Positions 1 to 64,000 of a stretch of DNA of 64,000 bases are shown in pieces. The DNA is from Bombella dulcis (GTDB taxonomy: Bacteria; Pseudomonadota; Alphaproteobacteria; Acetobacterales; Acetobacteraceae), in assembly GCF_026385505.1 (NCBI RefSeq), contig NZ_JANIDV010000001.1, forward strand, positions 434,001-498,000, read 5' to 3'. Every line of letters begins with the position of its first letter. Position 1 is the first letter of the stretch. The notes beneath the pieces were generated by a model. The model was not told the DNA's origin, made no database searches, and was given only the letters and a program-made list of their open reading frames with translations. Position numbers and translations under genes: made by a program.

Positions 1-916
1 ATCCAAGACGCATCCACCCGAGGGGAGAAGGAGAGCCTCCTAAGTCACCTGCAATGTCATAAAGATTGGGAAGAACCATGGCCATGGCAACAGGCTCTCC
101 ATTTTGGTCAATCTGGACGTAATGCTCAGGACGCAGAAGCGGCTTGATCTGTTCAATCATGGCCGTCATTTCATAATCCTGCATGGGCACGAAATTATAT
201 TTATGTGACCAGGCATCATTATAAAGTTTACGCAGCACTTCCCCCTGTGTTGTTATTTCTTTCTTGGACAGGTTACGGGTTGTGATACTGTTCAGACGTC
301 CTTCGCCAAGGCGCAGATTGCCGGGGACTTTGAAACGTTCTTCTGTACTGCCATCAAGTTCCAGACGGTAGCTGAGAAGATTCTGGGCAGTTTTATAGCC
401 GGATTCACGGATAAGAGCGTCCAGACCTTCAGGGTGCCACGGCATGGCAATCATGGGAGCAGAAGACTGTCCCTTCACCATGGTACCAGTCTCCGCATTC
501 CCACTCAGGGTAACAGGGCCACGGAGTTTGGAAATCTGCCGTTTTCTGAACCAAAGCTCGACAGCCTGTAGAAGGGCAGATACGATATTTTTTTCAGGGA
601 TGGCGTCTAGCGCACCAAACTGGCCTATAACTTCCTGCCAATGTTCAATTGCCTTATGATCGACGATGGCAGCGATTCGTCCAACAGGATGGCCATTGCA
701 CCATGCAAGGAAGTACTGAATCTCAGCATGGCGGAAAACCGGTGATTCCTTGGGACTGAGCAGATGTCTCTGCTCCATGTCCAGCGGGGAAACAAACCCT
801 TCCATTCCTTTGTAGATATGGCGTGGAAGTGTGATAAAACGACGTAAATCTCCCCGTGTGTTCACGGGACGAACATCGACCTCGGCATATTGAGAGTTTG
901 GTGCTTCACATTGCAT
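1..916 (-). CDS. GNAT-fold acyltransferase family protein, candidate bacterial ceramide synthase (3' end outside window)
   Basis: Translating the minus strand from the ATG at 916-914 gives an open frame of about 305 residues that runs off the left edge. It starts MQCEAPNSQYAEVDVRPV and continues with a region typical of a large GNAT-like family often labelled dATP pyrophosphohydrolase or N-acetyltransferase in Alphaproteobacteria (for example TRGDLRRFITLPRHIYKG and, later, KLYNDAWSHKYNFVPM). From memory, the Caulobacter ceramide synthase bCerS belongs to this family, so N-acylation of a sphingoid base is a reasonable guess given the sphingolipid genes at 35-47 kb. This is inference; another acyl transfer is possible. 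It is divergent from the SDR gene, with a 60-bp shared upstream region. Confidence 0.75.
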   Translation of the reverse strand, partial: MQCEAPNSQYAEVDVRPVNTRGDLRRFITLPRHIYKGMEGFVSPLDMEQRHLLSPKESPVFRHAEIQYFLAWCNGHPVGRIAAIVDHKAIEHWQEVIGQFGALDAIPEKNIVSALLQAVELWFRKRQISKLRGPVTLSGNAETGTMVKGQSSAPMIAMPWHPEGLDALIRESGYKTAQNLLSYRLELDGSTEERFKVPGNLRLGEGRLNSITTRNLSKKEITTQGEVLRKLYNDAWSHKYNFVPMQDYEMTAMIEQIKPLLRPEHYVQIDQNGEPVAMAMVLPNLYDIAGDLGGSPSPLGWMRLG

Positions 917-976
917 AGCAATGGCTATACTCGTACACGAGCGTTCTCGCTAGAGGGCAAAAAAGAAAGGGGCTTC

Positions 977-1786
977 ATGTCCAGACCAGAAATGACTCAT
1001 CGGCATCATATCCTCATTACCGGGGCTTCCAGTGGCATTGGAGCCGCTCTGGCAGAATATTATGCACGTCCAGGCGTTCACCTGACATTGTGGGGGCGGA
1101 GTGAAGAGCGGCTGGAAAAAACGGCGTCCACAGCACGGACAAAAGGTGCCAGTGTGGATGTCCTCAGCATTGACCTGACAAAGGCCGATAACGCTCTGAA
1201 AGCTCTCACCAGGACTGATGAAAGCCTTCCTGTTGATATTCTGATCCTGTCCGCCGGTATGGCTGACATTCGTCCACATAAAGCGTTGGCTGAATCTGCT
1301 GAAGTGGCTCTCAAGATGTCCATGGTCAATTTTGCTACGCCAGTGGCTATGGCGACAGAGATGGCCAATCGCATGGCCGCTCGACGGCATGGACGGATTG
1401 CTTTGATGGGATCAGTGGCTTCTTTCCATGATCTGCCATTGGCAACTGTCTATAGCGGCTCCAAAGCCGGGTTGGGTCGTTTCAGTACAGCTCTGCAGGC
1501 GGCCATGACACCTTACAATGTTCGGGTGTGTCTGATTGCTCCAGGATTCATTGATACTCCTATGAGCCAGCGGCTGGATGGTGAGCAGGCTTTTCTGGTG
1601 CCAGTAGATAAAGCAGCCCGTAAGATTGCCCGCAGCATTAATCAGGGCAGGGGGGTGCTGGTATTCCCGTGGGTATTCCAGCTGACACGCCTTCTGGAAA
1701 TGGCCCTCCCACGCCCTATTGCTCATAGGATTCTGAGAAAGCTGGATGTCATGCAGCACCCGGAAAGTGAGATGGGCGGTAACTGA
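977..1786 (+). CDS. Short-chain dehydrogenase/reductase, possible ketosphinganine or ketoceramide reductase
   Basis: A 269-residue classical SDR. The N-terminal Rossmann motif TGASSGIG and the catalytic Ser-Tyr-Lys set (GSVASFHD...YSGSKAG) are visible, and the C-terminal tail has a short hydrophobic stretch as in membrane-associated lipid SDRs. I start at ATG 977, preceded by the purine-rich GAAAGGGG at 965-972. A longer frame from 890 would overlap the divergent neighbour and adds no recognisable sequence. Sharing a promoter region with the GNAT-fold gene suggests a lipid pathway role; reduction of the 3-keto group of a sphingoid base is the obvious missing step of the sphingolipid set in this window. 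Substrate is inferred. Confidence 0.85.
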   Translation: MSRPEMTHRHHILITGASSGIGAALAEYYARPGVHLTLWGRSEERLEKTASTARTKGASVDVLSIDLTKADNALKALTRTDESLPVDILILSAGMADIRPHKALAESAEVALKMSMVNFATPVAMATEMANRMAARRHGRIALMGSVASFHDLPLATVYSGSKAGLGRFSTALQAAMTPYNVRVCLIAPGFIDTPMSQRLDGEQAFLVPVDKAARKIARSINQGRGVLVFPWVFQLTRLLEMALPRPIAHRILRKLDVMQHPESEMGGN

Positions 1787-1879
1787 TAATTAATGACCAC
1801 CCTGCGGGCTGAGTGCTTGCAGCCATAGGGAGGGCGTGGGAAAAGGAAGCAGCACATCTCTATGGAAGGGATAGATCAC

Positions 1880-2863
1880 ATGAGAGAAATCGTAGCCGTT
1901 GACATCGGTGGAACCCATGCCCGTTTTGCAATCGCCAAGATCAAGGATGGCCATGTAGTTTCCCTTGGGGAAGCGACAACGCTGAAATGTGCGGAGCATG
2001 CTTCTCTGGCACTGGCATGGGAAGCTTTTGGCCGTTCATTAGGGCGGCCCGTGCCGCGGGAAGCTGGGATTGCCGTAGCGTGTCCGATCACGGGTGATAT
2101 CCTGAAGATGACCAACAATCCTTGGATCATTCAGCCTGCTCAGCTGGGTAGTCGTCTGAAACTGGATAATTTTGCTCTGGTAAATGATTTTGGGGCTATT
2201 GGTCATGCTGTGGCCCAGGTTGGTCCAGAGCATATGAACCATCTGTGCGGACCGGATGTTGAACTCCCGGCTAAAGGGACGATCACCATTCTTGGGCCAG
2301 GTACTGGATTAGGGGTTGCCACTCTTCTGCGTGGAGAGAACGGTTATCATGTTATCGAAACGGAAGGTGGACATATTGACTTCTCTCCCTTGGATGCCGT
2401 CGAAGATCATATTCTCCGTGCTTTGCGTGATCGTTTTCGTCGTGTTTCTGTGGAGCGAATCGTTTCTGGTCCCGGGTTGACGAATCTGTATGAAGTGATT
2501 GCTGAATTGCAGGATCGTCCCATCACGATCAAGGATAACCGGTCCCTATGGACTACGGCCATGGAAGGAACTGACACTCTGGCTGCTGCCGCACTGGAGC
2601 GTTTCTTCCTGAGTCTGGGCGCGGTCGCAGGTGATCTTGCTCTGGCTCATGGTGCGCATGGTGTTGTGGTTGCTGGTGGTCTGGGGCAGCGTCTGGCTCA
2701 TATTTTACCTCATTCTGGTTTTTCTGAGCGTTTCATTGCTAAAGGACGTTTTGAGTCCATGATGAGTGAAATGCCGGTGAAAATTATCACGCATCCTCAG
2801 CCTGGCCTTTATGGGGCTGCTGCTGCATATGCAAGCAAAACTGCTCATACAACTGTCTTGTAA
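1880..2863 (+). CDS. glk: Glucokinase
   Basis: Encodes a 327-residue ROK-independent (group A) bacterial glucokinase that phosphorylates glucose to glucose 6-phosphate with ATP. Seen: the N-terminal phosphate-binding motif DIGGTHARFA, the catalytic-region segment LVNDFGAIGHA, and the adenosine motif LGPGTGLGVA, followed by the glucose-binding ETEGGHIDF. The ATG at 1880 has GAAGGG at 1865-1870 at good spacing; an in-frame ATG at 1862 would add six residues and is less likely. In acetic acid bacteria this kinase feeds the pentose phosphate pathway, since glycolysis is usually incomplete. It follows the SDR gene by 93 bp and is closed by a strong hairpin. Confidence 0.95.
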   Translation: MREIVAVDIGGTHARFAIAKIKDGHVVSLGEATTLKCAEHASLALAWEAFGRSLGRPVPREAGIAVACPITGDILKMTNNPWIIQPAQLGSRLKLDNFALVNDFGAIGHAVAQVGPEHMNHLCGPDVELPAKGTITILGPGTGLGVATLLRGENGYHVIETEGGHIDFSPLDAVEDHILRALRDRFRRVSVERIVSGPGLTNLYEVIAELQDRPITIKDNRSLWTTAMEGTDTLAAAALERFFLSLGAVAGDLALAHGAHGVVVAGGLGQRLAHILPHSGFSERFIAKGRFESMMSEMPVKIITHPQPGLYGAAAAYASKTAHTTVL

Positions 2864-2870
2864 AAACATT

Positions 2871-2902
2871 GGGGGGCATGCTTCGTTAGAAGTATGCCCC
2901 CC
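2871..2902. terminator. Hairpin after glucokinase
   Basis: Two 14-nt arms (2871-2884 and 2889-2902) pair with one G-T wobble around a 4-nt loop. There is no U-tract after it on the plus strand, so it may act as an RNA-stabilising hairpin as much as a terminator. Confidence 0.6.
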
Positions 2903-2934
2903 AGATGCGTTGATATGGAAGGCATGATACTACG

Positions 2935-3570
2935 GTGCTTCCGTTAGCCGCTGTTATGACGGTGATTATTGGTCTGGCAGGGTACTGTGGCTGGAGCTCG
3001 GGGTATCATGTTTTAGGGCCGCAGGCTGCTTGGATAATTCCTCCGCCCCAACCTGATTCTGCTAAGGCACAAGAAGATAAGAGAATATATTTTGAAACTC
3101 GGAAGCTAGCCGGTTCTCTACGGTGGCAGCGGGCTGCTTTTGAAGCGAACTTAAGCGATAGTGAAACGGTTCAACTTTTTTTGAACAGGAGCCGGATTCA
3201 GATGACTCCCGGAGAGAATAAAGAGTTTTTATTATATCTCCAAAAGGCTCAAAAACTTGCTTATGTAGCCATGAAGCGTGAAAAAAACATCTGGCACAGA
3301 AGGCGTCCTTTTATTGATTATGGAGGGGCAGTTTGCACTTTTAATTATGAACATTTTTTTACGAACTGGTCGTATCCTTCGGGACATACCGTGCGAGCAT
3401 ATACGATTGCCTTAATATTAAGTGAGATGTATCCGTCTCGTCGAGAGATCCTATTAAAACAAGCATATGAATTTGCAGAAAGCCGCATTATTTGTGGGAT
3501 GCATTGGAAGTCAGATATCAAAGGTGGAGAGGAGTTTGCTTATAAACTAGTTAGAAAAATAATCAGATAA
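2935..3570 (+). CDS. PAP2-family (class A acid phosphatase-like) periplasmic phosphatase
   Basis: A 211-residue protein with an N-terminal hydrophobic export signal and the three-part phosphatase signature of the PAP2 superfamily: KREKNIWHRRRPF (motif 1), YPSGHT with the conserved His (motif 2) and SRIICGMHWKSD with the nucleophilic His (motif 3). Family members remove phosphate from small phosphomonoesters or from lipid phosphates. The only usable start is GTG at 2935, since a stop lies just upstream; GGAAGG at 2917-2922 can serve as ribosome binding site. Its sequence is noticeably AT-richer than glk, and it sits beside a scar of an integrated element, so recent acquisition is possible. Confidence 0.85.
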   Translation: MLPLAAVMTVIIGLAGYCGWSSGYHVLGPQAAWIIPPPQPDSAKAQEDKRIYFETRKLAGSLRWQRAAFEANLSDSETVQLFLNRSRIQMTPGENKEFLLYLQKAQKLAYVAMKREKNIWHRRRPFIDYGGAVCTFNYEHFFTNWSYPSGHTVRAYTIALILSEMYPSRREILLKQAYEFAESRIICGMHWKSDIKGGEEFAYKLVRKIIR

Positions 3571-4847
3571 AATTTCTACAATATCTATAGATGTACAAAC
3601 TTATTAATTCTAATAATAAGTCACGCACTGAGGTCCGACCCACCGCCCATGACTACTGAGGGTCAAATGGGTTCGTCCCCCGGTCTTCAGTATGGCCCGG
3701 AGCAGGACCCTATACTTCCACCGGGCTGATAGCGCTGGAATCGCCATGGCCCCGGTGAAATGGTCAAGGTCTGCAACGGAAATTCTGATAGGGAATACGC
3801 CAGTGGGTGTTTTCCTTTTGCCATCCCTTCAATGCTCGTATCCCACGGGCTGCGTCTGCGTTCGCTTGTGAAGATGACATGACTGACCGCGCTGCGACTA
3901 TCCCACCACGGCCAGCTGCCTTGACGCAGTTGAGAGCGAGCCAATATCCTTCAGATGTTCCCGTGCCTTCTCCGCTCCTTGTGTTAGTCCCGCCATTACA
4001 GAAGCTAATATGTTCAGTTTTGTGGCGGTACACTCATCATAACAGCTCTCATCATTTTCCAGCTTGTTTTGTCTTATTTGAAATTGGCATTGTGTCGCAC
4101 ACTAGCAAATACGTACACCAGTAGCAAATACCGCTCTAGCCTGACCAGTGTCGTGGTCTGCGTAATACTCTGGCCTCTGATAGAGGCTGCTGAACTGAAT
4201 GAAGGAGAGGATGGTATAACCCTACCAATCATAATCGTCGTTTTACGCTATTTTGTGGCAACTTTATTTGCTCGTTACAAGGAAGCAATCAGCATAGTTT
4301 TATTCTGGCATACAAGGGACGACCATGTTTTGGAAGAAGTGGAGACGAGGATATGACCTAACAATGTCAGCATGTTATCTTCGATTGATTCTTTAATGGC
4401 GATCACGCATTTTAACATCTAAAGAAACGAATTATTCCCTGTCCAACAGTAAAAATTTTGGCCCCGGCGGCGGATGAGATAGATATCTGTTTTCAGAAAC
4501 GCCCTTACTCATGTAGTCGCCCGGCCTCAGCTAGTGAAATCTTTTAGATATTTTCAAAAGAAAGTGTCTTTTGCACTATTGAATCGGTACTTCATTTACA
4601 TAGCCTAGAACCGTTATTAGGGAGGACCAATATATAGAGGCCCTGAGAATCAGAGAGTTTGTACTGACGCTCTCTAGGTTTGGCTCGCTTTATTTCTGCA
4701 TTCGTCAGCATGCTATCCCCTCCCTAAAATGTTTTACCCCCCTAAACTACCCCCAAAATTGTGGAATACAACGGGACTAATCGGAACAGTAAACACCTCG
4801 AAAATGGCCGTCCCACAAGGGTTCTGGGACGTATAGGGAGAATACAA
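3571..4847. other. Gene-poor scar between PAP2 gene and tRNA-Cys
   Basis: About 1.3 kb without a convincing intact gene. Three parts can be told apart. At 3630-4020 a more GC-rich block has open frames of 85-105 codons on both strands, none recognisable; the minus-strand frames shift and stop repeatedly as in a decayed gene. At 4020-4440 the DNA is AT-rich, with a plus-strand frame 4069-4356 that has two hydrophobic stretches but no good ribosome binding site. At 4505-4711 lies the decayed integrase listed separately. The whole segment is best read as the remains of an integrated element. Confidence 0.6.
4505..4711 (-). pseudogene. Decayed P4-type tyrosine integrase, N-terminal arm-binding domain
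   Basis: Reading leftward from ATG 4711-4709 gives MLTNAEIKRAKPRERQYK, then LSDSQGLYILVLPNNGSRLCK and a stop at 4594-4592. This matches the start of P4-like integrases (DUF4102 arm-binding domain). The match resumes in a shifted frame as MKYRFN, then back in the first frame as KTLSFENI, a stop, and KISLAEAGRLHE, which corresponds to the family pattern KTLSFGKYP.ISLAEARRL. So at least two frameshifts and internal stops have killed it, and no catalytic domain is seen beyond. It lies 136 bp downstream of the tRNA-Cys 3' end and in the same direction, the classical position for a tRNA-targeting element. Confidence 0.85.
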
Positions 4848-4921
4848 TGGAGGTCTGGGCGGGAATCGAACCCACATACGCGGATTTGCAGTCCGATGCA
4901 TAGCCATTCTGCCACCAGACC
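4848..4921 (-). tRNA. tRNA-Cys (GCA)
   Basis: The minus strand folds as a 71-nt tRNA with a 7-bp acceptor stem (GGTCTGG/CCAGACC), anticodon loop CTGCAAA (anticodon GCA, cysteine), T-loop TTCGAAT and discriminator U, followed by an encoded CCA at 4850-4848. It is the only tRNA I could find in the window. Confidence 0.95.
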
Positions 4922-4935
4922 TCATTGCTTTCTTA

Positions 4936-4963
4936 CTTGTAATCGATCATGAGAAAAAGTCAA
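4936..4963 (-). promoter_or_regulatory. Sigma-70-type promoter of tRNA-Cys
   Basis: On the minus strand TTGACT (4963-4958) and TACAAG (4941-4936) are separated by 16 bp and lie about 15 bp upstream of the mature tRNA 5' end. Confidence 0.6.
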
Positions 4964-5062
4964 CTGAGAAAAACCAAAAAGCCTCCTTCACTTATTTTTA
5001 AAAGCATTCTACGGTGTCACCCTCCTATTGGTGAATCAATTAAACTCGGCAGACTAAGATAG

Positions 5063-6556
5063 ATGAATCCTACTCTCAGATTTTTTGTGAGAATCAAATT
5101 ACCGATCCAATTCGGATTAAGCCTGTTTGCGATTACAGGAATGGGTAACCAGAAAGTATACGCTCAAGGAGTTATCCAAGGGTTCCGGAACAGTCCCGAG
5201 TTTGCTCCGCACACTCTCGAAGCTGCACTCGCTCTTGCTTACCTCACCAATCCCCAACTCCGAGAAGCGAGAGCCCAACTTCGCGCAGTGGATGAGCAAA
5301 TGTCTACAGCACAGGCAGGCTGGAGGCCAACTATTTCGGCGAATGGGGCTCTAACCTACTACAAGGGGAGTAGTCGCTACACACAACAGACTGAGATTGA
5401 CGGGAAAAATGTCAGACTACCATACACGCAGCGTTATAATAATGGTGGATACAACACTACTGTCTCTCTAAATCAACCAATTTATCAAGGAGGAAAAACC
5501 GTTGCTGGCATTCATATGGCCAGAAATCAAATATTTGCTCAACGTGCTCGTCTAATCGAAACTGAGCAAGAAGTTCTCTATAACACAATGAATGCATACG
5601 TTCATCTTGTGGCTGATATACAACTCTTGCAGGTTAGTATCAATAACGAACGTTCTTTACGTGAACAGTTGAATGCGACAAACAGACGCTTCCGTTTAGG
5701 GGAATTAAGTCGGACAGAAGTAGCCCAGGCACAAGGCGCATTGGCATCAGCTACGGCTGAATTACACCAAGCCGAAGGTGCCGTACAATCAGCCCAAGCC
5801 AGTTACCTTCAGACGGTAGGTGTTCCCGCTCCACCTCAACTCGCTTCCCCTCAGCCCTTAGCACTTCCTGTCCATACTGAGCAAGAAGCTGTGATAGAAG
5901 CTGTCCGTAATAATCCTAATGTCATCGCCGCACTTTTTAATGAAGCTCAACAAAAGGATAATATTTCTGTTCAAATGTCTGCAATCATGCCGAAAATATC
6001 GGCAGGTTTGGCGTATCAGCGTTCAAAAGATCAAGGGCAGGACCAGTCTCTTGAAGACAATAAGTATGCCACACTGAATCTACAAATTCCTATATACCAG
6101 GGTGGAGGCGAGTATTCAGCTATACGACAAGCAAGGCAAACCGCCATTGCTGCTCGTAATGAAGTAGATGTACAACGTAGGCTGGCCCTCCAGCAAACCT
6201 CATCAAGCTGGCAGCTTTATGAAGCAGTTAAAGAGACCCTTCAAAGTCATAAAATGGCTGTTTCATCAAATATGGCAGCCTTGGCCGGTGTAGAAAGACA
6301 GGCTCTCGTCGGTACAGCTACAACGCTGTCTGTTCTTCAGCAGCAGGCTACTCTTTTGCAGTCCCAACGCGCCCTGATCCAGAGTGTGAGCTCTCTGGTA
6401 ACGTCGTCTTACGACATTGCCCGTGCTACGGGGCATCTGACCGCTGTGGATCTCAAGCTTAATGTGCCTCTGTATGATGAAAAAGCTTATTATCACGCTG
6501 TGAGAAACCGTTTGTGGGGAATAGGGGATTACAAAACGAATATTCCAGGCCGTTAG
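5063..6556 (+). CDS. TolC-family outer-membrane efflux/secretion channel
   Basis: A 497-residue outer-membrane factor. After a signal region ending near VYAQG (about residue 35) come two homologous OEP repeats with the family pattern: TLEAALALAYLTNPQLREARAQ at about 51-72 and AQAGWRPTISANGAL, then a second half containing AIMPKISAGLAY and NLQIPIYQGG. Long Ala/Gln-rich helices would form the periplasmic coiled-coil barrel. It provides the exit duct for a type I secretion or RND pump, but no inner-membrane partner is next to it. It reads away from the tRNA-Cys and has a weak ribosome binding site (AAGATAG). Codon use looks more AT-rich than valS downstream, so it could have arrived with the integrated element. 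Confidence 0.9.
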   Translation: MNPTLRFFVRIKLPIQFGLSLFAITGMGNQKVYAQGVIQGFRNSPEFAPHTLEAALALAYLTNPQLREARAQLRAVDEQMSTAQAGWRPTISANGALTYYKGSSRYTQQTEIDGKNVRLPYTQRYNNGGYNTTVSLNQPIYQGGKTVAGIHMARNQIFAQRARLIETEQEVLYNTMNAYVHLVADIQLLQVSINNERSLREQLNATNRRFRLGELSRTEVAQAQGALASATAELHQAEGAVQSAQASYLQTVGVPAPPQLASPQPLALPVHTEQEAVIEAVRNNPNVIAALFNEAQQKDNISVQMSAIMPKISAGLAYQRSKDQGQDQSLEDNKYATLNLQIPIYQGGGEYSAIRQARQTAIAARNEVDVQRRLALQQTSSSWQLYEAVKETLQSHKMAVSSNMAALAGVERQALVGTATTLSVLQQQATLLQSQRALIQSVSSLVTSSYDIARATGHLTAVDLKLNVPLYDEKAYYHAVRNRLWGIGDYKTNIPGR

Positions 6557-6652
6557 GAAAAACAGTTTTTAAAACCCACTCTATCGGCAAGTTTCTGACC
6601 TGATGATATGAACAGTCACACCTGACATAAACGCAATCACCTCTAGGATACC

Positions 6653-9358
6653 ATGTCAAAACAGCAAACAAACATATCACGCACGCCATCCACTCTGGAA
6701 AAGGCCTTTATCCCTGCTCACTACGAAGGACAGCTTTATGAACAATGGGAAGAAAGTGGCGTATTTAATGCTGATCCTCAAAAAAAAGGAACAGCATATT
6801 CGATCATGTTCCCGCCCCCCAACGTAACAGGGACCCTTCATCTCGGTCATGCCCTGACCTTTACGCTGCAGGATATCCTCATACGCTGGCAAAGAGAGAA
6901 AGGGAGCAACGTTCTCTGGCAGCCTGGAACAGATCATGCTGGTATCGCCACTCAGATGGTTGTTGAACGAGCATTGGATCAGGAAGGCATCAGGCGCAAA
7001 GAGCTTGGCCGTCCCGGATTCATTAACCGTGTCTGGGAATGGAAAAATAAATATGGTGGTACCATCATTAGACAGCTGCGACGTCTGGGAGCATCTGCAG
7101 ACTGGACACGTGAACGCTTCACGATGGATGAAGGTCTTTCTCGTGCGGTTCGTAAAGTATTCGTCCAACTTTATAAAGAAGGACTGATTTATAGAGACCG
7201 CCGCCTAGTCAACTGGGACCCTGTTTTCCATTCAGCCATTTCTGATCTGGAAGTGGAAAATAAGGAAACCAGAGGCTCCATGTGGCATATCCGTTATCCT
7301 CTGGAGAACGGTAAAACAATTACGATTGCAACAACTCGGCCAGAAACCATGCTCGGTGACGTCGCTGTTGCTGTTAATCCTGAAGATGAGCGTTATACAT
7401 CCCTGATTGGCCAAAAAGTCATTCTGCCTTTGACAGGACGACATATACCTATTGTTGCTGACGAACATTCTGACCCAGTGAAAGGAACAGGGGCTGTCAA
7501 AATTACCCCAGCTCATGACTTTAATGATTTTGAAGTCGGAAAACGTCATGGACTGCCTGCCCCAACCATTCTGGATGAAGGAGCCTGCATCTGGCTGGAT
7601 GAAATCCGATCAGACCTGAAAGAACATGATGGCGTAAGCGATATAACTTTCGTGCAGTCACTGGAGGGACTCCATCGAGACGAAGCACGAACAAAAATTA
7701 TTACACGCTTGGAAGAATTAGGCTGGCTGGAAAAAATTGAACCCCATATCCTTCAGGTACCAACCGCCGAACGAGGAGGGGCCATTGTTGAACCACGTCT
7801 GACACTGCAATGGTATTGTGATGCGCCTGCACTGGCCAAGCCTGCAGTTGATGCCGTCAAAAACGGTAAAATGATCTTCGAACCTCGGCAGTGGGAAAAT
7901 ACTTTCTTTGCATGGATGCGAGACCTCCAGCCATGGTGCATAAGTCGGCAGCTCTGGTGGGGGCACCAGATACCGGCATGGTATGGTTCAGACGGCCAGA
8001 CTTATGTAGCTGAAACAGAGGAAGAGGCCCAGAAGCAGGCAGGCCCGTCCATTACGCTGATACGGGATGAAGACGTCCTCGATACATGGTTCAGTTCAGC
8101 ACTCTGGCCGTTCACTACCTTGGGCTGGCCAGATAAAACTGATGTTCTGGAATTTTATTACCCTACCAGCACACTCGTAACAGGTTTTGATATCATTTTC
8201 TTCTGGGTATCCCGGATGATGATGATGGGTATTCACTTCATGGGGGAAGTCCCTTTCCGCAAAATATTGATTCATGGGCTTGTCCGTGACGAAAAAGGGC
8301 AAAAAATGTCCAAGTCTCGTGGCAATGGGATCGATCCACTGGACCTGATTTCAGAATATGGAGCAGATGCAACGCGTCTTGCCATTGCTGCTGGGGCAGG
8401 TCTCGGCCGTGACATCAAATTGGGCCGTAATCGTGTTGAAGAACACCGTGCCTTCATCACAAAATTATGGAATGCATCTCGATTCCTCCAGATGAATGGT
8501 GTGGAACCAAAATCTGATTTCGATCCATCCAGTGTTCAATCCACATTGGCACGTTGGATTCTGGCAGAAGCCCGTAAAGCCGTAAACCAGGCTGATGCCG
8601 CATTGGAATCTTCCCGATTCGATGAATACATCCGTTGCTGCTACAGTTTTGTCTGGAATATTTTCTGCGACTGGTTTGTAGAATTTTCGAAGCCAACTTT
8701 CCGCGCAGGTGGACATGAAGCTGAAGAACTCAAAGCAGCAGCAGCCCATGTCTTGGGCATTATTCTACGCATGATGCACCCGGCCATTCCTTTTGTAACA
8801 GACACACTCTGGCAGAAATTGGGATATTCCGGGCCGTTTGAAATTAATGGCTGGCCCGATCTCCCACAAATGACAGACGCTGAGGAGGCCTCAGATGAAG
8901 TCACCTGGATCATTCGTCTAATTAGCGAAGTCCGAACAGTGCGTTCAGAAATGAATGTACCTCCCTCTCAGAAAGCTCCCATACTGTTGCGTGATGCTTC
9001 CAGTAAGACGATTGCACGGGCCAAGAAATGGCAGGCTGTCATTGAACAGATGGCTCGTGCATCTGAAGTCACTACGCTAACAAGTGAACCTCCCAAAATG
9101 GCGGCCCAACTGGTTATAGATGAGGCAACAATTTTCCTTCCTCTGGAAAGTGTGATCGATCTCGATGCGGAAAGGAATCGTCTGAGCAAAGAAATTGCAC
9201 GTCTACGGAGTGAAATTGGTAAGGTTGAGAAAAAACTTTCCAATAAAAATTTTGTTGCTCGTGCCAAGCCTGAGATTGTACAGGAGAATCGGGATCGTTT
9301 GGAAAGTTTCCAGCAAGAACTGACCAAACAGACTGTCGCTCTTGGTCGTATCAGTTAA
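6653..9358 (+). CDS. valS: Valyl-tRNA synthetase
   Basis: A 901-residue class I aminoacyl-tRNA synthetase charging tRNA-Val. The HIGH-type motif is HLGH at residues 63-66 after PPPNVTGTL, and the KMSKS loop is at 551-555. The editing (CP1) domain lies between about 190 and 390 and carries TTRPETMLGDVAVAVNP and GTGAVKITPAHDFND. The C-terminal 70 residues form the coiled coil typical of ValRS (ERNRLSKEIARLRSEIGK). Length is normal for the family. It is transcribed alone, converging with ilvD. I looked for a leader or T-box in the 96 bp upstream and saw none. Confidence 0.97.
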   Translation: MSKQQTNISRTPSTLEKAFIPAHYEGQLYEQWEESGVFNADPQKKGTAYSIMFPPPNVTGTLHLGHALTFTLQDILIRWQREKGSNVLWQPGTDHAGIATQMVVERALDQEGIRRKELGRPGFINRVWEWKNKYGGTIIRQLRRLGASADWTRERFTMDEGLSRAVRKVFVQLYKEGLIYRDRRLVNWDPVFHSAISDLEVENKETRGSMWHIRYPLENGKTITIATTRPETMLGDVAVAVNPEDERYTSLIGQKVILPLTGRHIPIVADEHSDPVKGTGAVKITPAHDFNDFEVGKRHGLPAPTILDEGACIWLDEIRSDLKEHDGVSDITFVQSLEGLHRDEARTKIITRLEELGWLEKIEPHILQVPTAERGGAIVEPRLTLQWYCDAPALAKPAVDAVKNGKMIFEPRQWENTFFAWMRDLQPWCISRQLWWGHQIPAWYGSDGQTYVAETEEEAQKQAGPSITLIRDEDVLDTWFSSALWPFTTLGWPDKTDVLEFYYPTSTLVTGFDIIFFWVSRMMMMGIHFMGEVPFRKILIHGLVRDEKGQKMSKSRGNGIDPLDLISEYGADATRLAIAAGAGLGRDIKLGRNRVEEHRAFITKLWNASRFLQMNGVEPKSDFDPSSVQSTLARWILAEARKAVNQADAALESSRFDEYIRCCYSFVWNIFCDWFVEFSKPTFRAGGHEAEELKAAAAHVLGIILRMMHPAIPFVTDTLWQKLGYSGPFEINGWPDLPQMTDAEEASDEVTWIIRLISEVRTVRSEMNVPPSQKAPILLRDASSKTIARAKKWQAVIEQMARASEVTTLTSEPPKMAAQLVIDEATIFLPLESVIDLDAERNRLSKEIARLRSEIGKVEKKLSNKNFVARAKPEIVQENRDRLESFQQELTKQTVALGRIS

Positions 9359-9372
9359 GGACATCTCATTAA

Positions 9373-9408
9373 AATGGCCCGCTCTCTTATCTAAGGGAGC
9401 GGGCCATT
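9373..9408. terminator. Hairpin terminator after valS
   Basis: A perfect 12-bp GC-rich stem (9373-9384 with 9397-9408) lies 14 bp after the valS stop. It is symmetrical and can serve both convergent genes. Confidence 0.75.
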
Positions 9409-9420
9409 GTCTGAAACTGA

Positions 9421-9446
9421 AAGGGGAAAAAGACTATTTTCCCCTT
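9421..9446. terminator. Second hairpin, terminator facing ilvD
   Basis: A 10-bp stem AAGGGGAAAA/TTTTCCCCTT (9421-9430 with 9437-9446) with a short loop, just beyond the ilvD stop on the minus strand. Confidence 0.65.
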
Positions 9447-9453
9447 GTGATTT

Positions 9454-11307
9454 TCAACGCTTCTTTATGATGATCTGAGAAAGATCCCGAACGGCACCAT
9501 GGGCTGCACTGGTTGTTATGGCAGCATAAGCCTGTAAGGCTGTGGAAACAGTGCGTTCACGCTGAGGCTGCCAGCCAGCTATTCCTTTTTGATGCATGGC
9601 AGCACGACGTAGCCCAAGTTCATCATCCGATACATCCAGATGCAGTAGTCTTCTTGGAATATCAATAAGAATATCGTCACCTTCTTCAACAAGACCGATC
9701 AGGCCACCTTCTGCGGCTTCTGGAGAAATATGACCAACTGAAAGGCCGGAACTTCCCCCAGAGAAACGGCCATCTGTAATCAGAGCACAGACTTCTCCCA
9801 ATCCCATGGATTTCAGGTAACTTGTTGGATACAGCATTTCCTGCATACCCGGTCCACCTTTAGGCCCTTCATATCGTATGACGACAACATCCCCCGGGAT
9901 GATTTTCTTACCCAGAATGGCATTCACGGCAGCATCCTGACTATCAAAAACCCGAGCACGACCTTTAAATTTCAGGATATTCTCCGCAACGCCTGCCGTT
10001 TTAACAATCGCCCCATCCAGAGCCAGATTCCCGTACAGAACGGCAAGACCTCCATCCTGCGAGAAAGCATGTTTCCGATTCCGTAACACACCCGCCTGGC
10101 GATCTTTGTCCAGTTCCTTATAAGAACTGTTCTGCGAAAAAGCCTCAACAGTACGGACTCCACCAGGAGCCGCACGGAATAATGCCTCCGCTTCTTCATG
10201 ATTCTGAACGATATCCCATTTTTCCAGAGCATCAGCCAGAGTAGGAGAGTGAACTGTCGGAACGGTCGTATCAAGCAGTCCCGCCCGATCCAGTTCGCCC
10301 AGAATTGCCGGGATACCACCAGCTCTATGGACATCTTCCATATGTACATTGGCAACCGACGGAGACACTTTGCAAAGGTGAGGGACTTTTCGAGAAAGAG
10401 CATCAATATCATTCATCGTAAAGTCGACACCTGCCTCATGCGCAGAAGCCAAAAGATGAAGCACGGTATTCGTGGACCCCCCCATGGCGATGTCCAGTGT
10501 CATGGCATTCACGAAAGCTGCCTTTGTAGCAATACCACGAGGCAAGGCCGTAACATCATCATGTTCATACCAGCGTCTGGCCAGTTCCACACTCAGACGC
10601 CCAGCCTTCAGAAACAGCTCTTTTCGTTGACTATGAGTTGCCAGAAGCGAGCCATTTCCTGGCAGAGAAAGTCCCAGAGCCTCTGTCAGACAGTTCATGG
10701 AATTGGCTGTGAACATACCAGAGCAGGACCCACATGTCGGACAGGCAGACCGTTCCACCTGTTCAGAAATATCATCACTGATCCGGTCATCAGCAGCTGC
10801 AACCATGGATGTCACAAGATCAACAGCACGTTCAATACCATCCATGTCGGCCTTTCCAGCCTCCATAGGACCACCAGATACAAAAACCGTTGGGATGTTC
10901 AGCCGCAGAGATGCCATGAGCATGCCCGGCGTTATTTTATCGCAGTTGCTGATACAGACGAGAGCGTCAGCACAATGTGCGTTGACCATATATTCAACAG
11001 AATCAGCAATCAGTTCCCGTGAGGGGAGGGAATACAGCATTCCCCCATGTCCCATGGCGATGCCATCATCCACGGCAATCGTATTGAATTCTTTGGCCAC
11101 ACCACCTGCTTCTTCTACAGCTGAAGCAACCAGTGCTCCCATATTTTTGAGATGCACATGACCAGGCACAAATTGGGTAAAGGAATTGGCTATGGCAATG
11201 ATGGGTTTACTAAAATCATCGTCCTTCATGCCCGTCGCCCTCCAGAGGGCACGGGCACCTGCCATGTTACGGCCGTGAGTGCTTGTATGAGAGCGATAAG
11301 CGGGCAT
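9454..11307 (-). CDS. ilvD: Dihydroxy-acid dehydratase
   Basis: A 617-residue IlvD/Edd family enzyme that dehydrates 2,3-dihydroxy-isovalerate and -methylvalerate in valine, isoleucine and leucine synthesis. Iron-sulfur cluster ligands are visible: Cys122 in NCDKITPGM and the cysteines of [18 protein letters not shown] near residues 195-205. The signature SGGPMEAGK and the C-terminal substrate loop [20 protein letters not shown] are also present; the latter two match IlvD better than the phosphogluconate dehydratase Edd. Start at ATG 11307 has GAAGAGG upstream. It stands alone between valS and msrA. Confidence 0.95.
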
Positions 11308-11471
11308 TGAAAAACCTCTTCAGGAAAAAACGTCTGATGGCGTCTTATCGTAAGAAACAGAATTATAACATACGAAATTTGAAATATATGAAAAGCATAT
11401 GACACCCCTCTAGGTTTCTGTTCTTCCACGAACCATATGGGATGATAACATCCAATAGGAGTGAGACCAGC

Positions 11472-12011
11472 ATGACACAGACATCATCCATCATTCTCGG
11501 AGGCGGCTGCTTCTGGTGTGTTGAAGCCATTTTTACAGGGCTTAAAGGTATCGTTTCAGCCAAACCAGGCTATGCGGGAGGTCATACGGAACACCCCAGT
11601 TATAAAGACGTCTGTACAGGGAAAACCGGGCATGCAGAGGTTGTTCAGGTTATCTTCAATCCCGAAGAAATCAGTTTAAAAGATATTTTGAGGGTATTTT
11701 TTACCACTCATGATCCGACCCAGCTCAACCGCCAGGGGGATGACATGGGAACGCAATATCGTTCTGTCATTTTTGGTGATAACGCCCAGCAAGCTTCTGC
11801 CCGTACAATCCGCGATGAGATCGCAGAACAGAATATCTGGGGAGGAGAAATTGTAACATCTATTGAAGGGCCAACTCACTTCTGGGAAGCTGAAGAGAGT
11901 CATCATGACTATTTTGCACGTAACCCGGAAACGGCCTATTGCGCCGCAGTTGTTGCACCAAAAGTTGCCAAGGCCCGGAAACTCTATCGGGATAGATTAA
12001 AAACAGTCTGA
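11472..12011 (+). CDS. msrA: Peptide methionine-(S)-S-oxide reductase
   Basis: A 179-residue MsrA that repairs S-methionine sulfoxide. The active-site motif GGCFWCVEAIF is at the N-terminus with the nucleophilic Cys in GCFWC, followed by GYAGGHTEHPSYKDVCTG and the conserved QYRSVIF and THFWEAEESHHDY segments. I choose ATG 11472, which is preceded by AGGAG at 11457-11461; an in-frame ATG at 11442 would add ten residues that overlap the ribosome binding site. Divergent from ilvD. Confidence 0.95.
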   Translation: MTQTSSIILGGGCFWCVEAIFTGLKGIVSAKPGYAGGHTEHPSYKDVCTGKTGHAEVVQVIFNPEEISLKDILRVFFTTHDPTQLNRQGDDMGTQYRSVIFGDNAQQASARTIRDEIAEQNIWGGEIVTSIEGPTHFWEAEESHHDYFARNPETAYCAAVVAPKVAKARKLYRDRLKTV

Positions 12012-12025
12012 CCACTGGTACGTGA

Positions 12026-12057
12026 AGGGAAGCTCTTTTATATGGAGAGACTTCCCT
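12026..12057. terminator. Hairpin between convergent msrA and ABC ATPase gene
   Basis: Arms AGGGAAG (12026-12032) and CTTCCCT (12051-12057) plus a short extension around a TTTTATATGG loop. It touches the stop codon of the convergent minus-strand gene. Confidence 0.5.
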
Positions 12058-13376
12058 CATTCACCTTCTTCCAGCAGAACCAAGTCCGTTTCCTCATCAT
12101 AGCAGAATAGATTAGCGTAACGTGCCCATGATATGGCTGCGTTGAGCGTCTGCCGCGCATATGTCGCGGACATGGAATTTTCCAACTTGCGTCGAAAGAG
12201 GCCAGCATCCGTGGCGTGGCTAGCCCGCTCATCAAGTGTTCCTCGGATCAATTTCAGGAGCGGGACGGAATGAAGCAGTGCAGCCCGCATGATGTCACGC
12301 CGCGCATCCGCATCAGCTTCCACAAAAACACGCCCTGTATTGGTCAGCATGATGTCACCATCTTCCAGTTCGGCCAAATCCAGAAGCTGTAACGTTTCCC
12401 CTAAGGGGAACAGGTCATCAAGTGTCATCTGCAGCTGATTGGCCAGTTCCGGCAGGTCAGCTCGACCAGATAAAGGCTCATGGTTCAAAGATTCCATCAG
12501 CCCCACTAATAGTTCAATAGAAATATCAGGCAGTACGATGAAAGAATCGCTCTCATTCTGTACCTCTCCCTGCCCAGGTAAAGCCAGTTCAGCTTCTGAA
12601 ACACTGGGAGCACGCAACGTCATGAGTGTATATATCTGATCTACAAAATGTCGAAAGTCGTCAGCCTGTCGGTTGCGCGGATGAGGAAAAGGAACAACGA
12701 TCTCATGAGTGATACGCCCTGGCCCGGACGAAAAAAGCAGAATCCTGTCACACATCAGCACAGCTTCTTCTATGGCATGTGTTGCCAGGACCATAGCCTT
12801 GAGTGGTCCAAGACGGTGTTCCTGCCATAATTCAATCAGGTCAGTCCGCAGATTTTCTGCACTCAGATGGTCAATATTCAGAAATGGCTCATCAAGCAAT
12901 AATACTTCAGGCTGTCGTGCAAGAGCACGGATCAGGGATGTGCGTTCTTCTAATGCATCAGATAATTCACGAGGATAGGCTCCTTCGTATCCGTCCATAT
13001 CAAGCACTTCAATAATAGCACTAGCTATCTTCTCCCGTTCCTCTTTAGGCCAGCGTTTTCCTTCGAGGGCCAGAAGAATATTTTCTCGAACTGTCAACCA
13101 CGGGAAAAGTACATCATCCTGTAAAATAATTGATACTTTCTCAAGATCCTGAGCTATTGCCCTCTCATTCCTCCAGAAGACTCTTCCTTTTCGAGGGGCT
13201 TCAAGACCTGCCATAATTTTGAGAAGACTTGACTTGCCTGATCCTGAACGCCCGACCAGACCCAGAATCTCACCTTCACGGACTTCCATGTTGATCTGTT
13301 CAACAATTGGTACGTCCTGATTTCGTGATTTGTGTGCAAATTGGGCACAATCAACCAAGCGTAAAATACCATTCAC
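12057..13376 (-). CDS. NitT/TauT-type ABC transporter ATPase with AAA-associated C-terminal domain
   Basis: A 439-residue protein. The first 250 residues are an ABC ATPase of the nitrate/sulfonate/taurine family with an intact Walker A (GRSGSGKSS), Q-loop (ILQDD), Walker B (VLLLDEPFLNID) and switch His (ATHAIEEA). The signature motif, normally LSGGM/Q, reads LSDALEER here, which is unusual. Residues about 290-430 form the AAA-associated domain found in a subfamily of these ATPases. The start is GTG at 13376, two bases after the permease stop, so the genes are co-transcribed. No substrate-binding protein is adjacent, so the substrate is unknown. Confidence 0.85.
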   Translation of the reverse strand: MNGILRLVDCAQFAHKSRNQDVPIVEQINMEVREGEILGLVGRSGSGKSSLLKIMAGLEAPRKGRVFWRNERAIAQDLEKVSIILQDDVLFPWLTVRENILLALEGKRWPKEEREKIASAIIEVLDMDGYEGAYPRELSDALEERTSLIRALARQPEVLLLDEPFLNIDHLSAENLRTDLIELWQEHRLGPLKAMVLATHAIEEAVLMCDRILLFSSGPGRITHEIVVPFPHPRNRQADDFRHFVDQIYTLMTLRAPSVSEAELALPGQGEVQNESDSFIVLPDISIELLVGLMESLNHEPLSGRADLPELANQLQMTLDDLFPLGETLQLLDLAELEDGDIMLTNTGRVFVEADADARRDIMRAALLHSVPLLKLIRGTLDERASHATDAGLFRRKLENSMSATYARQTLNAAISWARYANLFCYDEETDLVLLEEGE

Positions 13377-13378
13377 AG

Positions 13379-14851
13379 CTAGATCCTATACCGATGTGAC
13401 ATGCGTTCCTGTAAAGGAATAAAAACTCCCCAACGTACTGAAATAGCTAACAGGGTCATCAGAATCAGGAGTATTCCCTGCATCCCATAAGTATGGGCCT
13501 GAAGAATAGTCAGATGATACGTTCCCTGTTTCAGAAGGGCTATCATATAGACATTGTCCCAAAAAAAAGGCAGTGCCATGATAGCTGCCTGCAAAAGAGC
13601 CGGGGATAGTAGAGGAAAACGAATATCTTTCCATCGAGACAGTAAAGGAAGACGTAGATATCGTCCCATCATGACAAACTGTCTTCCTGAAGCATTTGAA
13701 TCATACAGGAAGAAGGCCCAGCCACTTATGCTCACAATGGCCAAGGCCGGTACGATAAATGCCAAATAGGAAACAGGAAATACCATATAGAATAGAAAGA
13801 CAGGAATAAGAGCAGCAATCAGACAACATTTCCGAAATTTTTTTCTTATATCCATAGATAGTCCCAGTAAAAGGCCGCCAACCACTCCCCAAAAAATACC
13901 GTTCATCAGAATAGCAACAAGCAATGCAATGAATGGCCCCGGAAAGCCCCAAAAACCACAAGATAACAGAATAGATGCCAATAATGTTCCCGTCGCTCCG
14001 GCAACATAATGTGTTCGACAGAATGACGGGCGATCATTATATTTATCTATTTCAGCTTTTGCCAGATCGCATACGGCATAGTGACGCCCATATCCTCGTA
14101 ATGGTCTGATAAAACCATGCTGTACAAGAAAAATAAGCATCATCATAAGTGCCAATATACCAAAGGCAACCAACTGTTCCTTCCTCTGTACGGCCTGAAG
14201 AAACATTTTTCCCAATCCCGGCGAGGTGTGAGGAAGAAACAGAGATACGGCCAGCTCTCCTCCCAAAATCTGTAACCAGAATCCAGGAAGCCCACGCAAC
14301 ACAGTCCGAACAAGATCAGGAAATGCAAAAGGCATGTGTAAACGCCAGAAACTTTGCCAGCGATCCAACCGTAAAGCACGTGCCGTTTTCAGATAACTGG
14401 AAGGTATTTCATTTCCAGCTTTTAAACTCTCATGAACAGTGCGTGCCAGAAGACTGTAACAGGCCACGCCTGCCACACTCCAGAAGGAGGGGAAGATGGC
14501 ACAGAAAAAACCAAGCAGACAGAAAGCTGGTATCTCGGCCAGAACGACTGTAAGTTTCGTTAGCACCCGTTTCAGATATGTAGAACAGGCTGCAATAGAT
14601 AGAAGAAGGCAATATCCTAAAACAACAAATAATAAGGCGGTTGCTACCTTACCTAGGGTCCACAACATATCTTCCCACGGGGTAGGAAGTGGGGAAAGAG
14701 GCAGCACCCCACATCCCCGACAGAGACCATACAGGGCCCCCAGGATCAGAATGCAGCAGGACAGGCCACTTCCATAGCCACCTAGAAGCCAACGCGCGAA
14801 CCGCCCTTCCAGTTTTGAAAGATAGGCAAAAGGCCACCCATCTCTTCTCAT
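13379..14851 (-). CDS. Fused two-domain ABC transporter permease (NitT/TauT-like)
   Basis: A 490-residue inner-membrane protein with roughly eleven or twelve hydrophobic segments. Two halves each carry a binding-protein-dependent permease domain; the first has the EAA-like loop around ETARALRLDRWQSFWRLHMPFAFP (shown here as ARALRLDRWQSFWRLHMP), and the second a more degenerate loop near LSRWKDIRFPLLSPALL. This fused form goes with the AAA-associated ATPases and is encoded directly upstream of one. It lies 74 bp downstream of dut and may be read from the same transcript as ubiE-coaBC-dut. Substrate unknown. Confidence 0.8.
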   Translation of the reverse strand: MRRDGWPFAYLSKLEGRFARWLLGGYGSGLSCCILILGALYGLCRGCGVLPLSPLPTPWEDMLWTLGKVATALLFVVLGYCLLLSIAACSTYLKRVLTKLTVVLAEIPAFCLLGFFCAIFPSFWSVAGVACYSLLARTVHESLKAGNEIPSSYLKTARALRLDRWQSFWRLHMPFAFPDLVRTVLRGLPGFWLQILGGELAVSLFLPHTSPGLGKMFLQAVQRKEQLVAFGILALMMMLIFLVQHGFIRPLRGYGRHYAVCDLAKAEIDKYNDRPSFCRTHYVAGATGTLLASILLSCGFWGFPGPFIALLVAILMNGIFWGVVGGLLLGLSMDIRKKFRKCCLIAALIPVFLFYMVFPVSYLAFIVPALAIVSISGWAFFLYDSNASGRQFVMMGRYLRLPLLSRWKDIRFPLLSPALLQAAIMALPFFWDNVYMIALLKQGTYHLTILQAHTYGMQGILLILMTLLAISVRWGVFIPLQERMSHRYRI

Positions 14852-14925
14852 GATCGGCTCGAATACACACTGACGTCCATAATCTCAGACCTTAACAGCC
14901 AAACTTCCGGTTCATAAGGGACAAG

Positions 14926-15378
14926 TCAGTGACCGGTACTTCCAAACCCCCCACAGCCCCGTTCGGTTGTATCCAGACTGATACATTCCTGCCACTGTAT
15001 TCTCACTACAGGGGCCAGAACGCCCTGCGCCACTCTCATACCTCGCTCGATAACAAAATCCTCTGTTCCCATGTTCATAAGGATGATACGAATTTCACCC
15101 CGGTAATCTTCATCAATCGTACCGGGACTATTCGGCACCACGAGGCCATGTTTCAATGCCAGTCCTGAACGGGGACGGATCTGAAGCTCATACCCTTTCG
15201 GTAGAGCAATACACAAACCGGTCGGAATCAAACATCTCTCCCCCGGTTTCAACGTGAGAGGAGTGTCTACAGCAGCCTGGAAATCTATTCCAGCAGCACC
15301 TGCAGTCCCATATGAAGGCAGAGCCAGACCTTCAGAGTGAGGAAGACGAAGAATACGGACGGGCACATCATTCAACAT
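14926..15378 (-). CDS. dut: Deoxyuridine 5'-triphosphate nucleotidohydrolase
   Basis: A 150-residue trimeric dUTPase hydrolysing dUTP to dUMP and pyrophosphate. All five family motifs can be read: AGIDFQAA (I), [11 protein letters not shown] (II), [11 protein letters not shown] (III), [10 protein letters not shown] (IV) and [11 protein letters not shown] (V). It follows coaBC by 24 bp, the common bacterial coaBC-dut arrangement, and precedes the ABC permease gene. Confidence 0.97.
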
Positions 15379-15402
15379 AAGTCATGACCTCAACACTAGG
15401 AA

Positions 15403-16593
15403 TCACCGGTCATTCCCGGTTCTGAAAAAATTCACCACTCGTTCTGCCAGATGGTCTGCCAGAGACGACTTATCCATCTCAGGCCAACTTTCCACTCCAG
15501 CATCTGCCAGAAACAGAACCTGATTACGGGTACCGCCAAAGCGATGTTTCGTTACATCATTAGCAAGAAGCCAGTCACAACCTTTTTTCTGACGTTTCTG
15601 TTCTGCATGCTTCTGAAGATGATCCGTCTCTGCCGCAAAACCCACCACAAGTGCTGGCCGACCTTTCATATGAGAAATGGTGGACAGAATATCCGGATTT
15701 TCAACCAGATTCAGAACAGGTGGAGTATCGCCTGTCTTTTTCACCTTGCTCTCATAGACAGCAGCGGGCCGCCAGTCGCTTACAGCAGCTACGCAGATGG
15801 CAGCATCAAAAGGACTCTGATTCAGACAGGCTGCTTTCATCTCTTCTGCTGTCTGTACATCAATCCTTTTTACTGAAGGAGGTGTTGGCAGGCTCACAGG
15901 GCCACTGACAAGCCTGACATCAGCACCTCTTCTGGCTAAGGCAGCCGCTATGGCATAGCCCTGTAATCCAGAAGAACGATTGGAAATGAAACGGACAGGG
16001 TCAATTGGCTCAACAGTAGGGCCTGCCGTAACAAGCACCCTACGTCCTGCCAGTTCTCCTGCACCCAGCACACTTCGAACGGCGATTAATATGTCATCCA
16101 ACTCAGCCAGGCGCCCTGTTCCTGTCTCGCCACAGGCCACATTGCCCTGAGCAGGCCCAACACATTTTACTCCCCTCTGACATAACAGAGACAAATTGGC
16201 CTGTGTTGCAGAATGGCTCCACATATGCGGATTCATGGCTGGTGCCAGCAGGACAGGAGCATCCGTTGCCAACAGAATGGTTGTTGCCAGATCATCGGCC
16301 ATGCCCTGCGCCATACGAGCCATCAGATTGGCCGTGGCTGGACAGACCAATATCAGATCAGCCGAACGAGCGAGAGAAATATGACCTACGTCACTTTCCT
16401 GTCCGGGCTGGAAAAGATCAGCATGAACAGAATGACCGCATAATACTTCCAATGATAGAGGCGTCACAAAATGATGGGCGGCTTCTGTCATCACCGGGAC
16501 AACATCCATACCCTCACGGCTCAACTGACGGGCGATGTCGAGAGCCTTATAAGCTGCAATACCACCACCTAGGATAAGGATAATACGTGGCAT
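15403..16593 (-). CDS. coaBC: Bifunctional phosphopantothenoylcysteine decarboxylase/phosphopantothenate-cysteine ligase
   Basis: A 396-residue CoA biosynthesis enzyme. The N-terminal flavoprotein half (CoaC) has GGGIAAYKALDIARQL, the active-site His region TEAAHHFVTPLS, the FMN/PXMNXXMW-type segment APAMNPHMW and the Cys in NVACGETGTGRL. The C-terminal half (CoaB) has TAGPTVEPIDPVRFISN and a synthetase Lys-rich KVKKTG segment. Second gene of the ubiE-coaBC-dut run with 12-bp spacing to ubiE. Confidence 0.96.
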   Translation of the reverse strand: MPRIILILGGGIAAYKALDIARQLSREGMDVVPVMTEAAHHFVTPLSLEVLCGHSVHADLFQPGQESDVGHISLARSADLILVCPATANLMARMAQGMADDLATTILLATDAPVLLAPAMNPHMWSHSATQANLSLLCQRGVKCVGPAQGNVACGETGTGRLAELDDILIAVRSVLGAGELAGRRVLVTAGPTVEPIDPVRFISNRSSGLQGYAIAAALARRGADVRLVSGPVSLPTPPSVKRIDVQTAEEMKAACLNQSPFDAAICVAAVSDWRPAAVYESKVKKTGDTPPVLNLVENPDILSTISHMKGRPALVVGFAAETDHLQKHAEQKRQKKGCDWLLANDVTKHRFGGTRNQVLFLADAGVESWPEMDKSSLADHLAERVVNFFRTGNDR

Positions 16594-16605
16594 GATAGCT
16601 TACCC

Positions 16606-17394
16606 CTAGAGTCGCCAGCCCGAATGTATGGCTACGATACCTCCCGAAAGGTTCTGATAAGACACTCGTTCCATACCTGCCGAACGCATCATCTCAGCCA
16701 ATGTTTCCTGATCCGGGAACATACGGATACTTTCGGCCAGATATTGATAGCTTTCAGCATCCCCGGCGATCATCTGCCCCATACGAGGCAGCACCTGAAA
16801 AGACCAAGCATCATAAACCGCTGAAAGCGCAGCTACGTCCACCTTCGAGAATTCAAGACATAAAAATCGCCCTCCTGGTTTCAGAACACGTCTGACTTCC
16901 TGTAAGACAGCATCCTTGTCCGTGCAGTTTCGCAGCCCAAAAGCCATGGAGATTCGATCCATGGACGCATCAGGGAAGGGAAAAGTTTCAGCGTCGGCCA
17001 CGCAGACATCCATCTTCCCGATCAGTCCAGCCTTGATGGCTCGTTTCCGACCGACCTCAAGCATAGCCTCATTGATATCAGACAGTACGGCATGTCCACC
17101 ACCACGACGCAACCAGCCAAAAGTGATGTCACCCGTCCCTCCTGCCAGATCAAGCAGATGATGCCGAGGTTGAGGTGACAACATGGTCACGAAAATGCGT
17201 TTCCAGACCCGATGAATGCCCAGGGACATGGCATCATTCATGACATCATATTTGCCCGCAACGCTTTCAAAAACCTGCCGGACAAGTGGCTTTTTCTCCC
17301 CCCGAGGTACGTCACGATACCCAAAATCAATCGTGCCAGCATCAAAATCAGCTGACGGGTAAGGAGAGGTGTGGGAAGAATGGTTCTCAGTCAT
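16606..17394 (-). CDS. ubiE: Demethylubiquinone/demethylmenaquinone C-methyltransferase
   Basis: A 262-residue SAM-dependent methyltransferase of the UbiE/COQ5 family, methylating the ubiquinone ring. SAM-binding motif I is LLDLAGGTGDITF; family signatures YDVMNDAMSLGIHRVWK and the C-terminal NLSGGIVAIHSGWRL are present. In acetic acid bacteria ubiquinone accepts electrons from membrane dehydrogenases. Its start is 30 bp from the divergent mutM start. Confidence 0.95.
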   Translation of the reverse strand: MTENHSSHTSPYPSADFDAGTIDFGYRDVPRGEKKPLVRQVFESVAGKYDVMNDAMSLGIHRVWKRIFVTMLSPQPRHHLLDLAGGTGDITFGWLRRGGGHAVLSDINEAMLEVGRKRAIKAGLIGKMDVCVADAETFPFPDASMDRISMAFGLRNCTDKDAVLQEVRRVLKPGGRFLCLEFSKVDVAALSAVYDAWSFQVLPRMGQMIAGDAESYQYLAESIRMFPDQETLAEMMRSAGMERVSYQNLSGGIVAIHSGWRL

Positions 17395-17424
17395 GCAACC
17401 ATTGTTATCCCATTGCGAATATTT

Positions 17425-18270
17425 ATGCCAGAACTCCCAGAAGTCGAAACCATCCTTCAGAGCATGAAACCTGCTTTAACAGGGCAGAAATTCACCTCAA
17501 TAGACATCAACAGGCCAGACCTACGTACGCCCTTTCCCTCCGGTCTTTCCACCATACCGCTCAATGAAACGGTTGTCAGGTTACGCCGGAGGGCAAAATA
17601 TATCCTGCTTGATTTTCAGCATGGATGGAGCCTGCTGATTCATCTTGGCATGTCGGGTCGATTGTTCATTGATTCTGCTACACGCAACATTCCTTTGCGC
17701 AGACATGAACATCTCATATTCTGGACTGACAATGGGTGTCGTATTGGTCTGGTCGATCCCCGCCGGTTTGGCATGGTCGGTCTGTTCCAGACAGATCAGG
17801 AAAATCAATATCCTCCATTGAAACATCTGGGCCTTGAGCCTCTGTCAGATGATTTTACGACGGACCAACTTTCCTCCATCTGTGCATCAACCCGTGTGCC
17901 CATAAAGAATGTTCTTCTGGATCAGCGCAGAATTGTCGGTCTGGGGAATATCTACGTATGCGAGGCCTTGTTCAAAGCCCATATTCATCCTGCCAGAACT
18001 GCGGACAGCCTGACATATGAAGAACTTCATCATCTGCGCAGATTCATTACGGATATTCTTCAGTCTGCCATTGCTGCCGGAGGGTCTACCCTGAGGGATT
18101 ATGTTCACACGGATGGCCAGCCCGGGGCCTTTCAGGAACTACATCTCGTCTACGATCGAGAAGGGGAGCCCTGTCCCAACTGTGCCCCAGAAAGCCGCCC
18201 ATCTCATATCAGACGCATGATGCAGAGTGGTCGATCCACGTTCTTTTGTCCGCACTGTCAGAAAATCTAG
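17425..18270 (+). CDS. mutM: Formamidopyrimidine-DNA glycosylase
   Basis: A 281-residue Fpg/MutM repair glycosylase/AP lyase that removes 8-oxoguanine. The mature N-terminus PELPEVETI with catalytic Pro and Glu fixes the start at ATG 17425; a longer frame from 17371 is not used. The helix-two-turn-helix contains NVLLDQRRIVGLGNIYVCEAL, and the C-terminal zinc finger has CPNC and CPHC pairs around GRSTFF. The zinc-finger loop is slightly longer than usual (PESRPSH insert). Divergent from ubiE. Confidence 0.96.
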   Translation: MPELPEVETILQSMKPALTGQKFTSIDINRPDLRTPFPSGLSTIPLNETVVRLRRRAKYILLDFQHGWSLLIHLGMSGRLFIDSATRNIPLRRHEHLIFWTDNGCRIGLVDPRRFGMVGLFQTDQENQYPPLKHLGLEPLSDDFTTDQLSSICASTRVPIKNVLLDQRRIVGLGNIYVCEALFKAHIHPARTADSLTYEELHHLRRFITDILQSAIAAGGSTLRDYVHTDGQPGAFQELHLVYDREGEPCPNCAPESRPSHIRRMMQSGRSTFFCPHCQKI

Positions 18271-18311
18271 CATAAAGGAACTGTCATTATCGTCGGAACT
18301 GAAGACAGAGC

Positions 18312-18340
18312 TTGACGTAACGTTGCCAGAGAGGTAAATG
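18312..18340 (+). promoter_or_regulatory. Sigma-70-type promoter of rpsT
   Basis: TTGACG (18312-18317), a 17-bp spacer and TAAATG (18335-18340), placing a transcript start about 40 bp upstream of the rpsT ATG. Confidence 0.55.
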
Positions 18341-18385
18341 GCAAGCATTATTTTTAGCGAACTATCCGCAGGAAACCTGAAGCCC

Positions 18386-18658
18386 ATGGCCAATAACGCA
18401 TCTGCCCGTAAACGCATCCGTCAGAATGAACGTCGCCGTCTGCGCAACGCTTCCCGTCTGTCCCGTATGCGTACCTTTATCAAGAATGTTGAAAAGGCTA
18501 TTCTGTCCGGGGACAAAGCAGCTGCAACAGAGGCCCTGCGGGCTGCTCAACCGGAGATGCAGCGTGCCGCTGGTAAAGGTGTCATTGCCCGGAATACGGT
18601 CAGCCGCAAGCTCTCTCGTCTGTCAGCTCGCATCAAGTCTATCTCTGCTGCAGCTTGA
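18386..18658 (+). CDS. rpsT: 30S ribosomal protein S20
   Basis: A 90-residue, strongly basic protein that binds 16S r[23 protein letters not shown] at the start and [16 protein letters not shown] near the end are typical S20. The ATG at 18386 gives the canonical N-terminus; an in-frame ATG at 18338 overlaps the promoter. The rpsT-dnaA order is common in Alphaproteobacteria. Confidence 0.97.
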
Positions 18659-18679
18659 TTGCCTATCAGAGTGGTAAGG

Positions 18680-18737
18680 TCGATTCATGCGTAACCGGTG
18701 AATCGACAGGGGCGCGCCCTCGGGCGCGTTCTTTTTT
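18680..18737 (+). terminator. Tandem hairpins and terminator of rpsT
   Basis: A first hairpin pairs TCGATTCA (18680-18687) with TGAATCGA (18699-18706). A second, CGCGCCC/GGGCGCG (18713-18719 with 18722-18728), is followed by TTCTTTTTTATT, a standard intrinsic terminator. Confidence 0.85.
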
Positions 18738-18885
18738 ATTATTCAAACCAGTGAATAAAATTCCCTACGATGGACCATTGCTTCTGATGCACGATCCGTC
18801 AGTGCAGGTGAAAATGCTTGATTCCCCTTGTGAGCAAGCTTTACCCTGCTGGGGATGTGCAGGCCTGTAATTATGGAGATCGGAA

Positions 18886-20367
18886 GTGGAAAAAGCTCAG
18901 TCTCAGGACGCTGCTCTGGCCTCTTCTGATACAGCATCGTCTCTCAAAATATCCTGGCTACGCATTTGCGAACGTCTAAAGAATGAAGTAGGCGACGTAG
19001 AGTATAGAATGTGGATACAGCGCATTACGCTAGGTCCACTTGATGAAGATGAAATCACTCTTTACCTGCCGGAACGCTTTTTACGGGACTGGGTGCGGGG
19101 TCAATATGGCCAGCGTCTTCAGACGCTCTGGCGCGAAGAAAGCCATACTGTCCAGCATGTCGAACTACGGGTTGATAAAAAGGCCCAGCGTTCTTCAAAT
19201 GCAGAAAGAGAAGCATCTTCTTCGACCCCGAAGACCACACCCTTTGATCCAGATATTCAAACTCTGGTTAAAGAAGATATTGCTGCCTTAGATCGAGAAA
19301 CAACTACTACGTTGCCTTCTTCAGTTAATGAAGTGCGGAATGATCTGGCTGTCCCTCTCGATCGACGCTTCACATTCGATAATTTCGTTGTCGGTAAGCC
19401 CAATGAGTTTGCCTATGCCTGTGCTGGGCGAGTTGCAGATCATCCGGCAAGCCCCGGGTTTAACCCGCTTTTTCTGTATGGCGGAGTGGGACTGGGTAAA
19501 ACACATCTCATGCATGCCATTGGTCTCAAACTGATGAGTCGTGGAAACATTTCAGTAGCGTATATGTCTGCTGAAAAATTCATGTACCGCTTCATTGCCT
19601 CCATGCAGTCAAAATCACAGATGGAATTCAAGGAACAGCTGCGCTCCGTTGACGTCCTGATGATTGATGACCTTCAGTTCCTCATTGGGAAAAACAGTAC
19701 TCAGGAAGAGTTCTTTCATACTTTCAATGCGCTGGTTGATGCTGGTCGGCAAATTATTGTCAGCGCAGACAAAAGTCCTTCCGACCTCTCAGGACTTGAA
19801 GACAGATTACGGACACGGCTGGGTTGCGGCATGGTCGCTGACATTCATGCAACCACTTTCGAACTCCGTATCTCCATCTTGGAAGCAAAAGCAAAAGCCT
19901 CCGGTACACCGGTGCCTCCCAAGGTGTTGGAATATCTTGCCCATAAGATCACAACTAATGTACGGGAACTAGAGGGCGCACTGAATCGCCTGATCGCCCA
20001 TGCGGACCTTGTTGGTCGTCCTGTAACACTGGAATCAACGCAGGATGTCCTGAAAGATATGCTCAAGGCTCATGAACGACGGGTCACGATTGATGAGATC
20101 CAGCGTAAGGTTGCGGAGCACTTCAACATTCGTCTGACAGACATGTCTTCAGCACGTAGGGCACGGGCCGTAGCACGTCCTCGACAGATTGCCATGTATC
20201 TAGCCAAACAGCTCACAAGCCGCAGCCTTCCAGAGATAGGTCGGAAATTTGGAAATCGGGATCATACAACAGTCATGCATGCGGTCAGCCGTGTTTCTGA
20301 ACTTATGGAACAGGATCCCGGTCTAGCTGAAAGTGTTGAACTTCTGCGGCATATGCTGGAGGGTTGA
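18886..20367 (+). CDS. dnaA: Chromosomal replication initiator protein DnaA
   Basis: A 493-residue initiator. Domain I (about 1-100) carries the W-x-R-I interaction region, followed by a variable linker to about 160. Domain III is the AAA+ core with Walker A GGVGLGKTH (near residue 200), Walker B VLMIDDLQF and the arginine-finger region. Domain IV ends with the DNA-binding signature GRKFGNRDHTTVMHA. The start is GTG 18886, with GGAGATCGGA just upstream. No cluster of DnaA boxes was found in the 227 bp before it, so oriC is probably elsewhere. Confidence 0.97.
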   Translation: MEKAQSQDAALASSDTASSLKISWLRICERLKNEVGDVEYRMWIQRITLGPLDEDEITLYLPERFLRDWVRGQYGQRLQTLWREESHTVQHVELRVDKKAQRSSNAEREASSSTPKTTPFDPDIQTLVKEDIAALDRETTTTLPSSVNEVRNDLAVPLDRRFTFDNFVVGKPNEFAYACAGRVADHPASPGFNPLFLYGGVGLGKTHLMHAIGLKLMSRGNISVAYMSAEKFMYRFIASMQSKSQMEFKEQLRSVDVLMIDDLQFLIGKNSTQEEFFHTFNALVDAGRQIIVSADKSPSDLSGLEDRLRTRLGCGMVADIHATTFELRISILEAKAKASGTPVPPKVLEYLAHKITTNVRELEGALNRLIAHADLVGRPVTLESTQDVLKDMLKAHERRVTIDEIQRKVAEHFNIRLTDMSSARRARAVARPRQIAMYLAKQLTSRSLPEIGRKFGNRDHTTVMHAVSRVSELMEQDPGLAESVELLRHMLEG

Positions 20368-20441
20368 AGACATCTTTTCAAACACACACTTATTTTGCTA
20401 GGAATGCGTACTGCTATTCCCGATAAGGCTCTGGGGTCCTC

Positions 20442-21566
20442 ATGAAGTTCACCGTTGATCGCGCGCCGCTTCTGCGTGCACTTTCTCACATTCAGGGTGT
20501 CGCCGAAAAACGGAACACCATCCCCATTCTGGCCAACGTGCTGATGAATCACGACGGTGAAATTCTGCGTCTGACAGCAACAGACATGGAAATTGCAATC
20601 GTGGAAGAAATTCCGTCAGAGGCAACCCGTGCAGGGTCTGTGACTGTGCCTGCCGCTGTTCTGTTCGAAATTGTTCGAAAACTCACCGATGGCGCATTGA
20701 TTGAGTTTGAGCAGGAAAGTCAGGAAGAGCCTCTTCATCTCAGGGCTGGCCGTTATGAGACCAATCTGAACGTTCTCCCTGTGGATAATTTTCCAGCCAT
20801 GCTTGCTGGAGATCTGCCGCATCATTTCTCTATTGAGACCAATGGCCTCCGTGATCTGATCGACCGCACCCGGTTTGCCATGTCCAACGAGGAAACCCGT
20901 TACTATCTGAACGGAATCTATCTTCACATTGTTCTTGAAGATAAAAAGAACTATCTGCGTGCTGTAGCCACTGATGGTCACCGGCTTGCCAAAATCGATA
21001 CGCCAGCTCCTTTTGGAGTAGAAACCATGCCAGGGATCATTATCCCTCGCAAAACGGTAACTGAGCTTCGAAAACTGCTTGAGGGCGACGGTTCCTCCGT
21101 AGAGGTTTCCCTTTCTGAAACCCGTATCCAGTTCCGTATTGGTTCTATCCTGCTGACGTCCAAACTGGTGGATGGCACCTTCCCGGAATACTCTCGGGTT
21201 ATTCCCCAGAATAACTCCCGTATTCTACGGGTTGCAAAGCAGGATCTGGCCGCTGCTGTAGGACGCGTAGCTGCAATCAGTCAGGAACGTTCACGCCCTG
21301 TAAAGTTGACCATCACCAGAAATCATCTGACTCTTTCTGCTGTCAGCCCTGATCAGGGCATTGCACAGGAAGAACTAGACGAAAATAGTGTCACCTATGA
21401 CAGCGATGATGTGGAAATTGGGTTCCAGGCACGCTATCTGACTGACATTACAGATCAGATTGATGTCGAAGTAGAATTCGCTTTCGCCAACAGTTCATCA
21501 CCGACGCTGATTCGTGATACAGGACAGCCTTCCGCCCTATATGTTCTCATGCCCATACGAGTCTGA
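20442..21566 (+). CDS. dnaN: DNA polymerase III beta sliding clamp
   Basis: A 374-residue clamp of three similar domains. It begins MKFTVDRAPLLRALSHIQGV and contains NTIPILANVL and ATDGHRLAKI, and ends with the canonical YVLMPIRV. It follows dnaA by 74 bp and precedes recF by 9 bp. Confidence 0.97.
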   Translation: MKFTVDRAPLLRALSHIQGVAEKRNTIPILANVLMNHDGEILRLTATDMEIAIVEEIPSEATRAGSVTVPAAVLFEIVRKLTDGALIEFEQESQEEPLHLRAGRYETNLNVLPVDNFPAMLAGDLPHHFSIETNGLRDLIDRTRFAMSNEETRYYLNGIYLHIVLEDKKNYLRAVATDGHRLAKIDTPAPFGVETMPGIIIPRKTVTELRKLLEGDGSSVEVSLSETRIQFRIGSILLTSKLVDGTFPEYSRVIPQNNSRILRVAKQDLAAAVGRVAAISQERSRPVKLTITRNHLTLSAVSPDQGIAQEELDENSVTYDSDDVEIGFQARYLTDITDQIDVEVEFAFANSSSPTLIRDTGQPSALYVLMPIRV

Positions 21567-21575
21567 CGTATAACC

Positions 21576-22700
21576 TTGAAACTACAGCGACTGATATTAA
21601 CAGATTTCCGTAATTACGGACGCTGTATCTGGGAACCGACTACTCCGTTAACAGTTCTGACAGGTGAAAACGGCAGCGGTAAAACCAATTTTCTGGAAGC
21701 CATCTCTCTCCTTGCTCCGGGGAGGGGGCTTCTGGGATCAGCTCCCCAGCTTCTTCCTCGCCACGGTACATCCCATTGGGGGATAGCGGCCGCATTAGAA
21801 AGAGGGAAGGAGTGTTTTCATCTATCTACTGGTTTTTCAGGAGAGCGAGGGCGTCGTACCTTCCTGCTGGATGGTGAAAAACCTCGCACCGTAGCTGACA
21901 TTGCACGACTTTATTCCTGTGTCTGGCTTACGCCACAAATGGAGCGTCTCTTCCTTGAGGGAGGATCGGCCCGACGTCGCTTTCTGGATCGTTTGACCAC
22001 AGCTCTGGTTCCCGACCATACCCAGCAACTCGTGGCACACGAACGCTCTGTCATGAATCGAAACCGGGTTCTGATGGAACAACCAGGTGAAGCTGCCTGG
22101 CTCGATTCACTGGAGAGATCCATCAGTCGCCATGCTGTTGCTGTAACGGCGGGTCGCCTGAATCTCATAGAAACATTACAGGCAACACCTTTTGGCAATG
22201 AGGCCTTTCCTCGCACCAGCCTCGACATACATTGCCCTATTTCAACTGCCCTGAAAGAAAAACCAGCTCTGGAAGTGGAGGACTGGCTCTGCTGTCTTCT
22301 CAGACAGTCACGTCATCAGGATAAAATCCGAAAAAGTACCTCCGTAGGTGCGCATAAAGCCGACATGAGCCTGCGTGATACGACATCTGGCAGAAGAACC
22401 TCACACTCCAGTAGTGGGCAGAAAAAGATTATGCTGCTCAGCATTATCCTGTCTCACGCCCACGCTATAGACCGGATATGGGGATATCCACCCGTCATCC
22501 TGTTGGATGAACCACTGATCCATCTGGATGAAAGACGGCGCACAGTCCTGATGGAAAGTTTATCCGTCCTGAAGACCACAACTCTTTTGACTGGAACTGA
22601 AGCTGATCCTTTCTTTCCTGTCAGAAAATTTGCTGAATTCTTTCAGGTCCGTGATGGAGAGCTTCATTCTGCCCGAACCTTCCCAAACATGGTCAGATGA
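21576..22700 (+). CDS. recF: DNA replication and repair protein RecF
   Basis: A 374-residue SMC-like ATPase that loads RecA at gaps via RecOR. Walker A is GENGSGKTNF (residues 30-39), the ABC-type signature SSSGQKKIMLLSIILSHA and Walker B VILLDEPLIHLDERRR are intact. It starts with TTG at 21576, nine bases after the dnaN stop; no ATG or GTG alternative gives the conserved LQRLILTDFRNYG start. Confidence 0.95.
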   Translation: MKLQRLILTDFRNYGRCIWEPTTPLTVLTGENGSGKTNFLEAISLLAPGRGLLGSAPQLLPRHGTSHWGIAAALERGKECFHLSTGFSGERGRRTFLLDGEKPRTVADIARLYSCVWLTPQMERLFLEGGSARRRFLDRLTTALVPDHTQQLVAHERSVMNRNRVLMEQPGEAAWLDSLERSISRHAVAVTAGRLNLIETLQATPFGNEAFPRTSLDIHCPISTALKEKPALEVEDWLCCLLRQSRHQDKIRKSTSVGAHKADMSLRDTTSGRRTSHSSSGQKKIMLLSIILSHAHAIDRIWGYPPVILLDEPLIHLDERRRTVLMESLSVLKTTTLLTGTEADPFFPVRKFAEFFQVRDGELHSARTFPNMVR

Positions 22701-22786
22701 TCACCGGGGCAACAAGGGATTGCACTGGTCAGAAGAGGGTTCTCGCAGTATATTCACGCCTCATATCCGCCATCTAACCGGAGTAA

Positions 22787-26132
<3,346 letters not shown>

Positions 26133-26161
26133 GCTTTTTTTACATACAGGAGGCACGATCC

Positions 26162-27490
26162 ATGAGTTGTACCACCACTGCCGTCATTCTGGCTGCTGGC
26201 ATGGGGACACGCATGAAGTCTCGCCATCCCAAAGCCATGCAACGATTGGGGAATCGCCCCATGATATGGCACCTGATTGAGACTGCCCAAAAGGTCGTCG
26301 ACCGAATTGTGGTCGTCGTTGGACCTGACATGGATGATCTGACCCGTTTTGTGGCACCTCATGAAACTGTCATTCAGGCAGAACGTTTGGGTACGGGCCA
26401 TGCTGCAAGGATAGGTATAAAGGGTCTAGACAGGGGCAAGGCTATCATCCTCTATGCAGACAATCCCCTGTTAACATCTGGCACCATGAAGCATCTTCTA
26501 GATACACATGAAAATGGCAATACCCTTTCTCTATTAGGGATGCGTCCCCAAAACCCTGGGCACTATGGCAGAATAGTCACAGAAAACAGTGGTCAGGTAA
26601 AACGCATAGTAGAATACAAAGATGCTTCTGACGATGAAAAACAAATAACACTCTGCAATGCTGGCATGATGTGCGCATCTGTCGCTGATTTAAAATCGTG
26701 GTTAAACACTATTGCGCCCAACAATGCACAGAAAGAGTACTATCTGACAGATATAGTGGCTCTAGCTTCCAAACAGGGAAAGGTCAGCTGTGTCGAAGGA
26801 ACAGAAGAAGAACTGTCTGGTATTAACTCCAGGCAAGAACTGGCACAGGCTGAGATACGTTTACAGGCCCGTTTGCGTCAGGACGCTCTGAAACGGGGTG
26901 TTACACTGATCGATCCGGCCAGTACTTTCCTTGATTCTGATACAAAGTTTTCTACCGATGTTGTTGTTGAACCCAATGTCTTCATTGGTCCGGGCGTCAC
27001 ATTAGAAGAAGGCTGTACAATTCGCGCTTTCTCCCATCTGGAAGGCTGTACTGTAAAATCTGGTGCCGTGATCGGCCCGTATGCCCGCCTTCGCCCTGGA
27101 ACGATCTGTCGTGAGAACAGTCATGTCGGCAATTTCGTAGAGCTGAAAAATACTGACCTTGGAGCAGGGGGCAAAGCTAACCATTTAACCTACTTGGGAG
27201 ACGCCCGAATAGGAAGCGAAAGCAACATCGGGGCAGGAAGTATAACCTGCAATTATGACGGTGTTTTCAAACATCAGACTATCATCGGGAAGCGATGTTT
27301 CATTGGTTCGAACAGCGTCATGGTTGCTCCGATAGAAATCGGGGATGAAGCCGTGACTGCAGCTGGTAGCGTCATTACAGATACCGTTCCATCTGCGGCT
27401 CTTGCTTTTGGAAGAGCGCGGCAGGAGAATAAAAAGAACAAGGGACTTGCTCTCCAGCAGGCCTTACGGAAGAAGAAGGAGCAGGGCTGA
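26162..27490 (+). CDS. glmU: Bifunctional N-acetylglucosamine-1-phosphate uridyltransferase/glucosamine-1-phosphate acetyltransferase
   Basis: A 442-residue enzyme making UDP-GlcNAc. The N-terminal uridyltransferase has LAAGMGTRMKSRHPKAM and the metal Asp in YADNPLLT. The C-terminal left-handed beta helix has hexapeptide repeats from about residue 250 and the acetyltransferase signature NIGAGSITCNYDG. CAGGAGG at 26147-26153 supports ATG 26162. Overlaps glmS by one base, so both are co-transcribed and form one amino-sugar pathway unit. Confidence 0.97.
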   Translation: MSCTTTAVILAAGMGTRMKSRHPKAMQRLGNRPMIWHLIETAQKVVDRIVVVVGPDMDDLTRFVAPHETVIQAERLGTGHAARIGIKGLDRGKAIILYADNPLLTSGTMKHLLDTHENGNTLSLLGMRPQNPGHYGRIVTENSGQVKRIVEYKDASDDEKQITLCNAGMMCASVADLKSWLNTIAPNNAQKEYYLTDIVALASKQGKVSCVEGTEEELSGINSRQELAQAEIRLQARLRQDALKRGVTLIDPASTFLDSDTKFSTDVVVEPNVFIGPGVTLEEGCTIRAFSHLEGCTVKSGAVIGPYARLRPGTICRENSHVGNFVELKNTDLGAGGKANHLTYLGDARIGSESNIGAGSITCNYDGVFKHQTIIGKRCFIGSNSVMVAPIEIGDEAVTAAGSVITDTVPSAALAFGRARQENKKNKGLALQQALRKKKEQG

Positions 27491-29313
27491 TGTGTGGTAT
27501 TTGTGGTGTTGTTGGACATCGTCCCGCTACTCCGATCGTTTTTGAAGGCCTGCGCCGTCTGGAATATAGAGGCTACGATTCTTCTGGTATTGCTACCGTT
27601 GAGCATGGCCGGATTTCACGCCGTCGTGCGGCCGGGAAACTAGATAATCTGGGAAAAGCCTTAAAAGAAGCCCCTCTATCTGGCACAACAGCCATTGGTC
27701 ATACTCGTTGGGCAACACATGGTGCGCCAACGGCAACGAATGCTCATCCACACAAAGTTGGTAAAGTCGCCATCGTTCATAACGGTATTATTGAGAATTT
27801 TTTAGACCTCAAGAAAACTCTTGAATCCAAAGGGCGTCACTTTGAAACGGAAACCGATTCAGAAGCTGTTGCTCATTTGCTGGATGAGCATGTCCAGCAG
27901 GGGATGGCTCCTAAAGAAGCTGCCTTCGCGACAATCCGTCACTTACAGGGTGCTTATGCCATTGCCATGATTTTTGAAGGACATGATGACCTTTTAATCG
28001 GGGCACGACATGGCGCACCACTCGCCATCGGTTATGGTAATGGCGAGATGTTCCTCGGATCAGACAGTCTCGCTCTAGCTCCACTTTCCAACCGGATCAC
28101 TTATCTGGAAGATGGAGACTGGTGTGTTCTGACCAACGATCACGTCGAGATCATGGACGGACAAGGTAACGTCGTTGAACGTCCCGTTCAGACAACAGCC
28201 CTGACAACGGGGCAGATCGGTAAAGACGGATACCGACATTTCATGGAGAAAGAACTTCATGAACATCCTGTCGCCATTGGCCAGACACTCCAGCGCATCG
28301 TAGATCCCGTGACACGACGTATTTCTTTGCCAGAAATGCCGTTTGATGTTGCCAGTCTGGCCCGTGTCACGATTACGGCCTGTGGTTCAGCTTTCTATGC
28401 TGGTATGGTTGGTCGGTACTGGCTGGAAGAACTTGCCCGTCTCCCTGTCGATATTGATGTAGCATCGGAACTTCGTTATCGCCGTCCACCACAACCGGAT
28501 CAAGGACTGGCTCTGCTCATTTCTCAATCTGGTGAAACCGCGGATACACTCGGAGTGTTGAGAGAACTTAAGAGAGCCGGCCAGCATATTGTGTCTGTCC
28601 TGAATGTAGAACATTCCACTATGGGACGGGAGAGTGACCTTGTTCTTGGCATGGTTGCAGGCCCTGAGATTTCAGTAGCTTCCACAAAAGCATTTACAGC
28701 TCAATTGTCTGTTCTGGCGGCTTTGACCATTTATTTTTCTCGTCAACGACAGTTAATTGATGAAATGCGGGAGAGGGAACTGACAGATAGTCTCCTCGAT
28801 CTTCCATCTCATGCAATGGAAGTTCTCGGGCTGTTTGATCAAATCCGTACCATGGCCCGTGTTATAGCCCAAGCTCGTGATGTTCTCTACTTGGGGCGTG
28901 GCATCTGTATGCCTATTGCTCAGGAAGGTGCATTAAAACTTAAAGAAATCAGTTACATTCATGCAGAAGCTTATGCTGCGGGAGAATTGAAGCATGGCCC
29001 AATCAGTCTGATTGATCCCAGTGTTCCAGTCGTCGCCATTGCACCATCGACCATTCTGTTTGACAAGACTCTGTCTAATCTTCAGGAGGCCCGTGCTCGC
29101 GGGGGACGTATTCTCGTTTTCACAGATACGAAAGGAGCGGAACAGCTGAAAACTGTTGCTGATCATATTGTCGTTCTACCAGATGTAAATGCCTTCACCG
29201 CTCCTATCCTTTATACAATCCCTGTACAAATTCTCGCCTATGAAGTTGCTCTGCTGAAAGGTACTGACGTTGATCAGCCTCGTAACCTGGCCAAATCCGT
29301 CACTGTAGAATGA
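27490..29313 (+). CDS. glmS: Glutamine-fructose-6-phosphate aminotransferase (isomerizing)
   Basis: A 607-residue GlcN-6-P synthase. The N-terminal glutaminase begins MCGICGVVG with the nucleophilic Cys2 and continues with RWATHGAPT and HNGIIENF. Two SIS sugar-isomerase domains follow, with ITACGSAFYAG, ISQSGETADTLG and the C-terminal KSVTVE. Product flows to glmM and then the upstream glmU step. No ribozyme leader is expected or seen, since glmU overlaps the start. Confidence 0.97.
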   Translation: MCGICGVVGHRPATPIVFEGLRRLEYRGYDSSGIATVEHGRISRRRAAGKLDNLGKALKEAPLSGTTAIGHTRWATHGAPTATNAHPHKVGKVAIVHNGIIENFLDLKKTLESKGRHFETETDSEAVAHLLDEHVQQGMAPKEAAFATIRHLQGAYAIAMIFEGHDDLLIGARHGAPLAIGYGNGEMFLGSDSLALAPLSNRITYLEDGDWCVLTNDHVEIMDGQGNVVERPVQTTALTTGQIGKDGYRHFMEKELHEHPVAIGQTLQRIVDPVTRRISLPEMPFDVASLARVTITACGSAFYAGMVGRYWLEELARLPVDIDVASELRYRRPPQPDQGLALLISQSGETADTLGVLRELKRAGQHIVSVLNVEHSTMGRESDLVLGMVAGPEISVASTKAFTAQLSVLAALTIYFSRQRQLIDEMRERELTDSLLDLPSHAMEVLGLFDQIRTMARVIAQARDVLYLGRGICMPIAQEGALKLKEISYIHAEAYAAGELKHGPISLIDPSVPVVAIAPSTILFDKTLSNLQEARARGGRILVFTDTKGAEQLKTVADHIVVLPDVNAFTAPILYTIPVQILAYEVALLKGTDVDQPRNLAKSVTVE

Positions 29314-29436
29314 GGACTTCTTCATCTGTTTTCCCGAACGGGTGACAGGTAGTCTTTTGTATAAGACTTGCTAGAAAATGTTTTTAACCGTAAATTTTAG
29401 AGGCTATATGCGGATGAGTAGAGAAGGGGATATCAG

Positions 29437-32022
29437 ATGGAAATAGGGCTTGCCGCTGTTCTCCTGACCCTTGCCTTTCTTCTCTTTCTCATCAGTTTTA
29501 TTCCTCCCTTGGCCAAGAAAATTAACCTACCTGAGACGGTCATCATCGCCGTATTGGGCATTGGCTTGGGGTCGGTTTCATCTCTTATCAACAATTCTAT
29601 GGGACTGGACCTTCTGGAAGGACCGGCCGGTGCACTCCTGTCGTTTCCCATTAACAGTGAGGGATTTCTTCTCATCTTCCTGCCGCTTCTGGTTTTTCAG
29701 GGAGCCATGGGAATTAATGTACGCAGTCTAACACATGAGATTGCGACAGTTCTGCTTCTGGCCATTGTTGCTGTCATTGTCTCCACAGCCACAATAGGGT
29801 TTGCCCTGTACCCTTTTGCCCAGCAGAGTCTTGTTGCCTGCCTGTTACTGGGAGCTATTGTTGCAACCACAGACCCCTCCGCCGTGGCTGGGATTTTCCG
29901 CGAAATCGGTGCTGCTGCGCGGTTAAGTCGCCTGGTAGAAGGGGAGGCTCTTCTGAATGATGCAGCTGCTATCGCCATTTTTACTATTCTCATCTCAGCC
30001 ATCACAGCACATCATCAGATCAGTTTCAGCGAAGCCTGTATCGACTTTCTAACCAGTTTTGCTGGCGCAGTGATCATCGGCATAGCTGTGGCTCGCCTGG
30101 CTTTATTCATGATCACGTCAATCAGTGGCTTTCCCGCTGCTGAGATTACACTTTCTCTTATTCTACCCTATAGCGTCTACATTCTTTGTGATGACATTCT
30201 CGGATTCTCCGGTGTTGTTGCAACTGCTTCAGCTGGATTGACAATTTCTGCTTTTGGACCATCCACGTTCCGCCCACAAACATGGCGTTTTCTTCGAGAA
30301 TTATGGGAACAGATAGAATTCTGGGCCAGTACTCTGGTCTTCATGCTGGCAGCCATGCTGGTTCCCCGCATGATGATCGGCATTACCAAATGGGATTTTT
30401 TTCTTATCCTCATAGCCAGTTTAGCCGGACTGATTGCCAGAGCTGCCGTCATTTTTGGTCTGCTACCATTACTCATCATTACACGTCTTTCCCCACCTGT
30501 ACCAATACGCTTTAAAACAACCATGGCATGGGGTGGATTAAGAGGGGCCATTACATTGGCTCTGGCCCTTGCTGTGAATGAAAATCCACACATCAATGAT
30601 TCCATTACTCATTTCGTAGGAATTGTTGCAACAGGCTTTGTACTGAGTACACTTCTTATTAATGGAACGACACTTCGCTCTCTAGTCCTATTCTTAAAAC
30701 TGGATAGATTGTCTCCCATTGATGAGGCTCTGAGAAACCAGATTATTGGTATTGGTCTCAGCCATGTAGCGCAACGTGTGACTCATGTTTCTGACGAACT
30801 CAGCTTTGGTGTCCGTACCAGAGGCGGTGTCATCAGTAGGCTTGAACAACGCGCTGAGAAAGAAAAAGCCAGCAACAATTTTGAAACAGCTCTGAATGAT
30901 AAGGACCGTGTTAACATGGCCCTTCTGACTATCGCTAACCAGGAACGTTCTCTGCTTCTGGATCTCTTTCGAGTACAGGGAATGTCCAGTCGCAGAGTAA
31001 TTGAAACATTATTACGCGCAACAGAAGCTATTGTTGATGCTACCCAACTTGAAGGGCGTTATGGCTATGTAAAAACACGCCGTAAAAGCCTTCAACCATC
31101 ATTGCGTCTTCGTATTGCACAAATGTTACATAGACGCTTCCACATAGATCGTCCTTTAACAATCTGTATGATGGAGCGTTTTGAGACATTGATTATTTCT
31201 CATCTGGTCTCTACATCTCTTATCCGATTTGTTCGAGAAAGAATGGAACCAACCCTTGGCCTTCGTATTACAGAAATTGTTTCAGAGGTCCTTGGTCGTC
31301 AACGGAAATTACTTGATGATGCATTAGCAACTCTCAGATTACATTATTCTGGATATTCAGAGGCTCTGGAAAGCCGACTTCTTCGTCAGATTGCACTTCG
31401 TCTTGAAGATGAAGAGTATGCCACGCTGGCCAAGGACAATCTTATTTCACAGGAATTACATAGAGAACTTCATAAATCTATTGAACGGCAAAGAAACAGA
31501 CTTGACACGCCACTACGCTTCAATCTCCGTAGTGGAATTGAACAACGTTTAAGATCTTTCCCAGCTTTTAATGGTGTTCCTGATGGAGCACTCCATGATC
31601 TTGCCGGCCGCGTATTCATCTCTTTTCTCTCTCCTGGTGAAATTCTGATTCGTAAGGGAGAACGTATCCGCACTATTTATGCGCAGGTTGCTGGTCTTGT
31701 CGAAACATCGACCAGTGCTGAGACTCAAGAAGTCATGTTGGGGGCAGGGGACCTTATTGGGGCAAATAGTCATATTCTAGGAAAACGTGCTCAGAATACC
31801 GTCCGTTCCTTACAGTTTTCTCATATGCTTGCTATTCCTAGAGCTGATTTTGACAAGCTTTTACAAAATTATCCCATTGTTAAACGTCAGATCATGAAAA
31901 GGCATGACATGCGGCTGAATGGGGCTTTAGAGACCAGTGTGGTGATTACCAAGGAAGGGAATAGTATTTCTCCAGTTCATGAAGCAGGTTTCATTATTTC
32001 CCCAATCATGGAAAAAAGCTGA
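29437..32022 (+). CDS. Sodium(cation)/proton antiporter with C-terminal cyclic-nucleotide-binding-like domain
   Basis: An 861-residue CPA1 (NhaP/SOS1-like) exchanger. About twelve hydrophobic segments fill residues 5-415, with the ion-binding region ATTDPSAVAGIFREIG and GEALLNDAAAIAIF. A long mostly helical cytoplasmic part follows (about 430-690), and residues about 700-825 form a cNMP/CRP-type beta barrel (SFLSPGEILIRKGERIRTIY). This layout resembles plant SOS1 and its bacterial relatives. It probably exports Na+ or K+ with regulation through the C-terminal domain. Monocistronic, converging end to end with the POT transporter gene (3 bp apart). Confidence 0.9.
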   Translation: MEIGLAAVLLTLAFLLFLISFIPPLAKKINLPETVIIAVLGIGLGSVSSLINNSMGLDLLEGPAGALLSFPINSEGFLLIFLPLLVFQGAMGINVRSLTHEIATVLLLAIVAVIVSTATIGFALYPFAQQSLVACLLLGAIVATTDPSAVAGIFREIGAAARLSRLVEGEALLNDAAAIAIFTILISAITAHHQISFSEACIDFLTSFAGAVIIGIAVARLALFMITSISGFPAAEITLSLILPYSVYILCDDILGFSGVVATASAGLTISAFGPSTFRPQTWRFLRELWEQIEFWASTLVFMLAAMLVPRMMIGITKWDFFLILIASLAGLIARAAVIFGLLPLLIITRLSPPVPIRFKTTMAWGGLRGAITLALALAVNENPHINDSITHFVGIVATGFVLSTLLINGTTLRSLVLFLKLDRLSPIDEALRNQIIGIGLSHVAQRVTHVSDELSFGVRTRGGVISRLEQRAEKEKASNNFETALNDKDRVNMALLTIANQERSLLLDLFRVQGMSSRRVIETLLRATEAIVDATQLEGRYGYVKTRRKSLQPSLRLRIAQMLHRRFHIDRPLTICMMERFETLIISHLVSTSLIRFVRERMEPTLGLRITEIVSEVLGRQRKLLDDALATLRLHYSGYSEALESRLLRQIALRLEDEEYATLAKDNLISQELHRELHKSIERQRNRLDTPLRFNLRSGIEQRLRSFPAFNGVPDGALHDLAGRVFISFLSPGEILIRKGERIRTIYAQVAGLVETSTSAETQEVMLGAGDLIGANSHILGKRAQNTVRSLQFSHMLAIPRADFDKLLQNYPIVKRQIMKRHDMRLNGALETSVVITKEGNSISPVHEAGFIISPIMEKS

Positions 32023-32025
32023 GTG

Positions 32026-33408
32026 TCAGGTCGGCTTATCCAGCGTAGGGGAAAATAATCTTCCTGCCATCCTGCTAGAAGCTAGTAGCCCAAGAGTAGA
32101 TAGCAAGGCACCTCCTGAATGGAGGAGCCAGAAAAGTGAATCTGAAATCTGGTGCAGTAAAGAAGCTAGTTTACCAATCATCATATTTCCTAAAAAAATA
32201 TGTAATGTAAAACAGGAGACAAGAGTAGTATTATATCGAATTGGAGCATAACGGGAGAATAGAGCCATCCCCGTGGCAAAAGTCATACTACAACCAATGT
32301 CATTCACTGTATGAAATATTACTCCCCACCATAAATTTATCTGGTGAGGTCCAGGATATAACCATTCCGCGCAGACTAGAAAAATAGGTCCTGATGTAGA
32401 AATTCCGCTTCCGATGATGATTTTTGTCATGTCATGAACAGCACCGTATCGTGCATCATACCAACGCCAAAACCACAGAATGAGTAGACCTGTCACCATA
32501 CTAATTACACTGTCTAATGAGACAAGCGTACTAGCAGGATATGTCATCCCCATTATTGCGAGTTGATAATGCTCGCTCCCCCAAAGCAGGTAACCATCCA
32601 TAATTTCTTGATTTGGCAAAACCCCTAGAGCAAAAAGGACAACCAACCAAAGCAGAAATAGAATGCGTTTTTTTTCTACGATGCCACAATTCGTGTTCTC
32701 TACTACAGAAGCGTACATATGCGTTTCTTCTGCAGGTAAATAACAACCCCATGCTGCGTAACAGATCAGACCGATCAACATGGCGCAGCCTGTTGTACAA
32801 AAAGCCAAATACCATGCAACTGTTCCGAGAAAAGAGCAGAGTAGGGGAGAGATAATCGCCATGATCTGGATGCTTTGACTATATATCTGGTACGCATCTG
32901 ATCGCCGTCGATCATTCAGTTCATACAGAGCACCGACCTGTGCTTTCAGACTTCCTGAAAAAGCCACTCCAACGAGAAACCCTAATAGGGCCAGAACGAA
33001 TAACTGTTCCAGCATCATGCAGAAAAAGCTAATTGTCAGCAAAATGATACCGATAATACCGGAGCGCGTTTTTCCCAATCCTCGATCAGATATGAAACTT
33101 CCCAGAAAAGGAGCTGCAAAAATAACAGCCATGATCAATCCTGAAAGACTTCCTGCTGTCGCATCCAGCCCCTTAGGTTCATAGAGTTTTTTATTAACGG
33201 CGAGTAAGAGAGGAAGGCCGAGAATCTTTTCGGCACGCACCGGATGCTGGAATATATCTTTCAGATAAACTACCAACACTGAAAGCATTCCGTACTGGGC
33301 AAATGAGAGCCAACCTTCGGTCCAAAAAAGAATCCATAACCCTTTGGGATGTCCCCAGATTTCGGTGGTGGTGGTTGGACAGAATGTTTTTGTCAGATGG
33401 TTGGTCAT
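32026..33408 (-). CDS. POT/PTR-family MFS transporter (peptide-transporter-like)
   Basis: A 460-residue, twelve-helix MFS protein. The N-terminal HPKGLWILFWTEGWLSFAQYGM aligns with the POT family start, and later PFLGSFISDRGLGKTRSGIIG matches the POT signature after helix 2. The proton-coupling ExxER motif of helix 1, however, reads TEGWLSF, so it lacks the second Glu and the Arg. It may carry something other than peptides or work by another mechanism. The sequence is AT-richer than glmS. Confidence 0.75.
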   Translation of the reverse strand: MTNHLTKTFCPTTTTEIWGHPKGLWILFWTEGWLSFAQYGMLSVLVVYLKDIFQHPVRAEKILGLPLLLAVNKKLYEPKGLDATAGSLSGLIMAVIFAAPFLGSFISDRGLGKTRSGIIGIILLTISFFCMMLEQLFVLALLGFLVGVAFSGSLKAQVGALYELNDRRRSDAYQIYSQSIQIMAIISPLLCSFLGTVAWYLAFCTTGCAMLIGLICYAAWGCYLPAEETHMYASVVENTNCGIVEKKRILFLLWLVVLFALGVLPNQEIMDGYLLWGSEHYQLAIMGMTYPASTLVSLDSVISMVTGLLILWFWRWYDARYGAVHDMTKIIIGSGISTSGPIFLVCAEWLYPGPHQINLWWGVIFHTVNDIGCSMTFATGMALFSRYAPIRYNTTLVSCFTLHIFLGNMMIGKLASLLHQISDSLFWLLHSGGALLSTLGLLASSRMAGRLFSPTLDKPT

Positions 33409-33517
33409 ATGAAATTTATATCATTAGATTGGCAGGTACAAAAGTCGTATAATATATATTATGCCAACTAGCAAGACCTAATATCCCCAGAACAAACTCT
33501 ATCCCATTTATATAGAA

Positions 33518-34597
33518 CTACCCACGATAAAAACGATCAAACCGATATCCCAGCGACGTCAAAACTTCGTAACTAATCGTACCAACACTATCGGCCAACC
33601 GCATTAGATCCTGTTTTGATCTGATAACACTCAACCAAGCACCTTCCCTCAATAAAGCTGATCTCAAAGCTGTTACATCTACAGAAAGACTATCCATAGA
33701 AATTCGACCTCGTATTGGCAGACGTATTCCATCTTTCCACAACGCTCCAATTTCAGAAAAAGATCGGAATATCCCATCCGCATAACCAATACCTACCGTA
33801 GCTACACGCATGGAACGCTCTGCACGATAAGTCAGGCCATAACCAATACGATCCCCAGAACACAACTGTCGAATCTGTAAAATTTGAGCTTCAAGCTCAA
33901 TCGCTAACCGAAATTCATTACTCTCATATCCCGGGGTCAGCCCATATAATGCAATCCCAGGCCGAACCATGTCAAAATGATATTTTTCTCCTAAAAAAAT
34001 ACCTGATGACGCCGAAAGAGAACGTGGAACTCCTGGAAAGGCAGCAGTCATATTAAGAAACCGTCTAAGCTGCTCAGTATTAGCTATATCTTCAGGACAG
34101 TCAGCGCACGCGAGATGACTCAACAGCAATACGGGCCGAAAATCTATCACCGCTTCATCACAAAGGTCTTTACATGAAAGACCAAAGCGAGACATCCCCG
34201 TATCAAACTGCAAAGCTGCCGGATGTTCTTTACCTTCCCTCTGACAGAAAGAACGCCACCCTTTAAGCTGTTCTAAACTATTGATTACTGGAATCAAATT
34301 ATACATTGTCATGAACTCTGGATAGCCTGGTAAAAAACCATGGAGAATGAAAATCCTTTTTTTAGGCAAGAATGCTCTTAACATTTTTCCTTCTTCGGGA
34401 TGGGCCACAAAAAAAGTCTGTACAGCATCCGCAAGGGTAGCAGCCACTTTTTCCATGCCCAACCCGTACGCATCGGCTTTTACGACAGCAGCACACTCCG
34501 CACGAGATGCAATTCTCGATAGGCAAGCGTAGTTTTCTCTAATGGCAGAAAGATCCACTGCTAAACGTGCACTTGTCTGTTTACTGGAATGTTCCAT
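33518..34597 (-). CDS. alr: Alanine racemase
   Basis: A 359-residue fold-type III PLP enzyme converting L-alanine to D-alanine for peptidoglycan. PLP lysine is in AAVVKADAYGLG (about residue 40); the second base Tyr is in GIGYADGIFR, and SMDSLSVDVT matches the family motif SMDMxxVD. Residue pattern RPGIALYGLTPG is also typical. Start ATG 34597. It converges toward the POT gene. Confidence 0.93.
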   Translation of the reverse strand: MEHSSKQTSARLAVDLSAIRENYACLSRIASRAECAAVVKADAYGLGMEKVAATLADAVQTFFVAHPEEGKMLRAFLPKKRIFILHGFLPGYPEFMTMYNLIPVINSLEQLKGWRSFCQREGKEHPAALQFDTGMSRFGLSCKDLCDEAVIDFRPVLLLSHLACADCPEDIANTEQLRRFLNMTAAFPGVPRSLSASSGIFLGEKYHFDMVRPGIALYGLTPGYESNEFRLAIELEAQILQIRQLCSGDRIGYGLTYRAERSMRVATVGIGYADGIFRSFSEIGALWKDGIRLPIRGRISMDSLSVDVTALRSALLREGAWLSVIRSKQDLMRLADSVGTISYEVLTSLGYRFDRFYRG

Positions 34598-34959
34598 CCC
34601 AGACCTCTTTTTCCTCTATGTCCCTACGACCCTGAAAGCCTGGTTTTACGAGAACATTCTTCCAAGAAGATTATTATTTAATGACAGAAACATCCTCTAA
34701 AATCACCAGCTTCCTAGATTTTTTCTAACAATTTTCAACGCTGAGCACGGCCATAATGGCATAATGTCATCAATTTCGCATACAAATTTGATGACATATG
34801 CTTGAGGCAGAGGGGGTTTTTGTATTAGAGACAGGTCACACCATGCTGCTCTGCTATGTGTGGAGCGGCCTTTACCCTATGCACAGGGGTTAAGTTTTTT
34901 TGATTTCGCAGGGGCCTTAAGATTTCCAGTCTGATGGTCCAAACGGAGCTAGTCCAGGT
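34598..34959. promoter_or_regulatory. Divergent regulatory region of alr and the sphingolipid operon
   Basis: A 362-bp AT-rich gap. It contains a 10-bp inverted repeat ATGTCATCAA (34764-34773) / TTGATGACAT (34787-34796), a plausible operator or hairpin, and a possible weak promoter with TTGAGG (34802-34807) and TATTAG (34823-34828). Near 34880-34910 a small imperfect hairpin followed by a T-tract may be a leader terminator. No ORF of note. Confidence 0.45.
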
Positions 34960-36708
34960 TTGACCGAGGCCAATCAGAAACCCAATCCCGTCCTCTCCAT
35001 CACGCCAAGCCGTTCAGGTATTGAACGCCGCTATGGGGATTTTTCCAGTTTTCCTGCTGCCCTTGATTATGCAGCACAGGGGAAGAGCGGCTTCAATATA
35101 TATTCCGGACGTGGGACCCTGCTGGAAGTTCTTCCTTATAGTCTGCTGCGCCAGCAGGCGCAGGCTACGGCTCGTCGTCTGCTTGGACTGGGACTGGAAC
35201 CGGGCGACCGGGTGGCCATTGTTGCTGAAAGTGATGGCGATTTCGCCCGTATTTTCTTTGGCTGTCAGTATGCAAGCCTCGTCCCTGCTCCCCTTCCCCT
35301 TCCCGTCGCTTTTGGTGGAAAAGAAGGATACATCGACACTCTACGCGGCATGATTACGACTGCTGATGCCCGTGCTGTCGTAGTGCCAGACGTCATTGGT
35401 GGGTGGACCTCCGATATTATAGCTGGTTTTTCTCTTGTTTTTGGTGGCTCTCCTGCTGATCTGATGTCACTGGAAGAAAGCAATCTTCCTCTCCCGAAGA
35501 TTCAGGAAGACGGACTATCCTATCTTCAATTCTCCTCCGGTAGTACCCGTTTTCCCATGGGAATCAGTGTCACGCAAAAAGCCGGCATGGCAAATGCTCA
35601 CGCCATTGCCCGTTATGGCCTGCAGGTTTATCCAAGCTCTGATGAGCGTGATGACCGTTGCGTATCCTGGCTGCCGCTCTATCACGATATGGGTCTTGTC
35701 GGCTTTTTCCTGACCCCAATGACATGTCAGCTTTCTGTTGATCTTTTGCCTACACGGGAGTTTGCTCGTCGCCCCCATATCTGGCTGGAACTGATTGCCC
35801 GGAATAAAGGCACCATGTCTTACAGCCCTTCTTTTGGTTATGAGCTGTGTGCCCGCCGTGGGGCACGAGAAGATATCGACCTCTCCTCATGGCGGATTGC
35901 CGGGATTGGTGGAGATATGATCAGGCCCCATATCATTCATAATTTTGCAGAAACCTTTGCCAAACGCGGATTTGACGCCAAAGCTTTTGTCGCCAGCTAT
36001 GGCATGGCAGAAACAACTCTCGCCATAAGCTTTGCTCCCCTTAATACCGGCTTGCGTACCGATAGGGTTGATCTGTCTATCATGGAACAGAAAGATTATG
36101 CCCAGCCCGCTGAAAAGGAAGGCGAATCTACCCGTGACTTCGTGTTATGTGGCGCCTGTCTCTCCGGGCATCAGATTGAAGTGCGTAACAGTGCCGGAAG
36201 CGTTCTGAAAGAACGTGAGATCGGGACCGTCCATGTTCGTGGACCCAGCCTCATGGCTGGTTATTTCAACAGACCGGACGAAACAGATCAGGTATTGTCT
36301 CCTGATGGATGGCTGAATACCGGGGATATTGGCTATATGCTTGATGGTCAGATTGTCATTACGGGGCGAGCCAAAGACCTTATTATCATCAATGCCCGTA
36401 ACATATGGCCTCAAGACCTGGAGTGGGCTGCTGAACATGAAGTGACCTCTCTTCGCTCCCGCGATGTTGCTGTATTTTCTGTAGATGACAGGCAGGGTGA
36501 GCGTGTTGTCGCCTTGGTCCAGTGCCGCTATACGGATGAGGAACCCCGTGTCAAACTACGGGATGAGCTGGTAGCCCTCTTCCGCCGTCTTCATGGCATT
36601 GATGTTGATGTTGTTCTGGTTCCGCCGCGCTCTCTTCCTCAGACATCTTCTGGAAAACTGACCAGGGCCCGGGCCAAGACCATGTACCTCAACAACGAGT
36701 TTGCCTGA
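34960..36708 (+). CDS. Fatty acyl-AMP ligase / acyl-ACP synthetase of sphingolipid synthesis
   Basis: A 582-residue ANL-superfamily enzyme that activates fatty acids as acyl adenylates and can pass them to an ACP. The nucleotide loop is FSSGSTR (residues 191-197), the A5-type motif YGMAETT is 347-353, then GWLNTGDIGYMLDGQ and the hinge GRAKDLIIINARN; the catalytic Lys is in SSGKLTRARAK near the C-terminus. The start is TTG 34960, with CGGAG at 34944-34948. It is directly followed by an ACP and serine palmitoyltransferase, matching the acyl-ACP supply module of the Caulobacter sphingolipid cluster (established knowledge), so acyl-ACP for SPT is its likely product. Confidence 0.88.
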   Translation: MTEANQKPNPVLSITPSRSGIERRYGDFSSFPAALDYAAQGKSGFNIYSGRGTLLEVLPYSLLRQQAQATARRLLGLGLEPGDRVAIVAESDGDFARIFFGCQYASLVPAPLPLPVAFGGKEGYIDTLRGMITTADARAVVVPDVIGGWTSDIIAGFSLVFGGSPADLMSLEESNLPLPKIQEDGLSYLQFSSGSTRFPMGISVTQKAGMANAHAIARYGLQVYPSSDERDDRCVSWLPLYHDMGLVGFFLTPMTCQLSVDLLPTREFARRPHIWLELIARNKGTMSYSPSFGYELCARRGAREDIDLSSWRIAGIGGDMIRPHIIHNFAETFAKRGFDAKAFVASYGMAETTLAISFAPLNTGLRTDRVDLSIMEQKDYAQPAEKEGESTRDFVLCGACLSGHQIEVRNSAGSVLKEREIGTVHVRGPSLMAGYFNRPDETDQVLSPDGWLNTGDIGYMLDGQIVITGRAKDLIIINARNIWPQDLEWAAEHEVTSLRSRDVAVFSVDDRQGERVVALVQCRYTDEEPRVKLRDELVALFRRLHGIDVDVVLVPPRSLPQTSSGKLTRARAKTMYLNNEFA

Positions 36709-36783
36709 ACGCAAAAGGCTATCTCTCGACGTGGGAAGATTATATAATTCTTCTTCTTTCGCTTGGTCACAAAGGGACAAAAC

Positions 36784-37038
36784 ATGACAGACAGTGTTGC
36801 CGACATCTCCCATCTCATTCTCCAGAAGCTTCTGGAGAACCCCAAAGTGCCACGCGACATTTCTGGAGATAGCCGGATTGTTGAGGATCTGGCCTTTGAC
36901 AGTTTGGCCGTCATGAATTTTGTGATGGAAATTGAAGATACGCTTGATGTTTCCGTCCCTCTCGACAAACTTGCGGATATACGCACTATTAACGATCTAG
37001 CTGTATGCCTGCACGGGATTAAGGCAGAACAGGCATGA
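36784..37038 (+). CDS. Dedicated acyl carrier protein for sphingolipid synthesis
   Basis: An 84-residue four-helix carrier with phosphopantetheine Ser40 in LAFDSLAVMNF. It is distinct from the housekeeping acpP at 50376-50618 ([10 protein letters not shown]) and less acidic around the serine. The ATG 36784 follows AAAGGGAC. Its stop overlaps the SPT start (ATGA), so the two proteins are translationally coupled. It probably carries the acyl chain activated by the upstream ligase. Confidence 0.92.
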   Translation: MTDSVADISHLILQKLLENPKVPRDISGDSRIVEDLAFDSLAVMNFVMEIEDTLDVSVPLDKLADIRTINDLAVCLHGIKAEQA

Positions 37039-38234
37039 GTGCCGGACTTTTTGATAAATACTCTAGCCTGAAAAGGAACTATGATTCCCTCATGGCTGCA
37101 AGCCCAAGGAATCCTTTTGGCGTTGTGATAGAATGCCCCCTCTCTGCCACAGTAGGTATTATTGAGGGACGGGAAACTCTTCTCTTTGGGACAAATAATT
37201 ACCTAGGTCTCAGCCAATCTAAAATGGCTCGAGATGCAGCCATACATACGGCTGAAACCATGGGCGTTGGAACGACCGGGTCCCGCATTGCCAATGGAAC
37301 ATTCGGATTGCATCAGAAACTGGAGCAAGCTCTGGCGGGTGTTTTCCATAAGAAGCACGCCATGGTTTTCTCTACCGGGTACCAAGCCAATCTCGGTACA
37401 ATTTCTGCCCTTGTCAACAAAGATGATACCCTTTTCCTTGATGCTGACAGTCACGCTTCTATCTATGATGGGGCCCGTCTCTCCGGCGCACAGGTAATCC
37501 GCTTTCGTCATAATGATCCAGTCGATCTTGAGAAGCGGATTGCCCGAACGGATAAAACCCCCGGTGCACGTCTTATCATTGCCGAAGGCATTTACTCCAT
37601 GACGGGGAATATTGCTCCCCTTGATAAATTTGTGGAGGTTAAGAAACGGCATAACGTTCCTCTGATGGTTGATGAAGCTCATTCCTTTGGGGTTTTGGGT
37701 GATCATGGTCGGGGCGTCGCAGAAATGCAGGGCTGTGAGAAGGATATTGACTTTATTGTTGGTACCTTCTCAAAGTCTCTTGGAACAGTTGGTGGGTATT
37801 GTGTAACGGATCATGATGAAATTGATCTGATGCGCCTCTGCTCACGTCCGTATATGTTTACGGCATCTCTTCCCCCTGAAATTATTGCTGCCACACTCGC
37901 AGCTCTGGAAGAGATTAAGAATAGGCCAGAGTTGCGTCAGAAATTGCAGGATAATGCAGCACGCCTGCACCATGGCTTCAAGTCTGTTGGACTCAATACG
38001 AGCAACTTCATATCGCCAGTCATTGCTGTAACTTTGGAAAATATTCCCCAAGCTATCACATTCTGGAATGCTCTTCTCGATGCTGGCGTTTATGTTAATC
38101 TTTCTTTGCCGCCCGCCACACCAGATAATCGTCCCCTGCTACGATGCTCAGTAATGGCGGCGCACTCTACTGAAGAAATTGATCAGGCAGTGGAGACATT
38201 CGGTGTGATCGCCAAGAAATTAAATCTGGTCTGA
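37035..38234 (+). CDS. spt: Serine palmitoyltransferase
   Basis: A 399-residue alpha-oxoamine synthase condensing serine with a fatty acyl thioester to 3-ketosphinganine, the first committed sphingolipid step. Seen: PLP-stacking His140 in DADSHAS, PLP-binding DEAHSFG (213-219) and the Schiff-base Lys247 in GTFSKSLG. The N-terminal NNYLGLS motif is shared by the superfamily. The ACP overlapped at its start points to SPT rather than BioF or KBL. A strong terminator follows the stop. Confidence 0.92.
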   Translation: MSAGLFDKYSSLKRNYDSLMAASPRNPFGVVIECPLSATVGIIEGRETLLFGTNNYLGLSQSKMARDAAIHTAETMGVGTTGSRIANGTFGLHQKLEQALAGVFHKKHAMVFSTGYQANLGTISALVNKDDTLFLDADSHASIYDGARLSGAQVIRFRHNDPVDLEKRIARTDKTPGARLIIAEGIYSMTGNIAPLDKFVEVKKRHNVPLMVDEAHSFGVLGDHGRGVAEMQGCEKDIDFIVGTFSKSLGTVGGYCVTDHDEIDLMRLCSRPYMFTASLPPEIIAATLAALEEIKNRPELRQKLQDNAARLHHGFKSVGLNTSNFISPVIAVTLENIPQAITFWNALLDAGVYVNLSLPPATPDNRPLLRCSVMAAHSTEEIDQAVETFGVIAKKLNLV

Positions 38235-38259
38235 TCAAAACCGTAGCATAGTATAATAT

Positions 38260-38304
38260 AATCTCCATTGGGTATAAATTCCGTACCTAATGGAGATTTT
38301 TTTA
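38260..38304. terminator. Bidirectional terminator after spt
   Basis: A long stem AATCTCCATT (38260-38269) / AATGGAGATT (38289-38298) extended inward by GGTA/TACC, followed by TTTTTTA. It separates convergent spt and the nucleotidyltransferase-like gene. Confidence 0.85.
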
Positions 38305-38305
38305 T

Positions 38306-39253
38306 TCAATGACTCTTTCTATTAAGACGAACATAGCGGGCACGCCATAAAAAAAGAGGAAGCGTCAGAATAGGATGTTTCTTTTCGAATGACGAAACAT
38401 GAATTTTCTCTCCAGTGTGACGCTGGATTTTCCATAAAAGATATGACACGCCGTCCTTGAACGTAAAAGCTGCTTTAACTAAACGAGCAAGGTTCAGAGG
38501 CCTCCCAACAGCCTGGATTTTCTGCCAGTTTTTTTCAGCTTTCATTCTGACAGAGGTCGTCAACAAAGGTCTTAGACCACCTTTTTCTATTTCATAGCCC
38601 AGAGAAACATGCTGCCATGCTGATTCCAGTACAGCTATGTAACGCTCTTCTCTTCCTTGTAAAAGATGATGACTCCGTCCTTTTTTCTCTACACGAAATT
38701 CTACAGCATATGTATGCGCAAAAAGATTATGCCAATAATCAATAGCCATGCCCTCCTCTGGACCAAGAAGTGCAGCCCAGCAGGATGCTGTAATCGCACA
38801 CTGTCTTATGGCCTGTAGAACATGATCAGCACTTTTATTATCACGGACCCAAACCATTCTTACAGGCTGGCAAAATCGTGCCCAGATAGTTGTGTCTAAG
38901 GTGAAAATAGTACTGCGTTTCTGAAATTGCCTTTGTGATAAGAAAGCTACCTTGGCACGGAGCAACTGTCCCCCTATTACATGTTCCATATAATAAACAT
39001 TTGGTGGGAGAATATGATTGGCCAAAGAAGCCAAAGGATTTTCATTCAGGCTGGAGGGGCGATCCGTAATAACATAAAAGTCTAATATCCCATCAGGATC
39101 GACTTCACGTAATATTGAACCGTAAAATAGAATCCCCAGCGGGCGATGCTTCAGCCGATCAGCAATGGCCTCTGCAAATTGCCCAACCTCATTAGGAACA
39201 AGCGACGTCAGTTCCTCAATGAGAATGCCTCGTATCGTATCAAACATAAACAA
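38306..39253 (-). CDS. Nucleotidyltransferase-fold-like protein of the sphingolipid locus
   Basis: A 315-residue soluble protein of unknown function. Residues 40-62 resemble the nucleotidyltransferase active-site strand-loop: GILFYGSILRE followed by DPDGILDFYVI, with Gly45-Ser46, Asp54 and Asp58. The second acidic residue of the usual DxD is replaced by Tyr60, so activity is uncertain. Its start overlaps the lipid kinase gene by 14 bp, so the two act together. A role in building a nucleotide-activated or phosphorylated headgroup on ceramide is inferred, not shown. Confidence 0.65.
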   Translation of the reverse strand: MFMFDTIRGILIEELTSLVPNEVGQFAEAIADRLKHRPLGILFYGSILREVDPDGILDFYVITDRPSSLNENPLASLANHILPPNVYYMEHVIGGQLLRAKVAFLSQRQFQKRSTIFTLDTTIWARFCQPVRMVWVRDNKSADHVLQAIRQCAITASCWAALLGPEEGMAIDYWHNLFAHTYAVEFRVEKKGRSHHLLQGREERYIAVLESAWQHVSLGYEIEKGGLRPLLTTSVRMKAEKNWQKIQAVGRPLNLARLVKAAFTFKDGVSYLLWKIQRHTGEKIHVSSFEKKHPILTLPLFLWRARYVRLNRKSH

Positions 39254-40226
39254 ACCGGAAAGCAGGACCCTGCTCTAACCTGATACGACCACTCGCCGGT
39301 GCTTGAAACACTTCTCCGTCTAAAACAAACTCACTGTCCGTCTCAAGCAACATATCTCTAGCAACCGCACTGACGTAATCTCCATGAGATCGCAACCACT
39401 CCGGTGCCTGCCCTCTTAGCAGATTGAAACAGGCGTTCGGCAAATCCTTCGGAAAGGAACGGACATCAAAGAAGCGGAAACCTTTTTCAGCAGGATCAGT
39501 ATTCCAGAATGGCCAGATACCATGTGACAGCTTCTCCAAAGCTGTAGCCATGAAAAGAAAGCTGCGCCTGTTGATCTCTATTCTGGAAGACGTGTCACTG
39601 TTCACCGCCCAGGACAGTTCATCACCCCCCATCCATGAATGACGGCTACGTCGAAACAGAAGACTGGCCATACTGGTGAAAAGTGTAAAAAATACAGCCA
39701 AGTCATGAGGGGCAAATTTCAGGACGTTAGGAGAGTGAGCAATTCGCACGGCCCGAGCATAGCCAGTACATCCTCCAAACATTCCCAATACTGGCAACCG
39801 TCCCTCATCTGGCCACGACAATCTTATGGGAGCCCTGACACGACTCTGTAGACCTTCCGGACGTAGAAGACGATCAACGGCTTTTTCGCCGTGCAGGCCA
39901 AATCCAACGTCTCCCGCTATGAGATTTGTGTTGCCTGATGGTAAAATGGCCACAGCAGGTAACGACGTACCATAATAAACGTTGGCAATCGTCGTAAGAC
40001 ATGCACTGACAGTGCCATCCCCACCGCTAATGGCAATAAGATCAACCCCCATACTTTTCAATTCTCTCAGATGGGCTGGAAGATGGCTGTCATTCAATGC
40101 GGAAACACAGAAATCGCCCATCTTACGACGGGCCATCCGCAAAAAACGGCCGCTATCCTGCGCATTCTTACGACTGTTCGGATTATGTATCAGGGCTGGT
40201 TGTACGGCTTTCACTAATTTTTGCAT
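39240..40226 (-). CDS. Lipid kinase of the diacylglycerol/ceramide/sphingosine kinase family
   Basis: A 328-residue DAGK-catalytic-domain protein. NPNSRKN (residues 15-21) is the phosphate-binding start and SGGDGTVS (67-74) is the catalytic glycine-rich motif; ILPSGNTNLIAGD fits the third conserved block. It phosphorylates a lipid hydroxyl with ATP. Located with spt and downstream of an overlapping nucleotidyltransferase-like gene, ceramide is the likely substrate, as for the Caulobacter ceramide kinase from the same superfamily. Diacylglycerol cannot be excluded. Confidence 0.85.
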   Translation of the reverse strand: MQKLVKAVQPALIHNPNSRKNAQDSGRFLRMARRKMGDFCVSALNDSHLPAHLRELKSMGVDLIAISGGDGTVSACLTTIANVYYGTSLPAVAILPSGNTNLIAGDVGFGLHGEKAVDRLLRPEGLQSRVRAPIRLSWPDEGRLPVLGMFGGCTGYARAVRIAHSPNVLKFAPHDLAVFFTLFTSMASLLFRRSRHSWMGGDELSWAVNSDTSSRIEINRRSFLFMATALEKLSHGIWPFWNTDPAEKGFRFFDVRSFPKDLPNACFNLLRGQAPEWLRSHGDYVSAVARDMLLETDSEFVLDGEVFQAPASGRIRLEQGPAFRFVYV

Positions 40227-40369
40227 CTATCCACCACAAATCCGCCCAGAGACATAAAAACCAAGTCATTCCATACGCTGGTCGAACTCCTTTAACATGG
40301 CTATGTTGAGGGGACCAGCAGGGAGTTACCCCTAAAAGATCATCCCGTCATGAACACGGTGCTGCCATA

Positions 40370-41287
40370 ATGTTTTCAAACCCGTCCGCCATATCTTCCA
40401 ACAGGCGCGCGCCCGCCATCTGCCTAGCCCACATGTCAGACCCGCATCTGCCTCCACCCTACATTGCGTGGTCATCTTTTCTGAATAAACGCCTGCTTAG
40501 TCGCATCCTATGGATCAGCAAACGTCGTCACCTTCTACAGCCATTCATTACTAAACAGTTACTAGAAGATATTGCCAAACATAAAGAACTGTCTGCCCTT
40601 CTGATCAGCGGTGACATAACGAACTTTGGAACTCACGAAGAATATCAGCAGGCTGCCAATTGGCTGAAGGCCTTGCCACTTTTACCTGTTGTCATTCCTG
40701 GCAATCACGACCTCATGGCTCCCATCTCTCATAAAAACGGTCTTGCTTTATGGGAAAAATGGTCAGACAGACATTTTCCTTTCATCCGTTTTTTTGAAAA
40801 GGTGGCTGTCATAGGGCTTAACTCCGCCCTTCCTACCCCACCTTTTACAGCATATGGTCGTATTGACAGAAAACAGCTTCAAAAACTGGCAAGCCTGCTT
40901 GCAGAATTAGATGAAGAGGGATACTGCCGGATTGTCATGCTCCATCACCCCCCCCACAAAGGGCTGTTACCCTACAGGAAATCCCTTATCAACACGTCAG
41001 CTTTCTCAAAAGTGCTGAACACTCATGGGGCAGAGCTCGTGCTTCATGGACACTCTCATGATGCAACACTGACAACTGTAGAAGGAACCAATATCCCCCT
41101 TCTTGGAGTCAGTGCAGCATCCATGGCCAGTGATTATCCCCAGCGCAGGGCCTCCTGGAACCACCTCACTTTCATTGCCCATGATGCGGGCTGGCAAATC
41201 AGATTGCTACGCAAAGATTATACAGGACGGACATTATCCCGCATGCAGTGGCTCTCACACATTCCAACGAAACAGGCTATATGCTGA
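40370..41287 (+). CDS. Calcineurin-like metallophosphoesterase
   Basis: A 305-residue enzyme with a complete dimetal site: MSDPHL (Asp24, His26), SGDITN (Gly81-Asp82), GNHD (111-114), HHPPH (192-196) and GHSH (227-230). It has no clear signal peptide and is probably cytoplasmic or peripheral. It starts a run with lptF/lptG-like genes, hydroxylase and nucleotidyltransferase, whose starts overlap or nearly touch. It could remove a phosphate or nucleotide from a lipid intermediate; LpxH-like pyrophosphatase chemistry is also possible. Confidence 0.88.
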   Translation: MFSNPSAISSNRRAPAICLAHMSDPHLPPPYIAWSSFLNKRLLSRILWISKRRHLLQPFITKQLLEDIAKHKELSALLISGDITNFGTHEEYQQAANWLKALPLLPVVIPGNHDLMAPISHKNGLALWEKWSDRHFPFIRFFEKVAVIGLNSALPTPPFTAYGRIDRKQLQKLASLLAELDEEGYCRIVMLHHPPHKGLLPYRKSLINTSAFSKVLNTHGAELVLHGHSHDATLTTVEGTNIPLLGVSAASMASDYPQRRASWNHLTFIAHDAGWQIRLLRKDYTGRTLSRMQWLSHIPTKQAIC

Positions 41288-42447
41288 TACGAAGTAATCT
41301 GCCAACACTAGACCGCTATCTGCTCCGTCAACTGATTCCTCCCTTTGCAGTTGCACTGGGAACCATGTTGGTTGCCCTACTTCTTGAAAGGCTGCTAACC
41401 CTTTTCAATCATTTAGCCAGCAGTGGCAGTTCCATTGCAACATTACTCTCGCTTCTCAGCGACCTTCTTCCCCACTATATGGGACTGGCTCTACCTGCAG
41501 CACTCTGTATCGCCATATTTATGACAGTTAACCGTATGAGCGATCACAACGAGATTGACGTTTTATGTGCAGGCCATATATCTCTACTTCGAATCAGCCA
41601 ACCTTATATCAAAGTCGGGACGATATTAGCCTTTCTCAGTATATTTCTTTACGGGTATATCCAACCGATTGCCCGCTACGATTATCGGGAAGGCTTCTAT
41701 TATGCCCGGCATACAGGTTGGGCGCCTCACCTGCAATCCGATATGTTCGCATCAACTTCATCCACCACAATGCTAACAGCCGATCATGTAGATCAAGGAG
41801 GCTCCCGTCTAAAAAATATTTTCATTCGTAATCTGAAAGATAACGGTAAGGTTGAACTGATTACAGCCCCACGAGGACTACTGACTTTATCAGAACGAGA
41901 CCAAGCCACTCAACTTGATCTCTGGAACGGCATAATCATTCACGCTAATACACCTGATACACTTGACGACAAGCATGTGACTATCACGCACTTTGAACAT
42001 ATTGCTCGTATCATCGAACGCACCAAAAACCGTCAAACTTTTCGCTCTCGTGGGGATGATGAACGAGAAATGACCACCCCAGAACTGCTGCACGCATTGC
42101 ATCATGGGTCCCCTCACATTTCTTATATCGTACTCCGATCAGAACTGGATTTTCGTCTGACAAGAGCCATCAGTATTATGTTTATTCCATTGCTCACAAT
42201 TGCCTTTGCTGTAGGCCATAAAAGACGGAAATCTGTAATCGGACAGATCATGTTAGCCATGATTCTGGTCGGTTTTAACGAAATACTCCTTTTCGGTCAC
42301 AGTATGGCCACTAATGGCAAGGCCTCTGTCTGGCTGACACTCTGGGTTCCTGAGGTCATCTTCTGTGTCGGATGTACTGTTGCTCTTCTTGCCCGTTCTC
42401 AGGTTTCCTGGCGTCATAGAAAACAAACGCATCAGGCGGAAGGCTGA
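41281..42447 (+). CDS. LptF-like permease (possible sphingolipid export)
   Basis: A 388-residue YjgP/YjgQ-family inner-membrane protein. The N-terminal pair of helices (RYLLRQLIPPFAVALGTMLV), a periplasmic domain of about 150 residues and a C-terminal four-helix part are as in LptF. The ATG 41281 overlaps the phosphoesterase stop (ATGCTGA). LptF/LptG normally extract LPS from the inner membrane with LptBC. Here they are embedded among sphingolipid genes, and lptD/surA, the usual alphaproteobacterial neighbours, are absent, which suggests a paralog for another lipid. Inference only. Confidence 0.85.
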   Translation: MLIRSNLPTLDRYLLRQLIPPFAVALGTMLVALLLERLLTLFNHLASSGSSIATLLSLLSDLLPHYMGLALPAALCIAIFMTVNRMSDHNEIDVLCAGHISLLRISQPYIKVGTILAFLSIFLYGYIQPIARYDYREGFYYARHTGWAPHLQSDMFASTSSTTMLTADHVDQGGSRLKNIFIRNLKDNGKVELITAPRGLLTLSERDQATQLDLWNGIIIHANTPDTLDDKHVTITHFEHIARIIERTKNRQTFRSRGDDEREMTTPELLHALHHGSPHISYIVLRSELDFRLTRAISIMFIPLLTIAFAVGHKRRKSVIGQIMLAMILVGFNEILLFGHSMATNGKASVWLTLWVPEVIFCVGCTVALLARSQVSWRHRKQTHQAEG

Positions 42448-42450
42448 TCG

Positions 42451-43551
42451 ATGAAACTGCCTTTTTTCCATCCAACCTTGCTCAAGGTTTTTCTCAAACC
42501 ACTTCTCACCAAAATTTTCATCTGCTGTGGCGTTCTGACAGCCCTTCTTGAGATTCTGGCTCTTCTGGATGATGCTTCCACGATTCTGGATCGTCACCTG
42601 GGGATGAGTGGCCTCTTCAAATATATCGGGCTTCATCTCCCTACACTGATCGTGGAGATCATGCCTCTTTCTGTCATGATTGGCGGCCTGTTCACCCTGC
42701 TTCAGATGGCACTCTCCAGTGAAATCGCTGTACTGAAAGCTGCAGGTCTCTCGACCATCAACATGTTCCGTTATCTTCTGCCTGGGCCGATCTTTTTAGG
42801 ATTTATCTGCATGGCCATGCAGTTCTGGGTGATTCCTCCCTGCGAACAGGAACTTAACCGTTGGTGGAATGAAAGTGCCACGCAAGTTAATGCCACAGAT
42901 GATCTGCACAGCCTCTGGTTTCATCTCGGAGCAGGCATTCTCCGAGTCGAAACTGTCAGCCATGGAGGAAACAGTTTATCAAAGGTCGTTTTCTATAACC
43001 GGCAGACACAGAATGGTCTCCTGACCGGATGTCAATATTATGAAAATCTCACCTATGAAGATGGTCACTGGGCAGCACATGGTACTTCCAAACAGCTGAC
43101 CCTTTCCAAATCACAGACACAGGCCACAGTAAGTGAACTCCCTATTCCACCAGACCTGAAAGCCACACCACAACAGATCATCAATATGACAATGCAGGGT
43201 GTGTTTTATACTCCTCAGCAGTTCAGGAGCATCTTCTCACGAGAGACTCCTTCAAATTTGCCCAGGTCAAATTATCTGATGGCCTTATATGCTACTCTGC
43301 TCCTGCCGATGCAGATGGCCGTCATGCTGCTCATCACTCTTCCCATCACCTATATCCCACCTCGTGCAGGTCTGCGGAATCCATTGCCGGTATATGTCAT
43401 GGCAGCAGGGCTGGGAGTGGTCATTCTTCAGGGTATGATCTCCGCATTGGGAAATTCAGGTTCCCTTCCCATATTAATCGCTATAAGTTCAGGTCAGATC
43501 GTAGCAACCCTGTTTGGTCTGGCTTGGATACTGCGAATGGAGGAAAAATGA
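42451..43551 (+). CDS. LptG-like permease (possible sphingolipid export)
   Basis: A 366-residue partner of the preceding LptF-like protein, starting 4 bp after it. Helical N-terminus LLKVFLKPLLTKIFICCGVL, the coupling-helix-like SSEIAVLKAAGLST, a periplasmic domain (about 100-265) and C-terminal helices with MVNLLITLPITYIPPR-like order are in place. The TGA stop overlaps the hydroxylase ATG (ATGA). See the LptF-like gene for the functional argument. Confidence 0.85.
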   Translation: MKLPFFHPTLLKVFLKPLLTKIFICCGVLTALLEILALLDDASTILDRHLGMSGLFKYIGLHLPTLIVEIMPLSVMIGGLFTLLQMALSSEIAVLKAAGLSTINMFRYLLPGPIFLGFICMAMQFWVIPPCEQELNRWWNESATQVNATDDLHSLWFHLGAGILRVETVSHGGNSLSKVVFYNRQTQNGLLTGCQYYENLTYEDGHWAAHGTSKQLTLSKSQTQATVSELPIPPDLKATPQQIINMTMQGVFYTPQQFRSIFSRETPSNLPRSNYLMALYATLLLPMQMAVMLLITLPITYIPPRAGLRNPLPVYVMAAGLGVVILQGMISALGNSGSLPILIAISSGQIVATLFGLAWILRMEEK

Positions 43552-44354
43552 GTACATTAAAACAGTTCTTCCAGGGAACAACTCTCATGCGAAAGGGCAG
43601 AAGTTATGATCTGGGAAAAATGGATCTCTCACAGTTATGGGCGGCTTATCTGACTTATCCAACCATTCTGCTCTACTTTGCCCTGATCATTGCGACGGCT
43701 GCACTCAGCCTGTATCTGCATCATAGCTGGTGGGGACTGATCATTCCTATTCCAGTCATCATCGCCGTGTACCCAACAGCCTGGTACATCATTCATCGTT
43801 ATATCCTGCATGGACGCTGGTTCTACCGTAATCCTGTCACAGCCTCTATGTGGAAACGTATCCATTTTGACCATCATCAGGACCCCCATCTTCTGGAAGT
43901 CCTGTTTGGATCTCCTCTAAATACGGTCCCAACCATGATGGTCATTACCATGCCTATCGGCTGGTTGATTGGTGGCTGGGGCGGGGCTTTTTCAGCTCTT
44001 TCCACAGCTCTGGTTATGACCTGCATCTATGAATTCTTTCATTGCATTCAGCATCTGGCCTATAAGCCTCGCTGGCAATGGGTTGTTTATATAAAGCAGC
44101 TTCACGTTCTTCACCATTTTCATGATGAAGATGGCAATTATGGAATTACCAACTACTTGCCGGATCGGCTGATGGGCACTTTCTATCGTGCTGCCAAGGA
44201 ACGTCCCCGCAGCCCTTATGTTTTTAACCTCGGCTATACAGTTGAAGAAGCTGAACGTTATCCGTGGGTCATGCGCCGGACAGGTGCTCCTCCTCGCGAC
44301 CGGCCCGACCCTGCTCGTGCCCCGAAAAGTGAAGAGCTTTCGAAGAGCGCATGA
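43548..44354 (+). CDS. Fatty acid hydroxylase / sterol desaturase family protein, candidate ceramide hydroxylase
   Basis: A 268-residue membrane diiron hydroxylase. Histidine boxes: HRYILH (83-88), HFDHH (106-110), HCIQH (165-169) and HVLHH (186-190). Three or four membrane segments surround them. The GGAGG at 43539-43543 supports ATG 43548. Members hydroxylate sphinganine C4 or the fatty acyl 2-position. Acetobacter sphingolipids are known to carry 2-hydroxy acyl chains, so acyl C2 is likely, but C4 is possible. It overlaps lptG-like and the next gene by 4 bp each. Confidence 0.88.
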   Translation: MSTLKQFFQGTTLMRKGRSYDLGKMDLSQLWAAYLTYPTILLYFALIIATAALSLYLHHSWWGLIIPIPVIIAVYPTAWYIIHRYILHGRWFYRNPVTASMWKRIHFDHHQDPHLLEVLFGSPLNTVPTMMVITMPIGWLIGGWGGAFSALSTALVMTCIYEFFHCIQHLAYKPRWQWVVYIKQLHVLHHFHDEDGNYGITNYLPDRLMGTFYRAAKERPRSPYVFNLGYTVEEAERYPWVMRRTGAPPRDRPDPARAPKSEELSKSA

Positions 44355-45106
44355 GCATTGCCGTACTGATACTGGCAGGGTCACGTGATGGAGAGCGTGA
44401 CCCGCTGGCACGTCTGGGCAATGTCTCACATAAAGCCCTTCTACCTATCCAGGGCATTCCCATGATTGAACGTGTTCTGCAGACACTGGAACAGATTCCT
44501 GACATTGGGGAAATATGGGTCAGCATTGAGCAGCCAGACCTGCTGGCATATCTGGAAAATCGCATCACGCTTCTGCAAGCAGCGCCTTCTCCCAGTGAAA
44601 GCGTTTACCAGGCCCTTGAAATCATTGGCACTCCCTGTCTTGTCACAACAGCAGATCACGCCCTGCTCCAACCCGAATGGGTTATGGAATTCATTCAGAA
44701 AAGCCAGGATGCTCATGTCGATCTGACAGCTGGCATAGCCTCAAAAGAAATTATCCAGCGAGATGTTCCTCAGACACAGAGAACCTATATTCGCCTGTCA
44801 GATGTTCATTTCTCGGGGTGTAATCTTTTCTGGATGGCAACCCCCCAATCACAGTCAGTTGTTAAACTCTGGCAGCATCTCCAAGGTTACCGGAAACAGC
44901 CTTTGCGCATGGCCATGATTCTGGGACTATCCACCATCCTGCGAACACTTACCCGAACACTCAGTTCCAGCCGCTTGGAAGAACGTATCAGAACCCTGAC
45001 AGGCGCACAGATACGACTCATTCCCCTTTCTGACGGACTTGCCGCTGTTGACGTTGACAAACCTGCAGATGCAGCTTTGGTTGGGCAAATACTCAGTCGG
45101 TCATAG
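44351..45106 (+). CDS. MobA-like NTP-transferase domain protein
   Basis: A 251-residue GT-A-fold nucleotidyltransferase. The glycine-rich start LILAGSRDGERDPLA, then KALLPIQGIPMIERVL with the substrate-binding Lys, and a metal-site Asp in TTADHALLQ are seen. Family members make nucleotide-activated sugars, polyols or MoCo. The operon suggests it activates a headgroup precursor. Overlaps the hydroxylase by 4 bp (ATGA). Confidence 0.85.
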   Translation: MSIAVLILAGSRDGERDPLARLGNVSHKALLPIQGIPMIERVLQTLEQIPDIGEIWVSIEQPDLLAYLENRITLLQAAPSPSESVYQALEIIGTPCLVTTADHALLQPEWVMEFIQKSQDAHVDLTAGIASKEIIQRDVPQTQRTYIRLSDVHFSGCNLFWMATPQSQSVVKLWQHLQGYRKQPLRMAMILGLSTILRTLTRTLSSSRLEERIRTLTGAQIRLIPLSDGLAAVDVDKPADAALVGQILSRS

Positions 45107-45112
45107 AATGGC

Positions 45113-45152
45113 TTTTCCTGCCCGGTCAATTTCGTCTGATCGGGCAGGAAAA
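45113..45152. terminator. Bidirectional terminator between convergent headgroup genes
   Basis: A 12-bp stem TTTTCCTGCCCG (45113-45124) / CGGGCAGGAAAA (45141-45152) with a 16-nt loop, between the NTP-transferase (+) and the inositolphosphorylceramide-transferase-like gene (-). Confidence 0.8.
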
Positions 45153-45162
45153 TAAGGTTTCC

Positions 45163-46050
45163 CTATTTCAGAAACTTTTCCCTGATATTAATTAGCGCAG
45201 GGCCGAGTCCACACCTGATTTTCTTGAAGTCAGCCAATGTTACGTCTCCTGCTGCTGACAGTGTATGTATGCCGTCAGGATAATCCCTCATCTCTGGCAC
45301 ATGCAGTGGAATGGAATCTCCTCCATTAATGAACGGTCTGCCTTTACTAAAACCACTCAGACGAAGCAGACGTAGCCCTCCTCCATATGTCTCGGAACAG
45401 TCCTGCACGGGCAGGAACACTTCTTCACCTTCAACAAAAGGTGTTCCACCTGGGCGTGCACCACTGCGATCAATAAGGAAACGCCCCATATCGCACCATG
45501 GTCCTGTCAATTCTTCTGCCAGAGCAATATGCAATGTACTCTGCCTGGCCGGTTTTGGTGCCGGTGGTGTCCAGAAAAGCCACCACCGTCCAGCATGATA
45601 AAGCGGCGTAGCATCGATGGCCCCTATCGGGAAATCAAACAAAGAAACCCTTTCCCACTCGTAGGGAAATGACGTGGCCTTATAAAGCGTCAGACGTCCC
45701 GACTTATACGCTTCAGGGAGCATATAAACCGCTCCCTCATACCGAAAAATCTGAGGATATGAGAGGTGCCAGTTCTCGCTCAGAACACGCCGACGCTCTT
45801 GCAGTATGAAATTCCTGTTGTAAATGAGTACATCAATGGCACCTTTCCCCCTCCTGTAATCATAAAATTCGGCAAAAATATACAGCTTGTCATTGTCCCA
45901 TATTCCGAATGGATCAGCCAAGAATCCTTCTTTTCCACAAGAAGGAAGGAATGTGATGTCAATATCATCCAAACCATTCTGCCTGATGATCTGCTCAAAA
46001 GGCGCATGAAGAATGGCTGACCGCCAATAGTCCATTTTAAACAGTTTCAT
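45163..46050 (-). CDS. Protein like the N-terminal domain of glucosamine inositolphosphorylceramide transferase
   Basis: A 295-residue beta-propeller-like protein. Repeats such as FLADPFGIWDNDKLYIFAEF, YPQIFRYEGAVYMLPEA and GTPFVEGEEVFLPVQD recall the N-terminal domain of plant GINT1 and related bacterial formyltransferase-linked proteins (GH43-like propeller). The transferase half itself is not seen. I start at ATG 46050, preceded by AGGAAGG at ideal distance; a TTG at 46131 would add 27 residues. A role in headgroup assembly on inositol- or sugar-phosphoceramide is inferred. Confidence 0.75.
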   Translation of the reverse strand: MKLFKMDYWRSAILHAPFEQIIRQNGLDDIDITFLPSCGKEGFLADPFGIWDNDKLYIFAEFYDYRRGKGAIDVLIYNRNFILQERRRVLSENWHLSYPQIFRYEGAVYMLPEAYKSGRLTLYKATSFPYEWERVSLFDFPIGAIDATPLYHAGRWWLFWTPPAPKPARQSTLHIALAEELTGPWCDMGRFLIDRSGARPGGTPFVEGEEVFLPVQDCSETYGGGLRLLRLSGFSKGRPFINGGDSIPLHVPEMRDYPDGIHTLSAAGDVTLADFKKIRCGLGPALINIREKFLK

Positions 46051-46212
46051 GAGCCACCTTCCTGTAGATACATATTCATAAAATCTTCCTGCATCATACA
46101 GTGCTCCCTCCCCCGGTAAAAGAGGCTTCAACCAACTACTGACAAACTGATCATCCTCCTATAGCTTGGGCTTCAATATCTACGCTTGGATTCATCAGGC
46201 AGGAATTTTTAG

Positions 46213-47019
46213 ATGCCCGTAACAACCACCTTTGACAAAGCTGTTGATCTCCGTTTCCATTCAGCGCACAGCATCATCAGAAAAGCAGCCTCTCTTGCCC
46301 AAAAGATGCAACCATCCCCAGGCAAACCCATTGCTGAACTCAAAGGTCATCAAGACTATGTGACAGAAGCTGACAGAACTGTTGAAAAATTCATTACTAC
46401 CCACTTGGCAGCCTTGTTTCCAGAAGACGCCTTTCTAGGGGAAGAGCACGGTAGCATATCAGCTGGGCTGTTCCGCTGGGTCATTGATCCCATTGATGGG
46501 ACCTCAAATTATGCCAGAGGGCGTAACCGCTGGTGCCTTTCTCTTGGAATTATGTATCAGGACACACCGGTTGCAGGCATCATTATGGCCCCTGCCCTAG
46601 GGGAAATTTTCACAGCCATCAAGGGTAGAGGGGCCTTTTTAAATGACAGGCCTATCAGAGCCTCCACAACCTCAACCATGAAAGAAGCCATGGTGGAAAT
46701 CGGCTGGTCCCCCTATGTACCAGAGGGATGGTATCCAGAAAAAATGCAGGCTCTCCTGAATGAAGGGATCATGCCTCGTTCTCTAGGTTCTGGTGCTTTA
46801 GCTCTAGCCGATGTGGCCTGTGGTCGTTCTGATGGGTATCACGAATTTGTCATCTTTCTATGGGATGTCGCAGCTGCTCTCGTTCTTTTGGAAGAAGCTG
46901 GGGCTTGTGTATCACCATTCTTGAAAATGGGTGGATTAACACAGCGTACCACCATACTTGCTGGCGCACCGATGATCACCAACACCTTGTCAGATGTACT
47001 AGGCATTAAGCTCGATTAA
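46213..47019 (+). CDS. Inositol monophosphatase family protein
   Basis: A 268-residue lithium-sensitive-type phosphatase. Metal ligands are visible: GEEHG (Glu77/78), DPIDGTSNY (Asp92, Asp95) and WD (217-218). Substrates in this family include inositol phosphate, histidinol phosphate and sugar bisphosphates. HisN-type histidinol phosphatase cannot be excluded, but the neighbouring inositolphosphorylceramide-like gene points to an inositol role. Divergent from that gene. Confidence 0.85.
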   Translation: MPVTTTFDKAVDLRFHSAHSIIRKAASLAQKMQPSPGKPIAELKGHQDYVTEADRTVEKFITTHLAALFPEDAFLGEEHGSISAGLFRWVIDPIDGTSNYARGRNRWCLSLGIMYQDTPVAGIIMAPALGEIFTAIKGRGAFLNDRPIRASTTSTMKEAMVEIGWSPYVPEGWYPEKMQALLNEGIMPRSLGSGALALADVACGRSDGYHEFVIFLWDVAAALVLLEEAGACVSPFLKMGGLTQRTTILAGAPMITNTLSDVLGIKLD

Positions 47020-47069
47020 GTTTATAGTCCTTGTGTGCGCATGTTTTTCAGTCTACAGGAGATCCTCCA

Positions 47070-47771
47070 ATGTCCAAATCACTCTCCCATATATCACGGA
47101 CAATTTCCGTTGCTGCAGGTGCTGGCCTGCTCGCTCTGAGTGCCTGTGCAAATGATGCAGCAGCGACCAAGGTTTCCAAGCAGCAAGCTCTGGTAAATAA
47201 GGCTACGTTCGCTGTACAGTCTGCCCTCCTTGATTCAAAAATTAAGGAAAATACGGCCCGTATCCTTCGTGAAACAAAGGCTGTTGTAATCTGTCCTGAT
47301 GTTACGAAGATGTCCCTCGTTTTTGGAGGAAGCGGCGGTCGGTGCGTTCTGCTAGCCCGTGGTGCTAACAACTCTTGGTCTGACCCGGCTTTCTATCATC
47401 TGAGTGCCGGCTCCTTCGGTATTCAGGCCGGCTATCAGCATAGCCAGCTGTTCTTCTTCGTTACATCTCAAAAGGCCCTTCTGAACCTGATGGACCATGA
47501 GTTCAGCTTTGATGCCAGTGCCGATGCTGCCTTCGGCAATGATAGCAGCAGCACGCAGAATACTCCGAAAGAAATCTATGCTATGCAGAAGACAAAAGGG
47601 GTTTCCGCTGGGGTATCCCTTGGCAGCAGCAAACTAAAGCCGGATAGTGAAGCAAACCGCACTTACTATCACCAGGTTGTCGGGCCGGAGGATATTGTCG
47701 TCCGCATGCAGGTCAACAACAAGGCCGCTGATCCGCTGCGTCGTATCGTGATGAAAGCTTTCAATCAGTAA
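47070..47771 (+). CDS. SYLF-domain lipoprotein (Ysc84-like)
   Basis: A 233-residue lipoprotein with lipobox LALSAC (acyl Cys26). The body is the SYLF/Ysc84 lipid-binding fold, with KAVVICPDVTKMSLVFGG, a GSFGIQAGYQ motif and a C-terminal KGVSAGVSLGSS. I start at ATG 47070 after CAGGAGA (47056-47062); a longer frame from 47031 would add a non-signal prefix. The eukaryotic SYLF domain binds phosphoinositides. Function in bacteria is unknown; a hairpin follows. Confidence 0.85.
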   Translation: MSKSLSHISRTISVAAGAGLLALSACANDAAATKVSKQQALVNKATFAVQSALLDSKIKENTARILRETKAVVICPDVTKMSLVFGGSGGRCVLLARGANNSWSDPAFYHLSAGSFGIQAGYQHSQLFFFVTSQKALLNLMDHEFSFDASADAAFGNDSSSTQNTPKEIYAMQKTKGVSAGVSLGSSKLKPDSEANRTYYHQVVGPEDIVVRMQVNNKAADPLRRIVMKAFNQ

Positions 47772-47779
47772 CACCGAAA

Positions 47780-47807
47780 GGGCATCATTCAGAATGAAAT
47801 GATGCCC
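47780..47807 (+). terminator. Hairpin after SYLF lipoprotein gene
   Basis: A 10-bp stem GGGCATCATT (47780-47789) / AATGATGCCC (47798-47807) followed by CCTTCTCT; shared with the convergent mltG end. Confidence 0.65.
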
Positions 47808-47844
47808 CCTTCTCTATGACTTATCGCTCCTAACCAAACCGGAA

Positions 47845-48918
47845 TTACGGGGCAGTGGACTTTTTCACACGGCGATAGGCGCGGACATGATTGGTCTGTT
47901 CGGCAAGTGTCCGAGCAAAATTGTGCCCGCCATGTCCTGTCGCCACAAAATACAGAGCATCTCCCGCAGCAGGATGAGCTGCTGCCTCTAGAGAGTCACG
48001 GCCGGGGGAACAAATAGGCCCAGGCGGCAGACCTGAATGAAGATAGCTATTATAGGGGTTATCAAACTGTAGATCTCCATGAGTTAAAGGGCGCGGCAGG
48101 GTACCCTCTCCGCCGCTCAATGCATAAATGACCGTTGGGTCTGTCTGGAGTTTCATACCCAGTTTCAGACGGTTCAGAAACACACGTGCAACCTGAGGAC
48201 GCTCCTTAGGAAGAGACGTTTCACGTTCAATAAGAGACGCAAGAATGAGAAGCTGCTCTGGCGTCGTTACTACACCTTCCAATGCCGCCTTATCGCGCCG
48301 GGACCAGACATCCTGCAAGATATTCGACATCAGCTCTGTCATATGCTGCAGAAGTGTCTGACGTTCCATTCCCCAGACATAAAAAAATGTCTGAGGGGCC
48401 ACCGTCCCTTCCAAGATGGCAGGAACTTCTCCCTGCAAAGCAGGAGCCTGCATCAATAATGTTTTGATACGATGAGCCGTCAGACCCTCTGCTATAGTCA
48501 GACTATGAGTAACGGAATGTCCGTGACGCAGAATATCCAGACTATGAGCCATAGACACCCGTTCTGGAAATTTCAGCTCAGCCGCATGAATGCTACCCTG
48601 TGAACGGGTAGCGAAGATCGCCGCCTTGAAAAACAATGAAGAAACGCTGCCACGAGCTAAAACCCCATTATCCTGCAGAACAGCAATAACACGATCCATC
48701 CCTCCTCGGGGAATGACAATCACACGTTCCGCCTGCAAAGGACCTGGGTCCGTGTAATGCCCGTAGCCTGCAAAAAACATTCCACCAACAGTAACAGTGA
48801 GAAGAGCAAAAACCCTTCCCTTCGTTATAAGGCGAAAACGCTTCCTAGCTCTCCCCTCTTCCTTCCCCTGAGAAAGGCCACCATTCTGGCTGATCTCTGA
48901 TGCAGGTTTCTGTGTCAT
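47845..48918 (-). CDS. mltG: Endolytic murein transglycosylase MltG
   Basis: A 357-residue YceG-family protein with one N-terminal membrane segment (GRVFALLTVTVGGMFFAGY) and a periplasmic catalytic domain. The catalytic Glu is in LASLIERETS, followed by VARVFLNRLKLGMKLQTDPTV and NSYLHSGLPPGPI, all canonical. It cuts nascent peptidoglycan strands. Located after fabF (43-bp gap), the usual alphaproteobacterial neighbourhood. Confidence 0.95.
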   Translation of the reverse strand: MTQKPASEISQNGGLSQGKEEGRARKRFRLITKGRVFALLTVTVGGMFFAGYGHYTDPGPLQAERVIVIPRGGMDRVIAVLQDNGVLARGSVSSLFFKAAIFATRSQGSIHAAELKFPERVSMAHSLDILRHGHSVTHSLTIAEGLTAHRIKTLLMQAPALQGEVPAILEGTVAPQTFFYVWGMERQTLLQHMTELMSNILQDVWSRRDKAALEGVVTTPEQLLILASLIERETSLPKERPQVARVFLNRLKLGMKLQTDPTVIYALSGGEGTLPRPLTHGDLQFDNPYNSYLHSGLPPGPICSPGRDSLEAAAHPAAGDALYFVATGHGGHNFARTLAEQTNHVRAYRRVKKSTAP

Positions 48919-48961
48919 GGGAATGTCTCCAACTAACGAAAAACTGCATCAGACACTAATA

Positions 48962-50245
48962 TTAGTCCTTGAACCGCTTCAGGATCAGGCTGGCATTTGT
49001 TCCACCAAAACCGAAACTATTGGAAAGAGCTACGTCCACCTGCTTCTCTTTTGCCTTGTGCGGGATACGATCAATCGCACTTTCACTGGCAGGATTGTCG
49101 AGATTAAGTGTTGGCGGCAGAATACCATCACGCATGGCCTGAAGACAGAAAATAGCTTCCACAGCACCAGCAGCACCCAGAAGATGCCCAATAGCAGATT
49201 TGGTGGACGACATACTGGTTTTAGAAGCGGCATCACCAAAGAGACGCTCAACAGCTCCCAACTCGAGATCATCCGCCATGGTGGAAGTACCATGGGCATT
49301 TACATAGCCAATGTCAGACGGCGTTACCCGTGCGTCTTCCAAAGCTGCCTGCATGGCACGATAGGCCCCCTCATGATTCTCGGCGGGAGCCGTAATATGG
49401 TAGGCATCGCCCGACAGGCCATAACCACCAATTTCACCATAAATCTTGGCACCTCGACGCTTGGCGTGTTCGTATTCTTCCAGAACCAGCACACCAGCCC
49501 CTTCCCCCATGACAAAACCATCACGCTCTTTGTCCCATGGACGGGAAGCCCCTATCGGATTCTCATTGAACCCTGTGGAAAGGGCACGAGCGGAGCAGAA
49601 ACCAGCAATACCCAGTTCACAGACTGCTGCTTCTGCGCCACCGGCAACCATCACTTTGGCATCACCATGTTGAATCAAACGGGATGCATCCCCAATGGCA
49701 TGGGTACCAGAGGCACAGGCCGTTACAACCGCATGGTTCGGCCCTTTGAACCCATACCGAATGGAAAGATGACCGGCGGTAAGATTGATCAACGATGACG
49801 GAATGAAGAACGGTGAAAGACGACGAGCCTTCCCGGAAGATACTGCAACGGAGTTATCGTAAATTGTCTTCAGGCCACCAATACCGGACCCCATCATCAC
49901 GCCCGTGGCACAGCAGTCTTCCTCCGTTTCAGGCTTCCAGCCTGAATCTTCCACAGCCTGAATACCTGCAGCCAGACCAAGATGGATGAAGCGATCCATC
50001 TTCTTCTGTTCCTTGACAGGAATCCAATCAGAAAGAGTCAACCCACCATCTGCAGTCGGACCCTCAGGCACTTCACCCGCAATCTGCGCCGGAAGACCAG
50101 ACGCATCAAAATGCGTGATCGGACCGATACCAGACTGAGAATCAATAAGGCGTTTCCATGTCAGTTCTGCACCAACAGCCAACGGGCTTACTACGCCTAT
50201 TCCCGTAACGACCACACGTTTTCTGTTCGTTCCAGAGCCGCTCAT
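48962..50245 (-). CDS. fabF: Beta-ketoacyl-ACP synthase II
   Basis: A 427-residue elongating condensing enzyme of type II fatty acid synthesis. Catalytic Cys is in TACASGTHAIGDA, and the two His in NAHGTSTMADDLE and KSAIGHLLGAAG. The C-terminus has NSFGFGGTNASL. Reads with acpP, fabG and fabD. Confidence 0.96.
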   Translation of the reverse strand: MSGSGTNRKRVVVTGIGVVSPLAVGAELTWKRLIDSQSGIGPITHFDASGLPAQIAGEVPEGPTADGGLTLSDWIPVKEQKKMDRFIHLGLAAGIQAVEDSGWKPETEEDCCATGVMMGSGIGGLKTIYDNSVAVSSGKARRLSPFFIPSSLINLTAGHLSIRYGFKGPNHAVVTACASGTHAIGDASRLIQHGDAKVMVAGGAEAAVCELGIAGFCSARALSTGFNENPIGASRPWDKERDGFVMGEGAGVLVLEEYEHAKRRGAKIYGEIGGYGLSGDAYHITAPAENHEGAYRAMQAALEDARVTPSDIGYVNAHGTSTMADDLELGAVERLFGDAASKTSMSSTKSAIGHLLGAAGAVEAIFCLQAMRDGILPPTLNLDNPASESAIDRIPHKAKEKQVDVALSNSFGFGGTNASLILKRFKD

Positions 50246-50292
50246 CGACGCCTTACCTCATCATTTCCTGAATATGCATAGAGCGAAACGGA

Positions 50293-50324
50293 GTTCCCGC
50301 TTCGCTCTCTCTTATGGCGGGAAC
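50293..50324 (-). other. Inverted repeat between acpP and fabF
   Basis: GTTCCCGC (50293-50300) pairs with GCGGGAAC (50317-50324). No U-tract, so it may be a partial attenuator or RNA-processing hairpin that sets the higher acpP level. Confidence 0.45.
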
Positions 50325-50375
50325 AGAACTGTTTGACCAGCCTGTTCCCTGACCGTCCGATTCCAGTAACAGGAA

Positions 50376-50618
50376 TCAGGCAGCTTTCTGCTTGGTGATG
50401 TACTCGATGGCATCATTCACGGTAGCAATTTTCTCAGCAGCATCTTCCGGAATCTCAACGGAGAATGCTTCCTCGAAAGCCATGACCAGCTCAACGGTAT
50501 CCAGGCTGTCAGCACCAAGATCGTCAATGAAGGAAGCATCCGGCTTCACCTGATCTTCTTCAACGCCCAAGTGCTCGACAACGATTTTCTTCACCTTGTC
50601 AGCGATTTCGTTACTCAT
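50376..50618 (-). CDS. acpP: Acyl carrier protein (housekeeping)
   Basis: An 80-residue acidic ACP carrying 4'-phosphopantetheine at Ser38 in [11 protein letters not shown]. It shuttles acyl chains between fabD, fabG and fabF products encoded alongside. A stem near 50359-50377 overlaps its stop codon. Second ACP in the window; compare the divergent sphingolipid ACP at 36784. Confidence 0.97.
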
Positions 50619-50779
50619 CTGCCTTAAATCCTTGTTACCCTACCGGGTGTACCTAAGAAAAAACCTGCCTGCTTGTCAGCTTCAGGACATGGAAATGCCC
50701 GGCAATGAAGCCATACTCTGATCCTTGGTCAGGCCAAGCAGGCCGCGCTTAGCATGTTTTCCTGCAAACGCCAAATTTT

Positions 50780-51523
50780 TCAGACCATAGTCATTCCACC
50801 GTTAACATGGAGTGTCGTCCCCGTCACCCATGCAGCCTCGTCGGAAGCTAGATAAACCACGGCTGAGGCCACATCTTCCGGACGTCCCATACGGCCAAGC
50901 GGAATATTGCCCAGCAACTTTTCCCGTACGGCTTCTGGCAGAACATCCGTCATTGCTGTTTCCACAAAGCCTGGTGCCACAACATTCACTGTTACACCAC
51001 GACGTCCAACCTCCTGCGCAAGGGACTTGCTCATCCCCACCAGACCTGCCTTTGCAGCAGAATAATTGGCCTGTCCCGGATTTCCCGTTGTTCCCACAAT
51101 GGAAGCGATGGAAATAATACGACCACTCCGGCGACGCTGCATACCCTTCAGGGCCGCACGGGCCAACCGGAAGGGGCTTTCCAGATCAACCTTGAGGACC
51201 TGTGACCAGTCCTCATCCTTCATCCGTATGACCAGCGTATCCCGCGTCAGTCCAGCGTTATTGACAAGAATATCCAGCGGCTGCCCGGACACTTCTTCAG
51301 CACGGGCGATCAAACCATCGGCCTGGGCATCATCAGACAGATTGGCCGGTACGACATGCACACGCTCGCCACCAAGAGTGGAGGCCACTTCCTGAAGAGC
51401 ACCTTCCCGTGTTCCGCTCAGAACAACGATTGCACCACGTTCATGAAGCTGACGGGCAATTGCTGCACCAATCCCGCCGGAAGCCCCCGTTACAAGGGCC
51501 AGTTTACCAGAAAGAGAAAACAT
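50780..51523 (-). CDS. fabG: 3-oxoacyl-ACP reductase
   Basis: A 247-residue SDR reducing 3-oxoacyl-ACP with NADPH. TGASGGIGAAIARQL at the N-terminus, NNAGLTRD, the catalytic Ser and Tyr-Lys in GQANYSAAKAGLVG, and the C-terminal TTLHVNGGMTMV are canonical. fabG starts 13 bp after fabD. Confidence 0.96.
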   Translation of the reverse strand: MFSLSGKLALVTGASGGIGAAIARQLHERGAIVVLSGTREGALQEVASTLGGERVHVVPANLSDDAQADGLIARAEEVSGQPLDILVNNAGLTRDTLVIRMKDEDWSQVLKVDLESPFRLARAALKGMQRRRSGRIISIASIVGTTGNPGQANYSAAKAGLVGMSKSLAQEVGRRGVTVNVVAPGFVETAMTDVLPEAVREKLLGNIPLGRMGRPEDVASAVVYLASDEAAWVTGTTLHVNGGMTMV

Positions 51524-51536
51524 CAGATTTACCCCC

Positions 51537-52481
51537 TTACAGGCTTTTCAGCATTGTTTCGATATCTGCCGGGGTACCAGCATGATCAGCACTCATATCC
51601 GGTACGATACGACGGGCCAGACCCGTCAGAACCTTCCCCGCACCCAGCTCATGCTGGCAGCTAATACCCTTGCCCGGCATGGCAAGAACTGTTTCACGCC
51701 AGCGAACCTGACCAGTGATCTGCCTGCCCAACAGGTCACGAATCTCATCAGGCTGAGACACTTCTTCTGCTGTCACATTTGCAATCACCGGAATCTCAGC
51801 AGACCTGAACGCTGCTGCAGCCAGTGCTTCCTTCATCTCTTCTACCGCCGGAGCCATCAGGGATGAATGAAAAGGTGCCGAGACAGGCAGCTGCACGACA
51901 CGACGGATTCCCTTATCTTTAGCTGCAACCATGGCACGCTCTACGGCACCAAGATGCCCGGAAATGACAATCTGACCACCACCATTATCATTGGCGATTT
52001 CCAGAACTTCACCTTGGGCACATTCATTGCAGATTTCCTGAGCCAGCTCCGGCTCTACACCAAGGATAGCAGCCATCCCCCCCTGTCCAGCCGGGACAGC
52101 CCGCTGCATGGCCTGGCCACGCAGACGCAGAAGACGGGCACCTTCGGCAATGTCCATGACACCTGCAGCGGTCAGAGCAGCATATTCCCCAAGGGAGTGC
52201 CCTGCCAGAACGGCAGCCTTCTCCTTCAGAGAAAAACCACCTTCATGCTCCAGAGTCCGCACAACGGCCATGGAAACTGCAAACAGGGCAGGCTGGGTAT
52301 TTTCCGTTGCTGTCAGTTCAGACGGATCACCTTCAAAAATCAGATGGGACAAGCTCATCCTGAGAGCTTCATCCACTTCTTCAAAAACAGTACGCGCTAC
52401 GGGAAAAGCTTTGTACAGCTCAAGCCCCATGCCAACGGACTGACTTCCCTGACCGGGGAATACAAACGCATGACGTGTCAT
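51537..52481 (-). CDS. fabD: Malonyl-CoA:ACP transacylase
   Basis: A 314-residue enzyme loading malonyl onto ACP. The nucleophile motif is AGHSLGEYAAL, with the FVFPGQGSQSVGMG start and the catalytic His in SAPFHSSLM. First gene of the fabD-fabG-acpP-fabF run on the minus strand. Confidence 0.96.
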   Translation of the reverse strand: MTRHAFVFPGQGSQSVGMGLELYKAFPVARTVFEEVDEALRMSLSHLIFEGDPSELTATENTQPALFAVSMAVVRTLEHEGGFSLKEKAAVLAGHSLGEYAALTAAGVMDIAEGARLLRLRGQAMQRAVPAGQGGMAAILGVEPELAQEICNECAQGEVLEIANDNGGGQIVISGHLGAVERAMVAAKDKGIRRVVQLPVSAPFHSSLMAPAVEEMKEALAAAAFRSAEIPVIANVTAEEVSQPDEIRDLLGRQITGQVRWRETVLAMPGKGISCQHELGAGKVLTGLARRIVPDMSADHAGTPADIETMLKSL

Positions 52482-52522
52482 GCAGACACCTCCATCCTCA
52501 AATTAAGCGATGTTATGGAATA

Positions 52523-53251
52523 TCAGCGAGGAATAAGACGCCCACGCTGCCACGATTCAGCAGCTTCCTCTGGTCCCATGCCTTCAATACTGACAGCATG
52601 ATCGAGGGCACTCATGACCTTATTGCTCAGCATCATGATGGAAAGTTCATCAATCATATCCTCATCCACCTCATCACGAAGCCCTTTCCGTAGAACCAGC
52701 CTTGCTGTCTGTGTCTGCCCGTCAAGCAGATCTCCATCAGACAGATTCTCCAGCATATCTGTATGGAACACGGCATGAGGCTGCCACACCGCCACAAGCG
52801 GACATTTCCCATTTGCCTCATCCTGTTGCAGGCGGGGCAATATCTCCTCTGTTGCTACGATATCAAGAGGAAGTACCTTAAGATCGGGCTGTCGTATAAA
52901 GGCGTTCTCAACAAAGGGACGGGCATCAGCTGTCATCACGAGAGATGAAAATTCCCCAGCATCCCAACGCCTGTTTCCCTTTCCGGCTTTTTTCAGTGCC
53001 GAAAAATTCAGTTCGGGATGATACAGGCTGCCAATGACCTCATGCCCATGAGACAAAACAGCCTCATCTCGTGGGAACCACGCGGATACGAGGAGATCGA
53101 TCTCACCATCATCCAGAGCCTGAAGACGCTCGTCATATCCCAGATCGGCGTAGGCAACATTTTCACCATTCGCTTCGATGACACGTGCCACGCCACTGGC
53201 ACAAGCAGCATGCAACGCTGTGTAGAGATGACCGATAGTGAGATATGACAT
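52523..53251 (-). CDS. OpuAC-type substrate-binding domain protein without signal peptide
   Basis: A 242-residue protein with the fold signature of glycine-betaine/choline ABC binding proteins (type II periplasmic binding): an early ADLGYDERLQALDDGEIDLLVSAWFP and a later CPLVAVWQPHAVF with aromatic residues typical of quaternary-amine pockets. The N-terminus MSYLTIGHLYTALHAAC has no signal peptide and there is no permease or ATPase next to it. It may be a cytosolic sensor or a truncated import protein. It lies 41 bp downstream of fabD on the same strand, in the opposite order from an operon leader. Confidence 0.75.
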   Translation of the reverse strand: MSYLTIGHLYTALHAACASGVARVIEANGENVAYADLGYDERLQALDDGEIDLLVSAWFPRDEAVLSHGHEVIGSLYHPELNFSALKKAGKGNRRWDAGEFSSLVMTADARPFVENAFIRQPDLKVLPLDIVATEEILPRLQQDEANGKCPLVAVWQPHAVFHTDMLENLSDGDLLDGQTQTARLVLRKGLRDEVDEDMIDELSIMMLSNKVMSALDHAVSIEGMGPEEAAESWQRGRLIPR

Positions 53252-53373
53252 GAAAGCCTCGCATGATGAAAAAGCAAATCCGGGGATAGCTACCGTCCGA
53301 TAGTTTGTGAAGCCCCGCTTCCGCTTTTCCTCTCAGAACCGGAGAACTTTCATGATGGGCTTTTCCTCCCCCA

Positions 53374-55479
53374 TTACCAGATTTTGACCCTCTGCTCTGG
53401 CGCGAGGTACAGTCTGTTCCCTGCTTTCACACCAAAAACCTGATACCAGAGGTCAATATTATGAGCGGGCATATTGACCCGGCTTCTGGCAGGAGCATGC
53501 TCGTTGGATAATACCTGACGTTTCAGAGCATCAAGTCTGTCCTTCTCACGCCATACCTGCGCCCAACCAAGAAAAACACGCTGATCGCCTGTCCATCCGT
53601 GCACAGTTCCATCCGCTTTTCCGTGCAAACTATCATGATAGGCCTGTAGAGCCAGATTCAGTCCCCCCAGATCGGCAATGTTTTCCCCCATGGTCATGTT
53701 GCCATTTACATGCAGGCCGGGGAGGACCTCCTCTGCATCATATTGCGCACCGAGCTTTTTGGCTCTGGCCTCAAAAGCGAGTGATGCTTCATGACTCCAC
53801 CAGTCATGAAGACGGCCGTGCTCATCATAATGCCGCCCCTGATCATCAAAACCATGGCTCATTTCATGCCCGATGACACCACCTATACCGCCATAATTGA
53901 CCGCCATATCACCCTTGGGATCAAAAAATGGTGGTTGCAGGATAGCAGCAGGAAAAACAATCTCATTCTTTACTGGATCATTATAAGCATTGACCGTCTG
54001 AGGTGTCATATCCCATTCATCCCGATCCACAGGACGATCAAGCTGCTCAAGGCGATGACGCCAGTTGAAAGCGGTACTGCGTGACGCATTGCCGTACACA
54101 TCACCTTTCTTGATGATCAGTGCTGAATAGTCCCACCATTTCTTGGGATAACCGACCTGCATGGCAAAATGATCCAGCTTGACCAGTGCAGCCTGTCTTG
54201 TAGAGGCATCCATCCAGTCATTATGCTCCAGCCTCCAACGGAAGGCCGTTTTCAGCTCGTTCACAAGAGCAGTAATCCGCTCCTTGGCATCAGGTGGAAA
54301 ATAACGCTGCACATAAAGACGCCCCAAGGCCCATCCCATGGCCGTATTTGTTACACGAACCGCCCTCTTCCAGCGGACGGGCTGCCTGGTTACTCCCGTC
54401 AGAATTCGGCCATTAAAATTAAAAGATGCATCTGAAAATTCATGTGACAGATAAGGAGCCGCATTGTCAGCAAGATGAAAAGCAAGCCACGCCTTGACGG
54501 TCACCTTATCTGTGCCTGCAATGATTCGAGCCATGTCAGCAATTGATTTCGGCTCCCGCACATCAATTACCCGCTTCATAAGCCCAGCTTCAGGAACTCC
54601 CATGGTGCGCAGGTAAGTAACCCAGTCAATATCAGGAGCCAGAGCAACAAGCTGCTGCACTGTCATGGGGTTGAACAGTTTGACAGGGTCCCGCGTCTGG
54701 TCCCGTGGCACCTCAACTTTAGCCAGAGAGGTTTCCAGTGCTACGATGGCCGAAGCATTGTTTTCCGGATCTGGCCATTTAAGCAGAGACAGCATTTTGG
54801 CAACGTAGGCCCGATACGCATTCTTCTGGGCAGCCAGGTTCGGACTGGTGTAGTAACTGATATCCGGCAGTCCCAGCCCACCACTGATTCCAATGCTCAT
54901 ACCCTGATCCAGCATGAGCATGTAATGCTCAGGGTCCCGCTGGTCCTGTTCGATATCCAGAGCGAATGGGCTATACAGCATCGAACTGGAAGCCAGACCA
55001 AATAGACGGGCCAGAGAAGGTCTGTCTTCAGAGTTCCGTATCTGGTCCAGCTCATGCTCCAAAGGCTTACCGCCTTTGGCATCAACGGCTTTCTGGTCCA
55101 GAAAGCTGCTATAGTAAGTGGCCAGCTTGCTCCGTTCGTCTCCTACTTCAGCGTACGGAAGCAATTCCACCAGCAGGGCTTTCTGCCTTGCCTGGGAAAG
55201 TTCAAAAAGAACGTGAAAAGGCCCGTAACTGCTCATATCATCGGGGATGTAGAGCTGTCTGATATACCGGCCATTGGCATAGGTGAAAAAATCCTGTCCC
55301 GGTGACACGGATGTATCCATGCCCGCCTGATCAAATCCCCAACCATTCCTGTAAGGCTGAACGGAGGCAGACTGTGCTGTAGCGTGGCTCATGGTCATAC
55401 CACCCAAGGCCAGACCTACCCCCACGGCTACGAGCACGGTGCCCTGTTTCAGGGCAGAACGGAATGATGGAATTTTCAT
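53374..55479 (-). CDS. M13-family (neprilysin-like) zinc metallopeptidase
   Basis: A 701-residue secreted or periplasmic peptidase. A signal peptide (LVAVGVGLALGGMTMSHATA) leads to a PepO-like body. The zinc motif is GHEMSHGFDDQG, with the third ligand Glu in ENIADLGGLNLA; the substrate motif NAYNDPVKNEIVFPA is also present. It cleaves oligopeptides. Stands alone, reading out of the ferritin-like gene's direction. Confidence 0.93.
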   Translation of the reverse strand: MKIPSFRSALKQGTVLVAVGVGLALGGMTMSHATAQSASVQPYRNGWGFDQAGMDTSVSPGQDFFTYANGRYIRQLYIPDDMSSYGPFHVLFELSQARQKALLVELLPYAEVGDERSKLATYYSSFLDQKAVDAKGGKPLEHELDQIRNSEDRPSLARLFGLASSSMLYSPFALDIEQDQRDPEHYMLMLDQGMSIGISGGLGLPDISYYTSPNLAAQKNAYRAYVAKMLSLLKWPDPENNASAIVALETSLAKVEVPRDQTRDPVKLFNPMTVQQLVALAPDIDWVTYLRTMGVPEAGLMKRVIDVREPKSIADMARIIAGTDKVTVKAWLAFHLADNAAPYLSHEFSDASFNFNGRILTGVTRQPVRWKRAVRVTNTAMGWALGRLYVQRYFPPDAKERITALVNELKTAFRWRLEHNDWMDASTRQAALVKLDHFAMQVGYPKKWWDYSALIIKKGDVYGNASRSTAFNWRHRLEQLDRPVDRDEWDMTPQTVNAYNDPVKNEIVFPAAILQPPFFDPKGDMAVNYGGIGGVIGHEMSHGFDDQGRHYDEHGRLHDWWSHEASLAFEARAKKLGAQYDAEEVLPGLHVNGNMTMGENIADLGGLNLALQAYHDSLHGKADGTVHGWTGDQRVFLGWAQVWREKDRLDALKRQVLSNEHAPARSRVNMPAHNIDLWYQVFGVKAGNRLYLAPEQRVKIW

Positions 55480-55521
55480 GAAACAACCCCGACTGAAAAG
55501 ACGTTACGGTATCAGACTGTG

Positions 55522-56349
55522 TCAGGCCTGACTGACAAGCTGGCGGGCAAAGGACTTTTGTTTCCAGGAAATCAGGGCATGCAGCCCCCTGGCCAGCCAT
55601 TGCTGCATTCTGGAGTGAGGAGTCAGCCCCGACGTCTTCAGGATCATGGCTGTGACGCGATCAAGGTGACGCTGCCGATAGAATGAGAGGGCACGTGCCA
55701 TATAAGCGGCAATACAGCTCTTGTGGTCATAGGAGCTAAATCGTTCACCGTTCGTGATATAGAATGCCGTTGCCAGCTCATCATCCTCACCTTCCATAAG
55801 ACGGCTCAAGGCAATACGAAGACGAAACCATCGGCCCAGTTTCTCCCGTTCCAGATACCGATGCATATTGTCATAGAATAGTTTAAAATGACGATACTCG
55901 TCTGCCGCAATCTGTTTGCAGACAGCCTTCAATACAGGTTCTTCTGTTGCATCAGCCAACGCCGTGTAGAAAGAAGAAGTACCCGTTTCCACCATGCAGC
56001 GAGCGATCAATTCACCAGTACGAGACCCCCTGATGGATGCTGAAACTTCCGTATCAATCTTGTATGCCTCCCGATACTTGTCAAAGGCTTCGACGTAATT
56101 CCATCCGGGATCAGCCAACATGGCCCATTTCCCAAGTGCATCCCCATGCTGGACCTCTTCTTCTGCCCAATTTAATGCAGCATCACTAAATCCAGAGTCA
56201 TCATGAAATACATTCTTAAGATAAAGGGTATAGTCTCGCGCGTTGCGCTCCACCACGGATGCAGCTTTCACCACAGCAAGAATATCGGGGTTCACCTTTG
56301 TTGCATCAAAAGCGTCCCAATCCATCTGATCAATCTGCCAATGTTTCAT
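55522..56349 (-). CDS. Ferritin-like diiron protein (desaturase/rubrerythrin-like)
   Basis: A 275-residue alpha-helical protein. A complete four-helix diiron ligand set is visible: Glu34 (VVERNARDY), Glu65-x-x-His68 (EEEVQHG), Glu121 ([10 protein letters not shown]) and Glu151-x-x-His154 (DEYRHFKLF). This matches ferritin-like oxygenases and acyl-ACP desaturase relatives; it is not a known ferritin. Start ATG 56349 follows GAGG; ATG 56370 sits upstream of that site and is rejected. Function unknown; fatty acyl, amine or tRNA oxidation are all possible. Confidence 0.8.
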
Positions 56350-56470
56350 AGAGATACCCTCTTTTTCCATAACGGCATTAACACTTCATGCATTTGCCAT
56401 ACTTTTCAGATGGCATACTGAGCGGCTTTTGGGTAGATGTAGGCGGCCAACCCTGGAGACGAAAGCTAGA

Positions 56471-57466
56471 ATGACTGAACAGACCTGCCCCTCGCCGCAG
56501 ACGGCCATCCTCCGGCACGACTGGACCCGCGAAGAAGCAGAAGTCCTGCTTGCGCTACCCTTTCCGGAACTGATCTTTCAGGCCCAGCTGACGCATCGGC
56601 AATTTTTTGACCCTACGAAGGTACAGATATCAACCCTGCTTTCCATCAAGAGCGGAGGATGCCCGGAAGACTGTTCCTATTGCCCTCAGAGTGCACATCA
56701 TGACAAACGCATGGCGGCAGAAAAGCTCATGCCACTGGAGCGTGTCATCGCCGACGCAAGACGCTCAAAAGAAGCTGGAGCAGGCCGTTTCTGCATGGGA
56801 GCAGCATGGCGCTCCCCAAAAGACCGTGACCTTGATGCTGTCTGCCAGATGGTCAAGGAGGTCAAATCTCTTGGCCTTGAAACATGTCTAACCATCGGCA
56901 TGCTGACACCCAGCCAGTCTGCCCGTCTGAAAGAAGCAGGACTGGATTATTACAATCATAATCTTGATACATCCGAAGATTTTTACGGAAAGATCATCAC
57001 GACACGGACCTATCAGCAGAGACTGGATACGCTTTCCAATGTGCGGGAAGCCGGCATCAAGGTTTGCTGTGGCGGAATCATCGGTATGGGTGAAGATGTA
57101 CAGGACCGTGCAGGATTACTGACCACTCTAGCCAATCTACCAACTCATCCAGAGAGTGTCCCTATCAACCTCCTTGTTCGAGTTGAAGGCACACCACTCG
57201 CTGATGAAGAAACAGTAGATCCCATCACGTTTGCTCGTGTCATCGCCACAACCCGCATTATGATGCCAGCCAGCCACGTCCGCCTAGCCGCCGGACGTGA
57301 AAACATGTCTGAATCTACTCATGCTCTCTGTTTTCTGGCCGGTGCAAACTCCATTTTTTGGGGAGAGAAACTGTTGACGACGCCAAACCCCGCACAGAAC
57401 AGGGATACGGAACTGCTTGCCATGCTAGGGATGAGTCCGATAGTACAAAAAGCCGCCACAGCTTGA
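56471..57466 (+). CDS. bioB: Biotin synthase
   Basis: A 331-residue radical SAM enzyme inserting sulfur into dethiobiotin. The radical SAM cluster motif is [11 protein letters not shown]; conserved YNHNLDTS and RVEGTPLAD segments are present. I begin at ATG 56471 (MTEQTCPSP); a longer frame from 56429 adds a poorly conserved prefix. Divergent from the ferritin-like gene. Confidence 0.95.
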
Positions 57467-57487
57467 TGAAAGCTTTAAGTTTTTACG

Positions 57488-57520
57488 AAAACGCTCCAGA
57501 AATGATTCTGGAGCGTTTTT
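57488..57520. terminator. Bidirectional terminator after bioB
   Basis: A perfect 14-bp stem (57488-57501 with 57506-57519) with loop ATGA and a following T-run, overlapping by two bases the stop of the convergent lipoprotein gene. Confidence 0.9.
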
Positions 57521-58313
57521 ATTGCACTCCCTGTGCTTTCACGCTATCAGAAAACTGCTTCATGACATCAGAGGCCATATTCTGCTGCCCCATAGCCCGT
57601 AAAGCTCTTACCTCCAGAAGCAACGCCCGACGCATTGCTTCATAATCCATCTCTTCCTCACGAATTTTAACCAGGTCTCTAGCTCCATCAGCAGCCTGTG
57701 ACCAGTTCTGGTCCATCATAAAACGACGAACAAACAGCTCTTTCAGATCAGCCTGCTCATGGTCAGTTGCCTTCTTGGTGGCTGTCAGATGATTGATAGT
57801 ATCTTCCAATGTTGTTCGATCAGATAATTCAGATGCGGCAAACCCACTCATGGCATAGGCCTTTAAACATATACTGTTATCCATACTGCTTTTAGCAAGA
57901 TTGGCCTCGTGACCAGCAGCCCGCCATGATTTTTGACCATAAAAAATGGACGAACGCACCAGATGCAAGTCCGCCCGCTGAGCTGCAGTCCATCCTCTTG
58001 CAGTCAAAGCTTCCGAAACACGGTCAAGCGTTGCCAGGCTGGTTTTATAATCTTTCAGACGCAGTTCACTGATCGCCAGATTAAATCCAGCATCATGAAT
58101 CGCCCGTGGATCATCAATCAGGAAAGCCCGGTCCAGAGCTATTGCATATTGCTGTTGAGCCTGCTTGATATAACCAAGCTTGAATACGCTGTCGGCTGCT
58201 TCCATCATGCTCGCATAATGCGAGTCCTCCCATTCACCATGCCCGCCACCAAAGCATCCGGAAAGAAATCCTGCACATAAAGGTAAGACTATGATGTAGG
58301 AACGGAGTTTCAT
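57519..58313 (-). CDS. Helical-repeat lipoprotein of the MCE operon
   Basis: A 264-residue lipoprotein with lipobox LSGC (LCAGFLSGC, acyl Cys20). The rest is helical with TPR/SEL1-like periodicity (ALDRAFLIDDPRAIHDAG, LRLKDYKTSLATLDRV, and so on). Its start overlaps the MCE-protein stop (ATGA), so it is the last gene of a five-gene operon. An outer-membrane partner or scaffold role is inferred from position; the usual partners are MlaA or PqiC-type lipoproteins. Confidence 0.75.
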   Translation of the reverse strand: MKLRSYIIVLPLCAGFLSGCFGGGHGEWEDSHYASMMEAADSVFKLGYIKQAQQQYAIALDRAFLIDDPRAIHDAGFNLAISELRLKDYKTSLATLDRVSEALTARGWTAAQRADLHLVRSSIFYGQKSWRAAGHEANLAKSSMDNSICLKAYAMSGFAASELSDRTTLEDTINHLTATKKATDHEQADLKELFVRRFMMDQNWSQAADGARDLVKIREEEMDYEAMRRALLLEVRALRAMGQQNMASDVMKQFSDSVKAQGVQ

Positions 58314-59281
58314 GGCCGCACCTCATGGGCCGGAAGTCTACGGGTAGGCCGACGGTTGCTGCCGCCATGACCACCCAATATCCATAGACTCCGCAACTGG
58401 TCGCTCAACTTGCGTAAACTGTCCGCCGTGGCCTCAGCCTCAGCCAGAACAGCTGGCAACTGTTCAGTTGCATCAGCCACATTATGAATGGTCCGTTTCA
58501 TATCCGGAGTGGCACCCTTCAGACCATCGGTCATGCTATGAACATTCCGCATGGTGCCATTGGCTTCATTCAGAGTAATTTGGAGTTTTTTCTCAAGGGG
58601 CTGCACATCCTGAATGGCCTGATTCAAAGATTTCAGGATCGTATTGACTCGCCGGGCTGTCTCTTCCTTTGTGAGTAACGCACCAGCTGTTCCCTTGCCT
58701 GCATGAAGATCCACCATGATATCCCGTGCCTGCTTGGTAATTTCTTCCACATTGTCCATGGCAGGCATAAGGCGGGCACGCAGGTCTACCAGGGTCTGAA
58801 CAATCATGTCGGCTGGATTTGGCTCGACACTGGTATTCAGCACAGCATAATCCCAGTTCAGGGGAGCACCCTGCCCACGACTGATCTCGATATAACCGGC
58901 TCCTGTCACAACGAGACGACGCTTGATGGTCGCCACACTATCGCTACGGATATAGCGTTCAAAATGAGGTTCGATTGTACCTTCTGCATACATGCGCCCC
59001 GACTCGTTGAGGTCCAGTTTACGAATCTCGCCTACACGAACCCCCATGACCTCAATATCATTATTAACAGCCAGTCCTGCCACACCACTCTCTGGCAGAA
59101 CAAAATGAAGCCGACCAGCTGGGGTAAGCCACTGTTTGAGAAAACCAGCCTCAATCAATGCAGCGGTCAAGATGACGAAAGATAGCAGAACCAGCAGTCC
59201 TACCCATTCATCCATGAAGGAACTTCTGAACAAGGGAGCAGCCAGACCAGAGTTCCGACGCAAGCGTAAAGGACGCATCAC
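58310..59281 (-). CDS. MCE-domain substrate-binding protein (MlaD/PqiB-like)
   Basis: A 323-residue inner-membrane-anchored periplasmic protein. A single transmembrane helix (VGLLVLLSFVILTAALIEAG) precedes one MCE domain (about 58-135) with VNNDIEVMGVRVGEIRKL and VVTGAGYIEISRG, then a long helical, largely coiled-coil tail. MCE rings form the hydrophobic channel of lipid transporters. It is next to the ATPase-like and permease genes of the same operon. Confidence 0.9.
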   Translation of the reverse strand: MMRPLRLRRNSGLAAPLFRSSFMDEWVGLLVLLSFVILTAALIEAGFLKQWLTPAGRLHFVLPESGVAGLAVNNDIEVMGVRVGEIRKLDLNESGRMYAEGTIEPHFERYIRSDSVATIKRRLVVTGAGYIEISRGQGAPLNWDYAVLNTSVEPNPADMIVQTLVDLRARLMPAMDNVEEITKQARDIMVDLHAGKGTAGALLTKEETARRVNTILKSLNQAIQDVQPLEKKLQITLNEANGTMRNVHSMTDGLKGATPDMKRTIHNVADATEQLPAVLAEAEATADSLRKLSDQLRSLWILGGHGGSNRRPTRRLPAHEVRP

Positions 59282-59288
59282 ATATCTC

Positions 59289-60023
59289 TCACTTTACGAG
59301 ACCATTATTACCAAGCCGGAAACGCTGCATACCCGGTCTTGCATAACCAGCCCATGCCGAACGCTCCGATCCGATCCATAACACCGCACAGCCACGCTCC
59401 CTTGCTGCCGTCAATTCAGTCAGAAACGCATTATACAGTTCAACAGGCGCACTGAGACTGACGGGATTCTCAAGTAAAAGCAAGGAAGGCCTGTTCATGA
59501 AAGCCCTCACATATTCTGAACGCTTCCTATCCAGAGGAGACAGTTTCTCAGGCAGCTGTGTTGGAAGACCAGGCAGACCAAATGACCGAGAAAGATGAAC
59601 GGCCTCTTCCACCAACTGGTCATAGGGGGCACGACTATGATGCAGACTTGGCCATAAAATATTCAGATGCATCTCATAGAGGTCTATCCAGCCACTTTCT
59701 TCTGTTATACGGCCGATCCTGCCACGAAGGGCCTGTGCCCGTCTTTCATCAAGCTCCGCCCAGTCCAGCCCCATACATTTGACTGTTCCCTGCTCCCTCC
59801 CTGTCGCTGCGTCTTGTTTAACTGGCAGAAGACCGGCACAGAAATCCGCAAACTGCGATGTCCTGAAATTATCCCGACATTCCACGAACACACATTCACC
59901 AGCTTCCATGGCAAGGTTATATTTTACCGGAGGTAATCCTGTTGAATCTGATACAGGAACGGCATCATCCAGTTTCAGAATAAAGCCATAATCACTTTCT
60001 GAGAGAGCTGTATCCTCAGCCAT
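59289..60023 (-). CDS. Degenerate ABC ATPase-like protein of the MCE operon (pseudo-ATPase)
   Basis: A 244-residue protein in the position of MlaF. The overall layout of an ABC nucleotide-binding domain is still traceable: AGECVFVECRDNFRTSQFAD where Walker A should be (48-57, no GxxGxGK[S/T]), LSPLDRKRSEYVRAF in place of LSGGM.RR (161-165), LLLLENP in place of the Walker B LLLLDEP (181-187) and no switch His (IGSERSAW). All catalytic motifs are therefore lost while the frame is intact, so it is probably a functional pseudoenzyme rather than a dead gene. Overlaps the permease gene by 1 bp and lies 7 bp before the MCE gene. Confidence 0.85.
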   Translation of the reverse strand: MAEDTALSESDYGFILKLDDAVPVSDSTGLPPVKYNLAMEAGECVFVECRDNFRTSQFADFCAGLLPVKQDAATGREQGTVKCMGLDWAELDERRAQALRGRIGRITEESGWIDLYEMHLNILWPSLHHSRAPYDQLVEEAVHLSRSFGLPGLPTQLPEKLSPLDRKRSEYVRAFMNRPSLLLLENPVSLSAPVELYNAFLTELTAARERGCAVLWIGSERSAWAGYARPGMQRFRLGNNGLVK

Positions 60024-60841
60024 CAGAAGCTCCCCAGAATAACGTCAATCAATACATTGATGACTAGAATGGACATTATCCCCCGCGAAAACCCCCGTGG
60101 CATGAAGGTGGTCAGGTTGTCCTCAGCTGTCACATCCATACCGGAAAGACAGCAACACAGACCGACACTTGCCCCACTCAGAAGAAATTTCAGAGGAATA
60201 CCCAGATAATCTCCTGGTTCCATACTGTTGACGACTTCAAAAATGAAGGACCAGATCGAGGTAGTTACAATTCCTTTTGCCCAGCAGGCCACATATCCCA
60301 TGGCCAGGGCAATCACACTGAAAATGGTTCCCAGCGTGAAGCCACTGACGGTGGTGGCAATAGTACGTGGCACAACGAACACCAGAAAAGGATCAATACC
60401 CATCCCTGTCAGTATCTTGAGCCGTCCACCAGTTGTCAGATTTCCCATCTCCGTCAGCATCAGCATACCCGATCGTCCCAGCAGAATAACTCCCACTAGA
60501 ATGGGAGCTATTTCCCGTAACAAAACGCTTGAAATCAGACTTCCTGTCATCTGGGACATGCCCGCAAAACCAAGCCAGTAGACAGCCTGCGACACCAAGC
60601 CCAGCCCCGTAATGACGGCCACCACGACAACGCTGAAAAAACCACTACCGACAAGCTGACGCAGGTTCCGACGGAATTCAATGATGACCGTCCGCCGCCA
60701 TGCACTGGGGTGCAATGTTTCATAAAGCACCCCCCAGGCAGCTCCGACCATGATCAAGAAAAAGCGGGGCTGAGACCGGGAAAAACGTCCCAGTATAGCC
60801 AAACCGCTATTGATAATGGCAAAACGCTCAAAAAAATTCAT
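60023..60841 (-). CDS. MlaE-family permease
   Basis: A 272-residue inner-membrane permease with five or six hydrophobic segments and the family signature LLREIAPILVGVILLGR followed by LTTGGRLKILTGMGIDPFLVFVVPR. It binds the MCE ring and moves glycerophospholipids or related lipids between membranes. The start overlaps the sensor's stop (ATGA). Confidence 0.92.
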   Translation of the reverse strand: MNFFERFAIINSGLAILGRFSRSQPRFFLIMVGAAWGVLYETLHPSAWRRTVIIEFRRNLRQLVGSGFFSVVVVAVITGLGLVSQAVYWLGFAGMSQMTGSLISSVLLREIAPILVGVILLGRSGMLMLTEMGNLTTGGRLKILTGMGIDPFLVFVVPRTIATTVSGFTLGTIFSVIALAMGYVACWAKGIVTTSIWSFIFEVVNSMEPGDYLGIPLKFLLSGASVGLCCCLSGMDVTAEDNLTTFMPRGFSRGIMSILVINVLIDVILGSF

Positions 60842-63225
60842 GCATTTCCTGCCACGGCGGTCTCACTCCTTCCCGCCAGAATATAGCTATTGGAAATACC
60901 ATTATTAGGCAGGAAGAACTCACCTCTCAGACGGAACAGGAAAGCACCCTGCAATGTCTGATAAGCACGCTCGGAAACCTGAATCTGTCCACCATCAGGC
61001 GCATTATGGGCCAGAGCTTCAGCCATTGTCAGACCTTCCCCCCAGAGGTTGAAGATGTCGCACTTCTCACCAAAATAGGCGATGAGAACTGGTCCAACGT
61101 CAATCCCGATACGGAACATGAGCTGTGTATTCATCCGGGAAATGACCATCAGACAGGCCTCACGAATGCCAATAGCTGCCTCTGCCAGACAGACAGCTCC
61201 TTCGGCATCCACATTCTGGGAGCAGCTTCCCAGAAAAATGAAGCGGTTCCCGGCTATCTGAGCAGAGAATAAGCCCCTTTCCTTCGCAATCGCTTCAATC
61301 TTGCTCACAAGTTCAGCGACCAGTTCCAGCATGGCCTGCGCTGTATCCTTGTTGGAGGAGTAAGACTCGGAAAACTCCAGCACCATAATCGGAACAGTTG
61401 GATAAAGACCCGCAGCAGGCCGACTATCCCCTTCTTTCTCATCAGGCTGAAGAAGAAACCCTTCAACAACACGCATCTGCGGCTTTGACTGACGGGCTAA
61501 AGACTGCACAGGCATCTGCCCAGGCTGTTGAGGAGTCAGCTTTCTCTCTTCCTCCTGCACATGCCCGAACCGAACGGCAAGTACGGACGCAATCAGCATG
61601 AGAACACGATCAGCTTCACCTAGCTGATACGGGTCTTCAAGCATGATGGCCCCCACCGGACGATGTTCTTCCATCACTGGAAGGAAAAACAGATGACGAG
61701 AGCCAATCATACGCATGAACACGCGCTGCACGCTCTGGAAACGCTGATCTTCTTCTGCATTGGGAAGATCAATCACATGTCCACCGTCCAGACATTCAAA
61801 CAGGCCAGGATGTCCGGTTCGGGTCAGTTCCATGCCGGAACCATGCGCATCACGTCCTCGATCAAACATGTCTTCACAGAGCAGACGGTTTCCATCGGAA
61901 AGCAGCCGCCAGATACTGGCCCGACGGGCGGATGCCCGCTCTGCCAATGCTTCACTGAAGTAAGGCTGTTCCCGCTCAGAATTCAAAAGTCCTTCAGTAT
62001 TGGTAATCCTAAGAAGGACGACGTTATCTTCCTTCTTTTTTTCTGCAACCGCAGTCAGGTCTTTCTGAAGACGTACAACGCGCCGCCCCTGATAGATCAG
62101 CCCCATGGCAAGTATTAGTGCCAATCCAACGATGATAATGGAGAAATAGACTGCCTGTTTCTGTACGGCATGCGTGAAACTTGCAAAGTCACTCTCAGGG
62201 GCATTCAGCAGCAGCACCCATGATCGTTTAGCCAGAGGCATGGCAGAAGCAATGGTAACGTAATTCTCACCCCTTGCTCTCACCATCCCTGTTCCGTCTC
62301 CCAGTACACGGAATACATTGAGAGCTTTAACGAAGACGGGCTGGGTCTTAGGGTCCAGATGCACATTAGTGGCATCAAAGCCGGGCTTGCCAATATCCAT
62401 CATATTATGACCGGCAATGACATGCCCGCTCAGATCCACGATCACGGCCTGCCCGCTTTTTCCCACCTTGAGACTATTAACGAAGCTCGTAAGCTGATTA
62501 AGCGAAATACTGATGGCAAAAACAACGTGACGGCCATCCAACAGACGAAAGGCCATGGACGCCGTCACAATAAACTGATGTGTTGAGAGATAGGGATAGG
62601 GATCCGTCCAGAACAGACGATGGTCTGGTGTACGGTCTTCAAAACGAAGTGCCCCTTTGTACCAGGGACGCAAACGCGGGTCATATCCTTCCGCCGACAG
62701 CCTGTCTGTGGAAATGAAACGCCCATCCTTGTCAGTTATTCTGTGACGATAGTAGGGAGCACCATCTTCCTGCTGAAGAGTTGTTTCCTCATACTCCCCT
62801 TCCCGCCGGGCTGACATCCAGAAATGCCCCTGATCGTCCGCCATGTAGAAACTGTCCACATGTGGCATACCCCGCAGAACCGAACGCCCCAGAGCCATGA
62901 AATTGTCAGCATTGACTTTCATGTCGTTACTGGCGAGCAGACCACTCGCCATGAAAGAAATTCCCGTTGCCGGTGACAGATAGTGGCTGACTTCCTCCGT
63001 GATATAACGCTGCTGACTTCTGAGTAGATTGCGTGAAAGGGTGATCGCTCCTTCCCGCATGGTCCGGTATGTATACAGAGTAACCAGAGCAATAGTCACA
63101 ATGACCAGGATCACTCCCAGGATTGGCCCGATGAACTGGAAGAGCTGCCACCGCCGACCGGTAGTATCAATGGCAGGATTGACGATCTCATCTGTTGCCA
63201 AGGTTTTAAAATCCCTTTTGATCAT
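60838..63225 (-). CDS. dCache-GAF receptor with degenerate class III cyclase domain
   Basis: A 795-residue sensor. One transmembrane helix (about 30-53), a double-Cache periplasmic domain (55-350: PWYKGALRFEDRTPDH, YYRHRITDKDGRFIST), a second helix (359-379), a GAF-like region (about 415-565) and a C-terminal cyclase-homology domain (620-785). The cyclase metal aspartates are replaced: VLEFSES where LFADI is expected, and QIAGNRFIF for IGDAVMA. No adenylate/guanylate cyclase activity is expected. I choose ATG 63225; longer frames from 63327 or 63252 would overlap the divergent gene. First gene of the operon with MlaE, MlaF-like and MCE, so it may sense lipid or stress and control them by protein contact. 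Confidence 0.8.
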   Translation of the reverse strand: MIKRDFKTLATDEIVNPAIDTTGRRWQLFQFIGPILGVILVIVTIALVTLYTYRTMREGAITLSRNLLRSQQRYITEEVSHYLSPATGISFMASGLLASNDMKVNADNFMALGRSVLRGMPHVDSFYMADDQGHFWMSARREGEYEETTLQQEDGAPYYRHRITDKDGRFISTDRLSAEGYDPRLRPWYKGALRFEDRTPDHRLFWTDPYPYLSTHQFIVTASMAFRLLDGRHVVFAISISLNQLTSFVNSLKVGKSGQAVIVDLSGHVIAGHNMMDIGKPGFDATNVHLDPKTQPVFVKALNVFRVLGDGTGMVRARGENYVTIASAMPLAKRSWVLLLNAPESDFASFTHAVQKQAVYFSIIIVGLALILAMGLIYQGRRVVRLQKDLTAVAEKKKEDNVVLLRITNTEGLLNSEREQPYFSEALAERASARRASIWRLLSDGNRLLCEDMFDRGRDAHGSGMELTRTGHPGLFECLDGGHVIDLPNAEEDQRFQSVQRVFMRMIGSRHLFFLPVMEEHRPVGAIMLEDPYQLGEADRVLMLIASVLAVRFGHVQEEERKLTPQQPGQMPVQSLARQSKPQMRVVEGFLLQPDEKEGDSRPAAGLYPTVPIMVLEFSESYSSNKDTAQAMLELVAELVSKIEAIAKERGLFSAQIAGNRFIFLGSCSQNVDAEGAVCLAEAAIGIREACLMVISRMNTQLMFRIGIDVGPVLIAYFGEKCDIFNLWGEGLTMAEALAHNAPDGGQIQVSERAYQTLQGAFLFRLRGEFFLPNNGISNSYILAGRSETAVAGNA

Positions 63226-63300
63226 CCGGTAGCCTGAAATGGTACCTTGCATCTCATGCCGGAATAGGGCGGAGTACCCTTTCCCATATCCATCACTATC

Positions 63301-64000
63301 ATGCGGACAATGATGAAGCGCAACCATCTTTTATGCCGTGCTGTCATTTCGTTAACAGGAAATGACAGAGTCAGCTTTCTGAATGGTCTCATAACCAATG
63401 ATGCCCAGTCTCTACCGGTCGGAAGGACCTGCTGGGCTGCCATGCTCAATGCTCAGGGACGTATCCAGACACTTTTTTTTCTCTGGAAAACAGACACGGC
63501 CCTCCTGCTAGACCTTCCAGAAGAAAAGGCTGAATCTTTCATGAAATCGCTTCGTCGTTTCAGACTGCGAGCCGATGTAGAGATTGAGCTGCTGGACGGT
63601 GCCATCATGACAGGGGCACCAGACACTTCACCACCGGAGAATGCCATTATTCAGGCTCTGGATCCTCGACATCCTTCTCTTGGCTGGCGGGCTATTGTGT
63701 CCGGTTCTTCTGCCGTCAACCATGATACCACCCTGTTGACCCGTCATCTTCACATCGGCGTGCCAAGTGATGAAGATATCGCCCCCGGGCAGACACTGGT
63801 TCTGGAGGCCAATATGGACCATCTGCATGGCGTTTCATGGACGAAAGGCTGCTATCTGGGACAGGAAGTCACAGCCCGAACCCATTATCGAGGCCTTATT
63901 AGGAAACGGATACTGCCCATCATATCTGCTGATGAACGTCCTTTACCCGATGAGGGCATTATTACATCAAAAGGGCAGAATGTCGGTGAGTTACGGTCCC
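63301..64000 (+). CDS. ygfZ: YgfZ/GcvT-like folate-binding protein (3' end outside window)
   Basis: At least 233 residues read to the window edge. The family motif KGCYLGQEVTARTHYRG is present, as well as LNGLITNDAQ near the N-terminus. YgfZ helps maintain Fe-S enzymes such as MiaB and binds folate. Start may be ATG 63301, 63310 or 63313; ribosome binding sites are weak. Divergent from the sensor gene. Confidence 0.85.
   Translation, partial: MRTMMKRNHLLCRAVISLTGNDRVSFLNGLITNDAQSLPVGRTCWAAMLNAQGRIQTLFFLWKTDTALLLDLPEEKAESFMKSLRRFRLRADVEIELLDGAIMTGAPDTSPPENAIIQALDPRHPSLGWRAIVSGSSAVNHDTTLLTRHLHIGVPSDEDIAPGQTLVLEANMDHLHGVSWTKGCYLGQEVTARTHYRGLIRKRILPIISADERPLPDEGIITSKGQNVGELRS

Follow-up and report, generated by a model that had tools for sequence, protein, structure and literature searches.

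The 64,000-nucleotide stretch of Bombella dulcis DNA analyzed here (the window) carries a lipid-transport operon of the MlaE/MCE type in which the ABC-ATPase-like protein, named psF here, is almost certainly a stably inherited pseudo-ATPase that has kept the ABC fold and lost the catalytic site. Because this site is lost in every psF genome examined and the protein is nevertheless under strong selection, the machine probably works without burning ATP of its own. The way in which lipids pass through the envelope of bacteria is an open question, and so is the need of MCE systems for ATP. Here an MlaE-type system, a class that normally has an ATPase, permanently carries a conserved dead copy in its stead, and it does so in culturable bacteria.

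Organization and distribution of the operon

The operon comprises five genes on the minus strand (window positions 57519-63225), encoding a receptor, an MlaE-like permease, psF, an MCE protein and a TPR lipoprotein. Adjacent genes overlap by 4, 1, and 4 bp, and psF and the MCE gene are separated by a gap of 7 bp. These ORF coordinates agree with the genes and the spacing given in a preliminary description of this DNA, whose range of 58310-63225, however, left out the lipoprotein gene that its text had counted. The tight spacing, mostly overlaps of 1-4 bp or short gaps, is kept across the psF operon family. The open frame of the receptor can start at 63327, but its orthologues are conserved from about the ATG at 63225 onward. 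Neither an MlaB STAS protein nor MlaC domains were detected among the five operon genes by Pfam.

By a search of genome contigs with an MlaE alignment, the operon was found in 74 named loci; psF is present in 72 of them and the other two are cut by contig ends. psF and the receptor co-occur in 75 of 250 genomes of the family; one genome has only psF and three, on cut contigs, have only the receptor. One exception, G231, possesses MlaE-psF-MCE without a receptor, which indicates that receptor control is not universal. Four psF orthologues were found outside the family, all of them degenerate. psF is always encoded between the MlaE and MCE genes, i.e., in the place of the ATPase, and a canonical MlaF at this locus in sister species, which would have pointed to a merely local loss, was found neither among the loci nor among 118 psF sequences and was rejected. 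The arrangement had been called very unusual and possibly undescribed. No description of the operon was found in the open-licence literature searched, but within the lineage it is common, being widespread across many genera of acetic acid bacteria, with carriers including Gluconobacter oxydans, Komagataeibacter, Gluconacetobacter diazotrophicus, and Bombella. A search of plasmids gave no match.

The ABC-ATPase-like protein psF

psF (59289..60023, minus strand, 244 aa) was characterized by motif loss, an AF2 model and Foldseek. The model (pLDDT 92.9) had E. coli MlaF as top match (6xgz_A, E 4.8e-13), and of the more than 1,000 matches at E ≤ 0.001, those listed were ABC ATPases. With the Pfam profile ABC_tran, psF scored 18.7 bits, which is below the cut-off of 25 bits. 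Profile searches placed the protein in the ABC ATPase superfamily, not specifically in MlaF, and an assignment to the MlaF subfamily by profile was rejected because profiles or chains of FtsE, LolD, MacB, DppD, and MlaF score alike. What links psF to MlaF is its position in the operon, single-sequence PDB matches and the top fold match.

In an alignment of 118 distinct psF sequences, neither the Walker A lysine nor the motif GxxGxGK[ST] was retained in a single one. The signature glycines are gone from nearly all of them, the D-loop Asp is gone, and the Walker B Asp is replaced by Glu (E185) in 115 sequences and kept in one. His does not occur among the commonest residues listed at the switch position. 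All these motifs are intact in 29 of 29 canonical MlaF controls. In psF of the window, the Walker A site reads ECRDNFRTS, the signature LSPLD, Walker B LLLLEN and the switch region WIGSE, and the D-loop is lost. psF thus has the fold of a functional ABC transporter ATPase but lacks Walker A, signature, Walker B, D-loop and switch His, and the loss of Walker A, signature, Walker B Asp-Glu and switch His claimed in the preliminary description is confirmed by the alignment. That intact motifs might lie in a different frame or elsewhere in the gene was rejected, since the psF ORF is continuous and GK[ST] was absent from all 118 relatives when the whole sequences were scanned.

In a comparison of entropies, Walker A (2.05 bits; 0.21 in canonical proteins), the Q-loop and the D-loop (2.57 bits; 0.13 in canonical proteins) proved to belong to the most weakly conserved regions of psF. 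Conservation in psF exceeds that in the canonical proteins for a stretch ending in RGRIGR (entropy 0.56) and for the stretch FGLPGLP (0.31). Residues newly fixed in psF include E185 and D165, the latter located at the signature position in 116 of the 118 sequences. dN/dS of psF was about 0.03-0.09, i.e., purifying selection, and in a pair with unsaturated dS it was 0.028, compared with 0.042 for the receptor.

The receptor and its degenerate cyclase domain

The receptor (60838..63225, minus strand, 795 aa from the ATG at 63225) consists of a TM segment, a periplasmic dCache domain, a second TM segment, a GAF domain and a degenerate class III cyclase domain (dCache_1, 67 bits; GAF, 27.7; Guanylate_cyc, 63.7). 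The cyclase domain, as modelled with AF2 (pLDDT 90), had Rv1625c as top Foldseek match (4p2f, E 4e-14), which confirms a class III cyclase fold. In the receptor of the window, Asn takes the place of both the second metal Asp (GN) and the substrate Asp, and neither the transition-state Asn nor the transition-state Arg is kept; the two more plausible alignments put a Glu (LEFSE) at the position of the first metal Asp. Among 111 receptor relatives, the second metal Asp is lost in 109, the substrate Asp in all, and the transition-state Arg in 107. For the first metal Asp three alignments disagree, and AF2 strand boundaries favor the view, without proving it, that most relatives keep it as F-x-D; the residue is probably retained in about 80 of the 111, a count that depends on the alignment. 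An initial reading that it is always lost was dropped for these reasons. Two divergent receptors (L051, L052) have both metal Asp residues and still lack the other catalytic residues. The loss of both metal aspartates stated in the preliminary description therefore holds for the window but not for the family as a whole. In every member compared the active site is broken, none combining the two metal Asp with the substrate and transition-state residues of an active class III nucleotidyl cyclase, so that the operon, itself intact, indeed encodes two pseudoenzymes, as had been proposed. No other Guanylate_cyc domain was found in the genome of the window.

The dCache domain was compared with the dCache_1AA amino-acid ligand motif known from the literature (Aromatic/Arg ... 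WY ... Asp). The window contains YDPRLRPWY, and the position of the distal Asp is occupied by Ser (Asn in 84 and Asp in 18 of the 111 relatives). As the motif is incomplete, amino-acid sensing was not adopted and no ligand is predicted.

Permease, MCE protein and lipoprotein

The MlaE-family permease (60023..60841, minus strand, 272 aa) is divergent. It scored 112.9 bits with PF02405, whereas the canonical copies of the genome, two in number, reached 256 and 194 bits, and it stayed below the NCBIfam cut-offs for MlaE. Comparison of 112 MlaE sequences from psF operons with 31 canonical ones revealed that the NBD-contacting coupling helix is altered: a canonical Asp (100%) is replaced by Arg (82%) and a canonical Glu (90%) by Gly (96%). 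The buried Arg-Glu pair and Lys are unchanged.

The MCE protein (58310..59281, minus strand, 323 aa, GTG start) has a TM anchor, one MCE domain and a long helical tail. Its PF02470 score of 43.4 bits exceeds the cut-off of 25.1 and identifies an MCE/MlaD domain, and the tail resembles the needle region of PqiB (PqiB model positions 350-516 were matched). The last gene (57519..58313, minus strand, 264 aa) encodes a predicted outer-membrane lipoprotein with TPR-like repeats; a profile search of the PDB with this protein retrieved TPR proteins. The lipobox Cys20 is invariant in 31 orthologues, and the residue following it is never Asp. The lipoprotein reported previously is part of the operon, but it is a TPR protein, not one of the Mla or PqiC type.

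Comparison with known systems

The Mpc (Mla-Pqi chimeric) system MpcEFDA of Brucella abortus shares with the psF operon a core of MlaE-type permease, ABC subunit, long-tailed MCE protein and outer-membrane lipoprotein, and neither operon includes MlaC or MlaA (PMC12436622). In Mpc, however, the ABC ATPase MpcF is well conserved, a STAS domain forms part of MpcE, the lipoprotein resembles PqiC and a receptor is missing (PMC12436622); the psF operon encodes neither a STAS-MlaE fusion nor an intact MpcF nor a PF03886 lipoprotein. With E. coli MlaFEDB (PMC7790496) it has in common an MlaE with the buried Arg-Glu and Lys, an MCE domain and an ABC-fold subunit, but the ATPase motifs are lost, the coupling helix is altered, MlaB is missing, the MCE tail is longer, and receptor and TPR lipoprotein are added. 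The operon thus contains the MlaE permease of an Mla system without an intact MlaF. Pqi (PqiABC) and Let (LetAB) are likewise MCE trans-envelope systems without an ATPase, and Pqi also has an outer-membrane lipoprotein. They differ by having PqiA or LetA instead of MlaE, several MCE domains per protein, and neither an ABC-fold subunit nor a receptor, so that the psF operon, with an MlaE permease and a single MCE domain, belongs to neither. How PqiA is energized has been described as an open question (PMC10897342). The C-terminal domain of the receptor has the same fold as class III adenylyl cyclase receptors such as Rv1625c (4p2f) but lacks their second-metal, substrate and transition-state residues (both metal Asp being present in two members).

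Proposed mechanism and alternative explanations

We give an even chance to the operon encoding a putative MCE/MlaE lipid conduit that is independent of an ATPase and controlled by the receptor. A specific version, which we put forward tentatively, is a putative receptor-gated lipid channel, in which a periplasmic sensor controls the MlaE-MCE conduit via stacked pseudo-enzymes of cyclase and ABC fold that serve solely as an allosteric relay, lipid flow not being powered by ATP. MlaE and a hexameric MCE protein would form the inner-membrane base and a tube crossing the periplasm, which the lipoprotein would dock at the outer membrane, and psF would be a docking and relay subunit bound to the coupling helices of MlaE. 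A ligand bound in the periplasmic dCache domain would cause a shape change that is passed via GAF and pseudo-cyclase domains to psF and MlaE and opens or closes the conduit. The movement of lipids would then follow their gradient or draw on another energy source instead of ATP hydrolysis. We infer a contact between psF and the receptor from their common operon and their co-occurrence, and the receptor probably acts allosterically on the conduit through psF.

A search of the genome for further Mla operons, as suggested in the preliminary description, revealed two ordinary MlaE-MlaF systems and one Pqi-type system, and consequently the psF operon is not the only lipid transporter of this organism. 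A system of Mpc type, separate from the psF operon, is located elsewhere in the genome (L042, 10389-13885); Pfam did not identify its STAS domain. An intact MlaF gene follows each of the two canonical MlaE genes, and canonical MlaE was present in 26 of 26 genomes of the family and 4 of 4 outgroup genomes checked. As every genome checked also has an ordinary MlaE, ATP-driven and ATPase-less MlaE systems could be compared in one cell.

With intact MlaF encoded elsewhere, the operon could in principle draw on an ATPase in trans. This MlaF might dock at times on the operon MlaE, with psF as a competing inhibitory or assembly subunit, which we consider unlikely but deserving of serious attention. 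A shared ATPase for MCE systems has a precedent in MceG of mycobacteria, the gene of which is unlinked. This one ATPase serves more than one MCE lipid transporter, namely Mce1 and Mce4 (PMC9947336). It is active, and the mycobacterial systems are not known to have an operon-encoded pseudo-ATPase or a cyclase-type receptor. Powering in trans is disfavored by the coupling helix of the operon MlaE, which lacks conserved residues of those MlaE proteins that dock intact MlaF, and by the fact that psF always occupies the place of the ATPase. Furthermore, as psF has neither Walker A nor signature, a mixed psF-MlaF dimer presumably could not form one complete ATP site, which also makes such a dimer unlikely as a degenerate-site transporter.

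It appears improbable that the complex is mainly a sensor or signaling device, in which the lipid state of MlaE-MCE is reported to the receptor, or the receptor signals to a partner, no net transport taking place. The receptor encoded by the first gene is indeed large and carries a GAF and a cyclase-fold output domain, and ABC transporters that sense together with a receptor partner are known, as in BceAB-BceS; 8s5g and 8g4d were among the fold matches of psF. The output domain, however, lacks second-metal, substrate and transition-state residues (apart from the two members with both metal Asp), no other Guanylate_cyc domain is present in the genome of the window, and the MCE tail and the outer-membrane lipoprotein suit a trans-envelope conduit better. 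Even less credit can be given to the idea that psF binds a nucleotide at a non-canonical site as a slow switch, with control by adenylate charge instead of the receptor: the nearly fixed E185 and D165 could serve a new ligand, but Walker A, Q-loop and D-loop belong to the parts of psF that vary most. That a normal Mla operon is decaying here and has left these genes as remnants is hardly conceivable and local decay was rejected, because individual broken copies such as G126 (L055), where MlaE and receptor are disrupted and psF is shortened, stand against low dN/dS, intact frames, a motif loss common to all psF and derived residues that are shared by 118 distinct sequences from many genera and by four outgroup genomes.

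Organization of the operon

The operon extends from position 63225 to 57519 on the minus strand of the window. Its first gene encodes a receptor and is followed by the genes for an MlaE-like permease, for psF, which resembles an ABC ATPase, for an MCE protein and, last, for a lipoprotein. Adjacent genes overlap by 4, 1, and 4 bp, and a gap of 7 bp separates psF from the MCE gene, as the preliminary description had reported (overlaps of 1–4 bp or a 7 bp distance); its gene content also held, but its coordinates omitted the lipoprotein gene. Pfam domains were dCache_1, GAF, and Guanylate_cyc in the receptor, MlaE in the permease and MlaD in the MCE protein, while psF gave only a sub-threshold match to ABC_tran. 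The MCE protein has a single MCE domain and a tail matching the helical needle part of PqiB. The lipoprotein, whose profile matches TPR proteins, has an invariant lipobox cysteine that is never followed by aspartate wherever the lipobox is recognized; aspartate at this position is an inner-membrane retention signal in E. coli. Judged from their sequences, both proteins are predicted to have the build of a conduit that spans the envelope and is anchored at the outer membrane. The genes flanking the operon (56429–57466 and 63301–63999) encode biotin synthase (bioB) and a protein of the YgfZ type, a neighborhood also kept in several other genera.

psF is a conserved pseudo-ATPase

The psF of the window has ECRDNFRTS at the Walker A site, LSPLD at the signature and LLLLEN at Walker B, and no histidine is left in its switch region, confirming losses already recognized before. 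Alignment with relatives, which had been proposed as a check, showed that motif loss is general. The Walker A lysine was found in 0/118 distinct orthologues and a GK[ST] motif was absent from the entire sequence of all 118; glutamate replaces the Walker B aspartate in 115 and aspartate occupies the last signature position in 116 of them, whereas every catalytic residue was present in 29/29 canonical MlaF sequences. Conservation is inverted: the ATP-site stretches rank among the most variable regions of psF, and RGRIGR and FGLPGLP are almost invariant in psF, not in canonical MlaF. An AlphaFold2 model built from the family alignment (pLDDT 92.9) had E. coli MlaF as its best PDB fold match. dN/dS was 0.04–0.09 between congeners, where dS is saturated, and 0.028 in a pair with a dS of 0.63. 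psF is thus a pseudo-ATPase, and motif loss, fold, and low dN/dS together indicate that it is kept for a role other than ATP hydrolysis.

The receptor carries a degenerate cyclase domain

The C-terminal domain of the receptor, the only Guanylate_cyc domain in this 1.87 Mb genome, has a class III cyclase fold (AF2 pLDDT 90; best match Rv1625c). In the window, the second metal aspartate and the substrate aspartate are replaced by asparagine, the transition-state asparagine and arginine are both gone, and the first metal aspartate is probably replaced by glutamate. Loss of both metal aspartates, as claimed in the preliminary description, therefore agrees with the window but not with the family: the second is missing from 109/111 receptors, but about 80 of the 111 probably keep the first in the form F-x-D, an alignment-dependent count, and two divergent receptors (G045 and G176; loci L051 and L052) keep both, with the other catalytic residues gone. 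The substrate aspartate is missing from all 111 receptors and the transition-state arginine from 107. By every test at hand, the cyclase is predicted to be inactive. The two pseudo-enzymes decayed differently, uniformly in the ATPase and as a mosaic in the cyclase, and the G045 and G176 receptors suggest that the ATPase was lost earlier. The dCache domain keeps YxxRxRxWY, but its distal ligand aspartate is serine in the window and asparagine in most relatives; therefore, no ligand is predicted. A congener's receptor gene (G244; L098, 3850–3904) is frameshifted at a seven-A run located after the second TM and before the GAF domain, which could be a sequencing error or slippage; a similar A run near 62030–62040 of the window is in frame.

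Permease, other lipid transporters and a model

Named relatives place the genome in the Acetobacteraceae, and the permease is 98% identical to its Bombella mellum counterpart, which points to Bombella as the probable genus. The permease scored 113 bits with the MlaE model, compared to 256 and 194 bits for the genome's other two copies. It retains the buried Arg-Glu pair and the lysine of canonical MlaE, which in E. coli are residues 97, 98, and 205 (PMC7790496). The coupling helix, which contacts MlaF (PMC7790496), is altered: where 100% of 31 canonical MlaE proteins have an aspartate, 82% of 112 family members have an arginine, and a glutamate present in 90% of the canonical proteins is glycine in 96% of the family.

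The strongest rival explanation is that an intact MlaF powers the transporter in trans. The search for another Mla system, also proposed beforehand, revealed an MlaE-MlaF pair and a four-gene system resembling Brucella Mpc (L042 on C21, 10389–13885), which comprises MlaE with a long N-terminal extension, an intact MlaF, an MCE protein with a helical tail and a PqiC-type lipoprotein. Every psF genome checked also had a canonical MlaE, 26/26 from the family and 4/4 from outside it. A precedent is MceG, described in PMC9947336 as one ATPase serving several MCE transporters. The altered coupling helix speaks against normal MlaF docking, short of proof, and fits co-adaptation of the permease to psF. 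A mixed psF-MlaF dimer is unlikely, because neither half of the composite ATP site survives in psF. The genome additionally encodes a multi-MCE protein of the Pqi type, as well as separate MlaD-type proteins, one of them (185 aa; L043 on C1, 4127–4684) away from the MlaE loci found.

The simplest model using all parts is that MlaE and the MCE protein would form a conduit in which lipids flow without ATP, psF, once the motor, would now serve as a passive subunit for docking and relay, and the receptor would be the controlling input; we infer both the physical contacts and this direction of control. The operon is nearest to Mpc, Mla, and Pqi, but misses a defining feature of each. No description of it turned up in searches of the open-licence literature, in line with the earlier suspicion that the arrangement is undescribed.

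Distribution

Among 250 genomes of the Acetobacteraceae, psF was present in 76, the receptor in 78 and both in 75; in the three receptor-only genomes the contig ends at that point. G231 is the single genome with MlaE-psF-MCE and no receptor, of which the stretch examined holds no trace (L054, 6199–8774). Searching named genomes with the permease sequence yielded 77 loci, of which 74 were alphaproteobacterial and bore the operon, two being interrupted by contig ends ahead of psF. The operon occurs in Bombella, Saccharibacter, Gluconobacter (including G. oxydans), Komagataeibacter, Gluconacetobacter (including G. diazotrophicus PA1 5), Asaia, Acidomonas, Neokomagataea, Swaminathania, Tanticharoenia, and Brytella, and also in a Rhodospirillum MAG and Dongia deserti. 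With the psF profile, orthologues in 385 genomes of the class (five from the Acetobacteraceae) scored 245–319 bits and any other ABC ATPase ≤ 89 bits; outside the family, only two of these genomes had psF, both with the full operon. All four psF orthologues from outside the family are degenerate, so that loss of the ATP site is older than the sampled diversity. The system can be lost, as G126 carries a broken copy (L055, 4032–7607) with a split receptor, a disrupted MlaE and a shortened psF, unlike its congener G046 (L059), in which the operon is intact.
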